Source of the DNA: Prostheceraeus crozeri
Taxonomy: Eukaryota > Platyhelminthes > Polycladida > Euryleptidae
Reading direction: 5' to 3'
Assembly (NCBI GenBank): GCA_907163375.1
Contig: CAJQUW010008697.1
Span: 56,753 to 120,752 of the forward strand
Length of the DNA stretch: 64,000 nucleotides
The notes under the pieces were generated by a model. The model was not told where the DNA came from. It made no database searches and was given only the letters and a program-made list of their open reading frames with translations. This document shows, in pieces, positions 1 to 64,000 of this stretch (within the stretch, counting starts at the first letter, position 1; each line of letters opens with the position of its first letter). The translations under genes and the position numbers were made by a program.

Positions 1-3000
1 AGTAGGATTCCGCTAGACTGACTGCCATCGGCGTCTTCCAGGCCTCTTTTCAGTACGCCGGGGACCTGACCTATCGAGTAGCCACTATGCAAAATGTTGT
101 AAGTTCGGTTAGTGCACTCGTTATAGCTTGACTTCATCGGTGCAGTAATTGATGGCATGAACAACTACACAACACTAGAGCTCGCAGTCTACTACTCCCT
201 CTTTATATAACTTGATGAAGTCAATACGTAGCTGTCATTATCGCTGATATTCTGCTGGTTAGGGACAGTGTCAGCATTCTGGGAACTAATGGTTTCGAAT
301 CTTACGAAGTGTTTCATATGTTACTTGTTCGTTGAAAATCAACATGAATTTTTCTCGCCAGGTAGGATGGACACCCTGTTTAAGTTGCGTTGGAAACTAT
401 TGTCGAATACTGTCCGGTTAGTATTGCAGACTATATGAGTCTCACATATAAATGGATCTGCGTATGTGCATGAATTTCCATTGAAATTCAGAAAACAGCA
501 GGTAATAAAAATGCGGAAAACAGCAAGTATCTTTACTGCAGCTTTATGTTTGGCACCCGTAGAAATCGAGAGAAAACATGAAAGCAAATTCCGGCTAAGA
601 TGGCTACAAAAATCCCTACGTGGCTTGATCTTTGATGTATTCATTTATATTGTGCTGTAAATCTTCAAGAACAGAAACAACAATAAGGTTTTGTCTGCGC
701 GAAAATTGCACTAAACCAATATCTGAACAGCAAAAGGAAATGTAGGGATATATTTATCGTGATGGCAAATGCAAGACTGATGAGTATCAGCTCATGAACT
801 GAAGAATATTAGTTCAGCTTAGTCGCAGCTAATAGGAAGTCGCGTTCGATCAGTTCCCTCGTTCACTTTTGAATGACTAAAAACCTCCTTCCTTCACATT
901 CAAAGTGGGTTTGCACTGACTAGAACTATTGACTAAGCGGACTATCGGTCCTTTAGTATATGGCACCTGAAGCGCGTGGAAAAGTTTCACATATGAAATG
1001 AGTTTAATAAGTTAAGAATCCTATTTTTGGGTGAATTAGGGTTTTCAGTGAGTCTGGAAATTGCGCTCCGAAAATGCGTGGGCTCCTTGACCAATTTTTC
1101 ATTATAAATTGTCTTTTCCTTAGAAATTCTCATCAAGCTCCATATTTTGCTTAAATATGTTTTAGTTAATGATGCACTTCGATGATGGTTATTCGACCAT
1201 TTGAACTAATGACCCAAGTAAATTCAAGTAACAACGTGCAATATTATGTGAACATTTAGCTTTTCTGTGATCAACTGATAAGGCATGATACATATCGTAT
1301 AGTACGGTGTAAACTATTTCAGCAAAATGATACATACTGTATAATTTCTGTGATATCTCGTCTTCTTGTGGAGACCTAGTTAAAGTATTTGAAGCTTCAT
1401 TTATGACAAGACGAATAGGATCTATTGTTGTTTTCTTTGCTTGAATAAATGTCCACCATCGAAGATAGTAATCCATGTTGAAGAACAAAATTGTGTGTAT
1501 TTCCTTAAATGGAAACAAGCAAGTAAAAGTGCACTATAGAGCTTGTTAAAGGCGCCTATAAAGCTGTGATGATTGTGCTCCAATCGCATTCACTGATATG
1601 GATGATTAAGTCTTCGATAATCCCATTGAAATTGACAAATGCTTTTAAAATGCATTTTAAAAATCTTTGGGATCATGAGCTTTTGTTAGATCGACCATCA
1701 TATTTTGAGAACTGAGACTCATTTCACATAACCAACACACAACTTAAACCATTCCATATTGTTTGACATATTTGGAAATACACATACCGATTTTCCTCAA
1801 ATGTTGGACCCGACACTAATGGAATTGCCCAAATGTAATTGCGAGATATTGCAAAATCTAGAAGACAATACAGTAAAACCTACGATGAGCGGACACTCTC
1901 AGGGAATGATGTAAGTGTCCACATTCAGGAGGTGTCCGTTCCCGGAAGGTGTTGAAAATCCTAACACAAAACATGTCTTTGAATGCTGCATACATAGCAA
2001 TGACAATGATAGTTAATGCATTTTCTCTACGAATAAAAGTTTGATAAGTGGAAAGCATGCGTGTAGACTAGGACAGTCACATAAAAAATTGGACATGTAG
2101 CATTCAATTTACGTTGTACATGTCTTAATACTGAATAAGGTACTCGGTCTGTATCTTTCCCTTGAGCTTTTAGTCCCTTTATGCACATTCAATTTCGATC
2201 AAAAACTCATTACATCAGAAAGTTTTTTCCATACTCAATCTGAATAACGAATGACATTTGCCAAATACACCCAAAAATACGGGGTCCAGGCAAGAAATGG
2301 CAACTTTCTCTTTTTTTCTATTAGGACAAAGCAGGCAACCAAATTATAGATCAAATCAATTGCACAGACTATTGCACTACGTATGAGAATGAAATTGCAC
2401 CAAAATTTTCTGGAAAATGATAAAAAGTTTTCAAAAAAATCGATTTTTTCTCCCAAACCCGAAAAACCCGAGTTTGAGTTTATTGTATGAGAGAAAACTC
2501 TACCCGATCAGGCTTCAAAGTTCTTGATTAACCTTACTGCTAAGATAAAAATTGCACCTGTGAACTGCACGTCTTCGTGGCATTTGGCAAATTACTCGCA
2601 ATGTAGTTCAGTGGCAGGTCAGTAAAGATTCTTTAATTATTTAAAGATTCTAGCACACGTCGTGATTTTCAAGAGTTCATTCACGAGGTCACTCGAGCAT
2701 TCCAATAATTTTTTTGCGGCAGTTGACAAGAAAATTCTCGCGTCTGGAAGAAGTTGCTTTTTGTCCTACCTCACTTGCGACAGCTCTGTCTTGAAAACAA
2801 GCCTTTGCCCAAATGTGATGATGATTTATACTGTTTTCCTCAGTACAAGCGAGAATTTCATCTTATCATTAGACAAAATGGCTGGATTGTAGAAATTCTA
2901 TTAAGCTTATAGCGTACCTAATCACGTGTCAGAACATATATTGGTTTGCTTTCTGCTTGACACTTGTTTTTATTTTTGCTTAAATAATTTGGTTCTGACC

Positions 3001-5529
3001 TCTCCACTTCATCTATTTTCGCTTTAGTGATTGAAATTTTCTTTCATATTTATTTTCTACTTTGATTGATTTTCCGTGTTTTCTATTGAACAACAATTTT
3101 GCAGTGACTTTTCGTGATGCATAGCTTAGTATGGCATCTTAACAAAGGTGCAACCTTGACCTCGACATTGATTAAGCGTATTTTAACCGAGGTCGAGGTC
3201 TGACTGAACTGTAGTCAGATAATTACAGAAATTTTTCGGTATTCATAATTTTTTATTTGCACCATTGCTTTCATACGGATTTGCTCCTTTACGCCTACTT
3301 ATCGGGCACTTTGGACATAAGAATCTTTAACAAATGCATAAAATTTGAATGATTGTAGCAAATACTTGGAAACATAGACATACAGACTTTTCGTTCCTCC
3401 GCCAGGACGAGTTTTTGCATTGAACGAAACTGACCATGAGACTTCCACAGCCTGTTCTTCACTGCATGACTACTACGAAAGTGCGCGCCGAGTTCCTTAG
3501 ATCTGCAGAAAAGATCAAAGAAAAAGACATGTTGATTGAAGGAATATTGAAGTTTTCGACCAACATTTCAGTTTGGTGTGTTTACTCCGACAATGCGAGA
3601 TCTATTAGCTATAGCGCCATACTTTTTTTGGCAAGATATATTTTCAGGGCATGAAATCATGTAGCCAGACACCTTTACCTACAAAACTAAAAAACAGATT
3701 TGGATCCAGCAATCATCTTAGTAAGGGAAACATAAAATTTTGATAAAATATTAGCAAACCTTAAGCATCTAACCACATTCATACAAATATCGCACATCGA
3801 AAGTTGTTTTTAGCACTTGATACAACGTGATAGAAGACAAAATGAAGACATGTCATGCGTAAAATTATGTAGCTAGAGTTAATAGACGCATAGTCGCAGA
3901 AACACTTCAAACTGACATATTGGTCGAAAACTTCAATTTTCCTTCAATTGACATGTTTTTTCTTTGATCTTGTCTGTTGATTAAAACAGTTCGATAGAAC
4001 TCGGGAGGCGCGCAATTTCGTAGTAGTCATTGGGAGTGAAGCTTTTTGTGAAAGTCTCATCTAAGTTCTTGTTCCACACAGAAACTCGTCCTGGCGGCGA
4101 GTATAATATTTCTATGTTTCCATAGAATTTGTTGCAATCATATAAATTTTATATCTAAATTTGCATTCAAGATTCTTGTGTTCAATGTTAGGACCTGTTG
4201 AGATAGGACATGGGGCATCATGCCATCAGATAATTTCACTTTTTGTGACTCTTTATATTTACAAAATGGTTCCGTATCCGCTAACAATTGTCATTTTTTT
4301 ATTTGCTATTGTTAGCATGTAGCTTATTTTGTCTCCAAACATGAGCATAAAGCACATTATAATGTAGAAATTAACTAATTAAAACTTACATAGATTATGT
4401 TCAGATTTTCAGTGTACTGACGCAATGTGATTAATAGCATAATAAACACAACAGTTTTGTTTTCCTTTCATGCAAGTGCCCGGCACCAAAGTCAATCAAT
4501 ATTATACAACTTATTTTGGGGCCAACCTCGATTAAAATCTAATCACTGCATCCTTGCGCTCAGTAAGCAGCTCTCATTGATTGTGCAATGAATACCTGTA
4601 GTGTCCACGTCTACAATTTGTCTGCCTCATTGCTTAATTGATTCTTAGGAAGAGAATGTGTGTCCCTTAGCAGCACTATGAAAGTCCATACAATAAAACT
4701 TAAGAGTATCTCAAACTGATGTACCTAGTTGATGTCGTAAGAATTTGTGTCGCACACTGCTTTCAAGCATCTTTGACAGCACCTTGATTGAGATAGCATT
4801 TCGAATTTCAGTAGCATCTGACATTCACAGCTTGACCAATCTGTCCACATGATACTGAGGATTTAAGCCAGTATGATTATATATGTAGGATTATTATTTT
4901 ACATTAAATAACCGCGTTTTGAAATAGAGTGAAGTAGCCTGATTATCTGACTATTGATCGAGCAATTTACAAACATAAGTATGCAGGTATGAGAATCTTC
5001 CGGGTTTTCCGGGGTTTTGGTGCTGAAAAGACCATTCTCGTAATTCACCTAAATATGCAATAAAAAATTATACCCCCTCCGAAAGTTAGATTATTTAAAA
5101 AACGTCCATTTTTTCGCCCTAGCCAACTATTTTTCTTACATTAGATTATGCCAAATATCAATAAAAAGGTCACAAAAATTTCAAGACCAGACCCCCTTCG
5201 CAAACTTGCTCGCTCGTTCCGGGTTTTTTATTTGCCCTCAATCTCATGCCTGGTATGATACACTAGCACCAAATGTTCCGGCATTGATTGTCATAAGCCG
5301 ACGCAGAAAATACGATGTTGATTATGGAAGCAGTTACAGTATCACAATCATTTTCCCACTGGGATGCTCTAGGTATGTCTGCTTAGTACAGTACGTAGAT
5401 ATCGTAGTTATTTCAGGTCCAATAGCTGATTTGTGCTGAGGGTATTTTCATGTTGAAGCAATCTCCATGCTTCATAATAATGAGTGTATTTGCGATACAA
5501 TTTTATTGTGTAACTTCTATTTATTTCAG
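1..5529. other. Non-coding host DNA upstream of first visible RNF exon
   Basis: No open frame here resembles a known protein, and I see no exon with good splice signals. The upstream first exon of the RNF115/126-like gene (start codon and first half of the N-terminal zinc finger) should lie 5' of 5530, but I could not find it; it may be outside the window. The only structure I see is the foldback at 3313-4195. Confidence 0.5.
3313..4195. repeat. Foldback (long inverted repeat, MITE-like)
   Basis: Positions about 3313-3622 reappear as an imperfect reverse complement at about 3865-4195, with a spacer of about 240 bases. The arms share the stretch around the CCAGGACGAGTTT motif, the GGAAACATAGA motif and the TTGAAGTTTTCGACCAA motif. 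There is no transposase frame. A non-autonomous foldback element is the simplest reading. Terminal duplications were not identified. Confidence 0.65.
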
Positions 5530-5582
5530 CAATTGGTGTGCCCTACATGTCAAGGAGGATTTATCGAAGAAGTGAATGAAAG
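5530..5582 (+). CDS. RNF126: RNF115/126-like gene, exon with second half of N-terminal zinc finger
   Basis: The exon lies between a TTATTTCAG acceptor and a GTAATG donor. It codes for QLVCPTCQGGFIEEVNE, the second half of the C2-C2 zinc finger that opens RNF115/RNF126 proteins (CPxCxxGFIEE). The exon ends in phase 2 and its last codon is completed by the first base of the exon at 5887. The earlier CxxC pair and the start codon must lie upstream and are not seen. Confidence 0.8.
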
Positions 5583-5886
5583 GTAATGCGCTAATATGAA
5601 AGATATAAATCTAAGAAGTATTGTGTGCCTCTGAGTCACTCCGTAACTTGCGCAAATTCTTTTCTTTTATGTGTCGTTCTTTTAATTCTTGTAGGCATTG
5701 ATGGATGTACATTTATTCACTAGATTATTGCAATTTATCTCTATGTGCAGATGTGTCGAAATTGTGTATGTCTTCATGTATGTAATGATTTCTATTTCAC
5801 GAATAAAAACGTTTCTACTACTACTAATACAAACAAAATCATTTCACATTATTATTACTATGCAAATGGTGAACTTATTTCTTCAG

Positions 5887-5929
5887 CTTTGAAGAGGAAC
5901 AATTCCGCGATAATGTGGCAACCTCCATG
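5887..5929 (+). CDS. RNF126: RNF115/126-like gene, short linker exon
   Basis: This 43-base exon lies between TTCTTCAG and GTAAGT. Joined to the previous exon it reads SFEEEQFRDNVATSM and ends in phase 0. It corresponds to the acidic linker after the N-terminal zinc finger. The next exon is 8.5 kb away because of inserted transposable elements. Confidence 0.7.
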
Positions 5930-6009
5930 GTAAGTTTGAATTCATATTTTACCCTCTTGTGCATGTTGACCCGTGAAAATTTGAGCGGGTGTCGAAACAG
6001 GGTTTTGTT

Positions 6010-7998
6010 TAGGGGTGCACCGATCAATAACTTTGCTAATCGATAGAAGGTAGCCGATTAATCGGCCGATTCTTTCATTAAGGTCCATCTGAAATCGACG
6101 TTTTCGATATACAGAAAGGACCGAATTTAGTTAAAAGTGAGTTAGTGATGATAAAGTACACCAAATAATTAGTAGAACATCCTGAATTTTCCGTGCAAAC
6201 TGTTCTGATGCTAGTCTAGTGCTATGTAGAGTCGATTAATTTTGAATTTTATATAGTTGCTTTTTATTAGATTCTAACAGACTACTTGAAGCATTATTCA
6301 TAAGATTGGCGACGGAGATATGCAGCAAAAAACGCTTGTTTTATATGATCACGTTGCAATCAAAGTCATCGATAATCAGCATTAGCAAAGTAATAGAGAC
6401 ACGGAAGGATTATCAACCAACCGATCCATTTTCTAACCAATGCTGGAACTCCCAATTTTCCCACAAGATAATCGCAATTATCTACTAGAGGACTCCGCTT
6501 CCTAAATGATAGATAATTCCAGCTCTTTGCAAAGATGAATGTGTAGGATGATATTCCGCGCTGAGATTCGAACCCAGGTACCCCAGTTGTACCTGTAACT
6601 AGTTAGTCCTCTATCAGAGGGCTGCAATAACTGCTTGTCTGCTGCCTATCCAATGATTGCATGTTTAGACCAACATGATACTGATGAATTTAGAGATGAA
6701 TGAAAGCACTGATCATGTCCGTCATGACGAACGAAAATAAAGACGCTTATGGCTAGGATATGAGCTTCCCCGATAAACACACATCATCTCCTTCCTAAGA
6801 ATGATTCTATTAATGGATTTAAAGACTAGCACAGAACCCGAGGACTGCAAAGAACAAGTCATAAAAAAATGTTTTGCGAGATGTGATAATTTCCGAAGCA
6901 TTTTAATTGCGGGATAAGATACTGATGTATTGAATTTCCTTTTGCGGGTGCGAATCATAACTAAAATAAAAAAGAAAAGCAATCACTTCGTACTTGCGCT
7001 AGCATATTTCGATTCAGGAACACGCATATTTACGAGTATGCAGTCAACTCCGACTGTGATTTGATTGCCCATCGTCTAACCAAAAAGGCATTGCACACTC
7101 AACATCCACTACTTGCATGCATAATCTATGATTAAATTTCTAGATACTCACTTCGCTATGGCACTTCTCGCAGAATCAAAACTCTGACCCAGCGTTTCAA
7201 ATAATCATTCATGAAGTTATCTTAAGTTTGCTTGTGTTTTATTTTTTCTGTCACTATTTCTTATGTACTAGCCACTACTGAATCTTGTGAGAAGTGAAAA
7301 AAAACATTATTATTATACACCTAGGCAAACTATATTAATAAATAGTTAAGTTTAATTTCTGTGTATATTAGCTTACAAAAAATCATGACTTTATTCTAAA
7401 CAATCATCTTAAGTGAATCTTGAAATATGACCATTGACTATTCAAGCACAATTTGGCTACATATTCAAATGGCTACTGAGTTGAAATAAAACGGACCTGG
7501 TCCAGGCCCGGACTTAGTAGCTGAATCTATTGGCTCGGGGCTGGATAGAAAAATAAAAAGTTGAACTTTTCGAAAATACCTGGGCCTTGGCTAAATGGGC
7601 CCAGACCGAAAGCTCCGGCCCTGTTCCCACCCTGTGAGAGCTCTTTCGCCACGGCGTGGCGAAAGAAATACTAGGCATATATATCATGATATGCGAAAAT
7701 GACCTTTTTGACAGCCTTTATTGTCCTTATATAAAAATCGAGTCTTTGGAAGAATTCAATAGTTTCCACTTATCTAAATGATAAAAGAACTCGTTTATAT
7801 TTAGATTAGTAGTCCAGTCGCCAGTGTACATGCACATGCACATGCAAAACAAATCTGAATTTTTCATCTAAAAACCTTGACTTCCGATCGGTCACTTAAT
7901 TGAAAAATAGCAAAAATCTCTAAGAGTCAACTAATCGGCCGATTACTGATTATCGCTCTAACGTGACAGTAATCGGCCGGTGAATCGGTGCACCCCTA
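6010..7998. mobile_element. Non-autonomous hAT transposon with intact ends
   Basis: The ends are inverted repeats: TAGGGGTGCACCGAT at 6010-6024 and its exact reverse complement ending at 7998. Subterminal CGGCCGATT-type repeats occur near both ends. The 8 bases before (6002-6009) and after (7999-8006) are identical, GTTTTGTT. An 8-bp duplication with a short inverted repeat is the hallmark of hAT insertion. No transposase frame lies within the 1989 bp, so it was mobilised in trans. It sits in an intron of the RNF-like gene. Confidence 0.9.
6484..6625 (-). repeat. Possible tRNA-derived SINE fragment inside the hAT element
   Basis: On the minus strand, 6565-6575 reads GGGTTCGAATC, a good tRNA B-box, inside a five-pair T-arm. 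No convincing A-box or complete cloverleaf was found, so this is not called a tRNA gene. Confidence 0.3.
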
Positions 7999-8006
7999 GT
8001 TTTGTT

Positions 8007-9600
8007 GTTTGTTGGCGTGTGAATCATTTCCGAAGTAAATTATATTGGTACTGTGTTGACGACGGACTTCATGTCGAAATAGTAATACAGGAATATAAAC
8101 ATAGAAATATTCAGTTTATGGAAAACACGTTATTAAATGACCAGACTTTATTGCTTGATGGCATATAGTCCCTTGCTGATCAACCAATGGTCTTAATTTC
8201 AACCTACATGGAAGTGCTCTAAAGTTGACGGTCAAATTCTTTTAGAATTCTTTCTGTCTAGCTTTTGATTGTAATTTCACCCTTACGAAAGTTTTTCGCA
8301 TGAGCCTACACTACATTCAGCAATGTCTTGTCCAGTTTCATTCATGGCTTCACTAGCAGTAATGAAAACTGTCTTATGTTAGGGACTATGTGTGATCACT
8401 GTGATGACGAGATTTCTTGAATCAAGCCGTCGTTTGACAGTTAGTTTATTACCTCTGTGCATTGTCTTCGTAAGTAGTAAGAAAATCAGGGATTTTGGCT
8501 AGCTTCATGACCGAAACATCAGCAAAAATGCTGTATTGAGCTGAAAATTTGCAGGGAATCAGTTCATACGTATGATTGCCAAATACGGGGATGATAATTA
8601 GACTTTCCAGTATTTCATTTTTTGGACAACCCTATTATTAAATTTATAGAACAAAATACAGCGTTAATAATTTATGAAGCCAATTCACATGGTTGATTCA
8701 CGTTTGATTAGGCTGACCACCGGTGAAAATTTTCGTATTTATAAAGTAAATTAGATCTACAATTATCTTTCGATCAAGCTGACTTACATACATAATTTCG
8801 CTTCAATAAGAACTTGGAAATTATATCACCGGAAATTTTCGTTTTCACACCACAGTGCATTGAAATATAGGCTTGCATCAAGATAACCATACATGTCTCG
8901 GGTAATTTGAAGTGGGCGCTAGACGTTTCCCAAGATGAGAAGGAGCGCCAAATACTTTTTGTTACAGAAAGAATGATGCGACTTTTTAAAGAGAACTATT
9001 TGTGACGTCGCTGCACTTTAGCGCTTTACCATTTTTCAAAGTCATAGTTGTAGAACTACATTATTTCAGCGATTACCACTTCAACTTATATATAAGGTAT
9101 TCCGCGTAGTTGAATCATTTTCTTATCATTTAAATCAGATGCCTTCGAAGGGACTAGACATTCAGTTATTGCAGGAGATGTCGTGGACTGATGAAAGTCT
9201 ATATTTTAGTGAATGCAATTTCATGCACGAGGCCTTTCAGCTGGTCATCAGGTGAAGTGTCTCTTGAAGCAAACTCATCGTCGTCACTCATCAGACAAAA
9301 GCCTACTTCATAATTCTGACGCAAATATTGAGAATAAGTAAATAAGTTAATACTGAATAAGACATAGATAGTAGCAGCTAGAACCAAATAAATTAACAAA
9401 AGAGCGAGAAAACAGCACATGTAAAAATGCAATAACTTCAATAAGTTATACACCAATTGTTAGTGCCTGCTCTTCGACTCCCAGAAGGAACATTCATTAT
9501 ATACAGCGCCATCAGCATTGCAGACAAGGCGAGTAGGCCTGCAGGCCTATTTTTTCGTTGTCGGTCGACAGATTTTCCAGCAGGGGACACTTGATTGATG
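8007..9600. other. Intron sequence, nothing recognised
   Basis: Intron of the RNF-like gene. An 85-codon minus-strand frame at 9199-9456 has a hydrophobic N-terminal half, but no family or splice context supports it. Confidence 0.4.
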
Positions 9601-9624
9601 TGTTTATAGTGTTCATGACATAGT

Positions 9625-10245
9625 ATGATAAGATATGAAGCTTATCTAAACTATAGTGCAGAGAATGCACGGAAATCCTTAGTTTCGGATTTAAATAGTC
9701 GCCTTGATGATCTAAAGGTCTCTATCCTTGAAACGGTTGACTCCAAAATTTCGAGTATGAGAGCCAGCATTATGGTAGATGTCAAATCAATGTGCAACTC
9801 TATCCGCAACGAGTTCGAAATAAGTGAAAGATGGTCAGTGAAAACACTTAACTTCCTGTGTGGCTGCTCATGATCTGTTTTCGCAAAAGGATAAAGTAAT
9901 CGACAAACTCAAATCTGATATTGATTATGTCAAGCAGAAGTGTCAAACTGATATCAATGACATCGCCTCGTCGTGTGATATATTATGCAAGGCCGTCAAT
10001 GGTATGCAAATGGACAAGCGAAAGGAATGCTTCATTTTGGGGAACTTTCCTGAAAGCACTTCCACTTGTGATGGGGCCGACATATCTAACTGCAAAGAGG
10101 CTGTCTCGTCTATTGCTACTGTGCTGAATTTGAAAGATGTCCAACGGTTGGGTAAAATTCAATATAATGGAAAGCCTCGGCTTATCAAAGTTCGAACGAC
10201 GGTGGAAACTGTCAAGCTCTTATTTATGGCAATTATAAGGTTATT
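9625..10245 (+). pseudogene. LINE ORF1-like remnant
   Basis: Two adjoining frames look like parts of one protein. The first (9625-9873) is a charged, coiled-coil-like segment. The second (from about 9860) continues with another coiled-coil stretch and then KRKECFILGNFPES, followed about 45 residues later by QRLGKIQYNGKPRLIKVR. This order (coiled coil, then R-x-NV/CFILG, then RLGK...RPLIKV) is common in ORF1-type proteins of non-LTR retrotransposons. The frame change near 9855 and the missing downstream ORF2 make it a dead fragment. It lies in an RNF intron. Assignment is by pattern only. Confidence 0.45.
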
Positions 10246-10270
10246 ATTATGTTATTTATGGCAAAGGTAG

Positions 10271-12802
10271 CAGGTTTAATGTCATATAGTATACCGAAAT
10301 TGTTGCATGATTTTTATCTACTATTTTATATCATGACTCCAATAGATGGAAGGCGTTTCATTCATTGATGTTTTTCACTCAACCCTGTCCGCCATAGGCA
10401 GGAGGCCGTTGTAATATAATAAGTTGAAATGGAGCAGTCTTTGTTCTATGGCAACTTGAGAAAACATGGTTAGTAGTCTATGAGAATGGTGACACCGTTC
10501 CAGGTAGGCAGACAAGAACATCATCTTCGTACTGAAGCGCACACTGAACTATCCGGCCACTTAAGAAATAAGATGTATTAATGCGTCCAATCTGTGGGCC
10601 TATTTCGAGAATTTACTACATGTAGCTCATTAGTTTTGCATAAGTAATGCATCGTGCTGATCTGATGCTGAGACAGGTAACGTTGTATCCTTACCTGTCA
10701 AGAGTAAATGATACAATGATGGTTAAACGGCATTGTACACCTTACTGTTTGTAAGGTATGGTTATGACGCTCTTATTCCTTTGTTAGTGGTTCAATGAAG
10801 CGGAAATATTACTAACAGGCATTTCACATTGCAAATAGCTGCTTCCATGGTCGATTTATCTTGCATTTTGTCATAAGGAATAACACGGGAATACACTGTC
10901 TTGAAACAATACTTTTCTTTGTAGAATTCCGTTATTTCGACCTTGATGCCAATCCTAAATGCATCAGCCAGAGGAATGGACAACTCAAGAGACTCGGACG
11001 ACGAAATGGTGTTGCCACAGTTCATGGTGAGAACTCATCGTGGATCAAGATTTCCAAATGCTGTGGTAAATATTGAGACTTGTACACTATTTTCTTTTGG
11101 ATCTAACAAACCAAATTTTTAGAATGTTTCGCACGCAAAGCAAAATTGATGTTTTTTGATTTCTGTTGATTCTTGATAGCAATATGTACCATCTTCATTT
11201 TACTACATTTAGTATGAATACCATTATAAATATCAAGTTAAGCAATGATGAATTTCGATAATCATAGAGGAAATCACATTGTTTATCTCCTCGGCATTTT
11301 GTCTGTGATAGTTCGCACCTACTGCAGCCTGTCCTGTTTTTCCAATACTTTCATTTCCCACCTTTTACAGATAAAATTTTTATTGAAATCGTGGGAGATT
11401 CCTCCAAACGTAGAGTCATCATCTGCGTGGCTCTTGTAATTATCGCTCATGCATGGCACCAGTGGTGTAATAGGTTGTCGCAAATGTCGCATCTGCGACA
11501 CCTGAAATATTCAACTAAATATAAAAGTACACTGCAAATTTCAAACCTTCGCATATGACACCGGTGCTTATCAAATGCGTGTATATCGCTTTATTTTCTT
11601 CAGTATTATACCGCACAACTAAAAATAAGACTTAACTGGGTGCTGTTGTCTTACACTCAGAGTCCGACGGGAGGTTCCTTGACAATGTATGAAAGTTTCT
11701 GCAATTTTGTTTGCCTTGCGATTTTTACTTGGCGCTTCGATTCAATAAGAGGAAATTGTCTGTGCTATAAGTAAGCGGTGCCATCGAGCTATGTCAGAGC
11801 GGGTTTGTTGTGCTCTTACATGCATTACATGCGTGCAAATTTTCGGCCGAAGTGTTTGTAAATGTGTGTGCTTGACAGAGGCATCGGCCGAAAATTTGTG
11901 CTCATATAATCCATGTTCGCGCTCACCAAAACCGTTTTCCGAGTTCATAATGTGCCTGTATTGACTGAGCTGAGGAGAAAAAGTCTAATCTGAGTCTGTA
12001 TTCGTGCTAGTCCCATGGGTGCAGCTTTGTTCAATATGCTGTACTACTCTGTGTTATTGCAATTCAAATGACGAGAAAGTTTGCAAGCATCGGGAACTTG
12101 GGGGGGGGCGGAAATGCCCCATGAGTGGAACATTTTAGGACGAATTTTATCAAAGAGCACGTAAACTTCCAGACCGATAGACCTAGATTGAATGCAGATG
12201 GTTAAACGGTCCCTGAAAGTCCGAACAGTAGGAGGGAATGTAATAATAACGACGAAAGTTATGAAAGAGAATCATTGAATTTTCCAGAGCAACAGGGAAG
12301 ATGTATTGTTTGTGCTGCTTGTTGTTCCGTCAGGGAAGTAAACACTGATGCATTTGTTAATCTGCAAAAAGGCTTAAGAGCAGCGCTTCCAATTCTGCGC
12401 GGAATTCAGGAATCGTTCCCACAGCGCGGCAATTTAATTCGCTTCCGCACAAGGGAGATTTTCATTTATTTTGAGTGGTGCAAATTGAAAACTGATTCGT
12501 TTTATTGCATCAACTTATCAGTTCATAGTGTCGCACCTGTTTACATATGTGTGATGTCCGCGGAAAGCAGGGCTGGATGTGAATAAAAAATTCGAGGATT
12601 CGCGTGAATGCGAAAAATATGCACCTGATCATAAGTTTTGAGCATGATTAGTAATCATGCTTGCTTCAGATCAGTCTTACACATTAAAGAATTTATAACA
12701 GCTTGTTTCCTCCTGTCATTTATGTTCATATCTGAGTCGTTCATAACTATGATTCTGTGAGAAGTTTTCCATGAATGCCGGAATTTACCCATTTAAACAA
12801 AA
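10271..12802. other. Intron sequence, only a short hairpin seen
   Basis: No supported gene. A short inverted repeat pairs the AAATTTTCGGCCGA motif near 11837 with its complement near 11885. Overlapping short frames on both strands at 10792-11076 have no recognisable content. Confidence 0.4.
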
Positions 12803-13305
12803 GTACAGAGTGAAAAAAGGATTGTCTTTTCACTCGCTGATTTAATAGAGAAGACAAGCCTTCTTAACCTCGATTACACCTACGCACCAAAGGTTGCAGA
12901 GACAAAAAGGAAATGCGAGTTTGTCTGAGAACATTGCCTCTTACCCTCACGTTAATCATGTGTGATGTCTCCTCCAAAGATAATGTTAAAATCGAAAGTG
13001 TACTCATATTTTTTGAAGGAGGATGGGGGATTTTCCTACCTGGTAGAGACTGGATAAAAACCGTGTAAACCACACATCAACAAGATGGGAGGACTCAAGT
13101 CACATGTATCCAACTTAAAGCGACATATGATGAACTTTCATCGAAAATGATTGATAACTGATTCAGCAATGATCATAAAAGATAGGTTCAGGTAAGCCTA
13201 TAATGATCTATGATGCAGGTTAACAGTTTTTTCAAAAAACTGGGCTATATATACTTGCCACCCGGAGTCGGAGTCATATCAAAATAATAGGACTCCGCAT
13301 CCGTT
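12803..13305 (+). mobile_element. 5'-truncated copy of GGATGCGGAGTC hAT family with BED-finger remnant
   Basis: About 500 bases are nearly identical to 23480-23975. The right end carries the family terminus ending in GACTCCGCATCC; the left terminus is missing. A frame near 13080-13150 reads GGLKSHVSNLKRHMMNFH, which fits the second half of a BED-type zinc finger as found at the N terminus of hAT transposases. An in-frame stop just upstream shows decay. An intron-resident fragment. Confidence 0.65.
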
Positions 13306-14481
13306 TTGAAGTTCACTTAAAAATGACGGGATTTTATAGTCAAAATATGTAGGATTTTTCGATAAAAAAATATATAAAAAATATAATACAATTGCAACTT
13401 AACTTGGCTTTCAATCACTTTAGCCATTAATGCGTTATATTCCTCGTCAACACCATATCTCAAACTCCTGCTTCTGACGATTTCCTTTTCACAAGGTTCA
13501 TGTTTCACAGCCATAGCAAAATCGAGAACACCAGATTTCGAACTTGGTGCTTCTTTGAGGAACAAGCTATTGTCAACTCTTCCAATTCCAACAGATGCAT
13601 CACTGTTGACCGCCCCATTGCTTGCGTCTTCATCTTCTCCCATCATGATTACAGTAACGCACCTGGAAAACGCAATGATACTTAGCACAATTCCGGTAAC
13701 CTCGTTCGTTCTGGTGATTGAAGACTTTTTGGCCTTCAGTTTCAAACCTATCTTTTCACTCAATGGATGCACACTCAAAAAGCATCTCAGCATCCATTTT
13801 CCGTGGTAGCAATTAGTGTGATGTCGTCCGGTGTCAAGTCAAAATGGTCCTCTTGGAAATTGGTCTTAACATGGTTTTGAAAAAACTGTCTATTGGAAAG
13901 TCACAAAATGGAATTTAAGTAACAGAAACGTTCTCAGAAACATGCCAAACTAGGTTTTTTTGATTTTTAAGTCGGAAACTCAAATGGCCCTTTCATAATG
14001 ATTTCTTTTGTGTTGTACAGCTTAAGTAGTCATCCTATATTCACAAAAATTAGCATTGCCAATGTAAGAGAGGTGAACTCTTCTAAATTAAGAACTTGAA
14101 AATCCACCATTATAACCTTATTCAAACTGCTAGATACCAAGTATCGGTTAGTTCAGTAGTGGTTGAAAAGCCAAGTGCTTACATTAGTCACCCGTCAAGT
14201 CTCACATTGATCTGGATGCCGATCGCTGTGTCCATAATGAACACAAACCAGCAGTTCGAAAAGTGTATCTGATTGTCTCTAAAATGTGTACAACGCGCCA
14301 GCTCGGACTGTCCTCGTGAAAGATTCTGTGATGTGTTATTCTACATATAGCATATATTGTTCTCCCTGAGCTTCAAAAGTGTATGCTTGAAATCGAATCT
14401 GTTATCTTCATTTCCATCATGTATTTTGTGTGAATTTTGTAAATGGCATTATATTTTCACAACTCAATTTTTTAATTACAG
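13306..14481. other. Intron sequence with one unexplained minus-strand frame
   Basis: A 158-codon minus-strand frame at 13317-13793 has an acidic and charged middle, without a recognised motif and with a poor C terminus. I do not call it a gene. Nothing else was seen before the exon at 14482. Confidence 0.35.
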
Positions 14482-14797
14482 GAGACGACGGTTGTCAGTA
14501 GTAGCGCTGGTCCATCTAGTGTTGGAGGTGCAAATACGGAATCTCAAGGTGGTAATCCATTTGAGATGACGACCGGTGGCATTGATTCTTTAGTACAACA
14601 ATTGATTACGAGTCTCATAGGCAATGCTGGAATCAGTCCGCCAGGCTTTTTGCCTGGTGACTATGTTGTTGGCCAGTCAGCATTTGATAATATTGTTACT
14701 CAATTGATGAATCAATTGGAACCCACAGGCCCAGCCCCCGCTACCGCTGAGCAAATCAAATCGCTAGATTCTACAACGATTTCCCAGGACCAAGTCG
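14482..14797 (+). CDS. RNF126: RNF115/126-like gene, central exon
   Basis: The exon is bounded by a TTAATTACAG acceptor and a GTGAGT donor. It is 316 bases long, starts in phase 0 and ends in phase 1. It codes for the region between the zinc finger and the RING of RNF115/126: a serine/glycine-rich part, then the conserved helix block with GDYVVGQSAFDNIVTQLMNQ, then EPTGPAPATAEQIKSL. The order GDY..G...D.IITQLLNQ...TGPPPA is the family signature and is kept. This conserved block is the best evidence that the gene is RNF115/126 and not another RING-H2 ligase. Confidence 0.9.
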
Positions 14798-14935
14798 GTG
14801 AGTAAAGTTCCGTACTTCTTCTACCACCATTAAGGCAGGGCCTCTAATCTATTTCGGACCTCCAATAGAGCCCGTGTTATGAAAGTTAAAATGCAATAGA
14901 ATCCGAGCCTCTGATAGAACCATCTATCAACTAAT

Positions 14936-14998
14936 CAGGGATGCGGAGTCGGAGTCCCATTAAGTGACAGGTTTCCAGACTCCGACCTTAATTAAACT
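14936..14998. repeat. Solo terminus of the GGATGCGGAGTC hAT family
   Basis: CAGGGATGCGGAGTC followed by GGAGTC repeats matches the ends of the elements at 23249 and 24177. No second end was found nearby. Confidence 0.5.
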
Positions 14999-15643
14999 CT
15001 TAATCAATGACCTGCGATCTTGATTGAAAGCAGACTTTGTTGACCGACTCATCATGTTTTTTAAGAACGAATAATAGACGGTTGTGGTGACTTTTGTTGT
15101 TTATAAACAAATTAGAGTATTGTAGTTAACTGTCACACAATAATGAGTTCTGTAAGTTCTTAATAAAGCATAAAATATTGAATTAAGTAAGGTTAGTTAG
15201 TTAGTATAAGTTTTATGGTTTGTATAATAAAAAAATGGCTTTCTTCGACCGATCTGTATTATAATAAAATAAAATCTTTTTATTGCGACTTTACCGACTG
15301 ATGAATTTCGAATATTACTTAAAAGAAAGAAGCTTTCTGCAATTTCAACTCTTTCATAGAAAATGATTGATGCATCCACAACAACGTCATTTTTTCTTGT
15401 GAAATTGGAATTTATGAAACATGTTTTTAAAGCAATCTGTGCTAGAAAATTTATTTTCTGTTTATTTTAGAAATGTCTAAACAAATGACATTTAGATATC
15501 GTAGACATTTAGACTAAATGACATTTAGATATCGTCCTTTAAATAATATGCCCAGCTTTACTTAAGTTTCTTTGTTTTTCAGATGAATTTGATGTTAATT
15601 TGTCCTTCATAATTTATTCAAAATGCTCATAGTACATGTACAA

Positions 15644-18247
15644 TAGGGTTGGAAGCTTGCGATTGAGTCCGGGCTTGTGAAAAATTTCAGGACTGAGCCG
15701 CACCCGGGACTGGAACGATGTTTTTCGTCAGTCCCGGACTTGGGCCTTCAAGTCCGGGATCCCGATCAAGGGCGAAGCTTGACAAAAATCAGTAGTATTA
15801 AGAAATTTATTAAACTATTTGCATGCATATAGGTCTACTGTCTAGTAGACTCGAGTCCATGGAATTTACCTTGTTACAAAAATAGGCCTTGTTTACAAAT
15901 GAAATATTCTCTTAAGGCTTCAAAGCGCCCTTTAAGATTTAGAAGTATTCATACATATGTCATGATTTCAATCATTCACTTGGAAAACCTGTAATTACAC
16001 TCGGCACTATAATGCCGAGCTCCTAAATACGAGTAACTCAAACTACCGGTAGTGTGATATTTCAAAATTCACTTTTACCAGCTTATATCGGTACAACTAG
16101 TTCATATTTGATATTTAGTGAAAAAGTTCCATTGTGTATGGTATAGCACTTTAAAACTAGATACAGATGCAACAACCTACATTCATGGGTACACGGTCGC
16201 TATTCCGACTTGTTTGGTCTATGGGTAAAGCCGCACTCCACTTATTGCTGTACAATTGTATTCATTTGCAAACACATAGGTTTTGTAGGTAAATGTCAGC
16301 GATGGCAAATGATTAATTGATCATTAGTAGTCTGGAGTTCATTCATAGAATTGCTAAGTCAAACCACGATCATAGGTTTTGATGAGTAAGAATAAATAGG
16401 CATGCGCTTGATGAATCTGATATCCCGGCATGCTAATCATGCCAAATTGATCACAATCTTTTTAAAATTGATTGATGAAATTGATTTTATTTATGTTTTC
16501 ATGAAATTATAAATATGCATGCGCACATATTGTTAATTTCCTGTGATTCACTTACAAATTGCAAACTGTACTTTCACTCAAGAACTAGTTCTGCATAAAC
16601 ACATGCAATTGGCTTCCATAGTTTCAGCACACACGAATGCTCAGCTACGAAACTAGTTGACACTTTGAGCAAGCACTTCATAAACACAGGGTGTCCGCGC
16701 CCCCTGGAAAACCTGGAAAATGAATTTTATCCTGGAAAACTCCTGGAAAATGAAATTTTACCCTGGAAAACTCCTGGGAATTTTGAGACTAATTAAAACA
16801 CTAATTGCAAGTTGTTGAAGTCATACTTACTCTATGGTTGAAGTGTTGTCTATTTTTCCAGATTTTAATCTTCATATCTCTACTTATCTGTTACAATTAT
16901 AGCCTTCATTCGCTTACAATTTTTTATACAAGTTTTTAGAATATTTCAGTGACTGGAATCTCCTTTTATAACGTATACAACATGAATGAGACTGAGCTGC
17001 GTGGTATGTTTAACTGTGAACTGTTGTCGAACTCCTAATCGTTGTACAGTATGGTGAAATAGTAGCTGTGAATTCCTTCACAAACGCTGCGCGGTATGAT
17101 GAACTAGAAGTTGTAAATTCCCTCATTAACGTCGTGTGGTATGGGGAACTAGGAGACGTAATCTAGGATTAATGCTATTGCACACTTGATTGCCGTGTGG
17201 CAGAATCTACTGACGCAAAATGGTGCTGAACATATAAACTTCATTTAGGCACCAGGCTTGTTCCGAATGATCCGAGCTAATATCGAATATTTTCAAACAC
17301 ATTTCAAGTAGGCTTTCAATATGCAGATATATTATTCCCGACAGTCGTGTGCCAATGATCTTTCCTCGATCAATTCTTCTCTTTGTCATTCTCTTAAATT
17401 GATTGTGATTACTCTCATGCATATGCAGCACATCAGCCATTATGTTCCTCTTTCTGGATCTTGGTCCTCCACCTTCTACGGATTCACGCTGCAATGCTTC
17501 AGTTCAAATGATCTTATCTGAATGACAACGCTCTGACGTTCACCTTGTTGCATTTTATTATAGAGTGGACTTAACAGATATTCCGTTAATGTTACATCTC
17601 ATTGTTAAGTCTTATATTTTTCGTTGTTTATTGTTATACTCTTTCTCGATTTAGTTCTCAATCCACAAGCTTTAAATTTGTTACGATCGATTGTAGTTTC
17701 ATTTTTTTATAAATATAATGTAGCCGTTTCATCATATATTGGTATTTGTTATTTGGAATCACATGCGCCTTAAAAATTCAACCAATTTTACGTCACTTTT
17801 CAAATTTTTGTCTTCAATAATGTTAATTTTATGGTGTGTAAGCTCCTTAGCCACAGAACTTTGGGTAGATTTTTCCCGAAATTTTTCTTTTAAATTTGAC
17901 GCGTGCATTTGAGTAAAATTTCCCTGCAGAAAGTCTGGAAATTTTCTTTCAAATTTGACCCCCTCCCCGTTTTTTGTTAAATTTCCCTGGAAAACCTGGA
18001 AAATGAATTTTACCCTGGAAATCCTGGAAAACACCTGGAAATTTTCATTCAAATTTGCGCGGACACCCTGTAAACATCAATAAGCGAGATATAATGACAT
18101 AATAAAAGTATAATTTCAAATAGATCGCAATTTTGTACCACATTGTTTCCAAGCCCGGGCTCGGGACTGGAATGCTAGTAAGCCCGGGCTAGGAGATATT
18201 TTATATCGGGAGCCCGGTTTCAGTGTTGCACCGGGATTACAACCCTA
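15644..18247. mobile_element. hAT-like non-autonomous element carrying a nested insertion
   Basis: TAGGGTTG at 15644 is matched by CAACCCTA-like sequence ending at 18247. Both subterminal regions are rich in GTCCGGG/CCCGGGC repeats. Flanks (ATGTACAA left, GTACTTAA right) are only partly alike, so the duplication is uncertain. A separate element at 16687-18070 lies inside. No transposase frame. Confidence 0.5.
16687..18070. mobile_element. Nested DNA element with CAGGGTGTCCGCG termini
   Basis: CAGGGTGTCCGCGC at 16687 is mirrored by GCGCGGACACCCTG ending at 18070. Both inner flanks carry several copies of a CCTGGAAAACCTGGAAAATG-like repeat. TAAACA stands directly outside both ends, which suggests a 6-bp target duplication; 8 bp, as for hAT, does not fit. 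No transposase frame was seen. Superfamily is left open. Confidence 0.65.
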
Positions 18248-19251
18248 GTACTTAATATGCACATACCTAGTAGTGTCAAACACGACTACTGCATGTAGTA
18301 TTTAATTTCTAGTTCATGTTTCTATATCAATTAAATTAGTGTGTGGTCGAATGGGCAAAAGTAATATTTGTAAAGCATTGTCTTAAATGAAGCAATACTC
18401 TTAAAACTGATTTTTAAGCCACGTTTTCTAACATGGGATTGCAAGCGTGCGTTCGCATTTTTTCAAATGTGGTATTAAAACCCACCCTTGAAAATCAGTA
18501 TCATACTCTGATAACAGACATGGTTTTAAAACCGGAATTTTAAACCTTGATTTCGAGCATGTTTTCATAACCGCGCCTTACATTGTTTTTAAACATGCTT
18601 CTAAGTACATGTACTTGCTTACTTGCCTATTCTGATTGAAGCTGGGACATTCCCATAACGACGTCTAAATGTTTCATAATTTTAATAAACTTATATTTAA
18701 TAAGACTTAAGGTTTGCCCTTGAGAGGACAGGTGGTGCGTTCCCACCGGCAGACATTAAACGTTCAAGGCGTGTCAAACTTTTGACTATCCTAGGACTAC
18801 ATTTTAGAGCCAAACTTGACGAGATCGGTGTGGAGGATCTTCCCACTAGTCCATTTTTCAATCGGCGCTTCTAAAGCGGGGCTGGACCTTACCCCTAATG
18901 GTCCTTTGACTTGTGATCCTCGACAAATGCATGAATGCATGAAGGTCTTTAAGCACAAAGACTTGACGGATCTGATTGCGTGCCAGGCGGACCTTCCCGG
19001 GGGTCCATAACATAGCGCTATACGGGCTGGACTTCACCCTTAAGTGTACGAGATCGTACAAGGCCGCTTAACAAGTGATCTCCTTGGTCAAAGTTTCAGG
19101 CTCGATTGATTAGGAACTCATGTATAAATAGGCACTTAGTAATCACCATGTCAACCCCATGGAGACCAGTAACCGACACAGTCCATTCATCACACTAGGG
19201 CAGTTAGCGATAAAAAAGCAACGTTAAAGCAAATAAAACAATAGCCAGTCG

Positions 19252-20496
19252 TCAGCAGGTACCCACCTGGTCGCGTTTCGGCCCCTCTACCTGAACGCTG
19301 AAGCCCAGGCGGGCGGGGCCCCGCATAAACTTATATGCGACTGGCATTCTAAAATCAATACAGTAATGATATGTGTAATAATAAGTAATACTGATAGTAA
19401 TAATAAAAACAAAAACAAAACAACCGCAAAAGACGGATACAACCAAAACAAACGAAAATATATGTGTGAAATACTGAAATGGTATAACCAATAAAACAAA
19501 AAAAATGCTAAGAAAACAAACAAACAGTGTTAATTTTATTGTTAAAAATGCGCACTGCGATGTCAGCTGCCTGGCTGAGAAATATCCAAACTTGACTAGA
19601 AAATTGTTATGACCGGTTAGGATTTTCTCATTACATGCCTTCATTTTAGACTTACAATATCCTCTGCTGCTCATCACAAAAAGTGTCATATTAATTCGTT
19701 TAATTAGATCTTCAAGATGCGAGCAGATGCGACAATAACGTAAAACCTGGCCGGCAAATACATTAATTCCCATGTTATAAGGTATTGCACTGTCTGGAAA
19801 TGTCAACAGAACAACAGGGAAATCAAAATCTTCCACTTTATGATATATTGAGGTTCGAAGACCGTCACTACTAAATTGGAGTCTCACATCGAGGTAAACA
19901 ACGGCTTTGTCATTGACTCCGTTTCTATCTGCAAGAAGCTCCACTGGGTAAATTTTTGGAATTAAGGTATTGAAATGCCTGTAATTTATTACGCATACAT
20001 CGTCTACATATCTCGAAGTGTTTGACAATAATTTAGGTAGTCCAAACTTTTTGTTTTTAAACAATTGTTTCATAAAAGCAAATTCGCAATTTAACAGAAA
20101 CAAGTCGGCAAGCAAAGGACTGCAATTCCCTCCCATTGGTACCCCTCGAATTTGTCTGAACACATAACCGGAAAAAGAAATGTAGACTTCAGACACTATA
20201 AAATCAATAGCCTTCTTAAAAGAGTCCACGTCATAACAAAAATACCCCTTATATTTGATTTTGGAGAAAAACGACTTCTCATATCCAACACACAAGTATC
20301 TACGATTAGTGGAATTGAATGTGAGATCAAGGATGGAAAAAATATTATTCTTGATAGCACCTTGATCTAAGTTTGTATAAAGAGTAGAGAAGTCAAAAAC
20401 TTGCTTACAGTGGACATCAACACTACTGACGCATGTGGAGGGCGCCATCCACTCCTTCGCATTAACGTCATACACTTTAGCTTGCATTATATCCAT
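19252..20496 (-). CDS. Reverse transcriptase, Penelope-like type, partial
   Basis: The 414-codon frame has RT motifs in order: FDFSTLYTNL (first catalytic Asp block), RGVPMGGNCSPLLADLFL (fingers/palm block), SRYVDDVCVIN (YxDD catalytic pair) and VYLDVRL. The (G)xPMGxxxSPxLADxFL and RYVDD forms resemble Penelope-like elements and related non-LTR RTs more than Ty3 or LINE enzymes. The N-terminal RT region is missing or very short, and no GIY-YIG endonuclease was seen. From about residue 320 the frame runs into two very hydrophobic stretches that do not belong to the family, so the true end is probably earlier. It is antisense to the RNF-like host gene, in its intron. Confidence 0.75.
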   Translation of the reverse strand: MDIMQAKVYDVNAKEWMAPSTCVSSVDVHCKQVFDFSTLYTNLDQGAIKNNIFSILDLTFNSTNRRYLCVGYEKSFFSKIKYKGYFCYDVDSFKKAIDFIVSEVYISFSGYVFRQIRGVPMGGNCSPLLADLFLLNCEFAFMKQLFKNKKFGLPKLLSNTSRYVDDVCVINYRHFNTLIPKIYPVELLADRNGVNDKAVVYLDVRLQFSSDGLRTSIYHKVEDFDFPVVLLTFPDSAIPYNMGINVFAGQVLRYCRICSHLEDLIKRINMTLFVMSSRGYCKSKMKACNEKILTGHNNFLVKFGYFSARQLTSQCAFLTIKLTLFVCFLSIFFVLLVIPFQYFTHIFSFVLVVSVFCGCFVFVFIITISITYYYTYHYCIDFRMPVAYKFMRGPARLGFSVQVEGPKRDQVGTC

Positions 20497-20665
20497 ATTT
20501 CAAATGCCAGGACCCCATACTAAGCAAGGAATCCTTTCAGAGGTTGGACTTTAGATCCTTGCTATCTAATTGGTACTTAGACCTAACACAACTACCGATG
20601 TCATTAATAAACCGCTATAAGAATGTGAGGCTTTCGCCTACCAGCAGAGGTCCAGTAGATATAAT

Positions 20666-21489
20666 TTAACGTCGATTATTTCGTTCATGTTGGGCACGAC
20701 GGTTTGTTTTCCATTTCGCTCGGTTGCTTGCATCTTCTATACGGAGTCCGAGCGCTCGAAGGTCTTCTTTGATGCATTCGCTCCAGGATTTCTTAGGACG
20801 TCTAACAGGTCGACGACTATCCACTTGCAATTTCTGTACACTTTTCATCTACTGATATTCGTCTTTCCTCTCCACATGACCACACCATCATAGTCGGCGT
20901 CTTGTTATCGTGACACCGATGGGCTCCAGGCCCATTTTTCTTCTGAGTTCTTCACTGGAGCTAGAGGAGTCTCCGCACATCCAACTGACCATCATCATTT
21001 CTTTCACCTCAAGTCGCCTCAAACAGTCCCATGACATGACCCAAATCTTAATGCCATACAACATGCTGCTGCGCACACATGACTTGTAGAAAACTGCCTT
21101 AATCGAAAGTGCAACTGCTCTAGATGTCAAAAAGGGTGCCATTTAGCGAAACCTGCTCCAACCGTTCCTGATCCTCGCCCTGACTGCTGCACCTGCTCCT
21201 CAGCATCAATGACTTCACCGAGGTAGCGAAAAGTGTTAACTGCTTCGTAGCTTTTCTCTTCAACCTTAAATAGATTGCCGTCTACAAATGGCTGAGTTTT
21301 ATTAGTCTTCATTTCCAAACAGTTGTACAATATTTTCTTCGTTGAAAAAATGCCTAAGTAAGTAGTATATCTAGCTTTGTGAGGCAATGCGCTGTGAAAG
21401 GTTTTAAAATTCATATTTTCTGAAGTGGTTGTGAGCTGGCTTTCTAAAAGTGCACGCAGCATTGCATGCATGATAATGTATTTTTTCAA
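20666..21489 (-). pseudogene. LINE reverse transcriptase C-terminal region, decayed
   Basis: Reading the minus strand, frames at 21489-21127, 21142-20888 and 20848-20666 give consecutive LINE C-terminal motifs: NTFRYLGEVIDAEEQ, then FYKSCVRSSMLYGIKIW, MVSWMCG, EELRRKMGLEPI, then RPVRRPKKSWSECIKEDLRA. There is a frame change near 21135 and two in-frame stops between 20849 and 20887. It is a dead fragment lacking the catalytic RT core. Confidence 0.75.
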
Positions 21490-21715
21490 ATGACTCTTCC
21501 GTCCTACCTTGTGTTGACGTACGCCACAGTGAGTGCATCATTTGCTCCTCTAAAGCCTGTCTTAAGCTAGCTAAGTTAAAAGATCATACCGAAGGGCAGG
21601 TGGCCGCCGAAATGTCACAGTGCTCACATACAGCACATTGATAGTACTTTACTGACTTTCTCCTCGTTCATTGTCTCATCTTCCCCAGGTTTGAGGGTTG
21701 GCCACTGAGGCTGTG

Positions 21716-22160
21716 TCAGTTGTCGTTGGGATGGATGCACCTTCTCCATTCTGATCGGTCTTGCGGTAATTTGGGGTCCAGATGTAGGAGCTCAGGATCT
21801 CTCATAACATTGTGCCGTCATCTCCTCGGTCCAGCCACTTCATAACTTAAGATTCTCTTAGGCCTCTTCCAGTCCGGCATCCGTTGCAGGTGAGCAAACC
21901 AGCGCAACCGATTTTGGCGTAGTACTGATTCCCGGGCATGTAGATAGAGCGTGCCTGTCATTCCTCCATGAACGGCGCTCATTAAGTTTGATGGAACACA
22001 TCCATCGGTTCATGCAGTTCTTATTTCTTGCCATGCGAGCAAGGTCATCAACTTTTATGGGCCATGTCTCCGACGCATGCAGGAAATCACTGCTGATGCA
22101 GGCATTGTATACCTGACCTGCGCTTCAACGAGATATTGTTGATCAGGACAGGCAATAGTT
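21716..22160 (-). pseudogene. Second LINE 3' end, decayed
   Basis: On the minus strand a frame upstream of 21910 reads ESVLRQNRLRWFAHLQRMPD, then after a stop codon QDRSEWRRCIHP, ending at 21716. The RLRWFGH..RMP and DR..WRR..H motifs mark the C terminus of a non-LTR retrotransposon different from the one at 20666. Similar degenerate sequence continues leftward to about 22160. Confidence 0.6.
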
Positions 22161-23240
22161 CGAGGAAATTCTTCCAGGCGCTTCTGACACTCGCTGTAAT
22201 AGCCTTACAACAACCTCCTGAAATACCTATTTTATCGCCCAGCTAACAGAAGTCTTCAACCACTTCAATTGAATCTTCGCCTATATTTATCTCACTGACC
22301 ATTGTTTGAGACGCAGGACCTCTATTAATCGATTCTATTTCAAAGTCGAGCGTATCATTGAAGACTGAGCAAAAAGTAGCAGCATTCAAGGAATCGCCCT
22401 TGATGATGAGAGTGAGATTGATATTTCATCATTGCAGACAGAGGATTCCCGGATTTTCTCGATAGCTGGAAGAATCTGCACCGTATTCTAGACATCTGAA
22501 AGAGGCAAATATTTGTTGACAACCTGTGGCAAAAAATAAGAGTCAGGTTATGCTAGGCTATGATATAAATAAGTTAAATTTATCAAACATTTCAATTTCT
22601 GCTTAATCCAGAATACCTCAATGGACGCTGCGCCCCTGTGTGACAGATGTATCATTATCACTTACTCGTTGGCAGCATTATCAATATAATTTCCATGAAA
22701 TTTGAGAAAAATTTGGAATGTGGACGTAGAAATGTCGCGGACCCCCTTTTTAAATATTTACAACATACGCTTGTCATCAGATGTGCGTTTGTTACTATAA
22801 TCATATCTAAAATACTGTTATAGGGAATCATCAACTTTTGAAAAAGTGAATATTCAAGAGTGTAGTCTGCTTAATCGACAGTCTTCAGTTCATATCGGAT
22901 AGGGCTTCCGGTCCCTGCACGAGTATGTCCGTCGAACACTGCGCACGACTTCTAGTAAATATAATAAAGAATAATTGACTATTTCTTAACTTAGGATAGA
23001 GATTCTCGTGTAATTGCACAAATTATACAGTCACATGTGAGAATTTTATGGATTTCTTCAACTATTTTGTGTCATTCTCCTGGCTCGTCTAAAATGGGAT
23101 TTTTAGTATTACTCGGTATGGGATTTCCTTACGATAATTGTGACGCGCCCTTTTGACTGGAATTAAATGACATAATATCAAGAAATGGAATGTAATAAGA
23201 GGACATGCTCTTCAAGGAATTGAATTCGAAGATTGGGACA
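22160..23240. other. Intron sequence, nothing recognised
   Basis: No supported frame or repeat beyond the tail of the LINE fragment. Confidence 0.35.
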
Positions 23241-23248
23241 CTTCAAGC

Positions 23249-23974
23249 CAGGGACGCGGAGTCCCGGAGTCCTATCATTTTTGCTGGATAGGTCAATGAT
23301 AGGATCATTTCAAATGATAGGACTCCGGCCTATAACTAGACCCGAAGTATAATACAAACAAATTATTTATCCTCGTGCATAGCTGTCACTGTCTTGGTGT
23401 CAACTTTCTCCGTAAAACAATATTACAGAGACACATCTGCATGCAAAGCTTGTAAAAGCTGAGGGAATGAACCGTGACAGTAAAAAAGGATTGTCTTTTC
23501 ACTCGGTGATTTAGTAGAGAAGACAAGCCTTCCTAGCCTCGATCACACCTACGCACCAAAGGTTGCAGAGACAAAAAGGAAATGCGAGTTTGTCTGAGAA
23601 CATTGCCTCTTACCCTCACGTTAATCGTGTGTGATGTCTCCTCCAAAGATCATATTAAAATCGAAAGTGTACTCATATTTTTTGAAGCAGGATGGGGGAT
23701 TTTCCTACCTGGTAGAGACTGGATAAAAACCGTGTAAACCACACATCAACAAGATGGAAGGACTGGAGTCGCATGCATCCAACTGAAAGCGACATTTGAT
23801 AAACTTTCATCGAAAATGATTGATAATTGATTCAGCAATGATCACAAAAGATAGGTTCAGGTAAGCCTATAATGATCTATGATGCAGGTTAACAGTTTTT
23901 TCAAAAAACTGGGCTATATATACTTGCCACCCGGAGTCGGAGTCATATCAAAATGATAAGAGTCGACATCGCTG
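23249..23974. mobile_element. hAT element, GGATGCGGAGTC family, with 8-bp duplication
   Basis: The left end is CAGGGACGCGGAGTC at 23249. The right end is a diverged reverse complement finishing at 23974. Flanks are CTTCAAGC (23241-23248) and CTTAAAGC (23975-23982), an 8-bp duplication with one change. The interior repeats the sequence at 12803-13305, including the BED-finger remnant near 23760, here with a stop inside the SNLKRH-like motif. Non-autonomous and old. Confidence 0.8.
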
Positions 23975-24176
23975 CTTAAAGCATTCGGACTTCGAAACAT
24001 TTGACTTAATGATGGGCACGCACAATAATGTCAGCTATTCAGGCATGTTCCCTTTTTTCAACTGAGAATGCAGCTCAATACTTGATTATCCTTTTTACAT
24101 TGTGTTTTAAAAAGCAGTATTTGTTAATTATTACATACCCGCTAACTTAGGCGACTTGTCAGCAGTGCGTTTAAAG

Positions 24177-24594
24177 CAGGGATGCGGAGTCCTGTCATTT
24201 TGATAGGACTCCGACTCCGGGGGTTGATAGGACTCCGACTCCGGGTGGCAAGTGTATGAGTCTAGTTTTTTGGAAAATTAAGTGGCAACCTACATCCTAG
24301 ATCATTATAGGCTTACATAAACCTATATTTAAGGCTAGGAAGGCTTGTCTTCTCTACTAAATCGCCGAGTGAAAAGACTATCCTTTTCACTATCACGGTT
24401 CATTCCCTCAACTATTATAAGCTGTGTATGAACTGCTGTCTCTGTACTTCTGTTTGACTGAGAAAGTTGACATCAAGACAATGACAGCTATGCACGAGAA
24501 TGAATAATTTGATTGTATTATATTATTTCGGGTCTAGTTATAGACCGGAGTCTGGAATCCTATCATTTGATAGAACTCCGACTCCGCATCCCTG
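24177..24594. mobile_element. hAT MITE, same family in inverse orientation
   Basis: CAGGGATGCGGAGTC at 24177 and GACTCCGCATCCCTG ending at 24594 are exact inverted ends. Flanks are GTTTAAAG and GTTGAAAG (one mismatch in 8). Internally it is a deleted, inverted version of the 23249 copy and lacks the BED region. Confidence 0.85.
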
Positions 24595-24602
24595 GTTGAA
24601 AG

Positions 24603-25531
24603 TGCTATCGCATTGTTGAAAGAGCTATCACTAACTTGCTAATTGCCTGTCTCAATCTTGAAATTCTATTTAATTGAGTGCGATGATGCCCCTTCGTTGT
24701 ATTAAAGGCAATAATGGGCTGCGCTACGAATCAGAATGAATTAGTACAGTCGTATAGCCTAGACATTAATAGCGCGTTCTTTATTCACGACATCGCATCG
24801 GTGTATTATGAAAATATAGGAGGGTGACTTTTTATTATGTTTGATAGGTCTTACACATTTTATATCAGAAATCAGATTCATCATATACAGTCTTACTCCG
24901 AGTAAGTCTATAGATGAATTTTGACAGGGTTTCTGTTAAACGAAATCTATCAACGTCAATAATTGAATTTAAAATAAGCTGATGCGAAATTTAATTCATC
25001 AGTTTCTTATAGCTAAATTTCCAGTTGCGTTAGTTTCATTATCGAAAGCATAATATCAGGTGTAGTGAATCTATCAGAGAATTAAAAAATGCCGAAGGTT
25101 AAGTATGAATTGAAGAGTCGGGTATTCATAAGCGTCTTACAATTTTGTATCGAAGGCAAAACAATTCTCAAATTTGTGAACGGATAATTACTATTCACAG
25201 TTCGGATTCTATCCCCATCATTGAGTTTTGATGAAATTGTAATACCTGAACTTGTTGAAGAAAGTAGTCATTTTAACTTTCAAGAACGAAGCGTGTATAT
25301 GCATTTGAGAATATTGAACCCGTTTTTAAGTTTCATGTGTCATTCTCCTATGGATGGAAAATTTGTCATTAATTTTCTCAGACATTCTGTGAATGTAATA
25401 CCTGAATTATCAATGCCACTTGGTGAACAGTTAACGATAATTTTGCTGTAAAAAGAGTCGAATATATTGGCATTTTTGTGTTTATGTTTATTAAATAATG
25501 TAATAGTCATAATTTGTCCGCTCTTTTACAG
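24603..25531. other. Intron sequence, nothing recognised
   Basis: AT-rich, no supported features before the RING exon acceptor. Confidence 0.4.
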
Positions 25532-25647
25532 ATGAAAAACTCCAATGTTCCGTGTGTTTCGAAGAATTTACACTGACGGAAACAGTAAACAGATTACCTT
25601 GCTCTCATTTGTACCATCCTGAATGTATCAAACCGTGGCTGGAAAGG
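25532..25647 (+). CDS. RNF126: RNF115/126-like E3 ubiquitin ligase, RING-H2 exon
   Basis: The product is a cytosolic/nuclear RING-H2 E3 ubiquitin ligase. In vertebrates the N-terminal zinc finger of RNF115/126 binds substrates or BAG6-type adaptors and the RING recruits the E2. This exon carries the first two-thirds of the RING: CSVC, then CSHLYHPEC and KPWLER, giving C-x2-C, C-x-H-x2-H-x2-C spacing. The acceptor is CTCTTTTACAG and the donor GTAAGT; the phase-1 G of the previous exon plus AT gives Asp, so the frame is kept. The five exons (5530, 5887, 14482, 25532, 27243) sum to 657 bases, 219 codons including the stop. RNF115 versus RNF126 cannot be separated, and in many invertebrates there is a single gene. 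No break was seen, so it is probably functional. Confidence 0.92.
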
Positions 25648-26665
25648 GTAAGTGTCTTTGAAATCATTTTTACACTGTATATGGATGAGAACCTTCAGGA
25701 TTTTTTTAGATTTGTGAACATTTTGATAAATGTTAATTTTACATCTTGCGGACATGGGTTCCTCCACTGCGATTGTTTCCGGCTTTGCCAACATTAACCC
25801 TGAGACCTGAGCTTTTTCACACCCTTTGAGAGTTGAGAGGGGTCCAGTGGTCCCCTTTTTCAAATTCCTGATTTGCCTGCTTAAATCGTTGTCAAAGCAT
25901 GAAAGTTGACTTTAAGTGAAAAAATTATGTTTGCGTGTAGCCGATCGATATAACTAATCCTTTGAGTGTCTTTCAGCCATCTCAGTAAACACATGCGAAA
26001 ATATGGTGTTTGCATAAGTCAATGACATTTAGCACAGTATCAGTTGTACTAAGAGGCGGTTTTACGATGTTTGCTGTTACAATAAAATCTCAGATAGTTA
26101 ATTTTAATGAAATTGATTTTATCCATGCAGCATAACTAATTACATTTGTCCATTGTTTCAAATTTATCCATACCAATCGGAAATAGGCATAAACTGAACC
26201 ATAATTGCTGCATTTTAAGACCCTCAAAACAGTTGTGGAGACCTCAAACTCATCATTTACTTCTGTGAAAACGTTGCCAGCAGTCTATGTGAATAACTAT
26301 GAACTATGAATGTAATGATAGCTTTCATTTTGAACATTGATTTATGCTGAGTTGTTCATGTAGGCCAACCAGTCATGCGCGATCATGTGCGAAAGCATTA
26401 TTCACATTTTGCGATCTTCTAACATGGCGTCCATTCAATGTATAGCCTGATGACGGAGTTGGTCTCGGACACGTTGCGTTTCTGAACGTTTAATAAACTT
26501 TATCTTCGGCAGATTGGTCTTTTTCAAAAAAACAAACTTACTGGATTACAACACGAATTAATATGATGATCTTTCCTTATTTTTTTCACTACAATACAGG
26601 AGTACTTACGATAATGAAGAAATGACCTAAAATGTGACATGTAGCCACAACTCATCCCGCTTCTT

Positions 26666-26866
26666 TTTTTTACGGATTTTACGTCACTTTTTACCCCTAC
26701 TGGAGTCTTGGACGGTGCTGACTTAAGTCAGACTTTGTTTGGAGCGTTGTGGTGCTTTGTAGTCCGGATGCCCTTCCTGCCGACTTCCAATGACACTTCC
26801 GGGTTCGACCTCTGGACCATGAGATCGCTAGTCCAAGTACGCAACCACTGTGCCACGGACATCATA
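26666..26866 (-). repeat. tRNA-derived SINE
   Basis: Read on the minus strand, the head has an A-box-like GGCACAGTGG and, about 45 bases later, a B-box-like GGTCGAACC. These are followed by a GGCAGGAAGGGCATCCGG tail motif common to SINE/RTE 3' ends, and then an A-rich end (T-rich on the plus strand). Head, body and tail match a tRNA-SINE. It lies in the last RNF intron. Confidence 0.7.
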
Positions 26867-26929
26867 ATCCGCTTCTGTCCTATCTAATTTGTCGATCGCA
26901 TTTATCTCATTTAAAATCGAGAAATCACA

Positions 26930-27095
26930 ACACAAATTTCAGTTTTGTGTCACTACTCTGTCACTGAGGTTTTCACGGCGCTGACAGTTCAGCTTTTCTG
27001 GAGTGTTATGATAGTTACTATGACAACTTTCGGGGATCGACTGGACGACCAAAAGATCGCAAGGTCAAGCACTTATGCACCATGTCATGGAGACC
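26930..27095 (-). repeat. Older second copy of the same SINE
   Basis: The minus strand follows the head of the 26666 SINE position by position with many changes, for example GCGATCT in both and CGATCCCCGAAAG for CGAACCCGGAAG. The tail is not clear. Confidence 0.45.
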
Positions 27096-27242
27096 ACTAC
27101 ATAGGTCTATGGATATGATAGATAGGAAGCCTGATTATACTTTTATTGTGTTCGATTACGTTTACAGCGTAATTGGCATTTTTCATATTTTTTGTAACAT
27201 AACGTTGACTTTCATTTGATTCAAGTTACTATTTGATTTCAG

Positions 27243-27371
27243 CATGGTACTTGTCCTATTTGTCGGAAGACGCTTAATGGTGAAGACACCTCCACCCTTA
27301 CGGACGCTAATGGGCGATCAGACCACCTCCATAATTCCTTTGAAAATCTACCACGAATGCCTCATAATTGA
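27243..27371 (+). CDS. RNF126: RNF115/126-like gene, last coding exon
   Basis: After a TGATTTCAG acceptor the frame reads HGTCPICRKTLNGED and completes the RING-H2 with its last C-x2-C pair, as in the family. A serine/asparagine/histidine-rich tail of about 30 residues follows and ends at TGA 27369-27371. Vertebrate members also end in a low-complexity tail. The longer open frame that starts at 27244 is a shadow in another phase. Confidence 0.9.
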   Translation, partial: HGTCPICRKTLNGEDTSTLTDANGRSDHLHNSFENLPRMPHN

Positions 27372-29591
27372 CTGGTTGCCATATATTGGCATCAAATGTA
27401 TATTTTTGCCACAGTCAAAGCTACCAATCTGTGCTGTGATAGGACATTAACTTCGGAGAAACATCTATTTGGAAGATCCAGAAATCAATTCGAAAATGCG
27501 AACAGTTATTCTCAACGTCTGAAAAGAAGTTCTGTTACAAACTTGATTACCATGCATTCTACCACTCTTGACGAAAGCATCTTTCCGCTCAGTAAAATGG
27601 CTTTTTGTGAAGATCTCTCAGAAATTCGATAACATTACATTGAAATCTTTCTTTTTATCAAACTTTCACCTTTAGATTTCATATGTCCCTTCATTTGAAA
27701 AGTATTCAACATAGAGCATACATACCTGATTGCAACACTTGCAACATGTTATACAAGTGATGTTTGTGTTCTACTGCGATGATCTTGTGATTATGATCTT
27801 GAGATATGCGTCGATCTCAATCATGTTTCCTCGCCTCACCACAATGGTGCCTAATGATTCAAATGAATTATTAGTCGTACGAATTTGCTGACTGAAGTGC
27901 AAAACATGACTGCCCGGCTGTTTTTATCTCTTATAAAAAAACACTTATGTAATTTCTTTTAAATTTTCCTTCCGCAGGCAATTGATCACTAAAATTCCAA
28001 AACTTAAGTTGCTGAAATACACAACGTAGTCTGACTAGCGTTGCTACTAACTTAGTTTTGCCGATGTTTTCAAATAATGATACTCACTCTTTCATTAATT
28101 TGTGGTGTCGTTTGATTTTGATTTTTTACGTGTGGTGGAACAACAGTTTATATGAAAACTAGTCAATATGAATTGAACAGACATTTTAGTTCTTATGAGA
28201 ACAGACGAAATTGTTATTTTTATAACAAGGTAGTCATTGAATCAACGTAAACAACTCAGAATAATGAAATTCCTTGCGGATGGAAAGTTCAAGAGCATTG
28301 TTACCTGGCTAATGGTTGCAAATGGCGTTGACTTGCGCGCTTTGTGCGTTGAATATTAAATAGAAATACAGATTTCAGTGAACAAGCAGGTGTTATATCT
28401 ATCATATTAATTGTTGCTAGAGTAGGCCTACATAAGGTTTCATTACGTGCATGGACTTGGTTTGTCTTAGGTACTACGGCAGCAAATAAACCTAATGTGG
28501 AAATAGATGAAAAATGTCAACCTCCAACTCCAGGGCAACACACACGTATGGGTTAATGAACCACTATGGTCAAACGCAAATAATATGATATTGTCTTTCA
28601 ATAGAGCAACTTCGTACAGTAGCTAGCCAGTTAACATGTCTGAAAATCATGGAGTTCGTACGGCGATCCATCCACAAACATGGCCTGTATGGTGAACCAT
28701 AAAAAGTGACTAAATTTAAATGCATCATGCATAATCTTTCTAATTATCCAACAGAAACAAACGATGAGGTCTCAAATTTGAAACCAATACACAGCTCTAG
28801 GCCTATTATCAGAATTAATAATGCAATGATTGCACAATTGAAGTATGAGAACTCGAGAGCCAAGAAACTAGATGAAAAGAATAACGACTGAATAGAAAAT
28901 ATAGGCTACTTCCAATTCTTCTCACACGAAAATCATGGCGAATTCTTTCACCATTGTTGCAGATGATCACACAGCTTCCATTTCAATCATACAATACTGA
29001 ACCTTATATTTTTTTTAGAAATATTTTTTAGGGAAATGTTTTTCACATGAAAATCAATGCAGCCTCCTAGCAGCACCATGCATGTGGCATTCACCAGAAA
29101 ATAATATAACTTGCAACTGTGAACTATCAGCATCGGGGTTCAATTATTTAGAATCAGGGAGATCAAAATTTTGTCACTGAATTATCATAACTAAATAGAG
29201 AAAAAGCGATGCGTACCGGTATAATGCCTCGCCTCATCTGCACTGGACCCGTCATAAAATTGCTAAATGGATCCTTCGAAGAGCTCCATGATCCATATGA
29301 GCACATTGGATCAATTGTTAAGCGTGCGTGTGATAATATTTTTCTAAATGAAAATATGTTTGGAATTTTGGATGAGACATGGAGACCTTGGAAGAAATAC
29401 AGGAAATGCGGAATTTGTGGCGCTAGGGGCGTGATGGTTGCTATGCTGATCCAGCAATCACCCAACTGCCGCTATACGTGTGATCATCTGCAGCAATGGT
29501 GAAATACTTCGCCATGATGATCATCGTTCAAATGAAGAATTAGAGGAATCTTTTCTATTCAGTCGTTGTTCTTCTCATCTAGTTTCAATTA
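27372..29591. other. RNF 3' flank and intergenic DNA
   Basis: The RNF 3' UTR should lie here; an AATAAA at about 28486 is one possible end signal. Open frames on both strands at 29163-29502 overlap each other and match no family I know. Confidence 0.35.
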
Positions 29592-30038
29592 CACTAATAG
29601 ATGAAATTGCGAAAAAATTGTAATTTGTTCACGAAAAACGCACAAAATTGCAATTGTTTTATAAGCAGCAAAAGCCGTTGAAGAAAATTGCAATTTATGA
29701 AGAAGTATATGTTGCAATTTTCTGAGAACGTGTGTAAATAGATTGCAACTTGATGGTTACAGAGGTATAAATACTTGTATAGGAACAAAAAGCTTCTGCA
29801 CTGAATATTATGAATGATTTGAGCAGCGTTGAGCTTTTTAGGGAAAACACCTGAGCACTACGCTTACATCCATGATCCACAACAATTCACGTTTTCTGTT
29901 GATTTGGTGTGGACTTCTGATTTTACTTGCTTACAAACTTTAAAAACAAATGCACTAATTGTGGGAACTTTTCTACTTGAATAGCATTTCTAGCAGCTAC
30001 ATATTCAACTATACCACGGAGCATGGATCACAGTTTAT

Positions 30039-30161
30039 CACGTGCGAATCACGCGAAAGCGCTAAAACACGCATGTTACACACGTGAGAGTTATGTAGAT
30101 ATGTGAAATTGTGCTATTCACGTGAGATTCACGCGTGTTAGTTTCTTTTATATAACACGTG
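30039..30161. promoter_or_regulatory. Cluster of four CACGTG palindromes
   Basis: CACGTG (E-box/G-box palindrome) occurs at 30039, 30081, 30119 and 30156, surrounded by related CACGCG and CTCGTGTG sequences. It lies about 450 bases inside the CACTA left end. A regulatory or transposase-binding role is inferred only from the clustering. Confidence 0.35.
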
Positions 30162-30199
30162 TGATGCTCGTGTGAATATTTTGCCCCAGCAGCAGGTTT

Positions 30200-31775
30200 G
30201 TTCCTAAATTTTACTAGCGTTATCGGTATTTATGATGATCGCGAGAACATCGAAATGTTTTACTATGTCTGACAAGTTGCATATAGATTTCTACGGGATA
30301 ATACAGGAAATATCAATACATCAGAAAATTGATACCAACGATAGAAGACTTGGGAGACTTGTCAGTAATGGTAAATGTTCACCGTCTCGACGTATTCCAG
30401 AATATCAAAAAGTCGATAAAAATTCATCCTCATAATTGAGTGTATTGAAGTATTGAGTGTATAGGCTGTTCCTGTTATTTGCTAACTATCACAAAAATAT
30501 ACGATTTCTTGACGCAATCAGGTATGCATCAAACTACAACTTACCAAAGAAGGCTAATCACAACCACACCAGAATCGCAAATAGCAAAATCAAAATAAAC
30601 TACTAAGTTGATTGAATAGAATAGCCAGTTTGATGTTCAATGTCTCTGCTCAATTCTTGCTGTACTTGAGTAAGTACCATATTTCGATTAAATATGCAGG
30701 AAATTAGCAGAAACTGGTTCCCATTTTTTATTGACTGTTTTTTGTTGATTGTTAGTTTACAGTGTTTCTAAGTTGCCAGGCTTTTTTAAAATCAAATGCT
30801 TTTAAACAAATAAAAGTATTCTTTGGGAGTTTAGGAAAACGAGAAGAATCATGTAAGCATGATGGTTTTATGCTAGTTTATGTGCAACATAATGGACCGT
30901 TATTAATGAGACACAAAGAAAGGGTACTATGAGCTAAGAGTAAGAGTTGTAAAAAGCATGGAATTCTTAAAAAAAGGTTTTCTAATGAATCATATTCTTT
31001 GACAATCTAATATAAAATACCGGTCCCACAAACAATATACAGAAGTCAGTGAAAGAATATCTAGGAGGTCTAGAATTCATCCGATTATGCAAATTACAAT
31101 TGGAGACCATGGAATTACGCAAGACCGGGACGACGTCCCTTGGTTAGATGGAGCCATAGACATCGAATGATGGGTATGGATGGAGCGACCCATGGAGCGA
31201 CCCCCATGCTAAAACTTTTTTGGCAGAACCTGGACGAGGTCTTCGAGTGGAGGACCTGCACTGTTGCAGAAACAACAGCTGAGATCCGGTCATCAAGTAA
31301 GCAAATTAATCGGTGCTCACAATGGTGCATGGTACTTACGTAGTTCATCATGAAATAGAATTAATAAATGATACATTGACAGTCTAACACGAGAAATTGT
31401 AAGCTGTAGAAGGCATTCAACTGTGCATCAAGGATTTATTGTAGACTTTTTAACATAGTTATGTTGTCAGTCAAGGCATTCACAACAACTCTATGAATTC
31501 GTCTCTATTATTGATTTAGAAACCTGACATCTAAGTTTTGTTTATTTCCATAGAAATTCAATCCTTTGGATAGTTTTAACTGCGATAAAACATGGGCGCA
31601 CAACGCGCGTTGTTATTTTCTTCTATTCCTTCATCGACTGTATTATACCTAAAATGAAGATGATATATGTAACACTTCGTTGTCTCAATCTTAGATTAAT
31701 TACATTTTTATCTTTGTCAATGTAAGCAGGTATTAATGACTCGAGGGCGGACAGCATTAAGGGTAAACCTTAAGT
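30200..31775. other. CACTA interior, mostly unrecognised
   Basis: A short + strand stretch at about 31115-31300 contains SDPHAKTF-like and EPGRGLRVEDLHC-like readings that may be a LINE 3' end, with several stops. Otherwise nothing is seen. Confidence 0.3.
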
Positions 31776-32316
31776 TTGACGCCCCCCATTTTGCAGAATT
31801 TTTAAATATGGTAAAATAACACATTCCAAGTTACAATTATATTATAAAATAGTACATATTCATAAGAGATTGTATTCTTCTCGAATTGAGTTCACAATTC
31901 CTTGGAATCTCAACGTAGGATGACGCTGAAACCACAGCCATTCCTCCAAATAAGAATTGAAAAGGTTGGGACTGGTTCCGTGCATGCGACGAAACTTCTG
32001 CTTAGCACGCATCCACATATTTTCGATGTGGTTCGTGTGAACTAACGTAGTTGGGCAAACAAAATGTTCACTGTGATTCACAGTGTGATGGGTGTATCCC
32101 AAGGAATTCAGTTGAGAATACGCCCCCCATTCGTCACTCCATATGACGCTACCGACGGCCACATGTTGCCTTACCAATGGCTCCAACGTCGAGCGGTTTC
32201 GTGTTTCCACAGGAAAAATTGTTTTCTTGACTGATTTTCTAAAAAATTCTAATATAATTGTAACTTGGAATGTGTTATTTTACCATATTTAAAAATTCTG
32301 CAAAATGGGGCGTCAA
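31776..32316 (-). mobile_element. Truncated Merlin element with 67-bp inverted repeats
   Basis: 31776-31847 (starting TTGACGCCCC) is repeated as its reverse complement at 32248-32316, nearly without mismatch. Between them lies only the C-terminal part of a Merlin transposase. It is a small internally deleted copy inside the CACTA element. A clear target duplication was not seen. Confidence 0.8.
31860..32265 (-). pseudogene. Merlin (IS1595/ISXO2-like) transposase, C-terminal part
   Basis: The open frame starts within the right inverted repeat without a start codon. It reads IFPVETRNRSTLEPLVRQ, then GSVIWSDEWGAY, HHTVNHSEHFVCP, and HTNHIENMWMRAKQKFRRMHG. These are the second half of the DDE domain of the IS1595/ISXO2 family: the SDxWxAY block with its catalytic Asp, the NHSxxFV block, and the HTNxIExxW block with the catalytic Glu/Asn region. 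The N-terminal helix-turn-helix, zinc region and first Asp are missing. It cannot be active. Confidence 0.85.
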
Positions 32317-32505
32317 CCCCAAGCAGATGAAATTTAAGATGCTCCGGAAAGTATTATATTTTAAGAAATTTGGAAGAGCTCTCCTGATTAATGCAGCAAA
32401 ACATCAAATTACCTTATATCCATCTTTCAAATAACCGCTCGGCATCCGGTGACACACTCCATATTCTTCTCTGCAATTATCTTACGGAGTGGCTATTTTC
32501 AAGCC

Positions 32506-35500
32506 CAGATGGTGTCATCCACTTGGTAAGCCGGTCAAAGTATACTATGACTTTGAAAGATCGTAGAGCAAGAGAGAAACTTGGCGAAATATGCAGAAAT
32601 TGTTGATATTTGATCATATTTTGCTAAGAAAGAATGATCAGGTCTAGAGTTGCTCTTTGATTTTAGTGAAAGAAGCCTAGAACCTGACTGTAGATGATAT
32701 TGGCATGGTGTCATCCGGTTGGTAAGCCGGTCAAAGTATACTATGACTCTGAAAGATCATAGAGCAAGAGAGAAACTTAGCGAAATATGCAGAAATTGTT
32801 GATATTTGATCATATTTTGCTAAGAAAGAATGATCAGGTCTAGAGTTGCTCTTTGATTTTAGTGAAAGCAGCCTAGAACCTGACTGTAAATGATATTGGC
32901 ATGGTGTCATCCGGTTGGTAAGCCGGTCAAAGTATACTATGACTCTGAAAGATCGTAGAGCAAGAGAGAAACTTGGCGAAATATGCAGAAATTGTTGATA
33001 TTTGATCATATTTTGCTAAGAAAGAATGATCAGGTCAGGAGTTGCTCTTTGATTTTAGTGAAAGAAGCCTAGAACCTGACTGTAAATGATATTGGCATGG
33101 TGTCATCCGGTTGGTAAGCCGGTCAAAGTATACTATGACTCTGAAAGATCGTAGAGCAAGAGAGAAACTTGGCGAAATATGCAGAAATTGTTGATATTTG
33201 ATCATATTTTGCTAAGAAAGAATGATCAGGTCAGGAGTTGCTCTTTGATTTTAGTGAAAGAAGCCTAGAACCTGACTGTAAATGATATTGGCATGGTGTC
33301 ATCCACTTGGTAAGCCGGTCAAAGTATACTATGACTCTGAAAGATCGTAGAGCAAGAGAGAAACTTGGCGAAATATGCAGAAATTGTTGATATTTGATCA
33401 TATTTTGCTAAGAAAGAATGATCAGGTCAGGAGTTGCTCTTTGATTTTAGTGAAAGCAGCATAGAACCTGACTGTAAATGATATTGGCATGGTGTCATCC
33501 GGTTGGTAAGCCGGTCAAAGTATACTATGACTCTGAAAGATCGTAGAGCAAGAGAGAAACTTGGCGAAATATGCAGAAATTGTTGATATTTGATCATATT
33601 TTGCTAAGAAAGAATGATCAGGTCAGGAGTTGTTCTTTGATTTTAGTGAAAGAAGCCTAGAACCTGACTGTAGATGATATTGGCATGGTGTCATCCGGTT
33701 GGTAAGCCGGTCAAAGTATACTATGACTCTGAAAGATCATAGAGCAAGAGAGAAACTTAGCGAAATATGCAGAAATTGTTGATATTTGATCATATTTTGC
33801 TAAGAAAGAATGATCAGGTCAGGAGTTGCTCTTTGATTTTAGTGAAAGAAGCCTAGAACCTGACTGTAAATGATATTGGCATGGTGTCATCCACTTGGTA
33901 AGCCGGTCAAAGTATACTATGACTCTGAAAGATCGTAGAGCAAGAGAGAAACTTGGCGAAATATGCAGAAATTGTTGATATTTGATCATATTTTGCTAAG
34001 AAAGAATGATCAGGTCTAGAGTTGCTCTTTGATTTTAGTGAAAGAAGCCTAGAACCTGACTGTAAATGATATTGGCATGGTGTCATCCGGTTGGTAAGCC
34101 GGTCAAAGTATACTATGACTCTGAAAGATCGTAGAGCAAGAGAGAAACTTGGCGAAATATGCAGAAATTGTTGATATTTGATCATATTTTGCTAAGAAAG
34201 AATGATCAGGTCAGGAGTTGTTCTTTGATTTTAGTGAAAAAAGCATAGAACCTGACTGTAGATGATATTGGCATGGTGTCATCCACTTGGTAAGCCGGTC
34301 AAAGTATACTATGACTCTGAAAGATCATAGAGCAAGAGAGAAACTTAGCGAAATATGCAGAAATTGTTGATATTTGATCATATTTTGCTAAGAATGATCA
34401 GGAGTTGTTCTTTGATTTTAGTGAAAGAAGCCTAGAACCTGACTGTAAATGATATTGGCATGGTGTCATCCGGTTGGTAAGCCGGTCAAAGTATACTATG
34501 ACTCTGAAAGATCATAGAGCAAGAGAGAAACTTAGCGAAATATGCAGAAATTGTTGAAATTTTGATCATATTTGCTAAGAAAGAATGATCAGGTCAGGAG
34601 TTGCTCTTTGATTTTAGTGAAAGCAGCATTGAACCTGACTGTAAATGATATTGGCATGGTGTCATCCGGTTGGTAAGCCGGTCAAAGTATACTATGACTC
34701 TGAAAGATCGTAGAGCAAGAGAGAAACTTGGCGAAATATGCAGAAATTGTTGATATTTGATCATATTTTGCTAAGAAAGAATGATCAGGTCAGGAGTTGC
34801 TCTTTGATTTTAGTGAAAGCAGCCTAGAACCTGACTGTAAATGATATTGGCATGGTGTCATCCGGTTGGTAAGCCGGTCAAAGTATATTATGACTCTGAA
34901 AGATCGTAGAGCAAGAGAGAAACTTGGCGAAATATGCAGAAATTGTTGATATTTGATCATATTTTGCTAAGAAAGAATGATCAGGTCTAGAGTTGCTCTT
35001 TGATTTTAGTGAAAGCAGCCTAGAACCTGACTGTAAATGATATTGGCATGGTGTCATCCACTTGGTAAGCCGGTCAAAGTATACTATGACTCTGAAAGAT
35101 CGTAGAGCAAGAGAGAAACTTGGCGAAATATGCAGAAATTGTTGATATTTGATCATATTTTGCTAAGAAAGAATGATCAGGTCTAGAGTTGCTCTTTGAT
35201 TTTAGTGAAAGAAGCCTAGAACCTGACTGTAAATGATATTGGCATGGTGTCATCCACTTGGTAAGCCGGTCAAAGTATACTATGACTCTGAAAGATCGTA
35301 GAGCAAGAGAGAAACTTAGCGAAATATGCAGAAATTGTTGATATTTGATCATATTTTGCTAAGAAAGAATGATCAGGTCAGGAGTTGTTCTTTGATTTTA
35401 GTGAAAGAAGCCTAGAACCTGACTGTAGATGATATTGGCATGGTGTCATCCGGTTGGTAAGCCGGTCAAAGTATACTATGACTCTGAAAGATCATAGAGC

Positions 35501-35540
35501 AAGAGAGAAACTTAGCGAAATATGCAGAAATTGTTGATCT
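32506..35540. repeat. 196-bp satellite array, about 15.5 copies
   Basis: TGGCATGGTGTCATCC recurs at 32701, 32897, 33093, 33289 and so on every 196 bases to 35540. A partial first unit starts near 32506. One unit near 34380 has a short deletion, and variants fall into two sets (CCGGTTGG or CCACTTGG; CAGGTCAGG or CAGGTCTAG) that alternate irregularly, so units have been exchanged. Each unit contains a GATCATATTTTGCTAAGAAAGAATGATC-type partial palindrome. Minus-strand frames of 92 codons are by-products of the repeat. The array ends about 90 bases before the first CACTA transposase exon. Confidence 0.95.
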
Positions 35541-35631
35541 CTGCTTGGCGAAAAAACTTGGCGCTTTTCGTAACTCAAACAGCCCCCTGGCTGCCGCTCT
35601 AATAGTTTTTTGACAATAATTATCTTTTCAG

Positions 35632-35712
35632 AATGGCGTGTTCCAGGGTGTACATTGATGCTTTGGATGAATCACTTCAAGTGGCCGACGGTGACGGCGA
35701 GTATTCTACTGA
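35632..35712 (+). CDS. CACTA transposase, first exon
   Basis: The exon is bounded by a TATCTTTTCAG acceptor and a GTAAGT donor, with an ATG at 35633. It reads MACSRVYIDALDESLQV then an acidic DGDGE stretch, and ends in phase 2, which fits the exon at 35923. The acceptor implies a 5' leader exon further left, perhaps before or within the satellite array. Confidence 0.5.
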
Positions 35713-35922
35713 GTAAGTTATTCCGGGCTAGATTAATGCTAAAAAAGCATAGAAGCGATGTATATAGGTAGTTATTCGATGGGCACCTATGATTTTATTT
35801 TTCTTTGATAGTTCTGCATTTATGTGTCTCAATAAATAATAAAAAACAGACTGACGTTTGCCTTTCCTCCTCCAATACATAGTTTTCATTGATTCTGATT
35901 TGTCGATTTTCTATTTTTACAG

Positions 35923-36235
35923 ATCATATCTTCATGAGATAACCCCACTTATATCTGAGACAGGTGATTATTATGAAAGTTCTTCATCAGACGATAGTGA
36001 ACTGGATATGGCAGATGAAAGCTCTGAGACAAATTCATCATTATCTGATTCCAATGATCCAGAAGGAGACGAAATGCTAGATGTAGGCGACATATCTAAC
36101 GTTGGACTGATTCAAATATTTCCCGTTTTTGGAAATTTCGATTCCATGCTTGTAGTCTCAGCGGCCTTACTTGTGTTGGTGGTGGAAAAGAACATATCAA
36201 AAGTTGCTTTGAATTGTATAATGAACACACCGATG
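35923..36235 (+). CDS. CACTA transposase, second exon (acidic N-terminal region)
   Basis: The exon has a TTTTTACAG acceptor and a GTAAGC donor and joins in frame to the exon at 35632. It is rich in Ser, Asp and Glu, then has a hydrophobic helix block with FDSMLVVSAALLVLVVEKNI and SKVALNCIMN. Animal EnSpm transposases often begin with an acidic stretch and such a helical block before the zinc-binding and DDE parts. The following exons were not found. Confidence 0.5.
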
Positions 36236-37314
36236 GTAAGCTGAAATCGTTCAGATATATGTACCGGTAGTTGTAGCTTCATGATAATGACTAAGAAATG
36301 ACTGGAAGGGCTTATGCGGTATCACTGCTACGTGTGTAGCTTACAGAATTTAGCATCAGGTATCACATCTTGTTAAATTTGAATATGTTTTAAATATGAT
36401 TAAATGGAGGGTCTATGTTTCCTAGAGGCCATCACTTTCCTTGGCAAATACTCAAAATGCAGTTTATAAATTTACTCATAAAAATCTGTTTATTTAGCAT
36501 GATAACGGGTAATTCAGTACATATAAATCAGTACATGAAAAGCACTAGATCCATTTTCGAAAAGTCAATAGGTCAACCTCAGAGTCATTTTCATGAAGTC
36601 ACTCTTATCGTATTTACAGGTAGGTACATCTACTACGGCAGCCAGGAGAGCTAGATAATATTACACTGCCAGGTAACAAAATCTTCATCTGAGCGCACGC
36701 ACTTCGTCCCTTAGTAGGGAGAAGTTACACATTGTTTCAATGGAGTAAATCGGTGAATTTTAGTTCACCTTCTGATTCACAGGGATCCTTCAAATTGGGA
36801 GACTCAGTGGCGCCACACAGTGTCTCATGCCATCACACCAGGCAACTCCAAAATATTGTTCATGATTTTACAGGTATTTATAGGCGTTGATTCATTTCAA
36901 AATAACTTTTCAAAAATGTTTTCTTAGGCTTACTTAGTGGAGAAAACGCCTTATGAATCATTATGAATCATTCGAAGTCCGAAATCAACCACCACAATAC
37001 CGTGAAAAACATTCCAGAACTAATAACAGAAAGAATATAGTTTGGCGTGGAAGAAAAATGGAAATTCTCGATTATTGTTAAGTAGCACAAGTCAGCCAAT
37101 TGATAGTACTGGTACTAAGGGTCGACAGTGTATTTGTCCGCAACTCCGCAAATAAATGAAGGAAAATACAGAACCTATTTTGTAGGCTATACTTATTTAC
37201 ACTAACAGTCTCCGTGGCAATGTGCTTCTGCACTTTCTTCAAAAAGGATATAAACATCAAACATCTCTCACGCAAATTCATAATGTGAACGCACCATCCT
37301 CCAAGTTACGAAAG

Positions 37315-37965
37315 TTACCGATGAGTTATACCAAGATTCGAGCAAGAGTGGTATGGATGTGTAGATCTAAAATCACTGATTCCGAAAATCAAATTATTAT
37401 GTGTCCCAATCATTCTCGTTCTGTTTAAGCCAATGTTGAAGAAATTCCATTGTAATCCAATGGAAAAATTCAAACAATATAAGGTGAATGGTGTAAAAGA
37501 AAAATTTCGCGCATTTTCCTCTATCAAAGTTTAAGAAAGCGGAGTATCGTCAAAGTATGAACCTCGTATATTATTCAGAGCATTGTCTTTCATATGGAAG
37601 CAAAATCAGATTTATTGAGCAAATACTTTTTGTCTGACAGTCTTCAGAAAATGAGCAAACAACATCTTTTGATCATATATTTCATGTTTTACATATTTGC
37701 AGAATATTTTTCAGAATGCTTGCTTTGACGATACTCCGCTTTCTTAAACCTTGATGGAGGAAAATGCACGACATTTTACTTTTACGCCTACCGTAGATAT
37801 TGATTGAATTTTACCATTGGATTACAATGGAATTTCTTCAACCTTGTCTTAAACAATACGAGACCAGTTGTGACACTTAAGAATTTGATTTTCGGAATCA
37901 GTGATTTTAGATCTACACCATATCACTTAACTTCCTTGCTCGAATCTAGGTATAGGTATCTAGGC
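37315..37965. repeat. Foldback, about 240-bp arms
   Basis: 37315-37556 and 37727-37965 are imperfect reverse complements. Shared landmarks are GATTCCGAAAATCAAATT, CCATTGTAATCCAATGG and AAGAAAGCGGAGTATCGTC. The spacer is about 170 bases. Confidence 0.7.
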
Positions 37966-38023
37966 TCTCAGACTAAATAGTGAGGCGTGAATGGCTCGTT
38001 ACATTTGGGTTATTGGGAATCAA

Positions 38024-38086
38024 CGACGCGACTGTAGCCGTAAGACTCGGGTCTCGCGGTCGTAGTCGTACGGCTGCAGTCGCGTC
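38024..38086. repeat. 23-bp stem hairpin
   Basis: 38024-38046 (GACGCGACTGTAGCC...) pairs with 38064-38086 with three mismatches and a 17-base GC-rich loop. It may be the remains of a small MITE. Confidence 0.6.
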
Positions 38087-38768
38087 AATCGAATTGCATA
38101 TTAACTCAAATGATCTTGATAAAGATCACCATCGATCAATAATTATATCGGTTACATATTTTAGTAGTTGTAGTAGCGTGTTTTATTGAAAAATTTTATT
38201 TACCGGCATCATAAATGCAGATTTTGCCATTCATTCATACGAAAACAAAAAATTTAATTTTAATTTGTTTAGTAATTTGTTTAGTAGTTTTTAATTAATT
38301 TATTTTGTATTTTACGAAATTTTTACGATTTGTGACGTCGCGAATTATGAAAAATTACGATTTTTGTCATTCTCTTAACGATTTTTGGAAATTCATGGTT
38401 GGCAGCTTTGCGGCATTAGGTGTTTTGAGAGTGTTAATCGCAAGAATGCTGTACCTTATCTTAGTTATACAATTCACTCGTATAAAAACAGGCTGTAAAA
38501 GCGGCGATGTATCATTCTATTATATCAACGTCCATTTTCTATCACTTTATTTATGTGCCCAGAGTGAGAAAACGATGATTCTGAGGATTAATATGATTTT
38601 CGAAGCGCGCTAATAATTGCCGCGCTTCGTAAATCTATCTGAAACGATTTGTAGCGGTATCTCTTGATATATGTACGTGTGGTTATAATATTTTAATTAT
38701 TTTCTGAATCAACAAATGATTGTGCTTCGTTATTTTGAAGAATATTAATCTTGCTTATTACTTTACAG

Positions 38769-40641
38769 ATTACTGGATTTGTTCAAGCGAGGTTTACCTG
38801 GACATCGATCTGTCGCATATTGAAAAGAAAACTGATTCCGGACTCAATCGCCGTGTATACCTTTCATAACAACGAAGGAGCTGAATTCATTTATTTCGAC
38901 ATGAAACGGCAAGTGGAATTGATTATGTATAGGTACCTAGAGACTATGAAGAATTATCGAGAAGTCTTACTGGAAGGGAATGGTGATATAATCTGTTCGT
39001 CGCAGTATTTGAATTCAACTGATCCCTTCTACATACATTTGCATATTTCAACAGATGGTGGCCAAATGTACAATTATAAAAGGAGTAATTTATGGCCAAT
39101 ACTTTACTCGACTTGCCGTTGAGTATTCGCTCGAGGCCAGAGAACCTGCTTTTAATGGTGCTATGGGAAGGAAAGAAAAAGCCTGAATGGTCTAGTATCT
39201 TCAGCAACTACTTGAGTGGCAGTTGTTTGAATGAACCAATGGTTTTATGCATCGGTGCTGTGAAGCTCAATGTCATTATAAAACTTCACACGGCTGTTTT
39301 CGACCTGCCAGCAATGGCGAGTGTATTAAATCACACACAATTTAACGGGGAATTCGGCTGTATTTATTGCCGATCTCCAGGAGTTTCACTTCCTACCAGA
39401 AGAGGACATAGTCGAAAGTACGGTGGTATAGAAACAGTTATTACAGATCAAGACTATTTGACTTATGTTGAACTTGCTTTAAGTACAAGACAAACTGTAT
39501 TTGGTATTAAGGGTAAATCTTGTCTCACCGGCCACTTTCAAATTCCTTCTCACATACTCCTAGACCCACTGCACTTGCTTTTTGAGAATTGTTCGAAATT
39601 GATGATTTCGCAACTTATAAATTCTTCATCGTATCGCAAAAGTTATTATCTGGGTCGTCATGTTGATTCTTACGAAAACCTATTCAAGCATTTTCAATTG
39701 CCCAGTATGGTATCAAAACCCCGATCATTGAACGATCTGTCATTTTAGAAAGGTCGCGATTACATGACATGTTCTATTTCAGTATTCCGACTATTCTTAA
39801 ATCTTTGCTTTATAAGAATTTTCACGACAACGAGTACGCATTTCATTTTTTGGTTTTTATCAATGCCTGTAAGCTGTGTTATTCAAGAGATGCCCGTTCT
39901 CAATCTGAAGGAATTCAGCATCTTTTTCAGTACTTTCATAATCGTTTGGACGTTTTGTACGGCTATCATAGCTGTACCATGAACTTTCATCTACTACTGC
40001 ATCTTTATACTCAGGTGAGAGAGTTTGGAACCCTCGCCAGTTGTTCAATGTTTTCATTCGAAAGACAATTTCATAATTACAAGGTTTATAAACATGGTGT
40101 TCGATCTTTGCTCCAACAACTTTGTGAAAAGATAACATTGATGAAGCATTGTAAATCTTTCTTATCAGTAACTGATTTTCACAGAAAGCCGGAATTATTG
40201 AAGTGTATTTCTTTAAACATTGAGGAAGACTGTGGCTTCCACTACAAAAATGGTGGTGTGATATATAAAGGAGGTCGTCCATTCTTCTCCAAAGCTTTTG
40301 GAAAGAATGTTAGTTACTTCTACAAAATACAAATGGAAGGACGTATTTTCTTCGGGAGCATTATCAATTTTTTTGAACATGAAGGCATTTTTGGGACAAT
40401 CAATTTTCATGAAACGGAAAATGTTAAATTGTTGAATTTTCGTTCGTGGAATTTGCCTAAGACACCTCAGCTTTGTATAGATATTATGTGTGAGCAAACA
40501 TGTTTTATAAATGTTAGAAAGGCAACTTTTTGTACTGGGTCAATTCCGGTAGATGCAATTGTATGTCCTTGTGTAGTCTATGACTTAACTCCTGATTCTT
40601 ACCTTCTGATGTCATGCTACACTATGGCTGAATTCAACTGA
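38769..40641 (+). pseudogene. CACTA (EnSpm, Transposase_21-like) transposase body, frameshifted
   Basis: Three overlapping frames (to 39122, 39092-39748, and from about 39745 to 40641) together follow the animal EnSpm transposase order: HLHISTDGGQMYNYKRSNLW, then a PLSIRSRPENLLLMVLWEGKKKP block, DLPAMASVLNHTQFNGEFGC with a CIYC pair, LLDPLHLLFEN, then NRLDVLYGYHSCTMNFHLLL and FGTLASCSMFSFERQ. The DGGQ Asp, the DPLH block and the FE(R)Q Glu are candidate DDE positions. The frame changes twice (near 39100 and 39745), with a stop at 39746. A TTTACAG acceptor precedes the part at 38769. The gene is not intact in this copy. Confidence 0.75.
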
Positions 40642-42102
40642 GACTGTTCTTTACATTATTTTTAATGTTAACGAGTATAAATAGTAAATATGGCTTGAGT
40701 GGCAACTCTGCATATATTATTATTTCTTAATTAAAACATTTTTGTCGTAATTGAATTGTGTATAAAAACAAAGGCCGAAAGTATAGAAGTCATTCTTACA
40801 CATGTGCAAACAGTTAAACATGAACAAATGATGTCGTGACTAATTTCGTCCTATCGCTTCTTGTCGATACTTGTAAACCAATCTGATGAACAAAGTTAGC
40901 ATACAAATAACATAAATTATTCAACTTCCAACATATTAGTAATATATATGGCTTGTTAGGAAACGATATCTAAAAGGAGCTATGTTAATTATTATAGTTG
41001 TTTGTTAGATATCATTTCCTAACAAGCCATATATTTTACTAATATGTTGGAATTTGAATAATTTATGTTGTTTGTATGCTAACATTGTTTATTAGATTGA
41101 TTTACACGTATCGCAAGTATCGTCAAGAAGTGATGGGACGAAACTAGTCGCGACATTATCTGTTCATTTCATAATACATGTATATAAGAATATATTTTAT
41201 TATTTAACGATGAAAAATAGGTACAAATTGAACTGTGTAGTAAGGAATGATAAACTTTGAAGTTAACGAAATTATATTCTATGATATAAACGCAGATACA
41301 GAAGTAGTGATATCTTCACAAATTAGTTGCAATACCGCAAACGGTGAAAGTCTGGAGAAAAGTAGTACATAATACTTACTGAAAAGTATGATATTATATA
41401 TCGTATAACAAAGTTTTCAGACTTCAAAATCATATTCTCCGCAAAAACTGAATCTTTTGAAGTTGACACTCAATCGTTACATTTTTACTCGTATGTAGTT
41501 TGGACTGCATGTAAGTGCTGTGTTTTTATTGTCATCAAATGCCTTCCTCTTGTATTGGAATAAGAGAATACTTATATTGTTGAGGTCTTAATGGACATAA
41601 CCATCATCTCACTTTCATTGATCTGTCGTACACAAAATAATGTTGCCAAGAGAGTACAAGAGTTACATTTTATATTGCTTTGTGTGCTAGTTTATATCGT
41701 CTTTTAGAAACTTTCTAAATTTTGATATTCATGTAACTGCTTTTATTATCCTATGCTGTGCTACTTTAAAGTATTTTCTTGTACATGGTTGATACATATT
41801 GAAGAGAAATGTCTGTTTTTTCTTATGATGATTTCGTTATAGGATAATTAATCGCGCTTTGCACTTTATATACCAGAAATTGAAATTAGTTACAAAAAGT
41901 CAATAAAAATTGCAACTTAATCATAAGATAGACAGGTAAAATTGCAATTGATATAACAAATAAACAAGATAGTTGCATTTTATACATGCAATTCTTCTAT
42001 TACTGATTACAACGGATTGTAATAAATTGCATCAGAATTACGACTAATCACAACAAGTTGCGTCAATAAATTGTAACTTTCGGATAACTTCACCTATTAG
42101 TG
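40642..42102. other. CACTA 3' region with foldback and subterminal repeats
   Basis: About 40815-40976 and 41010-41180 form an inverted repeat (shared GGCTTGTTAGGAAA and CAACATATTAGTAA motifs). From 41880 to the end there are repeated ATTGCAA/TTGCAAT-type motifs like those at the left end. No gene was seen. Confidence 0.6.
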
Positions 42103-42119
42103 TAGCTTTCGAGTTCTCA

Positions 42120-43200
42120 TAAGTAGTAAGTAAAACTCCACTTCTGGATAGCGCAAGATAGCCGCCGTCGCTGACGTCCCCCCCTCTGGACCGGCAGAGT
42201 ATCGTGGTCGGCCGCCGTGGTGCTTCGGGTCTGACGTCCCCCCCCTCTGGCCGACCGTCGTGTAGCGCGCGGTGATGTGTAGGTTGGCGTGGTGTGCCGG
42301 CCTGTGTGGTTGGCGTGGTGTGCCGGCCTGTGTGGGAGGGTGGACTGTCGTAGCTCACCTGAAAAAATCCTAAGTGTCAGAGTGGCTTTGTATGGGTAAA
42401 ATTTTGAAAATTTTCCAAAGTGTGGAATTTCGACCTGGGACCTTCACCAAAACATTTTTCATCAAATTTCACTGACCCCCCCCCCCCCCCCCGACAGCAA
42501 TCTTCTAACTTTGGTTCTAGTGAACGGATTTTGTTCGTTCGAGTTGCATTCGAAAGAGGAGAAAAAACTGCTCGACGACATTTTTTGTTGCGAGTCAATC
42601 GGACCAGCCGTTCAAAAGTTAGAGCGGTTACAAGATTTTAGGTCGGAGCTCGCTCACCTGAAAAAATCCTAAGTGTCAGAGTGGCTTTGTGTGGGTAAAA
42701 TTTTGAAAATTTTCCAAAGTGTGGAATTTCGACCTGGGACCTTCACCAAAACATTTTTCATCAAATTTCACTGACCCCCCCCCCCTCCGACAGCAATCTT
42801 CTAACTTTGGTTCTAGTGAACGGATTTTGTTCGTTCGAGCTGCATTCGAAAGAAGAGAAAAAACTGCTCGACGACATTTTTTGTTGCGAGTCAATCGGAC
42901 CAGCCGTTCAAAAGTTAGAGCGGTTACAAGATTTTAGGTCGGAGCTCGCTCACCTGAAAAAATCCTAAGTGTCAGAGTGGCTTTGTATGGGTAAAATTTT
43001 GAAAATTTTCCAAAGTGTGGAATTTCGACCTGGGACCTTCACCAAAACATTTTTCATCAAATTTCTCTGAACGAGGGGGGGTCAGTGAAATTTGATGAAA
43101 AATGTTTTGGTAAAGGTCCCAGGTCGAAATTCGGAAGTTTTAAATTTTTCAAAATTTTCACCACACTGGAGCTCTCACACTTAGGAATTTTTTCACTTGT
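42120..43200. repeat. Polinton left terminal region: GC-rich start and 297-bp tandem repeats
   Basis: A GC-rich head with short repeats (GGCGTGGTGTGCCGGCCTGTG twice near 42290) is followed by a unit starting GCTCACCTGAAAAAATCC at 42355, 42652 and 42949, with the third copy partial. Each full unit holds a poly-C tract (18 C at 42476). At about 43070-43190 a diverged piece of the unit is inverted. The short frames at 42377-42937 are artefacts of the repeat. Tandem repeats near the tips are common in Polintons. Confidence 0.85.
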
Positions 43201-43367
43201 GGCATGTTACATGGACATGTGCTGACGGACCAACTTCCCGTGGTCATATGAGAATGGTTCAGGTGTCATATGATAGAGAATGATGAGACGAATCGTTTGC
43301 AACAAACCGCATGTCGCTACGATGAATACTTTCGGAGATAGAGCCATTTTAAGTTTTCTTCCAAGCA

Positions 43368-43415
43368 TATATAAACCCCCGACAACGTAGTCTGATCACT
43401 TCATCGAAAGACGAG
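43368..43415 (+). promoter_or_regulatory. TATA promoter and spliced 5' UTR exon of coiled-coil gene
   Basis: TATATAAA at 43368-43375 is followed, at the usual distance, by a likely start of transcription near 43400 and then a GAG/GTAAGC splice donor at 43416. Acceptors at 43942-43948 (CTTACAG) or 43961-43967 (ATCTCAG) lead directly to the ATG at 43970. Confidence 0.6.
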
Positions 43416-43969
43416 GTAAGCGACGGTCGTCGCTCTGAGCTCCCGATATCGGGTGTTTCAAAGGACTCTATCTTTTGAAGTAGGCAAGCTATCTTCTTAC
43501 TTCAAAGTTTGTATGATAGAGTTTGATAGTGTCTTTACTACTGATAAAATTTTTTAAAAGTAGTATGAGTAGTAAAATGCGGAATTTTTTTAAAAATTCT
43601 TAATTTTCAGTTTTTTCAAAGTTTTAACATATAGACTAAGGTTTTCAAGTATCCTGAGTTCAAATCTGCTATCAGATTTGAAATTTAACTAAGTCTAAGG
43701 CAGCTTTGAGGGGTTAGATCCCAGCTACTGATCACTACCTTTGACTCGGCGTTCCTGTTACCACTTCGGGGCAGTGACAATGATGTCTTCAGCTGTAAAG
43801 AGCGGGTATCGGGGAAGATCTCTCACTTCCCTAGTGATCAGTACAAGGCCTTCGGGCTGTCGACGGGATCGAGTGCCACTCACTACACTCTTTAGGAATA
43901 TGACTGTACTACATGATTCCAAACTTATACAAATTTCATTATCTTACAGTTAACGATAAAATCTCAGGC

Positions 43970-45124
43970 ATGGCAAATGACAAGAACCGAAAATTCCACA
44001 TCAAAATGTGTGTGTGCGGTCGAATAAATGGCAGTGCGGACGCCAAGGCTCATGTCAAGAAGGCGGGCACCGGCCACATGATTATCTTGAATAGGGTTGC
44101 GTGCGTGAAGTGTAGAGTGCTGAAGGGTGATAAGGATGAGGCGCGTTTCTACAGAGTGCATGCTGACTGTAGTGGTGGTTTAGTGACTGATTTGAGATTA
44201 ACGCAGTTGATTGTGGAAGAGAGGGAGCGAATGTTGGCGATCGAGCGAGAGGGTACGGCTGAGAATGTTGTTGAGAATGATGAGTTGGCGAGAGCGGTTG
44301 CGTCGTTGGAGGGTGAGATTGAGCGAAAGAGAGTGCTTGAGAGTGATGATGAGGATGATGTGGATTTAGATAGGGAGCGTGTGAGGAAGTTGAGCTCTTC
44401 GTCGTCGGAGGTGTCAAACATTGTCATCACCGACCCCCCGAAGAGCTCATCTTCCCCAAAAGTGAAGACTGGTGGGATTCGTGTGCAGTCGGCGAGGTGG
44501 TTGAAGGATGAAGAGAAGAGGCATGTTTCGCAGCAGATGGCGCATGATTTGTTGGTTAATAAGTATGAGAGTTTGAAGAAGTTGAAGGATGAAGTCGTGA
44601 AGGAGTTGGATGAGTTGAAAAAGAAGGAACTGAAGTCGAAGGAGGTAGCGGATGAAAATATTAGAATGAGGCGTAGTGTGACTGATTTGAAGAATAAGAC
44701 GCGAGAGTTGGAAGAGAAGAATGATGACTGTGAGAAGAGGGCGAGTGCTGCGGAGAGAAGAATGAGAGATGCAGAAGCGAAGTTTGAGGAGATGATGAAG
44801 GAGATGAGTGTGTTGAGAGCGAGGAATGTTGAGTTGGAGAGGACTGTGGCTCGGCGGGGTGATGAGAGGCAGGCGTATGAGAAGTTGGAGCGCATGAGGG
44901 ATGAGTGGATTCGTGTGAATGAGGATCGTTTGTTTGAATTTCACATCCCTATTCGGGATAATCATTTGGCCGGCGAAGTACTCGTAAACCAGAATTTAGA
45001 CGAATCCATCCTATGCTACAATGGTCATCCGACGAAAAAATGCCTCCACGCCAGCCTACGAATGCGCGGCCATCTACACAAATTTTCAATTCGGAAGCGC
45101 GCGAGACTGCCAAAGGATGACTAA
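43970..45124 (+). CDS. Zinc-binding coiled-coil protein of the Polinton
   Basis: Start chosen at the ATG at 43970 just after two splice acceptors; 384 codons. Residues about 14-70 hold Cys and His in a zinc-like pattern (MCVCGR, later VACVKC and HADC). An acidic and Ser-rich stretch follows (ESDDEDDVDLD, SSSSSEVS), then a long heptad-like coiled coil from about residue 185 to 350 rich in Lys, Glu and Arg. From about residue 350 the composition changes. The function is not recognised. The TATA box, 5' UTR intron and a 3' UTR intron (45129-45188, with TTCTAATAC branch site) show RNA polymerase II expression. After splicing, a histone-type stem-loop follows about 56 nt past the stop. Several large minus-strand frames here are shadows. 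Confidence 0.7.
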   Translation: MANDKNRKFHIKMCVCGRINGSADAKAHVKKAGTGHMIILNRVACVKCRVLKGDKDEARFYRVHADCSGGLVTDLRLTQLIVEERERMLAIEREGTAENVVENDELARAVASLEGEIERKRVLESDDEDDVDLDRERVRKLSSSSSEVSNIVITDPPKSSSSPKVKTGGIRVQSARWLKDEEKRHVSQQMAHDLLVNKYESLKKLKDEVVKELDELKKKELKSKEVADENIRMRRSVTDLKNKTRELEEKNDDCEKRASAAERRMRDAEAKFEEMMKEMSVLRARNVELERTVARRGDERQAYEKLERMRDEWIRVNEDRLFEFHIPIRDNHLAGEVLVNQNLDESILCYNGHPTKKCLHASLRMRGHLHKFSIRKRARLPKDD

Positions 45125-45240
45125 CTTGGTAAGTGAAAAGTAAATAAGATAGTATATCCTATTCTAATACATATCATTTTCATTGCAGATCTTTGCCCGC
45201 CTTCACCACCCCATCAATTCACTCCCGAGAACGAACCATC

Positions 45241-45271
45241 GGCTCTCTTAAGGGCCACCATGGGGCAAGAC
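45241..45271 (+). terminator. Histone-type 3' stem-loop, copy 1
   Basis: GGCTCTCTTAAGGGCC (45241-45256) forms a six-pair stem with a four-base CTTA loop. It is followed at once by ACCA and, five bases later, by CAAGACATGA. This is the layout of replication-dependent histone 3' ends: stem-loop, ACCA/ACCCA cleavage flank, then a CAAGA-type downstream element. It lies downstream of the coiled-coil gene after its 3' UTR intron. Confidence 0.7.
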
Positions 45272-45381
45272 ATGATAGAACCTCCACGCGGTTTGCCCTG
45301 GGCAGTCTTCGGACTGGCGAATACTATCATTAAGTTGAATCTGCTATCAGTCAACTTGAACGTTGCGTCGCGTTAGAGGGG

Positions 45382-45389
45382 TATATAAA
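45382..45389 (+). promoter_or_regulatory. TATA box of first 88-residue gene
   Basis: TATATAAA 32 bases before the ATG at 45421. CATTTCATTTCATTTCAATC between them is a pyrimidine-rich leader. Confidence 0.75.
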
Positions 45390-45420
45390 CCACTGCCTCT
45401 CATTTCATTTCATTTCAATC

Positions 45421-45687
45421 ATGCAGACGCCGAACAGTCAAGTCAGCTCTCCTCGCGGACCGCAGTTAAGGCCGCGAAATTTATTTGAGGAATTTGTCAG
45501 GCTAGAGGAGCAAGACAGAGTTTTTAATAATCTTGCTCGGATTGGCAATCCGATGACAGCAACTGCTGTCAATCCAACAGAATGGCGCTACATTCCACTT
45601 TTTAGTCACGTGCCAATTAGCGTGGAAGTCGACAGTGCTACCAAAGAGAGAGTCAAAGACTCTCTCAGCAGAATTGGTAGGGTGTAA
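45421..45687 (+). CDS. Small early-type protein, copy 1 (88 aa)
   Basis: The ATG at 45421 lies 32 bases downstream of a TATA box, and the frame stops at 45687. The protein has a Ser/Pro/Arg-rich N terminus (residues 1-20) and a mixed alpha/beta-like rest with NLFEEFVRLEEQDR and ATKERVKDSLSRIG. No family is recognised. The gene, its TATA box and the histone-like 3' element form a 476-bp cassette that is repeated at once. Its short leader and lack of an intron or AATAAA resemble histone genes, although the protein is not a histone. Confidence 0.75.
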   Translation: MQTPNSQVSSPRGPQLRPRNLFEEFVRLEEQDRVFNNLARIGNPMTATAVNPTEWRYIPLFSHVPISVEVDSATKERVKDSLSRIGRV

Positions 45688-45716
45688 GATGACGTTACTC
45701 CCGAGAATGAACCATC

Positions 45717-45750
45717 GGCTCTCTTAAGGGCCACCATGGGGCAAGACATG
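45717..45750 (+). terminator. Histone-type 3' stem-loop, copy 2
   Basis: The same 16-base stem-loop, ACCA and CAAGACATGA as copy 1, starting 30 bases after the stop codon of the first 88-residue gene. Confidence 0.75.
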
Positions 45751-45857
45751 ATAGAACCTCCTCGCGGTTTGCCCTGGGCAGTCTTCGGACTGGCGAATAC
45801 TATCATTAAGTTGAATCTGCTATCAGTCAACTTGAACGTTGCGTCGCGTTAGAGGGG

Positions 45858-45865
45858 TATATAAA
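45858..45865 (+). promoter_or_regulatory. TATA box of second 88-residue gene
   Basis: TATATAAA 32 bases before the ATG at 45897, with the same flanks as copy 1. Confidence 0.75.
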
Positions 45866-45896
45866 CCACTACCTCTCATTTCATTTCATTTCAATC

Positions 45897-46163
45897 ATGC
45901 GGACGCCGAACAGTCAAGTCAGCTCTCCTCGCGGACCGCAGTTAAGGCCGCGAAATTTATTTGAGGAATTTGTCAGACTAGAGGAGCAAGACAGAGTCCA
46001 CAATAATCTTGCTCGGATTGGCAATCCGATGACAGCAACTGTTGTCAATCCAACAGAATGGCGCTACATTTCACTTTTCAGCCACGTGCCAATTAGCGTG
46101 GAAGTCGACACTGCTACCAAAGACAGAGTCAAAGACTCTCTCAGCAGAATTGGTAGGCTGTAA
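45897..46163 (+). CDS. Small early-type protein, copy 2 (88 aa)
   Basis: A tandem duplicate of the gene at 45421, 476 bases downstream. The products differ at only a few residues (for example VHNN for VFNN, TVVNP for TAVNP, IGRL for IGRV). Most changes are conservative, so both copies appear to have been kept under selection. The function is unknown. Confidence 0.75.
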   Translation: MRTPNSQVSSPRGPQLRPRNLFEEFVRLEEQDRVHNNLARIGNPMTATVVNPTEWRYISLFSHVPISVEVDTATKDRVKDSLSRIGRL

Positions 46164-46192
46164 GATGACGTTACTCCCGTGAACGAACCACC

Positions 46193-46228
46193 GGCTCTCT
46201 TAAGGGCCACCATGGGGCAAGATTTGAT
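46193..46228 (+). terminator. Histone-type 3' stem-loop, copy 3
   Basis: GGCTCTCTTAAGGGCC then ACCA, then CAAGATTTGA, starting 30 bases after the stop at 46163. The stem and flank are unchanged, and the downstream element has small changes. Confidence 0.75.
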
Positions 46229-46383
46229 AGAACCTCCTCGCGATTTGCCCTGGGCAGTCTTCGGACTGGCGAATACTATCATTAAGTTGAATCTGCTATC
46301 AGTCAACTTGAACATTATGCAGTCGATTGCTATCCCTGAAGCATTCTGATTCGCTGTTGAGCAATTCATTGTTGAAAACCCCA

Positions 46384-46389
46384 TATAAG
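46384..46389 (+). promoter_or_regulatory. TATA-like box of 84-residue gene
   Basis: TATAAG (CCATATAAGCC) about 41 bases before the ATG at 46430. Confidence 0.5.
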
Positions 46390-46429
46390 CCAGAAGATTG
46401 TAGCGCTTCTCATTCAATTTGAAGTCACG

Positions 46430-46684
46430 ATGGAAGCGACATCTGCCGACAACATTCCCGTCTTCATCGATGAAGACAACACCATTCCCGAGTTCGTCAT
46501 CCTCGACGAGTGGGATGAGGAGGATGAGAAGAAGGGGAAGATCAAGAGGATCGTTTGGACGGATGAGGTGTGGACTCCTAAAACCACCCGCATCCGAAAG
46601 GTGCCAGATGCACCAGTACGACCTCGGCGGTATAGGGTCTATGATAACCTAACCGTCATACCCATTGACTATTCCAGCCAATAG
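46430..46684 (+). CDS. Small acidic protein (84 aa)
   Basis: ATG at 46430 after a TATA-like box; stop at 46684. The first half is strongly acidic (FIDEDNTIPEFVILDEWDEE), the second basic (TRIRKVPDAPVRPRRYRVYD). No family is recognised. It is another member of the row of short intronless units that end with the histone-type stem-loop, here 31 bases after the stop. Confidence 0.65.
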   Translation: MEATSADNIPVFIDEDNTIPEFVILDEWDEEDEKKGKIKRIVWTDEVWTPKTTRIRKVPDAPVRPRRYRVYDNLTVIPIDYSSQ

Positions 46685-46715
46685 TCAAATTCACACCCCC
46701 CGAGAACGAACCATC

Positions 46716-46750
46716 GGCTCTTAAGGGCCACCATGGGGCAAGACATGATA
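46716..46750 (+). terminator. Histone-type 3' stem-loop, copy 4 (shorter stem)
   Basis: GGCTCTTAAGGGCC lacks two bases of the other copies and still folds as a five-pair stem with a four-base TTAA loop. ACCA and CAAGACATGA follow as in copies 1 and 2. Confidence 0.65.
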
Positions 46751-46839
46751 GAACCTCCTCGCGGTTTGCCCTGGGCAGTCTTCGGACTGGCGAATACTAT
46801 CATTAAGTTGAATCTGCTATCAGTCAACTTGAACGTTGC

Positions 46840-47638
46840 AAATGAAGTTCGGTGTAATACTTCCTTTCGACGGGCGTTCCTGTAAAGGGCGGCGGTGAAA
46901 CCCGTAGCTATGTATACCGCAAGGGACATTCGGCAATGATCAATCTTGTTAAACCTCTCTGCGTCATGTTTGCAAGTGATTGCCTCTGTCTCAACGTAGT
47001 ATGCATTCGCGCCAGGGCGACATTTAGCCAACTGTCGAAGGTTGCCTAAAACTTTCCATTGCATACGTTATGAGAACCATGAGTTCTACCTGTCTCTATC
47101 AATGAGACGAATTGATGAATGGAATGAAATGGGAGGACACTCACGCGCCACACGCAACATAACACACTTCCCTCTTCCGTAGTCTAACAAGCTCTTTACA
47201 CATGGATCGCAGTCGATTGCTATCCCTGTATCAGAAGTGTAAGCTATCTTAATTTTATTTGACACTATTTCATCTATCATCATCATCGTCCATATGAAAT
47301 GTTTTAAGATTTACAAGTTAGACTAAGCGTGCTACTATTTCCAAATGAAAAAGTATACATGGTTAAATCATCCACTTAAGCCCATCCGTAGTCTAACAGG
47401 CTCTTTACACATGGATCGCAGTCGATTGCTATCCCTGTATCAGAAGTGTAAGCTATCTTAATTTATTTGACACTATTTCATCTACCATCATCGTCCATAT
47501 GAAATGTTTTAAGATTTACAAGTTAGACTAAGCGTGCTACTATTTCCAAATGAGAATGTATACATGGTTAAATCATCCACTGAAGCCCCATTCAAGTAAG
47601 TCAGTATGAAAGCAAAGATAATACGAAATAAAAATTTA
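46840..47638. repeat. Non-coding spacer with two direct repeats
   Basis: About 47178-47388 is repeated at 47386-47595 with few differences (CGTAGTCTAAC..GCTCTTTACACATGG). Both copies contain GCAGTCGATTGCTATCCCTG, which also occurs at 46319 upstream of the 84-residue gene. No gene is supported here. Confidence 0.75.
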
Positions 47639-48034
47639 TTATGGCATGTATTTCAAAAGGTCTTCATCGTCAATATCGTCCCAGAGTCTGGCTTCACATA
47701 GATAACAAAAACAGTTCAGTTGCTTTAATCGTTCTTCCACTGCGAGCCTCACTTTGTCAATATACTCCCACTCCTCCATAGTTCGTGGCTGGGAGTTAGG
47801 GGTGTACCACTCCCATAATTGGTGGAGGAATTTGGTGCTGGTGATCTCCATCACATCGTCAGTATCGTACTGGAGATACTTCCACCTCACGCCTGTTAAG
47901 TCGGGACACTCCTTCTCACATACACTCTCTTCGTTGTCCGCTGGTAATAACACCTTCTCTACCTTCGTTGGAGCGTTTGGTGTTGAGGATGGAGAAGAGA
48001 ATTTTGTGTTTGGTGTTGTCGGAGGGCTTGTCAT
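47639..48034 (-). CDS. Unknown Polinton protein (131 aa)
   Basis: ATG at 48034, stop overlapping an AATAAA-like signal at 47639. The N terminus is Ser/Thr/Pro-rich (residues 1-25), followed by acidic and Trp/Tyr-rich sequence with GVRWKYLQYDTDDVMEI and a C-terminal CFCYLC cluster that could bind metal. It is divergent to POLB and shares its upstream region, which has a central TATATAT and two CCAAT boxes. The function is unknown. Confidence 0.6.
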   Translation of the reverse strand: MTSPPTTPNTKFSSPSSTPNAPTKVEKVLLPADNEESVCEKECPDLTGVRWKYLQYDTDDVMEITSTKFLHQLWEWYTPNSQPRTMEEWEYIDKVRLAVEERLKQLNCFCYLCEARLWDDIDDEDLLKYMP

Positions 48035-48091
48035 GTTGACTGTGAATAATAACTTTGAAATGGTTTCTAATTCTTAAGTATCAACAAGCAA

Positions 48092-48140
48092 CCAATCAGA
48101 ATGAACAGCCAATGAATGATGAATATGAAAGTATATATGT
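48092..48140. promoter_or_regulatory. Likely bidirectional promoter between the 131-aa gene and POLB
   Basis: CCAAT at 48092 and 48109 and TATATAT at 48132 form a host-like RNA polymerase II promoter for POLB. The TATATA core is self-complementary and may also serve the minus-strand gene at 48034. Confidence 0.5.
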
Positions 48141-48311
48141 AAAGTGACATTCGTGTCATTTCACTCTGTCTTTGAGACGCATAAGTGAACTGTTGTCTAG
48201 CGAATTCTGTTATTATTTGAGGCGTACAAGTGAATTCCAAATTTGAGACGTATTATTTGAGTGAAGTCTCTATCTTGTTGAAGTATCAAGCTTAAATATA
48301 ATTTCGTTGAA

Positions 48312-51095
48312 ATGGTAAGTTGAAAATTTCTTCACTCATCTCCCTCAAACGTGTGGCTAATAGCATCTTCCTCAATTTCAGGTATCAACTTCATCACCAA
48401 CACCCTCCCTTCTCGAGGAAAGTTTAGAGTTGTTGAGTCAAGGTAGGTTGTAACAATACACTGAGACTTGAACAGAGATGAAAGAATGATTTCTCTTTCA
48501 GGTGATGTGAGTTCCAGCTCAGGACTCTCGCGACAAGGCGACGAGTGGGAATGTGCCGACTGCGGACATATGTTTACAAGGAAGCACAGTCTCCTTCGAC
48601 ACATCAAACAACGTGTGTGTCAACGCAAAGCGGCGTCAATCTCCGGAGGTGAAGTTGATTCTGACGATGACATCTCCTTTCCTTGCGATTTGTGCCCTCT
48701 TTCTTTTGATAGTCACTTTCAGCGATCTTCGCACAGACTTCAACACACGCATGCAAATGATCACTACACCAACGGTACCTCTACCATCTCCCTCATTAAT
48801 GTTTCACATAATAATTTAGTACGCGACTACTGCATGGAGTCCAATACTCAAATAGTAGATTTTCCAGAGTGGCTCCTTCAAAATTCTAACATTATCGAAG
48901 CGCTCTTCAACAATTTAGACAATTTTAGAATGAAGGCGCTCATCTACCTTAAACTAAAATATATTAAGATAGATTTTCAAACGGGTCAAGTGACGGAGAG
49001 AATACAGTTTCATGTTCCTTCCTCTTCCGCAACCGAAGTTGTAGACTGCGAGTCTTGGCTAAATTTTCACATTCAATGTTTAAAATCAAATGTAGATAAA
49101 TTCAATCAACGCGACAGCGCTCTCATTTTTGATGGTGTGGACTCAGCCATATTCAAAATTTCCCTATTAGAAAGTCATACAGCTCGAGGCACATTTAAAC
49201 TACCAAAAACGTTGTATAATAAGAAAGCTGTCATCAATGTCGATTGTAAATCACAGTGTTTCAAATATGCAGTCCTATCCATCCTTCACTATAATGATAT
49301 CAACGCGAATCGAAATCATACCTATAGCTATAGACAGTGGGAGGATGAACTAGACTTTGAAGGTTGTGATAGTGACAACATGAAAATCAAAGATGTAGAA
49401 ACGTTCGAAAAACATAATCAGATTAAAATTGTCGTTCACGTGTGGGAGAAGGGGTTGAAGGGTGCCCGCTATAATTCACGTTCAACTTGTTATGAACGTG
49501 TAGTCAACCTCTTATTAGTAAAACAAGATGATAGCGAGGAATGGCACTACTGTGGTATTCCCAAAATCTCTGGCTTGTACACTCACTTGGGGCACTCTAA
49601 AAGAGGTGAACATTTTGTATGCGACCGCTGCATCCGCTCCTTTTGGAGTAAAGATAAATTTGAAGCTCACTATGAATGGTGCAAGCGAGGTAAATTACAA
49701 ATGGAACGCATGCCCAAAGATAAAATATTTTCACATAGGGATAATGGTGACGAATTAAGTCCCCTGCGTGTCATTTACGCAGACATAGAATGCTACATTG
49801 ATGATATCATCCACAAGCCAGCAGCCATATCTTGCTATGAAGTATGGCATGACCACTTTAGGAATAGACAAAACAAAATGTATACTTGGCAAGGTGAAGA
49901 TTGCATTTCAAAATTTCTAGAATATCTCGATAAAGCTGCTAAATTTCAACAATCATATGATTCCCAATTGCAGCGTAAGTCACTACATATGTCAGATGAA
50001 GACAAACAAAAATTTGAAAGTTGCACATCGTGCCCTAAATGTCATAAAACGTTTGATGACGATAAAATTAAGAAAGTGCGTGATCATGATCACATCACTG
50101 GTAAATTTAGAAACGCACTCTGCTCCAAATGTAACTTTTCACTTAGGTTGAGACGTCGTGTACTACCCGTCATTTTTCATGACTTTGAGGGCTATGACAG
50201 TCATATGCTCATAAAAGGAGGGTTGAGCCAGATGAAATCGTGGCAGTTTAATGCAATAGCACAAACGAGAGAAAAATTCATGGCAATGACAGCAAAAGTA
50301 CCAGCAGATAAAACTAAAGAAAATAAGACAGTCTTCTTCGAAATAAAATTTTTAGATTCATTTCAATTCATGTCAGCGTCACTAGCTTCTCTCGTTCGAA
50401 ATCTCAAGTTTCTTCCCCATAGTCAAACTTTGAAGAAACACTATCCAAACTTAACGGATGAAATAATCACTCGCAAAGGAGTCTTTCCTTATGCGTATTT
50501 TAGATCAATGTCTAAACTAAATGAAACAACCCTTCCTTCCATTGACAAATTCCAAAACGATTTGACGGGTGAAGATTGTCCAGTAGAGGACTATGAACAT
50601 GCTCAAGAGGCATGGTTAAAATTTGAATGTAAAACGTTTGGCGATTATATGATCGCTTACTTAGAATTAGATGTCATTTTGCTGGCTGATGTCTTTCAGG
50701 AATTTCGACGAGTGGCATTAGAAGAAGACAAATTAGATCCTGTCCACTTTGTCAGTCTACCAGCCATGTCCTTTAAATCAGCCTTTAAAATGACTGGTGA
50801 GACCATTCATCTCTTACAAGACCCGGAGATGTATAATATATTTGAGCGCGGAATACGCGGTGGTCTCACATTTGTAAATAAACATCATATAAAATCTGAA
50901 ACAGTAGGTGATGATCATATCCACCTAAAGTACTATGACCAAAATAATTTATATGGCAGTTCACTGTCTAAACCACAACCTCATTCCGAGTTCAGTTGGT
51001 TAAATCAAGATGAGCTTGAGTATTACTCCAACCCTTCAAACATACTGAAGATTCCAGATGAAGGTGATTGGGGATATTATTTTGAAGTGGATTGA
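48312..51095 (+). CDS. POLB: DNA polymerase B (protein-primed type), N-terminal and exonuclease part
   Basis: Exons: 48312-48314 (only the ATG, before GTAAGT), 48382-48442 (after TTTCAG, before GTAGGT), and 48502 onward (after TTTCAG); all join in frame. The protein starts MVSTSSPTPSLLEES. Near residues 40-100 are two C2H2-like fingers (CADCGHMFTRKHSLLRH; CDLCPLSFDSHFQRSSH). Near 450 is Exo I (YADIEC), near 530-565 an endonuclease VII-like zinc loop (CPKC, DHDHITG, CSKCN), near 575 Exo II (FHDFEGYDSH, with Asp where Asn is usual), near 740 Exo III (YLELDVILLAD), and near 830 polymerase motif A (YYDQNNLYGSSL). The enzyme replicates the element. The frame stops at 51095, one base out of step with the rest. 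Confidence 0.9.
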
Positions 51096-52285
51096 TTTAT
51101 CCAAATAGCATTAAAAATAAAACTGCTGATTTCCCACTCGCACCTGAATCTGGTGAAGTGACTGAAGATATGTTTTCACCATTCATGTCACAATTTCATA
51201 ATAACTTAACAGAGTGTGGACAGCCAAGGTACAAACCATGCCGCAAACTTTTACTCACCCAATATGATAAGAAAAATTATCTCGTACACTTCTGCATACT
51301 AAAATTCTATTTAGAAATGGGCATGCTTCTAAAGTCAGTTCACCGCATTATCAAATTTAGACAGAAAGCCTTCCTCAAACCCTACATAGATAGTAACAGT
51401 CAAAAACGTGCACTCGCCCAAAATAATTTTGAAAAGGATTTTTATAAATATAAGAATAACAGTCTTTTCGGAAAGACCATGGAGGATGTTAGAAAACGTA
51501 TGAACTACAAACTAGTCGTTGATGAACAAAAATATCACAAATTGACCTCATCACCTCTTTTCATTGATAGAGACATCATCGATGAGGATCTTGTAGGTGT
51601 TAAAATGATAAAATCAGAAGTTGAGTTGTGCAAACCCATCTATATTGGGCAAGCCGTTTTAGATTATTCCAAGCTTGAAATGTATCAACTCTTCTACAAA
51701 ATATTAAAATCATGCCCTCCCGTAAAAGAGGTTCGCTTGCTGGGTGGTGATACAGATAGTTTCTTTTTAGGAATTACCACTCAAAAAGATTTAAATTTTA
51801 ATGAAGTAGGCAAGTCATTAGAAAAATATTTCGACACATCTAACTACAATCCAACTCATCCACTCTATTCCATACAGAATAAAGCCAAACTTGGTTGTTT
51901 TAAGGATGAAACAGCAGGAAAGGAAATAGATGAAATGATTCTCCTCCGTCCTAAAATGTATTCCATGAAATTAAAAGAATGTGCAGATAGTATTAAGCGT
52001 GCTAAAGGTATATCAAAATCCATTGTTCATAAAATGAAACATCGCTCCTATAAGAAGGCCTATAAAAATAAAAATATAACGTTTGTCAATATGACAATCT
52101 TAAAATCTCAAGTTCATACTGTGAAAACGTACACGTTCAAGAAACGAGCGCTTTCAGCATGGGAGGATAAGAGGTGTTGGATAGGACATAACACATCTCT
52201 TCCACATGGACATCCTGACACAAACATACCACCACCCAAAAGAATAAAACTCACGCTACCACATTCAGGAGATGTATTGACATAA
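51092..52285 (+). CDS. POLB: DNA polymerase B, C-terminal palm part in shifted frame
   Basis: This continues POLB in the -1 frame: LIYPNSIKNKTADFPLAPES follows directly on the EVD at the end of the first part. Motif B is KNNSLFGKTMED (Lys and Tyr/Phe-Gly site) at about 51450 and motif C is GGDTDSFF (catalytic Asp pair) at about 51750. The C terminus is basic with a KKR stretch. No canonical slippery heptamer or strong pseudoknot was seen at 51088-51095, so a one-base deletion or assembly error is likelier than programmed shifting. The gene converges on the minus-strand structural genes and ends before AATAAA at 52444. Confidence 0.88.
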   Translation: MIYPNSIKNKTADFPLAPESGEVTEDMFSPFMSQFHNNLTECGQPRYKPCRKLLLTQYDKKNYLVHFCILKFYLEMGMLLKSVHRIIKFRQKAFLKPYIDSNSQKRALAQNNFEKDFYKYKNNSLFGKTMEDVRKRMNYKLVVDEQKYHKLTSSPLFIDRDIIDEDLVGVKMIKSEVELCKPIYIGQAVLDYSKLEMYQLFYKILKSCPPVKEVRLLGGDTDSFFLGITTQKDLNFNEVGKSLEKYFDTSNYNPTHPLYSIQNKAKLGCFKDETAGKEIDEMILLRPKMYSMKLKECADSIKRAKGISKSIVHKMKHRSYKKAYKNKNITFVNMTILKSQVHTVKTYTFKKRALSAWEDKRCWIGHNTSLPHGHPDTNIPPPKRIKLTLPHSGDVLT

Positions 52286-52435
52286 TCAACTTTAACTCAG
52301 TATTTCGATGTTGCTTTTTGTAGATATACATGGTTGTTTTATGTATCGCATGAGATCGTTTCTTCCTTGTGAATATATGCCTACAGTTAGCTCATTCCCC
52401 CTATATCTGTGAAAAGACTTTTTCATATACATATT

Positions 52436-52449
52436 TTTATTTCAATAAA
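52436..52449. terminator. Back-to-back polyadenylation signals
   Basis: AATAAA at 52444 serves POLB on the + strand. TTTATT at 52437 is the same signal for the minus-strand gene ending at 52512. The two convergent units end within about 15 bases of each other. Confidence 0.6.
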
Positions 52450-52511
52450 CATATCACAATGACTTCACTTTGTTTTCCGAAACACTAAAGTTACGAGGGA
52501 TTTAGTATCTT

Positions 52512-54014
52512 TCACATGGATGCACTCTTGTAAACCATTGGTAATTTTGATAGTAATAGAGGGTATAGTTTGTTTGACGACGGATGATAGAAAATAGATT
52601 CAAACATCTTCTCGACTATTCCATATGAAGCGTCTTTATCATGAATGAAATCACGTAAAATGTATTCTTTTTTCTCACCAACAGAAATAGGTAGAATCAA
52701 ATCACTTTGAATGTAAAGGTGCTGTTCATGTTTATCAAGTGTCATTGGTGTTTCTATACCAATCGTATGCGCAGCAGCAAACACTGTTTGTAGCATTGTA
52801 AAACCAAAGAGTTTTTTCAAATTTTTACTCAATTGACATTGAATGTCATCACCCAGTCTCAGAACAACGCGTTGATTTTCAATTGAAAACGAAATGTGGT
52901 GTGTCTTTACATCATATTTACTTTTCATCACATGCTTCAACTTCTGTTGTATATAAGGATTTACTACATGAATGAAGCTTTCAACTGTATGATATAGACG
53001 CGGCATTATATTGATAGCAACTTTAGATTCTTCATAAGACTGGTAAATTTTCTTGATGCGATCGCCATAGATGTCCACCCACCATTCATCATTAACTGAA
53101 TCAGCTTTAGTGTGATATTCATGAGAAGCATACACCACACCGCTTCCAATAATAGGTGTATAATGTCTTACAAAATGACGCAAGGTTGGAGAGAAATAAA
53201 CTGTAAGTTTGTCATTATATTTCTGAATAACCAACTTATTTTTGTTCGCCATAATTTTCTCTCCATACTTCTTACCCACAGTCTCATTCCATCGTTTTAC
53301 TAACTCAATAAGTGATAAAGGTTGAACACCACGCTTTCTCAAAATGATGCGTTCTTCGCATTCTACAACATCTTCATCAAATATTTTAAATCTATAATGA
53401 AATTTGTTGATTCGATTTGAATAAACATTTTTTACATTTGCAGTAGCAATTGATGTTAGATGTAGTCCATGACCAAAACCAAGATGTGGATAGAATTCAT
53501 TATCCAACCTCAGCGTAAGACCTTTAGTAAAAGAATGAAAGCGGAGGAACTGTCTCCCACTCCAATGATAGATAGTAAATTCATAAGCTTTCTGATCCTT
53601 ATTCTTCATGATGGAAGTATTACCACTGTTGAATGCCTTAATAATTTTCTCATTCCCAAATGGTTCATAAGAATCTGATTTTATCTGAATCCATTCATAG
53701 TTCCACTTTCCATCTGATGTTAAATTGTATGGGAACTGAAATGCATTATTCATCGTTATTCCATCATGGGTGCGAGGAGTCAATATCATTTCTTCCAAAT
53801 CATTCACATTCTGAATATTGCTATCATAGCAAATACTAGAAACGCCAACCTCCCATTCACCTTCTAAATGCAGTGGGCGATTTAATTCTACTCGATAGTC
53901 TGATGGTTTATTTTTGGGAAATTTATTCATAGAAGCATTACTGGGCAAGTAGATTAGAAACGAGTCCTTATTTTCACTTTCCATATTATTCACATTGGAA
54001 AAATATATTAGCAT
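52512..54014 (-). CDS. Polinton structural protein with WEVG motif, copy 1 (500 aa)
   Basis: ATG at 54014 or, 30 bases later, the Met of MESENKDSFLIYLPSNAS, which is closer to the family start. The N terminus carries LPSNASMNKF, then DYRVELNRPLHLEGEWEVGV. This FxLPSNxS...Y.V.L..P..L.G.WEVG.....Y arrangement recurs in Polinton proteins, probably capsid-associated; I cannot say which virion part it forms. About 465 residues of beta-rich sequence follow. The upstream neighbour (54024) is a paralogue ending nine bases before this ATG. An ATGCAAAA motif lies two bases before the start codon. Confidence 0.7.
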   Translation of the reverse strand: MLIYFSNVNNMESENKDSFLIYLPSNASMNKFPKNKPSDYRVELNRPLHLEGEWEVGVSSICYDSNIQNVNDLEEMILTPRTHDGITMNNAFQFPYNLTSDGKWNYEWIQIKSDSYEPFGNEKIIKAFNSGNTSIMKNKDQKAYEFTIYHWSGRQFLRFHSFTKGLTLRLDNEFYPHLGFGHGLHLTSIATANVKNVYSNRINKFHYRFKIFDEDVVECEERIILRKRGVQPLSLIELVKRWNETVGKKYGEKIMANKNKLVIQKYNDKLTVYFSPTLRHFVRHYTPIIGSGVVYASHEYHTKADSVNDEWWVDIYGDRIKKIYQSYEESKVAINIMPRLYHTVESFIHVVNPYIQQKLKHVMKSKYDVKTHHISFSIENQRVVLRLGDDIQCQLSKNLKKLFGFTMLQTVFAAAHTIGIETPMTLDKHEQHLYIQSDLILPISVGEKKEYILRDFIHDKDASYGIVEKMFESIFYHPSSNKLYPLLLSKLPMVYKSASM

Positions 54015-54023
54015 ACTTTTGCA

Positions 54024-55421
54024 TTAACTCTTCATTCGGAAATGGAGTGTGATACTTGTCACAGCATCTTTATGAAAAGGAATCAACGCACCAGCATCGT
54101 CATAAATTGCAATATTAATTTGTGGGAGGTAGTTTGATTTCAGCTTTGTATAATGCACTTTCTTGAAAGTATGCTCAGATAAAATACTGCAGCTTTTTGG
54201 CTGGTATGGTATCATTGCTAGCAATGGAGCTTCAACATCTCCCACACGTACATCTTCACCAATATTAGAATATATCTGAAAATAGTTAATACGACGCGAT
54301 AGCGACATGTCTGCGCTAGCTTTGGTTACAGTACCACTTTTAAAGATATTTTGATCAAAACCCAAAATGTCCATTAGAGTTTTATCCATAATTAGTTCAA
54401 TACCTTTTCCACTTATAGTGAGAGACAAAGTACCTTCTTTTTCAGAAAATGAAATATGTTGCTCATTAATCACTTCATTTAAATAATCTACAACCAATTT
54501 AACCGAAGTAATAATGCGAGGCATCAACACTCTTGTTTCATGTAAGATACCACCTAAAGGCTCTACACACTTTCTGTATAAAGATACGGTCCATTCTGTA
54601 TCAAATTGATTTGACCTTTCACATGGTAAATGTTGCATATCAGATTTTCCATGAACAGCTGCAGAACGATGTCGTAAGAACTGATGAAAATCTTTTGAAC
54701 AAACTAATACTAGATCATCATCATTTAATTTGCTTATTGCAATATGATTAGATGATTTAATATAAGTCAATGTTGCCACTTGTTTGCCATCAACTCGAAG
54801 GAGATAATTAAATTTCTTCAATAATGTTTCAGGAGTCATGTTTGTCTTTCTTGGCTTAATCACAATCTTCTTCACCAACGTCTTCTCATTTCTTGGAATA
54901 AGATCTACATAATAAGCTTCCTCTCGATATATTAACTGTTTATGACCACTTATGTGGTAATTAACGTTAAAATTATCATAGCTTGTTAAGGCGCTAGCGA
55001 GGTAACCTAAATCATTTCTTAAACTTGGACTTAAACCAACAATCCAATCTTTCTCAACTACATGATGTACATAATTATAATCATCATTGTGCGGAGTAAA
55101 TTGGACAATATGTTTACTCGCTTTATTCAAGAAATCATATATAAACTTTTTACATGATAAGAGATCTTTCTTTGGCCACTGTGGAATGTATACTCGGCAC
55201 CCCTTTTCACATTGATAAGCAGCTGTACGCCTCATATTAATAGTCATCACCTCATGATCAAAAGTATAGACACAGTTGCTATAAACAAGTTGAGTGACAC
55301 CCACTTCCCAATTTCCATTTAGCTGTTGTGCATGATCAATGGGAGTAGAAAAGAGTGCGGCTCGATTACTAGTAAATCTCTTTGTAGCCGCATTGCTAAG
55401 CAAAATATGATAAAACGACAT
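54024..55421 (-). CDS. Polinton structural protein with WEVG motif, copy 2 (465 aa)
   Basis: Start at ATG 55421 (MSFYHILLSNAATKRF). The longer frame to 55442 would need a TTG. The N-terminal block LSNAA...FSTPIDHAQQLNGNWEVGVTQLVY matches the block of the 52512 protein, and both share the later pattern of repeated beta-like segments (for example SEKEGTLSLTISG against SIENQRVVLRLGDD). The pair is an old tandem duplication. ATGCAAAG lies about 21 bases upstream of the start. The gene is divergent from the PC4-like gene at 55457, with only 35 bases between them. Confidence 0.7.
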   Translation of the reverse strand: MSFYHILLSNAATKRFTSNRAALFSTPIDHAQQLNGNWEVGVTQLVYSNCVYTFDHEVMTINMRRTAAYQCEKGCRVYIPQWPKKDLLSCKKFIYDFLNKASKHIVQFTPHNDDYNYVHHVVEKDWIVGLSPSLRNDLGYLASALTSYDNFNVNYHISGHKQLIYREEAYYVDLIPRNEKTLVKKIVIKPRKTNMTPETLLKKFNYLLRVDGKQVATLTYIKSSNHIAISKLNDDDLVLVCSKDFHQFLRHRSAAVHGKSDMQHLPCERSNQFDTEWTVSLYRKCVEPLGGILHETRVLMPRIITSVKLVVDYLNEVINEQHISFSEKEGTLSLTISGKGIELIMDKTLMDILGFDQNIFKSGTVTKASADMSLSRRINYFQIYSNIGEDVRVGDVEAPLLAMIPYQPKSCSILSEHTFKKVHYTKLKSNYLPQINIAIYDDAGALIPFHKDAVTSITLHFRMKS

Positions 55422-55456
55422 TTTTATATTGCTAATCTGCAACTTTGCATAACATC

Positions 55457-55813
55457 ATGAAGACTTGGATTTTGGACTCTCTACAATATATCAGAGTTGA
55501 TCGTGATGGAAACGTACATTTCAAAAATTCTCATGGTCATACATCAAGAGGAATTACATTAACATGGCGACAATTTGTCAACCTCAATGATATCATGAGG
55601 GATTTGGAATATTTTGAAACATTAAGATTCATCTCCTTGGGTGATCAAGTTTGGCTTCAACATTACAGAAATGAAATTCAAATCTACCATTCTCATTCCG
55701 CAAACTGTTTCTCATTTCGCAAATACAATTGGGAGAAGTATAGAAGATATATACATCGCTCCATCATGACATTTATTCGTCGTGAGTTCATCGCCCTACT
55801 ATGCAAATCTTAA
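55457..55813 (+). CDS. Small basic protein, possible PC4-like, copy A (118 aa)
   Basis: The ATG at 55457 is preferred over the upstream TTG. The sequence WILDSLQYIRVDRDGNVHFK, then GITLTWRQFVNLNDIM, resembles the ssDNA-binding PC4/p15 core (short beta strands, then KGISL..eqw..L). A second similar half follows: LGDQVWLQHYRNEIQIYHS ... FRKYNWEKYRRYIHRSI. It may therefore hold two PC4-like units. It lies next to a paralogue and to a TBP-like gene, which suggests a transcription role. The PC4 assignment is tentative, as overall similarity is weak. Confidence 0.55.
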   Translation: MKTWILDSLQYIRVDRDGNVHFKNSHGHTSRGITLTWRQFVNLNDIMRDLEYFETLRFISLGDQVWLQHYRNEIQIYHSHSANCFSFRKYNWEKYRRYIHRSIMTFIRREFIALLCKS

Positions 55814-55835
55814 TCAGACATGACTACCACACATC

Positions 55836-56114
55836 ATGAGTTGGAAATTAGATTCCCTACAACGTATTGAAACGGATCATGATCGAAACGTCTATTTCAA
55901 AGATTCAACTGGAAATGTGAGAATAGAGTTTGCTTTATCTTATCGTCATTTTCAATCTCTACATCATATCATGAAGGACTTGAAATACTTCTATATGAAA
56001 AGACATTCACGCATTGGAAATCGCATATGGTTGCGCGTCAACAAACGGCGAATTCAACTCTATCATTCCCAACTCCATACTAACTTCACATTTCATCAAG
56101 GTACTTGGGAATAG
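55836..56114 (+). CDS. Small basic protein, possible PC4-like, copy B (92 aa)
   Basis: ATG at 55836. It is paralogous to the gene at 55457: WKLDSLQRIETDHDRNVYFK, LSYRHFQSLHHIMKDLKYF, then IGNRIWLRVNKRRIQLYHSQ and TFHQGTWE. It ends earlier than copy A, directly before the TATA box of the next gene. ATGCAAAT (55801-55808) lies 27 bases before the ATG. Same tentative function as copy A. Confidence 0.55.
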   Translation: MSWKLDSLQRIETDHDRNVYFKDSTGNVRIEFALSYRHFQSLHHIMKDLKYFYMKRHSRIGNRIWLRVNKRRIQLYHSQLHTNFTFHQGTWE

Positions 56115-56122
56115 TATAAAAG
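56115..56122 (+). promoter_or_regulatory. TATA box of TBP-like gene
   Basis: TATAAAAG starts at the base after the stop codon of the previous gene and lies 36 bases before the ATG at 56158. It is the best-matching TATA box in the element. Confidence 0.75.
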
Positions 56123-56157
56123 GAAGGTACATCGCTCAATTTACTCATTTTTTCATC

Positions 56158-56703
56158 ATGAAGCGCCATCGCTACACCATCGTCAACATTCTCCGTCGCT
56201 TCAGACTCTACACCAAAATCGATCTCACAACATTACACCAACAGCTTCCAAACAGCAAGTATTACCCGGGCCGTCCTCAAATGTTAGTGGTGAAGATGAA
56301 CAATTCACGGAATCTTCAACTTTTCCCAAATGGGACTGTACAGATTCTCTGCGCCCTTTCTCATTCATCGGCGCAGTCAATGCGCTTAGAGCTACAGAGA
56401 CTACTACGTCGGATATGGAAGAGGGAGAGGTGTGTGATGTCGAATCTGACTGTGGACAATATGGTGATCTCTACTCAATTGAGTGACAGTCTATCATTTT
56501 TGAAGATTCGTACCAGCAGTTACAATTTGTGTTATGAACCCGAACTTTTTCCTGCAGCTCTCATTAGTTGTTGGTTACCTGTGCATGTGGCAATCTTTCA
56601 TAATAGTAAAGTGATCATTACTGGACTAAAATCTCATGTACAAGCAAATGTGATCCTAGACTATCTCATTGAGTATGTACGTACCCAGCGGATTGTAAAA
56701 TAA
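56158..56703 (+). CDS. TATA-binding-protein (TBP)-like protein (181 aa)
   Basis: ATG at 56158 after a TATA box; the longer frame to 56014 overlaps the previous gene. The 181 residues match the size of the TBP core and hold two TBP repeats. Repeat 1 (about 8-90): IVNILRRF, KIDLTTLHQQLPNSKYYPGR, LQLFPNGTVQI, then an AQSMRLELQRLLRRI helix. Repeat 2 (about 95-180): LTVDNMVISTQL, CYEPELFPAALIS, VAIFHNSKVIITGLKS, then the NVILDYLIEYV helix. Three of the four DNA-kinking Phe positions of TBP look kept (LF-PNG, ELFP, AIF); the one after YYPGR is replaced. It probably directs polymerase II to the TATA boxes of the element. AATAAA overlaps the stop. I know TBP-like proteins from large DNA viruses but not as a standard Polinton gene. 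Confidence 0.85.
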   Translation: MKRHRYTIVNILRRFRLYTKIDLTTLHQQLPNSKYYPGRPQMLVVKMNNSRNLQLFPNGTVQILCALSHSSAQSMRLELQRLLRRIWKRERCVMSNLTVDNMVISTQLSDSLSFLKIRTSSYNLCYEPELFPAALISCWLPVHVAIFHNSKVIITGLKSHVQANVILDYLIEYVRTQRIVK

Positions 56704-56729
56704 AAAACAATTTTTCCAACATGATGTTT

Positions 56730-57191
56730 TTATTTCAAATCATGATAGAACTTATAAATCATTTTTTCATTAGAGGATGGATTACATGAAAAGTTTTGAA
56801 TAATAGATGCAAATCGAGATACATGTAAACGTTTTAAGATGAAGTACAGTACAAAAGCACCACACGTTGATGAAAGTGGATGTTGTAGTATGCGTTCATT
56901 TCGCTGATATTGACGCGTATGTTTTCTCAACCACTGCTGTGTTGGTATATTTGGAGGTTGAGCAAGAGAGTCAAATAGTTCACCACGTCGGTCTTCTCCA
57001 ATAAAGATCGCTTTCCAATGCTCACCGCCTAAATTCTGCGAATGAGTGTTTAGCACAATAAAGATGGGATAGTGATTTACTGCAGGTGGTAAGGTATCGA
57101 GTGAATAGACATTATCGAAAGCTTTCAACGTCGCTTCGTCTGCATTACGCTGCACTTTAGTCTTAATATCGTCAGCAGTCAACCAACTCAT
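56730..57191 (-). CDS. PRO: Adenain/Ulp1-like cysteine protease (153 aa)
   Basis: ATG at 57191, overlapping the capsid gene stop by one base (TAATG). The catalytic triad order is visible: His in GGEHWKAIF (about residue 58), Asp in LFDSLAQPP (about 74), and an oxyanion Gln with Cys in LQHPLSSTCGAFVLYF (about 103-110). These are the marks of the adenovirus maturation protease family. In the element it should cleave capsid and core proteins at Gly-Gly sites. The length is shorter than adenain (about 200) but common for Polintons. Confidence 0.9.
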   Translation of the reverse strand: MSWLTADDIKTKVQRNADEATLKAFDNVYSLDTLPPAVNHYPIFIVLNTHSQNLGGEHWKAIFIGEDRRGELFDSLAQPPNIPTQQWLRKHTRQYQRNERILQHPLSSTCGAFVLYFILKRLHVSRFASIIQNFSCNPSSNEKMIYKFYHDLK

Positions 57192-58468
57192 TAACGATTA
57201 TACTGAAGAATCACGTCACGATACTTTGTAATTTCAATGTTTGAATCGAAGACTGCATAAATTAATACATTGATCGTCTCAGGTAGTGTTCTTTTGAACG
57301 TCAAATCCAAACGAATATTATGAGGCACGTTCGCTTGATGATAGGGTGCACTAATATCGCTGTCAGCAGTCAAATCAAATGCATAAATAGTATATCCACT
57401 CTTAAAGTCTTTCATAGTCAGTCCGTTGGTGTCATCCGTATTGTAAAAGCCAAAGACATCCATAAAATCAACATAACTGCGCATAAATTGATCCGCAGCA
57501 AAATGTGGTTTGTAGGGTGGACCAGGATGACTCACACCATTTACACGTAAAGCAATTTCACTTAACTGATTGTGTTTAAAATTGAAAGGATTCTTCTTTA
57601 TATTACCATTAAATGCATCATTTTCAACCATTGCCACCATGAGGAGCTTCGGTGCTTCCGATGGAAAGAGGCCATCTTTCATGAAACTCTTTTGATCTTT
57701 AGGAATTGTAAAGGTGAGAAGCTTTGTATGCTGAACGGGGTAAATGGCATTTTGGCGATTAAGACCTTCAGCATGTCCTCTAATGACACTTGGATTCGGT
57801 ACTACTCGACGAATGTAAAGTGCAATATCTTCCACATGAATTCTAAAATTGTCAACTTTAGCAAATGCATTCAGCGCAAATTCAGGCTTATTCAATGTCA
57901 GCTTGAGTCGCATGCTGGTATTACAGAGTAAAAACTTTGACTGTCTAAAGAAGTCTAAATTTAGCGGACCATATAGCTGACATACTCTACTATCTTTAAT
58001 CATAGCAGATCGCTTTACAAAGCCACTGTTTGTTTCAACATCAAATTTTCCTGCTTCATCTCTGTACCATCCCATGGCTTCCATATGACTTTTTTGTGCT
58101 GCTGGATGAAACTGTGATACATGATTGAAATATGATTTATAGGGATAATCGCTTTGACCACCTTCCACCTGCTGCTCTCCAATCGTTAGAGAAACATCAC
58201 GAAGTAATGTAGTCAATGGTAAATTGTTCAGCCCAACTTTATGTGCATCGTCAATAGCAGTTCCATCTGCTTGCTGAATTCTAAACCTCAAATCAAGCAT
58301 CGCATAACTCAAATCTATGTAGTCATCACTACCACCAGGAATAACAAATTCAATGGGGCCAGCATTCTCAGCTGTTCGAGGATGATAATCTACAATACTT
58401 GAACTAAGAATATCTGTCTGTATGGCTTGTTGATCGAACAAACAAAAACCGGAAGTTTTACACTCCAT
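57191..58468 (-). CDS. MCP: Major capsid protein, probable double jelly-roll (425 aa)
   Basis: ATG at 58468, two bases after the stop of the basic protein gene. Beta-rich throughout. The first half has PIEFVIPGGSDDYIDLSYAM, then NLPLTTLLRDVSLTIGEQQV. The second half repeats the layout with LLTFTIPKDQK and LSEIALRVNGVSHPGP. Two such halves fit the double jelly-roll capsid proteins of Polintons, virophages and adenovirus-like viruses. The position next to the protease and a pX/pVI-like protein supports this. Its final segment (LTFKRTLPETINVLIYAVFDS) is typical of the family known in databases from worm element F54H12.2. Confidence 0.75.
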   Translation of the reverse strand: MECKTSGFCLFDQQAIQTDILSSSIVDYHPRTAENAGPIEFVIPGGSDDYIDLSYAMLDLRFRIQQADGTAIDDAHKVGLNNLPLTTLLRDVSLTIGEQQVEGGQSDYPYKSYFNHVSQFHPAAQKSHMEAMGWYRDEAGKFDVETNSGFVKRSAMIKDSRVCQLYGPLNLDFFRQSKFLLCNTSMRLKLTLNKPEFALNAFAKVDNFRIHVEDIALYIRRVVPNPSVIRGHAEGLNRQNAIYPVQHTKLLTFTIPKDQKSFMKDGLFPSEAPKLLMVAMVENDAFNGNIKKNPFNFKHNQLSEIALRVNGVSHPGPPYKPHFAADQFMRSYVDFMDVFGFYNTDDTNGLTMKDFKSGYTIYAFDLTADSDISAPYHQANVPHNIRLDLTFKRTLPETINVLIYAVFDSNIEITKYRDVILQYNR

Positions 58469-58470
58469 GA

Positions 58471-58932
58471 TTAGAAGTTATAGCAGCGTCGTCGTTTAGC
58501 GCCTGATGAATGATTAGAGCCTCTGCGACGTTTGCGTGAATGCCTTTTGACTGAAGATCGCACCTTACCAGCTCCGCGATGTTTCCTCCTTCCTTTTTTC
58601 ATTCGTTTAGGTGATTTCTTTCCTTGAGTAACACCAGCAAAGGTCTGCTTCAATGTTTTTAAACCGCGTTCCTTCCCACGATTCAACAAACTGCTCTTAA
58701 AACTTCTACCTCTGGAAAGATCACTAGCAACATCACCAGCAAAGCCAACGGCATTACTTAAAACATTTCGTTTTAAAGATCTACCGACGTTGGATATGAG
58801 AGGTGCTACAACAGATTTCAGTGCACCAAGTATGCTACCTCCACGTTGGCGGCGAGCGCCGATGTAAATTTGTCCTCCACCACTTACATAGGAGGGTCGT
58901 GAATAAATGAGGCAGTTGGATTCATAGCTCAA
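58471..58932 (-). CDS. Basic Gly-Gly protein, adenovirus pVI/pX-like (about 153 aa)
   Basis: The frame has no ATG. It opens after TAG 58936-58938 with GATTTGAGC, so it needs a TTG start or splicing (a TAACTAAC branch-like site and TTTAG acceptor lie just upstream). Residues about 20-50 hold SGGGQIYIGARRQRGGSILG followed by an amphipathic helix (ALKSVVAPLISNVGRSL). The C-terminal half is extremely basic (KRHSRKRRRGS). A GG site before an amphipathic helix plus a basic tail resembles adenovirus pVI/pX-type proteins, which are cut by the protease and bind DNA or membranes. It lies two bases before the capsid gene. Confidence 0.65.
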   Translation of the reverse strand: MSYESNCLIYSRPSYVSGGGQIYIGARRQRGGSILGALKSVVAPLISNVGRSLKRNVLSNAVGFAGDVASDLSRGRSFKSSLLNRGKERGLKTLKQTFAGVTQGKKSPKRMKKGRRKHRGAGKVRSSVKRHSRKRRRGSNHSSGAKRRRCYNF

Positions 58933-58966
58933 ATCCTAAACATTGTTAGTTACAACTTTGCATGAA

Positions 58967-60187
58967 TCACTGTCGATCACTTAGATGAAAGATGTCGGCA
59001 CGACGCATCCAAGAGTTCATACTTGAAGGATAACCAGTCCATTTAACAAGACACCATTCTTCACCTTGCCGTTTTTTACATCGAATGATTTTCTCTACCA
59101 AATATGTTTCACTTTCAGTGACTACCTCAATCTCATCGCGGTAAAAGCTACCCTCAATTTCTTCATTATCGTAATCTTTCAACTTGTAGGTGGTCGGAGA
59201 GTCTTTTTGATTAATCTTTGATACTGTAAATACCTCCTCTGTCCAATTCGGAAGGTACCCTTTAGCAAAAACACTTTTCACTTTTGAGATACGAACTTTA
59301 TCACCAATTTTCACATCACTTTTCACATGAGTGCGTTTACGTTGGAATGATTCGCGCACTTTATCTACATTGTCAGCATTTACATCTACTGGTCTGAGTC
59401 CAATAGAACGATGGATAGAGTGATTGTAGGCATGGAGTGTATCTTGTAGAACCTTTGTCCAATTTTGAGTCAAGTTGGCAGTAAAATGTCGCCACAAGCG
59501 ATTTTTTAATGTGCGATTAAAACGTTCAACAAGTGCAGCTTTATACGCACTCTTTACACTAAACAACTCAATGTCATGCCTCTCAAATAATCTTCTCACA
59601 TGCTGATTTTCAAACTCTTTTCCTTGATCACTCTGAATTCTTTTTGGAATGCGACCTTCTCGAAAAATTGTTTGGAATGCTTTTGCTACTCCTTTCCCTT
59701 CTTTAGTTTTTAAAGGTTGAGCCCACGCATAACGCGAGAAAATATCAATGACGGTTAAAATAAAATTATTACCCGAGTTATGTTTTGAAATGGAGGCAAC
59801 ATCGCACAAATCTGCTTGCCACTGTTCATCGATGTCATGAACAATATAATGGCGGGTGCGGTACTTCTTTTTCGCTTGTTTGTGGAGTGTATAGGTAGCC
59901 TGACCCTTTAACCATCGTTTCACTTGTGATTGTGGAAGACCACTCGCTTTCGATAATTTCTTGATAGATGCAAATCCTGCCGGATGTTTGACATCATAAT
60001 AGATTGACTTCAAACGTTCAGTCGATGACGACTGATTTTTTTTTCTCCTTCTCATCCTTTTGTTTTCTTGCCTTTCTACATTTACAACAACTGCAGCATT
60101 TAGCTTTAGCGGTTTTGCAATCGTGTTCACATTGCTTAGGGGTTTCATTGTGAGAGCTGGCGCAGCAAGTGCAAGTGACAACGACAT
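58967..60187 (-). CDS. INT: Retroviral-like integrase with chromodomain
   Basis: The DDE integrase starts with a helix-turn-helix-like region (ASIKKLSKASGLPQSQVKRW), then the core: Asp in WQADLCDVAS, Asp in IQSDQGKEFEN, and Glu in AALVERFNRTLK, giving D,D-35-E. An SH3-like part follows (VKIGDKVRISK), then a C-terminal chromodomain (VEKIIRCKKRQGEEWCLVKW). It inserts the linear element DNA into the genome. The first 45 or so residues of this frame (to the A-run at 60035-60043) read unlike the family; the real N terminus is probably the Cys-rich frame at 60018-60233. Confidence 0.92.
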   Translation of the reverse strand: MSLSLALAAPALTMKPLSNVNTIAKPLKLNAAVVVNVERQENKRMRRRKKNQSSSTERLKSIYYDVKHPAGFASIKKLSKASGLPQSQVKRWLKGQATYTLHKQAKKKYRTRHYIVHDIDEQWQADLCDVASISKHNSGNNFILTVIDIFSRYAWAQPLKTKEGKGVAKAFQTIFREGRIPKRIQSDQGKEFENQHVRRLFERHDIELFSVKSAYKAALVERFNRTLKNRLWRHFTANLTQNWTKVLQDTLHAYNHSIHRSIGLRPVDVNADNVDKVRESFQRKRTHVKSDVKIGDKVRISKVKSVFAKGYLPNWTEEVFTVSKINQKDSPTTYKLKDYDNEEIEGSFYRDEIEVVTESETYLVEKIIRCKKRQGEEWCLVKWTGYPSSMNSWMRRADIFHLSDRQ

Positions 60188-60233
60188 TCACCTCTGGCGG
60201 CTCATTACATGGCAAGCAACACATCTGCTTCAT
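60018..60233 (-). CDS. Cys-rich N-terminal domain of integrase, out of frame by one base
   Basis: ATG at 60233, one base after the stop of the previous gene. The frame is rich in Cys pairs (MCCLPC, TCTCC, CEHDC, CCSCCKC) and then Lys, and ends in the nine-A run that also lies in the integrase frame. One A fewer would bring both into one frame. Polinton integrases often start with a Cys/His-rich zinc region, so this is probably the true N terminus. Alternatively it is a separate 71-residue protein. Confidence 0.6.
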   Translation of the reverse strand: MKQMCCLPCNEPPEVNVVVTCTCCASSHNETPKQCEHDCKTAKAKCCSCCKCRKARKQKDEKEKKKSVVID

Positions 60234-60234
60234 A

Positions 60235-60735
60235 TTAATAGTCTGAGAACATGTATTTCCTAGGAGGAGCTGTTTTACGTTTTCCTTTTACTAGTTTTAG
60301 TGATGATGTAGATCTACGTCGAGTTCTTCCTCTTGTTTGCTTAGTGAGTGTGGGAGGGGATGTAGCAGGTGACGTCTTAAACCAATTTGTTGGCATTTTC
60401 ATCGTCTGAAGCATTAGAGCAGTAGCCACTGTTGAATCAAGTTCTTTCAATGTCTCATTATTTAAAGCAAATTTTGGCACATTATGCTTTTTCAATAGTT
60501 TAAGAAAGTATGACCAACCAGGTGGAACATAGCCCTGACGGCGCTTTCTACGTGTCGCATACTGAATCAAGTCTTCATAACGTGAAGCATCAATCACTTT
60601 ATTTTCATCTGTAATGATTTCTCCTCTATCATTTACATTGAGATGGGGTTCAATACTGTTGAAAAGAGATATGGCATGTGCGCGAGATGCTAAAGGTGTA
60701 GCAGTCGATACAGAGTCACGCATCTTATTCTTCAA
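60235..60735 (-). CDS. Conserved Polinton small protein, C-terminal type (about 163-166 aa)
   Basis: No ATG at 60735 (it would be TTG); the first ATG is at 60726-60724. It carries a block found in many Polinton ORFs: DASRYEDLIQYATRRKRRQ, PPGWSYFLKLLKKHNVPKFAL, followed by a Lys/Arg-rich, Thr/Ser-rich tail (TRGRTRRRSTSS). The function is unknown. In other elements I recall this block and the one in the 64-residue gene upstream as one protein, so they may have been split by a frame change here. Confidence 0.6.
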   Translation of the reverse strand: MKNKMRDSVSTATPLASRAHAISLFNSIEPHLNVNDRGEIITDENKVIDASRYEDLIQYATRRKRRQGYVPPGWSYFLKLLKKHNVPKFALNNETLKELDSTVATALMLQTMKMPTNWFKTSPATSPPTLTKQTRGRTRRRSTSSLKLVKGKRKTAPPRKYMFSDY

Positions 60736-60926
60736 GTTTTCAATTGCTCAACAGTTTCCGATTGTAATAATACAGCACGATGTGGATCTTTGATGTGAAC
60801 ATTTTGCTGATAATCTATTTCTTTCCTATACATTTGATTTGCAAGAGGTTGCTTTACTTGCTGCATGGCAGTCAATTGTACATATTCATCCTGAGGAATA
60901 ACAATCATGCGAGAATAAGAACTCAT
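60732..60926 (-). CDS. Conserved Polinton small protein, N-terminal type (64 aa)
   Basis: ATG 60926-60924 overlaps the TGA of the ATPase gene (ATGA). It reads MIVIPQDEYVQL, then a Gln-rich stretch. Proteins that begin with MxLVPxxxYxxL occur in Polintons as the N terminus of the neighbouring 60235 protein. The stop TGA overlaps the start of that next frame. Confidence 0.55.
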   Translation of the reverse strand: MSSYSRMIVIPQDEYVQLTAMQQVKQPLANQMYRKEIDYQQNVHIKDPHRAVLLQSETVEQLKT

Positions 60927-61540
60927 AGTTTGTAGATAATCATGGGAGTTTTCAAAATATCACTTCGAAATCTAAATTCTTCCGGACACTCTTGCGTAAA
61001 GTCAATGAATAAGTAACCGTATGGTTTTTCAGTAGCTGCTTGAAAAATTTCAATTAAGGCTTTTGATCCTCTGGGTGCAACTTGTCGCGCTAAAATTTCA
61101 AATTGACTTTTATCTCGCGGATTCTTGAAAATAGCATAATAGTGTGTATTCAGGTTTCGTGTACGAGCTTCTTTTCCATCAGGAAACAAATTTTGTGTGA
61201 TATAGATGATAAAGCACCTTTTATGATGTGCTGCGCGAGTGAACATATCTGTAACATCTTTTGAATTCTTACTTTCTTTTAATAAATCATCCAATACAAC
61301 AACATCATTAGACTGAAGTTTATCCACTGGAATAATTCCTTCATGTCGAATAAAGTTGCGACTTTGCAATTCCTGAAACAGCGACGGTTGATAAATACCA
61401 TAACACCAAATCACTCGATTGATAGGTTCCTTAAACAACTCCCTTCTTTTATCCAATAAATTCAGCGTGAAAACAGTTTTACCTGCATGAGATGGACCTG
61501 ATACAGTCAGAACTTTATCACATTGAAGTCTGAAATCCAT
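60923..61540 (-). CDS. ATP: DNA packaging ATPase (FtsK/HerA, A32-like; 205 aa)
   Basis: The first in-frame ATG is 61540 (MDFRLQCDKVLTVSGPSHAG); the longer frame to 61588 would use TTG. Walker A is GPSHAGKT (about residue 15), Walker B VVVLDDLL (about 80), and a sensor-like block is IIYITQNLF (about 115). This is the packaging ATPase that pumps the DNA into virion shells in Polintons, virophages and poxviruses. ATGCAAAT lies 21 bases upstream of the start. It overlaps the next gene by ATGA. Confidence 0.92.
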   Translation of the reverse strand: MDFRLQCDKVLTVSGPSHAGKTVFTLNLLDKRRELFKEPINRVIWCYGIYQPSLFQELQSRNFIRHEGIIPVDKLQSNDVVVLDDLLKESKNSKDVTDMFTRAAHHKRCFIIYITQNLFPDGKEARTRNLNTHYYAIFKNPRDKSQFEILARQVAPRGSKALIEIFQAATEKPYGYLFIDFTQECPEEFRFRSDILKTPMIIYKL

Positions 61541-61571
61541 TTTATTACTTTGAGATTCAACATTTGCATAA

Positions 61572-61913
61572 TTAACGCTTAGAGCCAAAGATATTACCCA
61601 ATAGGTTGCCCACGGCAGGAGCTATCATTGGAAGTATTGCTGAAAGGAAACCGCCCTTTTGTGTTAGAGTTTTCCTCTTTCTTTGAAGGGTGACTTTAGG
61701 ATTGGAGATGAAACGCAATTTCGTAGCATATCGCTTAAGTAACTTTCGTTGTTTTGGCGCTAATTTCTTCGTCCTCAACTTTCTCACATGAGAAATAATT
61801 TCACAAATGAATTTATCGTTGGCATGTCGTATAGCATTGTATCGCTGATTTGCTTTCATTCGTCGGAGAGCTTGAATGGCTGAAGAAAACTTTTGACTTT
61901 TACGTTTCGCCAT
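61572..61913 (-). CDS. Small basic protein with C-terminal GG-amphipathic helix (113 aa)
   Basis: ATG at 61913. It begins MAKRKSQKFSSAIQALRRM and is Lys/Arg-rich and helical up to about residue 85. It ends with QKGGFLSAILPMIAPAVGNL and LLGNIFGSKR. Proteins of this type are frequent in Polintons next to the ATPase. The GG before a hydrophobic helix resembles a protease-processed, membrane-active peptide. The function is unproven. ATGCAAAT at 61952-61959 lies 38 bases upstream. Confidence 0.65.
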   Translation of the reverse strand: MAKRKSQKFSSAIQALRRMKANQRYNAIRHANDKFICEIISHVRKLRTKKLAPKQRKLLKRYATKLRFISNPKVTLQRKRKTLTQKGGFLSAILPMIAPAVGNLLGNIFGSKR

Positions 61914-61964
61914 TTTCCGTGTTAGTCTTTGCTAAAACCTATCTTTACCACATTTGCATAGGTA

Positions 61965-62153
61965 CTAACTATTGCGACATAAGTGACACTCGAAATGAGC
62001 AATGTCACAGTGGTTACATTTGCAAAGTTGAATGCAATTACGTATGAAACAGCGTTGACAAAAAGCATGCTTACATCTCTTGAAGATGCGCTTTTCATTT
62101 CCATCCTTTCGCTTACATACATCACAACACACAGTTTTCACCGTTACTGATGT
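61965..62153 (-). CDS. RING-like zinc finger fragment without ATG (62 codons)
   Basis: The frame opens after a TAG at 62154 and stops at 61965. It contains CCDVCKRKDG, then RIFKRCKHAFCQRCF, CIQLCKCNHC and CHLC: C-x2-C, C-x-H-x3-C-x2-C and further C-x2-C pairs, a RING-like pattern. There is no start codon; CTATAG just before it could be a splice acceptor. The competing 67-codon frame at 61922-62125 in another phase starts with ATG but has no motif. The spacing is similar to the RING at the end of the 63370 gene, so the two may be paralogues. It could be an exon or a decayed gene. Confidence 0.45.
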   Translation of the reverse strand, partial: TSVTVKTVCCDVCKRKDGNEKRIFKRCKHAFCQRCFIRNCIQLCKCNHCDIAHFECHLCRNS

Positions 62154-62291
62154 CTATAGCAAGTCTTTTTGAAGATATGAATTTGCTAGCCTTTTCTAAA
62201 TAATAGACACATGTACAGAAGGAATATACTTCGAGAGTGAGCAGACATAGCTCGAAAACCAGTTGTGCTACAATCAAGTACCACTGCATTT

Positions 62292-62702
62292 TCAATTTTT
62301 CTTTATGGAAAGTTGAATGTGAATATCTGAAATCGCTTCAATCACTAGACTGCTACCATGATGGTTGAATGCGTTAAGACGTTCAGCATTTTTTATCATA
62401 TGTCTTTTAAAAAATTCTTCGGGGTGATCTACCACTTCCATTGAATAAGAAGCAAAATGGAAAGAGCGACTTTCCACCTCTTCCTTTCCAAAATGACTAA
62501 ACTTAATTTTCGCAACTAATCGCGCCATGACAATGCTATCAGAGAATGTATTCATTAACTCTAGAAATAGAGTGCTAGCATCTTCGACCACTGCTTCGAT
62601 GTCGGTCTCATCTTTATGAAAATTTATCACATAATCTTGAACAGCTCCTTTTAAACTTTGCCTATGAAAATGTAATGTTCCGCAGTCGTTTGAGAAAGAC
62701 AT
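62292..62702 (-). CDS. Unknown Polinton protein (136 aa)
   Basis: ATG at 62702; ATGCAATG, a near match to the ATGCAAA motif, lies 23 bases upstream. The mixed alpha/beta protein includes GAVQDYVINFHKDETDIEAV, RLVAKIKFSHFGKEEVESRS and HFASYSMEVV. The layout recalls the region between the N-terminal fingers and the exonuclease domain of POLB-like proteins in arthropod elements, but the match is weak. The function is unknown. Confidence 0.5.
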   Translation of the reverse strand: MSFSNDCGTLHFHRQSLKGAVQDYVINFHKDETDIEAVVEDASTLFLELMNTFSDSIVMARLVAKIKFSHFGKEEVESRSFHFASYSMEVVDHPEEFFKRHMIKNAERLNAFNHHGSSLVIEAISDIHIQLSIKKN

Positions 62703-62786
62703 GATCGCCCTTTATCTAAACCATCCATTGCATGAAAACAACTCTTCTCATAGTAACATTTATTGAATAATAGTAACAAGCATGCA

Positions 62787-63317
62787 TTATAAATCAATGG
62801 TTTGAAAGAGATAAAATAGATACAGCTGGTAACTATCATACAGCGAGCAATGATGACCATACAGGACTTTGGCAGTGTTGAGGTAAGGAGGAAAGAAGCA
62901 TTGGTTATGAACGTAGCTACTACAACGAACAGACAAAATAGGAACACACAAATCCTTAAAACGTTTCGTGACTTCATGATAATGTTGATTCACTCTACTA
63001 TCCCAAGGTGGGAGCAAAATATCATCAATGATTAGATTGGGAAATACTTTCCTCTCCTTACCAGGATTATTACAAAAGATGCGTATAACATTGAAAGCAG
63101 CTAACCATCGTTTATAGTCAATAAGAAGAGCACTTTCACAAGAAAAGCCATAGTCTTGCAAATATTTCAGATTAAGTCCATGAATGTGTTTTCTCGCCCA
63201 TTGATCAACATTGGGATTGCAGTTGGCATGTTGATGATAGACACTGACAATCTGATATGTCCAATTGTTCATAGCAATAGCACTGAGCTCCTGTACAGGT
63301 TCACCCTCACAATCCAT
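62787..63317 (-). CDS. Putative DnaQ/DEDD-type exonuclease-like protein (176 aa)
   Basis: The frame reads MDCEGEPVQELSAIAM at the start. In the extended frame ASIIIF precedes the Met, a typical beta strand before a D-x-E motif. Then IHGLNLKYLQDYGF (compare the HGI block after strand 3 of DEDD exonucleases), NVIRIFCNNPGKE, and near the end HCSLYDSYQLYLFYLF with a final Asp. The order is that of a DEDD nuclease, although the middle Asp is not certain. The frame begins right after TTTTAG, so an upstream exon may supply the true start. It may be a nuclease or just a fold relative. Confidence 0.45.
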   Translation of the reverse strand: MDCEGEPVQELSAIAMNNWTYQIVSVYHQHANCNPNVDQWARKHIHGLNLKYLQDYGFSCESALLIDYKRWLAAFNVIRIFCNNPGKERKVFPNLIIDDILLPPWDSRVNQHYHEVTKRFKDLCVPILSVRCSSYVHNQCFFPPYLNTAKVLYGHHCSLYDSYQLYLFYLFQTIDL

Positions 63318-63369
63318 AAAAATGATGATAGAAGCCTAAAACGGAAATTTACACATCTAAGGAAACGTT

Positions 63370-63675
63370 CTATAACATATTACAAAATGAAGAATTACAT
63401 CGATGCTTTTCACGACAAAATACACAAATGATATGATGGCAACGAAGAAGTAAAATGTATCTAATAAGACCACGTCTACGACACTCAAAGCACATAAGCG
63501 AATTGTCATAGGGTAGAGTTAGGAAAGGACTAGTAATTCTCCTTCTTTGATTTGCGTTTTGATGCAGCATTCTTCTCCGACTTGCGCTTCGTACCACTGC
63601 TGTTAAGGATTTGATCAATTTATGTCGTCCACGTTGGGTGGTTTTGGGAATATATAGGATGGATTCCATATGCAT
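63370..63675 (-). CDS. RING-like finger protein (about 101 aa)
   Basis: The start is chosen at ATG 63675 (MHMESILYIPKTTQRGR); the frame stays open upstream to 63906 but there it overlaps the gene at 63725. The middle is basic (SASRRRMLHQNANQRRR). The C terminus has CFECRRRG, then LLLRCHHIICVFCREKHRC, a C-x2-C, C-H-H-x2-C-x2-C RING-like pattern. It is a probable ubiquitin-ligase-type or viral RING protein. The second half of the zinc site is short, so folding is uncertain. Confidence 0.5.
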   Translation of the reverse strand: MHMESILYIPKTTQRGRHKLIKSLTAVVRSASRRRMLHQNANQRRRITSPFLTLPYDNSLMCFECRRRGLIRYILLLRCHHIICVFCREKHRCNSSFCNML

Positions 63676-63724
63676 GGAGAGAGAGGCTATTTTATTATCC
63701 TTATGCGACCATAATATAGCCCAT

Positions 63725-64000
63725 TCACTTGAAAAGGATATCCCAAGCACCTTCTCCGAGCTCGTCGCATGTGATGGGTGTTGAATGATCTCCCTCCTTC
63801 TTATAGTAAGTGCACCAATGTGATACCGGTAGGCAAATGTGATTACCATCCCAAATCTTTCTATAGGGAGTATCCTTGTCATCTCTCGCCTTCCACTCTT
63901 GAGCAAGAGGAGTAGGAATGTCCATATTTAATGTCACGTACTCCTCAATAATATCAAGTTGGTGGCGAATGTACGGACTCACGGGATCAGTATGTAGTCC
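63725..64000 (-). CDS. Unknown Polinton protein, cut by window edge
   Basis: The frame is open from the window end to the stop at 63725 (at least 91 codons). It includes IIEEYVTLNMDIPTPLAQEW, DGNHICLPVSHWCTYY and ITCDELGEGAWDILF. No family is recognised. No start codon is visible in the window. Confidence 0.5.
   Translation of the reverse strand, partial: GLHTDPVSPYIRHQLDIIEEYVTLNMDIPTPLAQEWKARDDKDTPYRKIWDGNHICLPVSHWCTYYKKEGDHSTPITCDELGEGAWDILFK

Follow-up and report, generated by a model that had tools for sequence, protein, structure and literature searches.

The 64,000-nucleotide window analysed here carries a putative Polinton/Maverick (adintovirus-like) element, whose right end lies beyond the window; elements of this kind are recognized by an rve integrase, a family B polymerase, a capsid, a protease, an ATPase and terminal inverted repeats. 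Pfam searches found rve integrase and chromo domains in the element. The polymerase ORF, which changes frame near 51090, itself matched only Endonuclease_7, and several of its relatives carry PF03175. The putative capsid, protease and ATPase genes are so named by general likeness; Pfam gave no match for these three candidates, and the capsid candidate has 264 relatives, none named a capsid among the 120 listed.

Four consecutive + strand genes of this element share a common ending. Gene 1 (43970..45124) encodes a Glu/Lys-rich protein that by look alone may be a coiled coil; two candidate introns, judged by eye, lie at 43416-43949 and, in the 3' UTR, at 45129-45188. It is followed by two copies of an 88-aa gene (45421..45687 and 45897..46163, with TATATAAA at 45382 and 45858, respectively) and by an 84-aa gene (46430..46684). 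The gene 1 protein is unlike those of the other module-ended genes (E 2.9 and 6.2). Between the 84-aa and 88-aa proteins there is at best a faint similarity (22 residues, E 0.018 in a single comparison), so we do not count the four genes as three unrelated kinds. Pfam recognized no family, hence no histone domain, in the gene 1, second 88-aa and 84-aa proteins, in agreement with an earlier note on this DNA, which held that the genes code no histones. An LxCxE motif is absent from the five proteins examined.

Each of the four genes is closed by a portable module of ~144 nt, delineated on the + strand by direct-repeat analysis and alignment, that comprises, from 5' to 3', a stem-loop, an HDV-like ribozyme and a downstream hairpin. 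Copy 1 (45221..45364) lies at the end of gene 1, copies 2 (45697..45840) and 3 (46173..46316) follow the first and second 88-aa genes, and copy 4 (46694..46837) follows the 84-aa gene; the 144-nt repeat unit recurs at spacings of 476, 476 and 521 bases. The downstream hairpin (AAGTTGA...TCAACTT; 45332..45357 in copy 1), read from the fold of copy 2, sits just 3' of the ribozyme, and its columns are invariant in all four copies. The earlier note had listed four stem-loop sites and overlooked this larger feature. All four sites are present, but as parts of one duplicated module, which rules out four independent stem-loops and leaves one observation, not four. Because the copies descend from one another, the module family provides no independent covariation. 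The predicted fold of the module is no stabler than that of shuffles (z -0.58; 51 of 200 as stable) under a model that leaves out the pseudoknot. No + strand ATG ORF of at least 80 aa occurs between copy 4 and the polymerase, which fits a gene-end role for the module.

Directly downstream of the stem-loop, all four modules carry a 69-nt HDV-like ribozyme fold, intact in three and damaged in one, with P1, a P2 pseudoknot, P3, P4 and a J4/2 segment containing the putative catalytic C. P1 (GGGGCAA/TTGCCCT, with a G1·U wobble in 4/4 copies) starts with the G at the predicted cleavage site, and P2 (ATGATAG/CTATCAT) pairs J1/2 with the 3' end through 7 bp in copies 1, 2 and 4 and 6 bp in copy 3. P3 with its pyrimidine-rich L3, the P1.1 guanines (judged by position only) and P4 are found in three of the four copies, copy 3 having a C·A mismatch in P3. 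The C of J4/2 lies within GGCGAATA in every copy, and the core letters agree with the HDV consensus in L3 (UCCUCGC), J1.1/4 (GGG) and J4/2 (UGGCGAAU). The roles assigned to these parts, with G1·U as cleavage pair, L3 and J4/2 as core and the C as putative catalyst, are those usual for HDV-like ribozymes. On the + strand, ribozymes 1, 2 and 4 occupy 45262..45330, 45738..45806 and 46735..46803, with predicted cuts at 45261/45262, 45737/45738 and 46734/46735 and catalytic Cs at 45318, 45794 and 46791. Ribozyme 3 (46214..46282, + strand; would-be cut 46213/46214) scores 21.8 bits, retains 2 of 3 P3 pairs and is probably impaired.

Several searches support this identification. A loose descriptor of the HDV-like fold turned up on average 0.875 times on each strand of a shuffled window (40 shuffles) and gave way to a strict one that includes the P2 pseudoknot. 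The strict descriptor matches copies 1, 2 and 4 and nothing else in the window (copy 3 fails it); there is no match on the - strand, none when one strand of each of 687 shuffled windows was scanned, and none in 15.7 Mb of local shuffles. Among 4227 Rfam families, a 161-nt stretch with copy 2 matched at E<=1 only two HDV ribozyme families (26.5 and 27.5 bits) and Histone3 (18.1 bits), the HDV family and Histone3 matches adjoining one another. No match reached its gathering score: the HDV families stand at 26.8 versus 44 and 27.5 versus 50 bits, and Histone3, at about 18 bits in three copies, stands at 18.2 versus 34. The consensus structure of the Rfam scan leaves P2 unpaired; 7 Watson-Crick pairs are present nonetheless. 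The case for ribozyme identity is strong, and the fold is very probably a genuine HDV-like ribozyme.

Two related contigs represented solely by their proteins, P0241 and P0242, combine a copy-4-type downstream flank with a full-length stem-loop, the module being read from the reading frame ...MVALKRADGSF. In P0242, two changes deduced from the protein would affect the loop of P4 and J1.1/4 and spare the helices, in keeping with a ribozyme. Might the module instead be a coding stretch, with a 38-50 aa peptide starting from the Kozak-like GCCACCATGG in each copy (MGQDMIEPPRGLPWAVFGLANTIIKLNLLSVNLN...)? An ATG with a 38 to 50 codon frame is indeed open in 4/4 copies. However, the C-terminus of this frame varies among copies, and amino acids are altered by the copy 3 changes (M to L, G to D, V to I) as well as by the two deduced for P0242, on which grounds we rejected the peptide. 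It would also leave the ribozyme fold unexplained, and coding is an extremely improbable account.

The stem-loop upstream of the ribozyme resembles the 3' end of histone mRNAs. As the earlier note reported, GGCTCTCTTAAGGGCC stands on the + strand at 45241, 45717 and 46193 (45241..45256, 45717..45732 and 46193..46208; pattern search, Rfam and consensus match), whereas shuffles average 0.14 matches with up to three mismatches (maximum 2 in 100 shuffles). Its placement 30-31 bases past the stop in the three intronless genes was about right, with 29, 29 and 31 bases intervening in the two 88-aa genes and the 84-aa gene. Copies 1-3 have the 6-bp stem GGYYYU/ARRRCC, the 4-nt loop and the ACCA-type flank of histone ends; copy 4 has 5 bp. 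The consensus GGYYYTNNTNARRRCC followed by ACC finds copies 1-3 as its three + strand matches in the window; the - strand has no match, nor does either strand of 400 shuffled windows. These copies share 21 of the 26 positions of the RF00032 consensus, whereas 20 million simulated hairpins of assumed composition average 7.0 (P(>=21)=9e-7). Stability alone is ordinary, with 25 of 300 shuffles as stable; the remarkable part of the hairpin is its sequence. The histone likeness is well supported.

Copy 4 (46716..46729, + strand) reads GGCTCTTAAGGGCC and then ACCAT, the shortened form described before. It does still fold, a 5-bp stem remaining after the loss of 2 nt, but its ungapped histone identity drops to 15/26 from the 21/26 of copies 1-3. 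The earlier note had taken this persistence as a sign that the shape matters. P0241 and P0242 keep the full form, which rules out compensatory shortening; the loss is probably private to copy 4 and therefore no evidence of a selected shape.

Are these ends then made by ordinary histone-type processing, by U7 snRNP and SLBP, beside an accidental or dead ribozyme? The Histone3 score in three copies is what this would predict, and a CAAGA lies near the usual place of purine-rich elements. Stem, loop and ACCA do match histone 3' ends, as had been claimed, but the purine-rich element is doubtful. The only candidate for pairing with U7 snRNA, this CAAGA, spans the last bases of ribozyme P1 (GGGGCAA) and the first of J1/2, and we do not regard it as a convincing U7-type element. 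Beyond ACCA the Histone3 profile fits poorly, and the absence of the strict ribozyme descriptor from all shuffles speaks against an accident. Use of the histone 3'-processing machinery, proposed earlier, is unsupported because the ribozyme fold that occupies the downstream element would itself cut 5 nt after the stem, between GGCUCUCUUAAGGGCC-ACCAU and GGGG. U7-dependent processing is very improbable.

Comparison with viral contigs bears on what the hairpin might do. In IMG/VR, an HDV pattern occurs at 31 loci (33 sites), of which 4 loci (6 sites) show P1, P2, P3 and P4 together under looser best-fit limits (a 6-bp P1 in L014, a 4-bp P2 in L032); the other 27 were set aside by one search, L012 and L027 having P1 and P3 and no P2. 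The HDV-like sites on these unrelated contigs share the layout and differ in the letters of P1 and P2. A hairpin ends 2-5 nt before the cut in 8/8 Rfam-scored sites examined (two in L010, one in L032 and five in L033, some near-identical between L010 and L033), and the tRNA-rich L014 likewise has one before its cut. In the cut register, these nine hairpins share no more than 5-10 of the 26 histone consensus positions. The ribozymes of L010, L032 and L033 also score below Rfam gathering. Their hosts are probably prokaryotic, as suggested by ribosome-binding-site-like starts and the collection itself.

Such hairpins, unlike histone ends, mean that position alone is no argument for SLBP. They speak for another arrangement at our locus, in which the ribozyme makes the 3' end, a generic stem-loop only protects this end against exonucleases or keeps the ribozyme insulated, and the histone likeness is due to chance. 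Against this, an identity of 21/26 that includes the ACCA flank is expected about once in a million simulated hairpins, composition assumed. We consider a generic hairpin unlikely, while giving it some weight.

We favor a mechanism in which the module would itself build a histone-type end. RNA polymerase would read through the cassette, and the HDV-like ribozyme would fold and cut its own transcript, leaving an upstream mRNA that lacks poly(A) and ends in GGCUCUCUUAAGGGCC-ACCAU with a 2',3'-cyclic phosphate, the usual product of HDV chemistry. This new end would copy that of a mature replication-dependent histone mRNA and could be bound by host stem-loop binding protein (SLBP), which would take over the tail's part in export, stability and translation. 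The DNA itself shows the module with its ribozyme fold, a histone-like stem-loop 5 nt before the predicted cut, and a block free of + strand AATAAA/ATTAAA; self-cleavage in cells, SLBP binding and a benefit to expression are what we propose beyond this. That the ribozyme forms mRNA 3' ends seems likely on this evidence; for the hairpin acting through SLBP the odds look about even. Since the weakest step sets the limit, the whole chain, ribozyme-made tail-less ends with a histone-type hairpin probably meant for SLBP, has no better than an even chance.

Could cleavage serve instead to lower expression, as in mammalian 3'-UTR hammerheads? A 3' UTR ribozyme strips any poly(A) added further downstream, and the stem-loop would then be incidental. 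But a histone-like end lies exactly at the predicted cut, and neither AATAAA nor ATTAAA occurs on the + strand from 44023 to 47627, which includes the ~790 nt after copy 4. Down-regulation is accordingly very improbable. As an argument for ribozyme-made ends the missing signal is weak, because in 10 of 16 other tabulated genes the 150 bases next to the stop are likewise free of AATAAA/ATTAAA.

The proposed ribozyme has known kin. With HDV-like ribozymes (RF00094, RF02682; those of R2, the L1Tc retrotransposon and theta) it shares the double-pseudoknot layout, G1·U, the L3 and J4/2 core, the catalytic C and a cut 5' of G1. Retroelement ribozymes are described as freeing element RNA from co-transcripts, that of R2 at its 5' junction, and theta ribozymes of phages as cutting at tRNA 3' ends (PMC10879173). 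In contrast, the useful product here would be the upstream Polinton mRNA, with a copy at the end of each of four adjacent genes.

Replication-dependent histone mRNAs (RF00032, SLBP, U7 snRNP) offer the other parallel, in the 6-bp GGYYYU/ARRRCC stem, the 4-nt loop, ACCA and an end 5 nt past the stem. One account has U7 snRNP cutting histone pre-mRNA 4-5 nt after the stem-loop, with no poly(A) left (PMC7026596). Unlike those genes, ours lack a histone domain in the tested proteins and a convincing downstream element, and the predicted cleavage, by a ribozyme in cis, would leave a cyclic phosphate. A further counterpart is man-made: the standard plasmid of the C3P3 reporter system in human cells ends in a self-cleaving HDV ribozyme, and a histone stem-loop alone is reported to be about as good as A40 (PMC10908868). 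The stem-loop construct itself presumably retained the ribozyme. Both would thus pair a histone hairpin in the 3' UTR with an HDV ribozyme for the end, ours naturally.

Our literature searches turned up no report of an HDV-like ribozyme in a Polinton or of a ribozyme-made histone end in nature; PMC6361761 and PMC8969392 each contain both 'self-cleaving ribozyme' and 'polinton'.

If the mechanism is right, a 69-nt ribozyme making tail-less, SLBP-ready mRNAs would be another route to mRNA 3' ends, which to our knowledge are made in eukaryotes by protein or RNP machines. A working ribozyme would let the element make tail-less messages without the cell's cutting machine, and its genes could be expressed without poly(A) signals. 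The module would be a compact natural 3'-end cassette, the counterpart of engineered constructs, and would suggest how some genes might be favored in S phase. More tentatively still, at somewhat under even odds, we propose that a virus-like transposon of an animal has a natural cassette for gene ends that builds histone-type ends unaided, with the ribozyme replacing U7 snRNP; the cyclic-phosphate end left by it might also be protected from the 3' exonuclease by which histone mRNA is removed once S phase is over. Viral mRNAs that are ribozyme-cut and hairpin-ended may form a wider class, with members in prokaryotic viruses too.

Searches for further copies of the combination were largely negative. 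A histone-like stem-loop pattern occurs at 13 IMG/VR loci, and a loose descriptor detected an HDV fold after the stem-loop at none of them; an exact stem-loop search in IMG/VR gave 0 matches, and the phage collection gave none. Polymerase and capsid locus searches of viral contigs returned only one distant locus, L004, and polymerase alignment to genome contigs gave three distant loci. L001-L004 carry no histone stem-loop, a loose descriptor giving 3 AT-rich, chance-like matches there. Within the element itself, the broken P3 pair of copy 3 and the shortened stem of copy 4, alongside the frame change in the polymerase ORF, may mean that it is in decay.

The window holds a Polinton-like element that extends past its right end. 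Domain matches identify an rve integrase with a chromodomain, while the polymerase, capsid and other genes are provisionally assigned through relatives and likeness. Near the element's left part lie four consecutive plus-strand open reading frames: gene 1, encoding a Glu/Lys-rich protein (stop codon at 45124), then an 88-aa gene present twice (stop codons at 45687 and 46163), and lastly a gene of 84 aa (stop codon at 46684). Each is followed by one copy of a direct plus-strand repeat of ~144 nt, at 45221, 45697, 46173 and 46694 respectively. The gene 1 protein is unlike the other two in pairwise comparison (E 2.9 and 6.2), and the 88-aa and 84-aa proteins share at most a weak likeness (E 0.018 across 22 residues). 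Beyond the repeat, the DNA diverges before copy 1, after copy 3 and to either side of copy 4, so that the repeat behaves as a portable gene end.

The module carries a hairpin that an earlier note had read as a histone-type 3' stem-loop. The exact 16-mer it described stands at all three places reported, and the fourth hairpin is indeed two bases shorter. From the CCA before the stem to the ACCA after it, copies 1–3 agree with the Rfam histone consensus at 21 of 26 positions, and copy 4 at 15 of 26. Among 20 million simulated hairpins with 6-bp stems and 4-nt loops, mean identity was 7.0 and 9 per ten million reached 21, a figure that depends on the composition assumed. The free energy of the stem-loop is ordinary (25 of 300 shuffles were equally stable), and its Rfam histone score of 18 bits falls below the gathering score of 34.

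Directly behind the stem-loop, all four copies resemble the HDV ribozyme in a permissive Rfam scan (RF02682: 26.8, 26.5 and 26.5 bits for copies 1, 2 and 4; RF00094: 25.9, 27.5, 21.8 and 27.5 bits for copies 1 to 4). Numbering the base that follows ACCAU as G1, the predicted ribozyme comprises P1 (GGGGCAA/UUGCCCU, including a G1·U pair), J1/2 (GAC), the P2 pseudoknot (AUGAUAG/CUAUCAU), P3 (ACC/GGU, with L3 UCCUCGC, or UCCACGC in copy 1), J1.1/4 (GGG), P4 (CAGUC/GACUG) and J4/2 (GCGAAUA), which holds the catalytic C. Since P2 is unpaired in the Rfam structure lines, its seven pairs are additional evidence. A strict descriptor including P2 matched only copies 1, 2 and 4 on both strands of the window, and matched nothing in 687 dinucleotide shuffles of it (one strand each) or in local shuffles totalling 15.7 million bases. 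Copy 3 departs from it through a C·A in one P3 pair and loss of the outer P2 pair. Together, the sequence makes a strong case for an HDV-like ribozyme. A looser first descriptor was dropped as non-discriminating (0.875 matches per shuffle). Folded without the pseudoknot, copy 2 forms the stem-loop, P1, P4 and a hairpin after the ribozyme, with a stability that does not exceed that of shuffles (z -0.58). An apex identical to that of this conserved hairpin, CTGCTATCAG, recurs in a hairpin at 43650–43690, inside a candidate intron in the 5' UTR of gene 1. All four copies also carry a textbook Kozak start, GCCACCATGG, around the predicted cut (45260, 45736, 46212 and 46733), opening a frame of 38–50 codons; this is probably a coincidence of ACCA, U and GGGG.

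How might these parts make an mRNA end? According to PMC7026596, histone pre-mRNA is cut 4–5 nt after the stem-loop by the U7 snRNP, leaving no poly(A) tail. Cleavage by the ribozyme would fall 5 nt beyond the stem-loop, and the product would end like mature histone mRNA except for a terminal U and the end chemistry. Its placement behind four stop codons suggests that the ribozyme forms the mRNA ends. The earlier note's proposal of processing by the histone machinery, which would mean a U7 cut, is now unlikely because its downstream 'CAAGA' element is part of the ribozyme. The least certain step is use of the hairpin by SLBP, the host stem-loop binding protein. There is a working man-made counterpart of the Polinton arrangement: in the reporter system of PMC10908868, built on a standard plasmid that terminates in an HDV ribozyme, a histone stem-loop performed roughly on a par with a 40-A tail, and that ribozyme was presumably retained in the stem-loop construct. 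No report of such a module was found in the mainly open-access literature searched.

The leading rival reading is a generic hairpin that protects the end and resembles histone by chance. A pattern scan of IMG/VR for HDV-like ribozymes gave 31 loci, among them viral contigs, probably of prokaryotic viruses, on which a hairpin precedes the ribozyme. At Rfam-scored sites on three of these (L010, L032 and L033), the hairpin ends 2–5 nt before the cut in 8 of 8 cases, a count that includes near-identical copies common to L010 and L033; a tRNA-rich contig, L014, likewise has a hairpin before its HDV-like cut. The arrangement matches that of the Polinton, but the hairpin sequences are unlike histone: these nine agree with the consensus at 5–10 of 26 positions in the cut register, and at 7–11 with shifts of up to 3. 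A hairpin, a few bases and an HDV-like cut thus seem to be a general way of finishing an upstream RNA, and so where the Polinton hairpin sits is in itself no proof of a histone role; its sequence carries the argument.

Contig L033 (IMGVR_UViG_3300009854_000325), probably prokaryotic viral, has five plus-strand HDV-like sites (2849, 3351, 4882, 5396 and 5919) among many small ORFs, all below the Rfam gathering score and all with a hairpin just ahead of the cut. With a plus-strand twister-sister ribozyme at 4519–4587, above its gathering score, these look like a systematic RNA-processing scheme. On L014, the HDV-like ribozyme (~4041–4123, minus strand) lies downstream of a long hairpin, coincides with a weak CPEB3_ribozyme match (19.7 bits) and has core letters close to those of the Polinton ribozyme.

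Neither AATAAA nor ATTAAA occurs on the plus strand of the module-ended block from 44024 to 47626. This gives only mild support to the gene-end reading, because 10 of 16 other tabulated genes also have none within 150 bases. Three genes elsewhere in the element (the 181-aa gene, the 131-aa gene and the protease) have such a signal overlapping the stop codon; the module-ended genes differ from this pattern, seen at a convergent gene pair (56703/56730) and the 131-aa gene (47639). A promoter role is unlikely for copy 4, since no plus-strand ATG ORF of at least 80 aa lies between it and the polymerase at 48486; an ORF at 47639–48034 is on the minus strand.

Relatives were sought by protein search with the reverse frame that runs across copy 4. 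Two of three candidates were metagenome proteins covering the module, both with copy 4's downstream flank and an implied full-length stem-loop. The second differs from the window at two residues inside the ribozyme; the smallest base changes would place these in the P4 loop and J1.1/4. Both relatives are close and add little independent depth, and the collections scanned yielded no DNA of more distant Polintons with the module.

The element copy is probably partly decayed, since the polymerase frame changes at ~51086–51095: an ORF at 48486–51095 gives way to a stop-to-stop ORF at 51086–52285 in another frame. Left of the element, a 196-nt tandem repeat runs for eight copies (34000–35662) and may be longer, as its start coincides with the boundary of the searched stretch.
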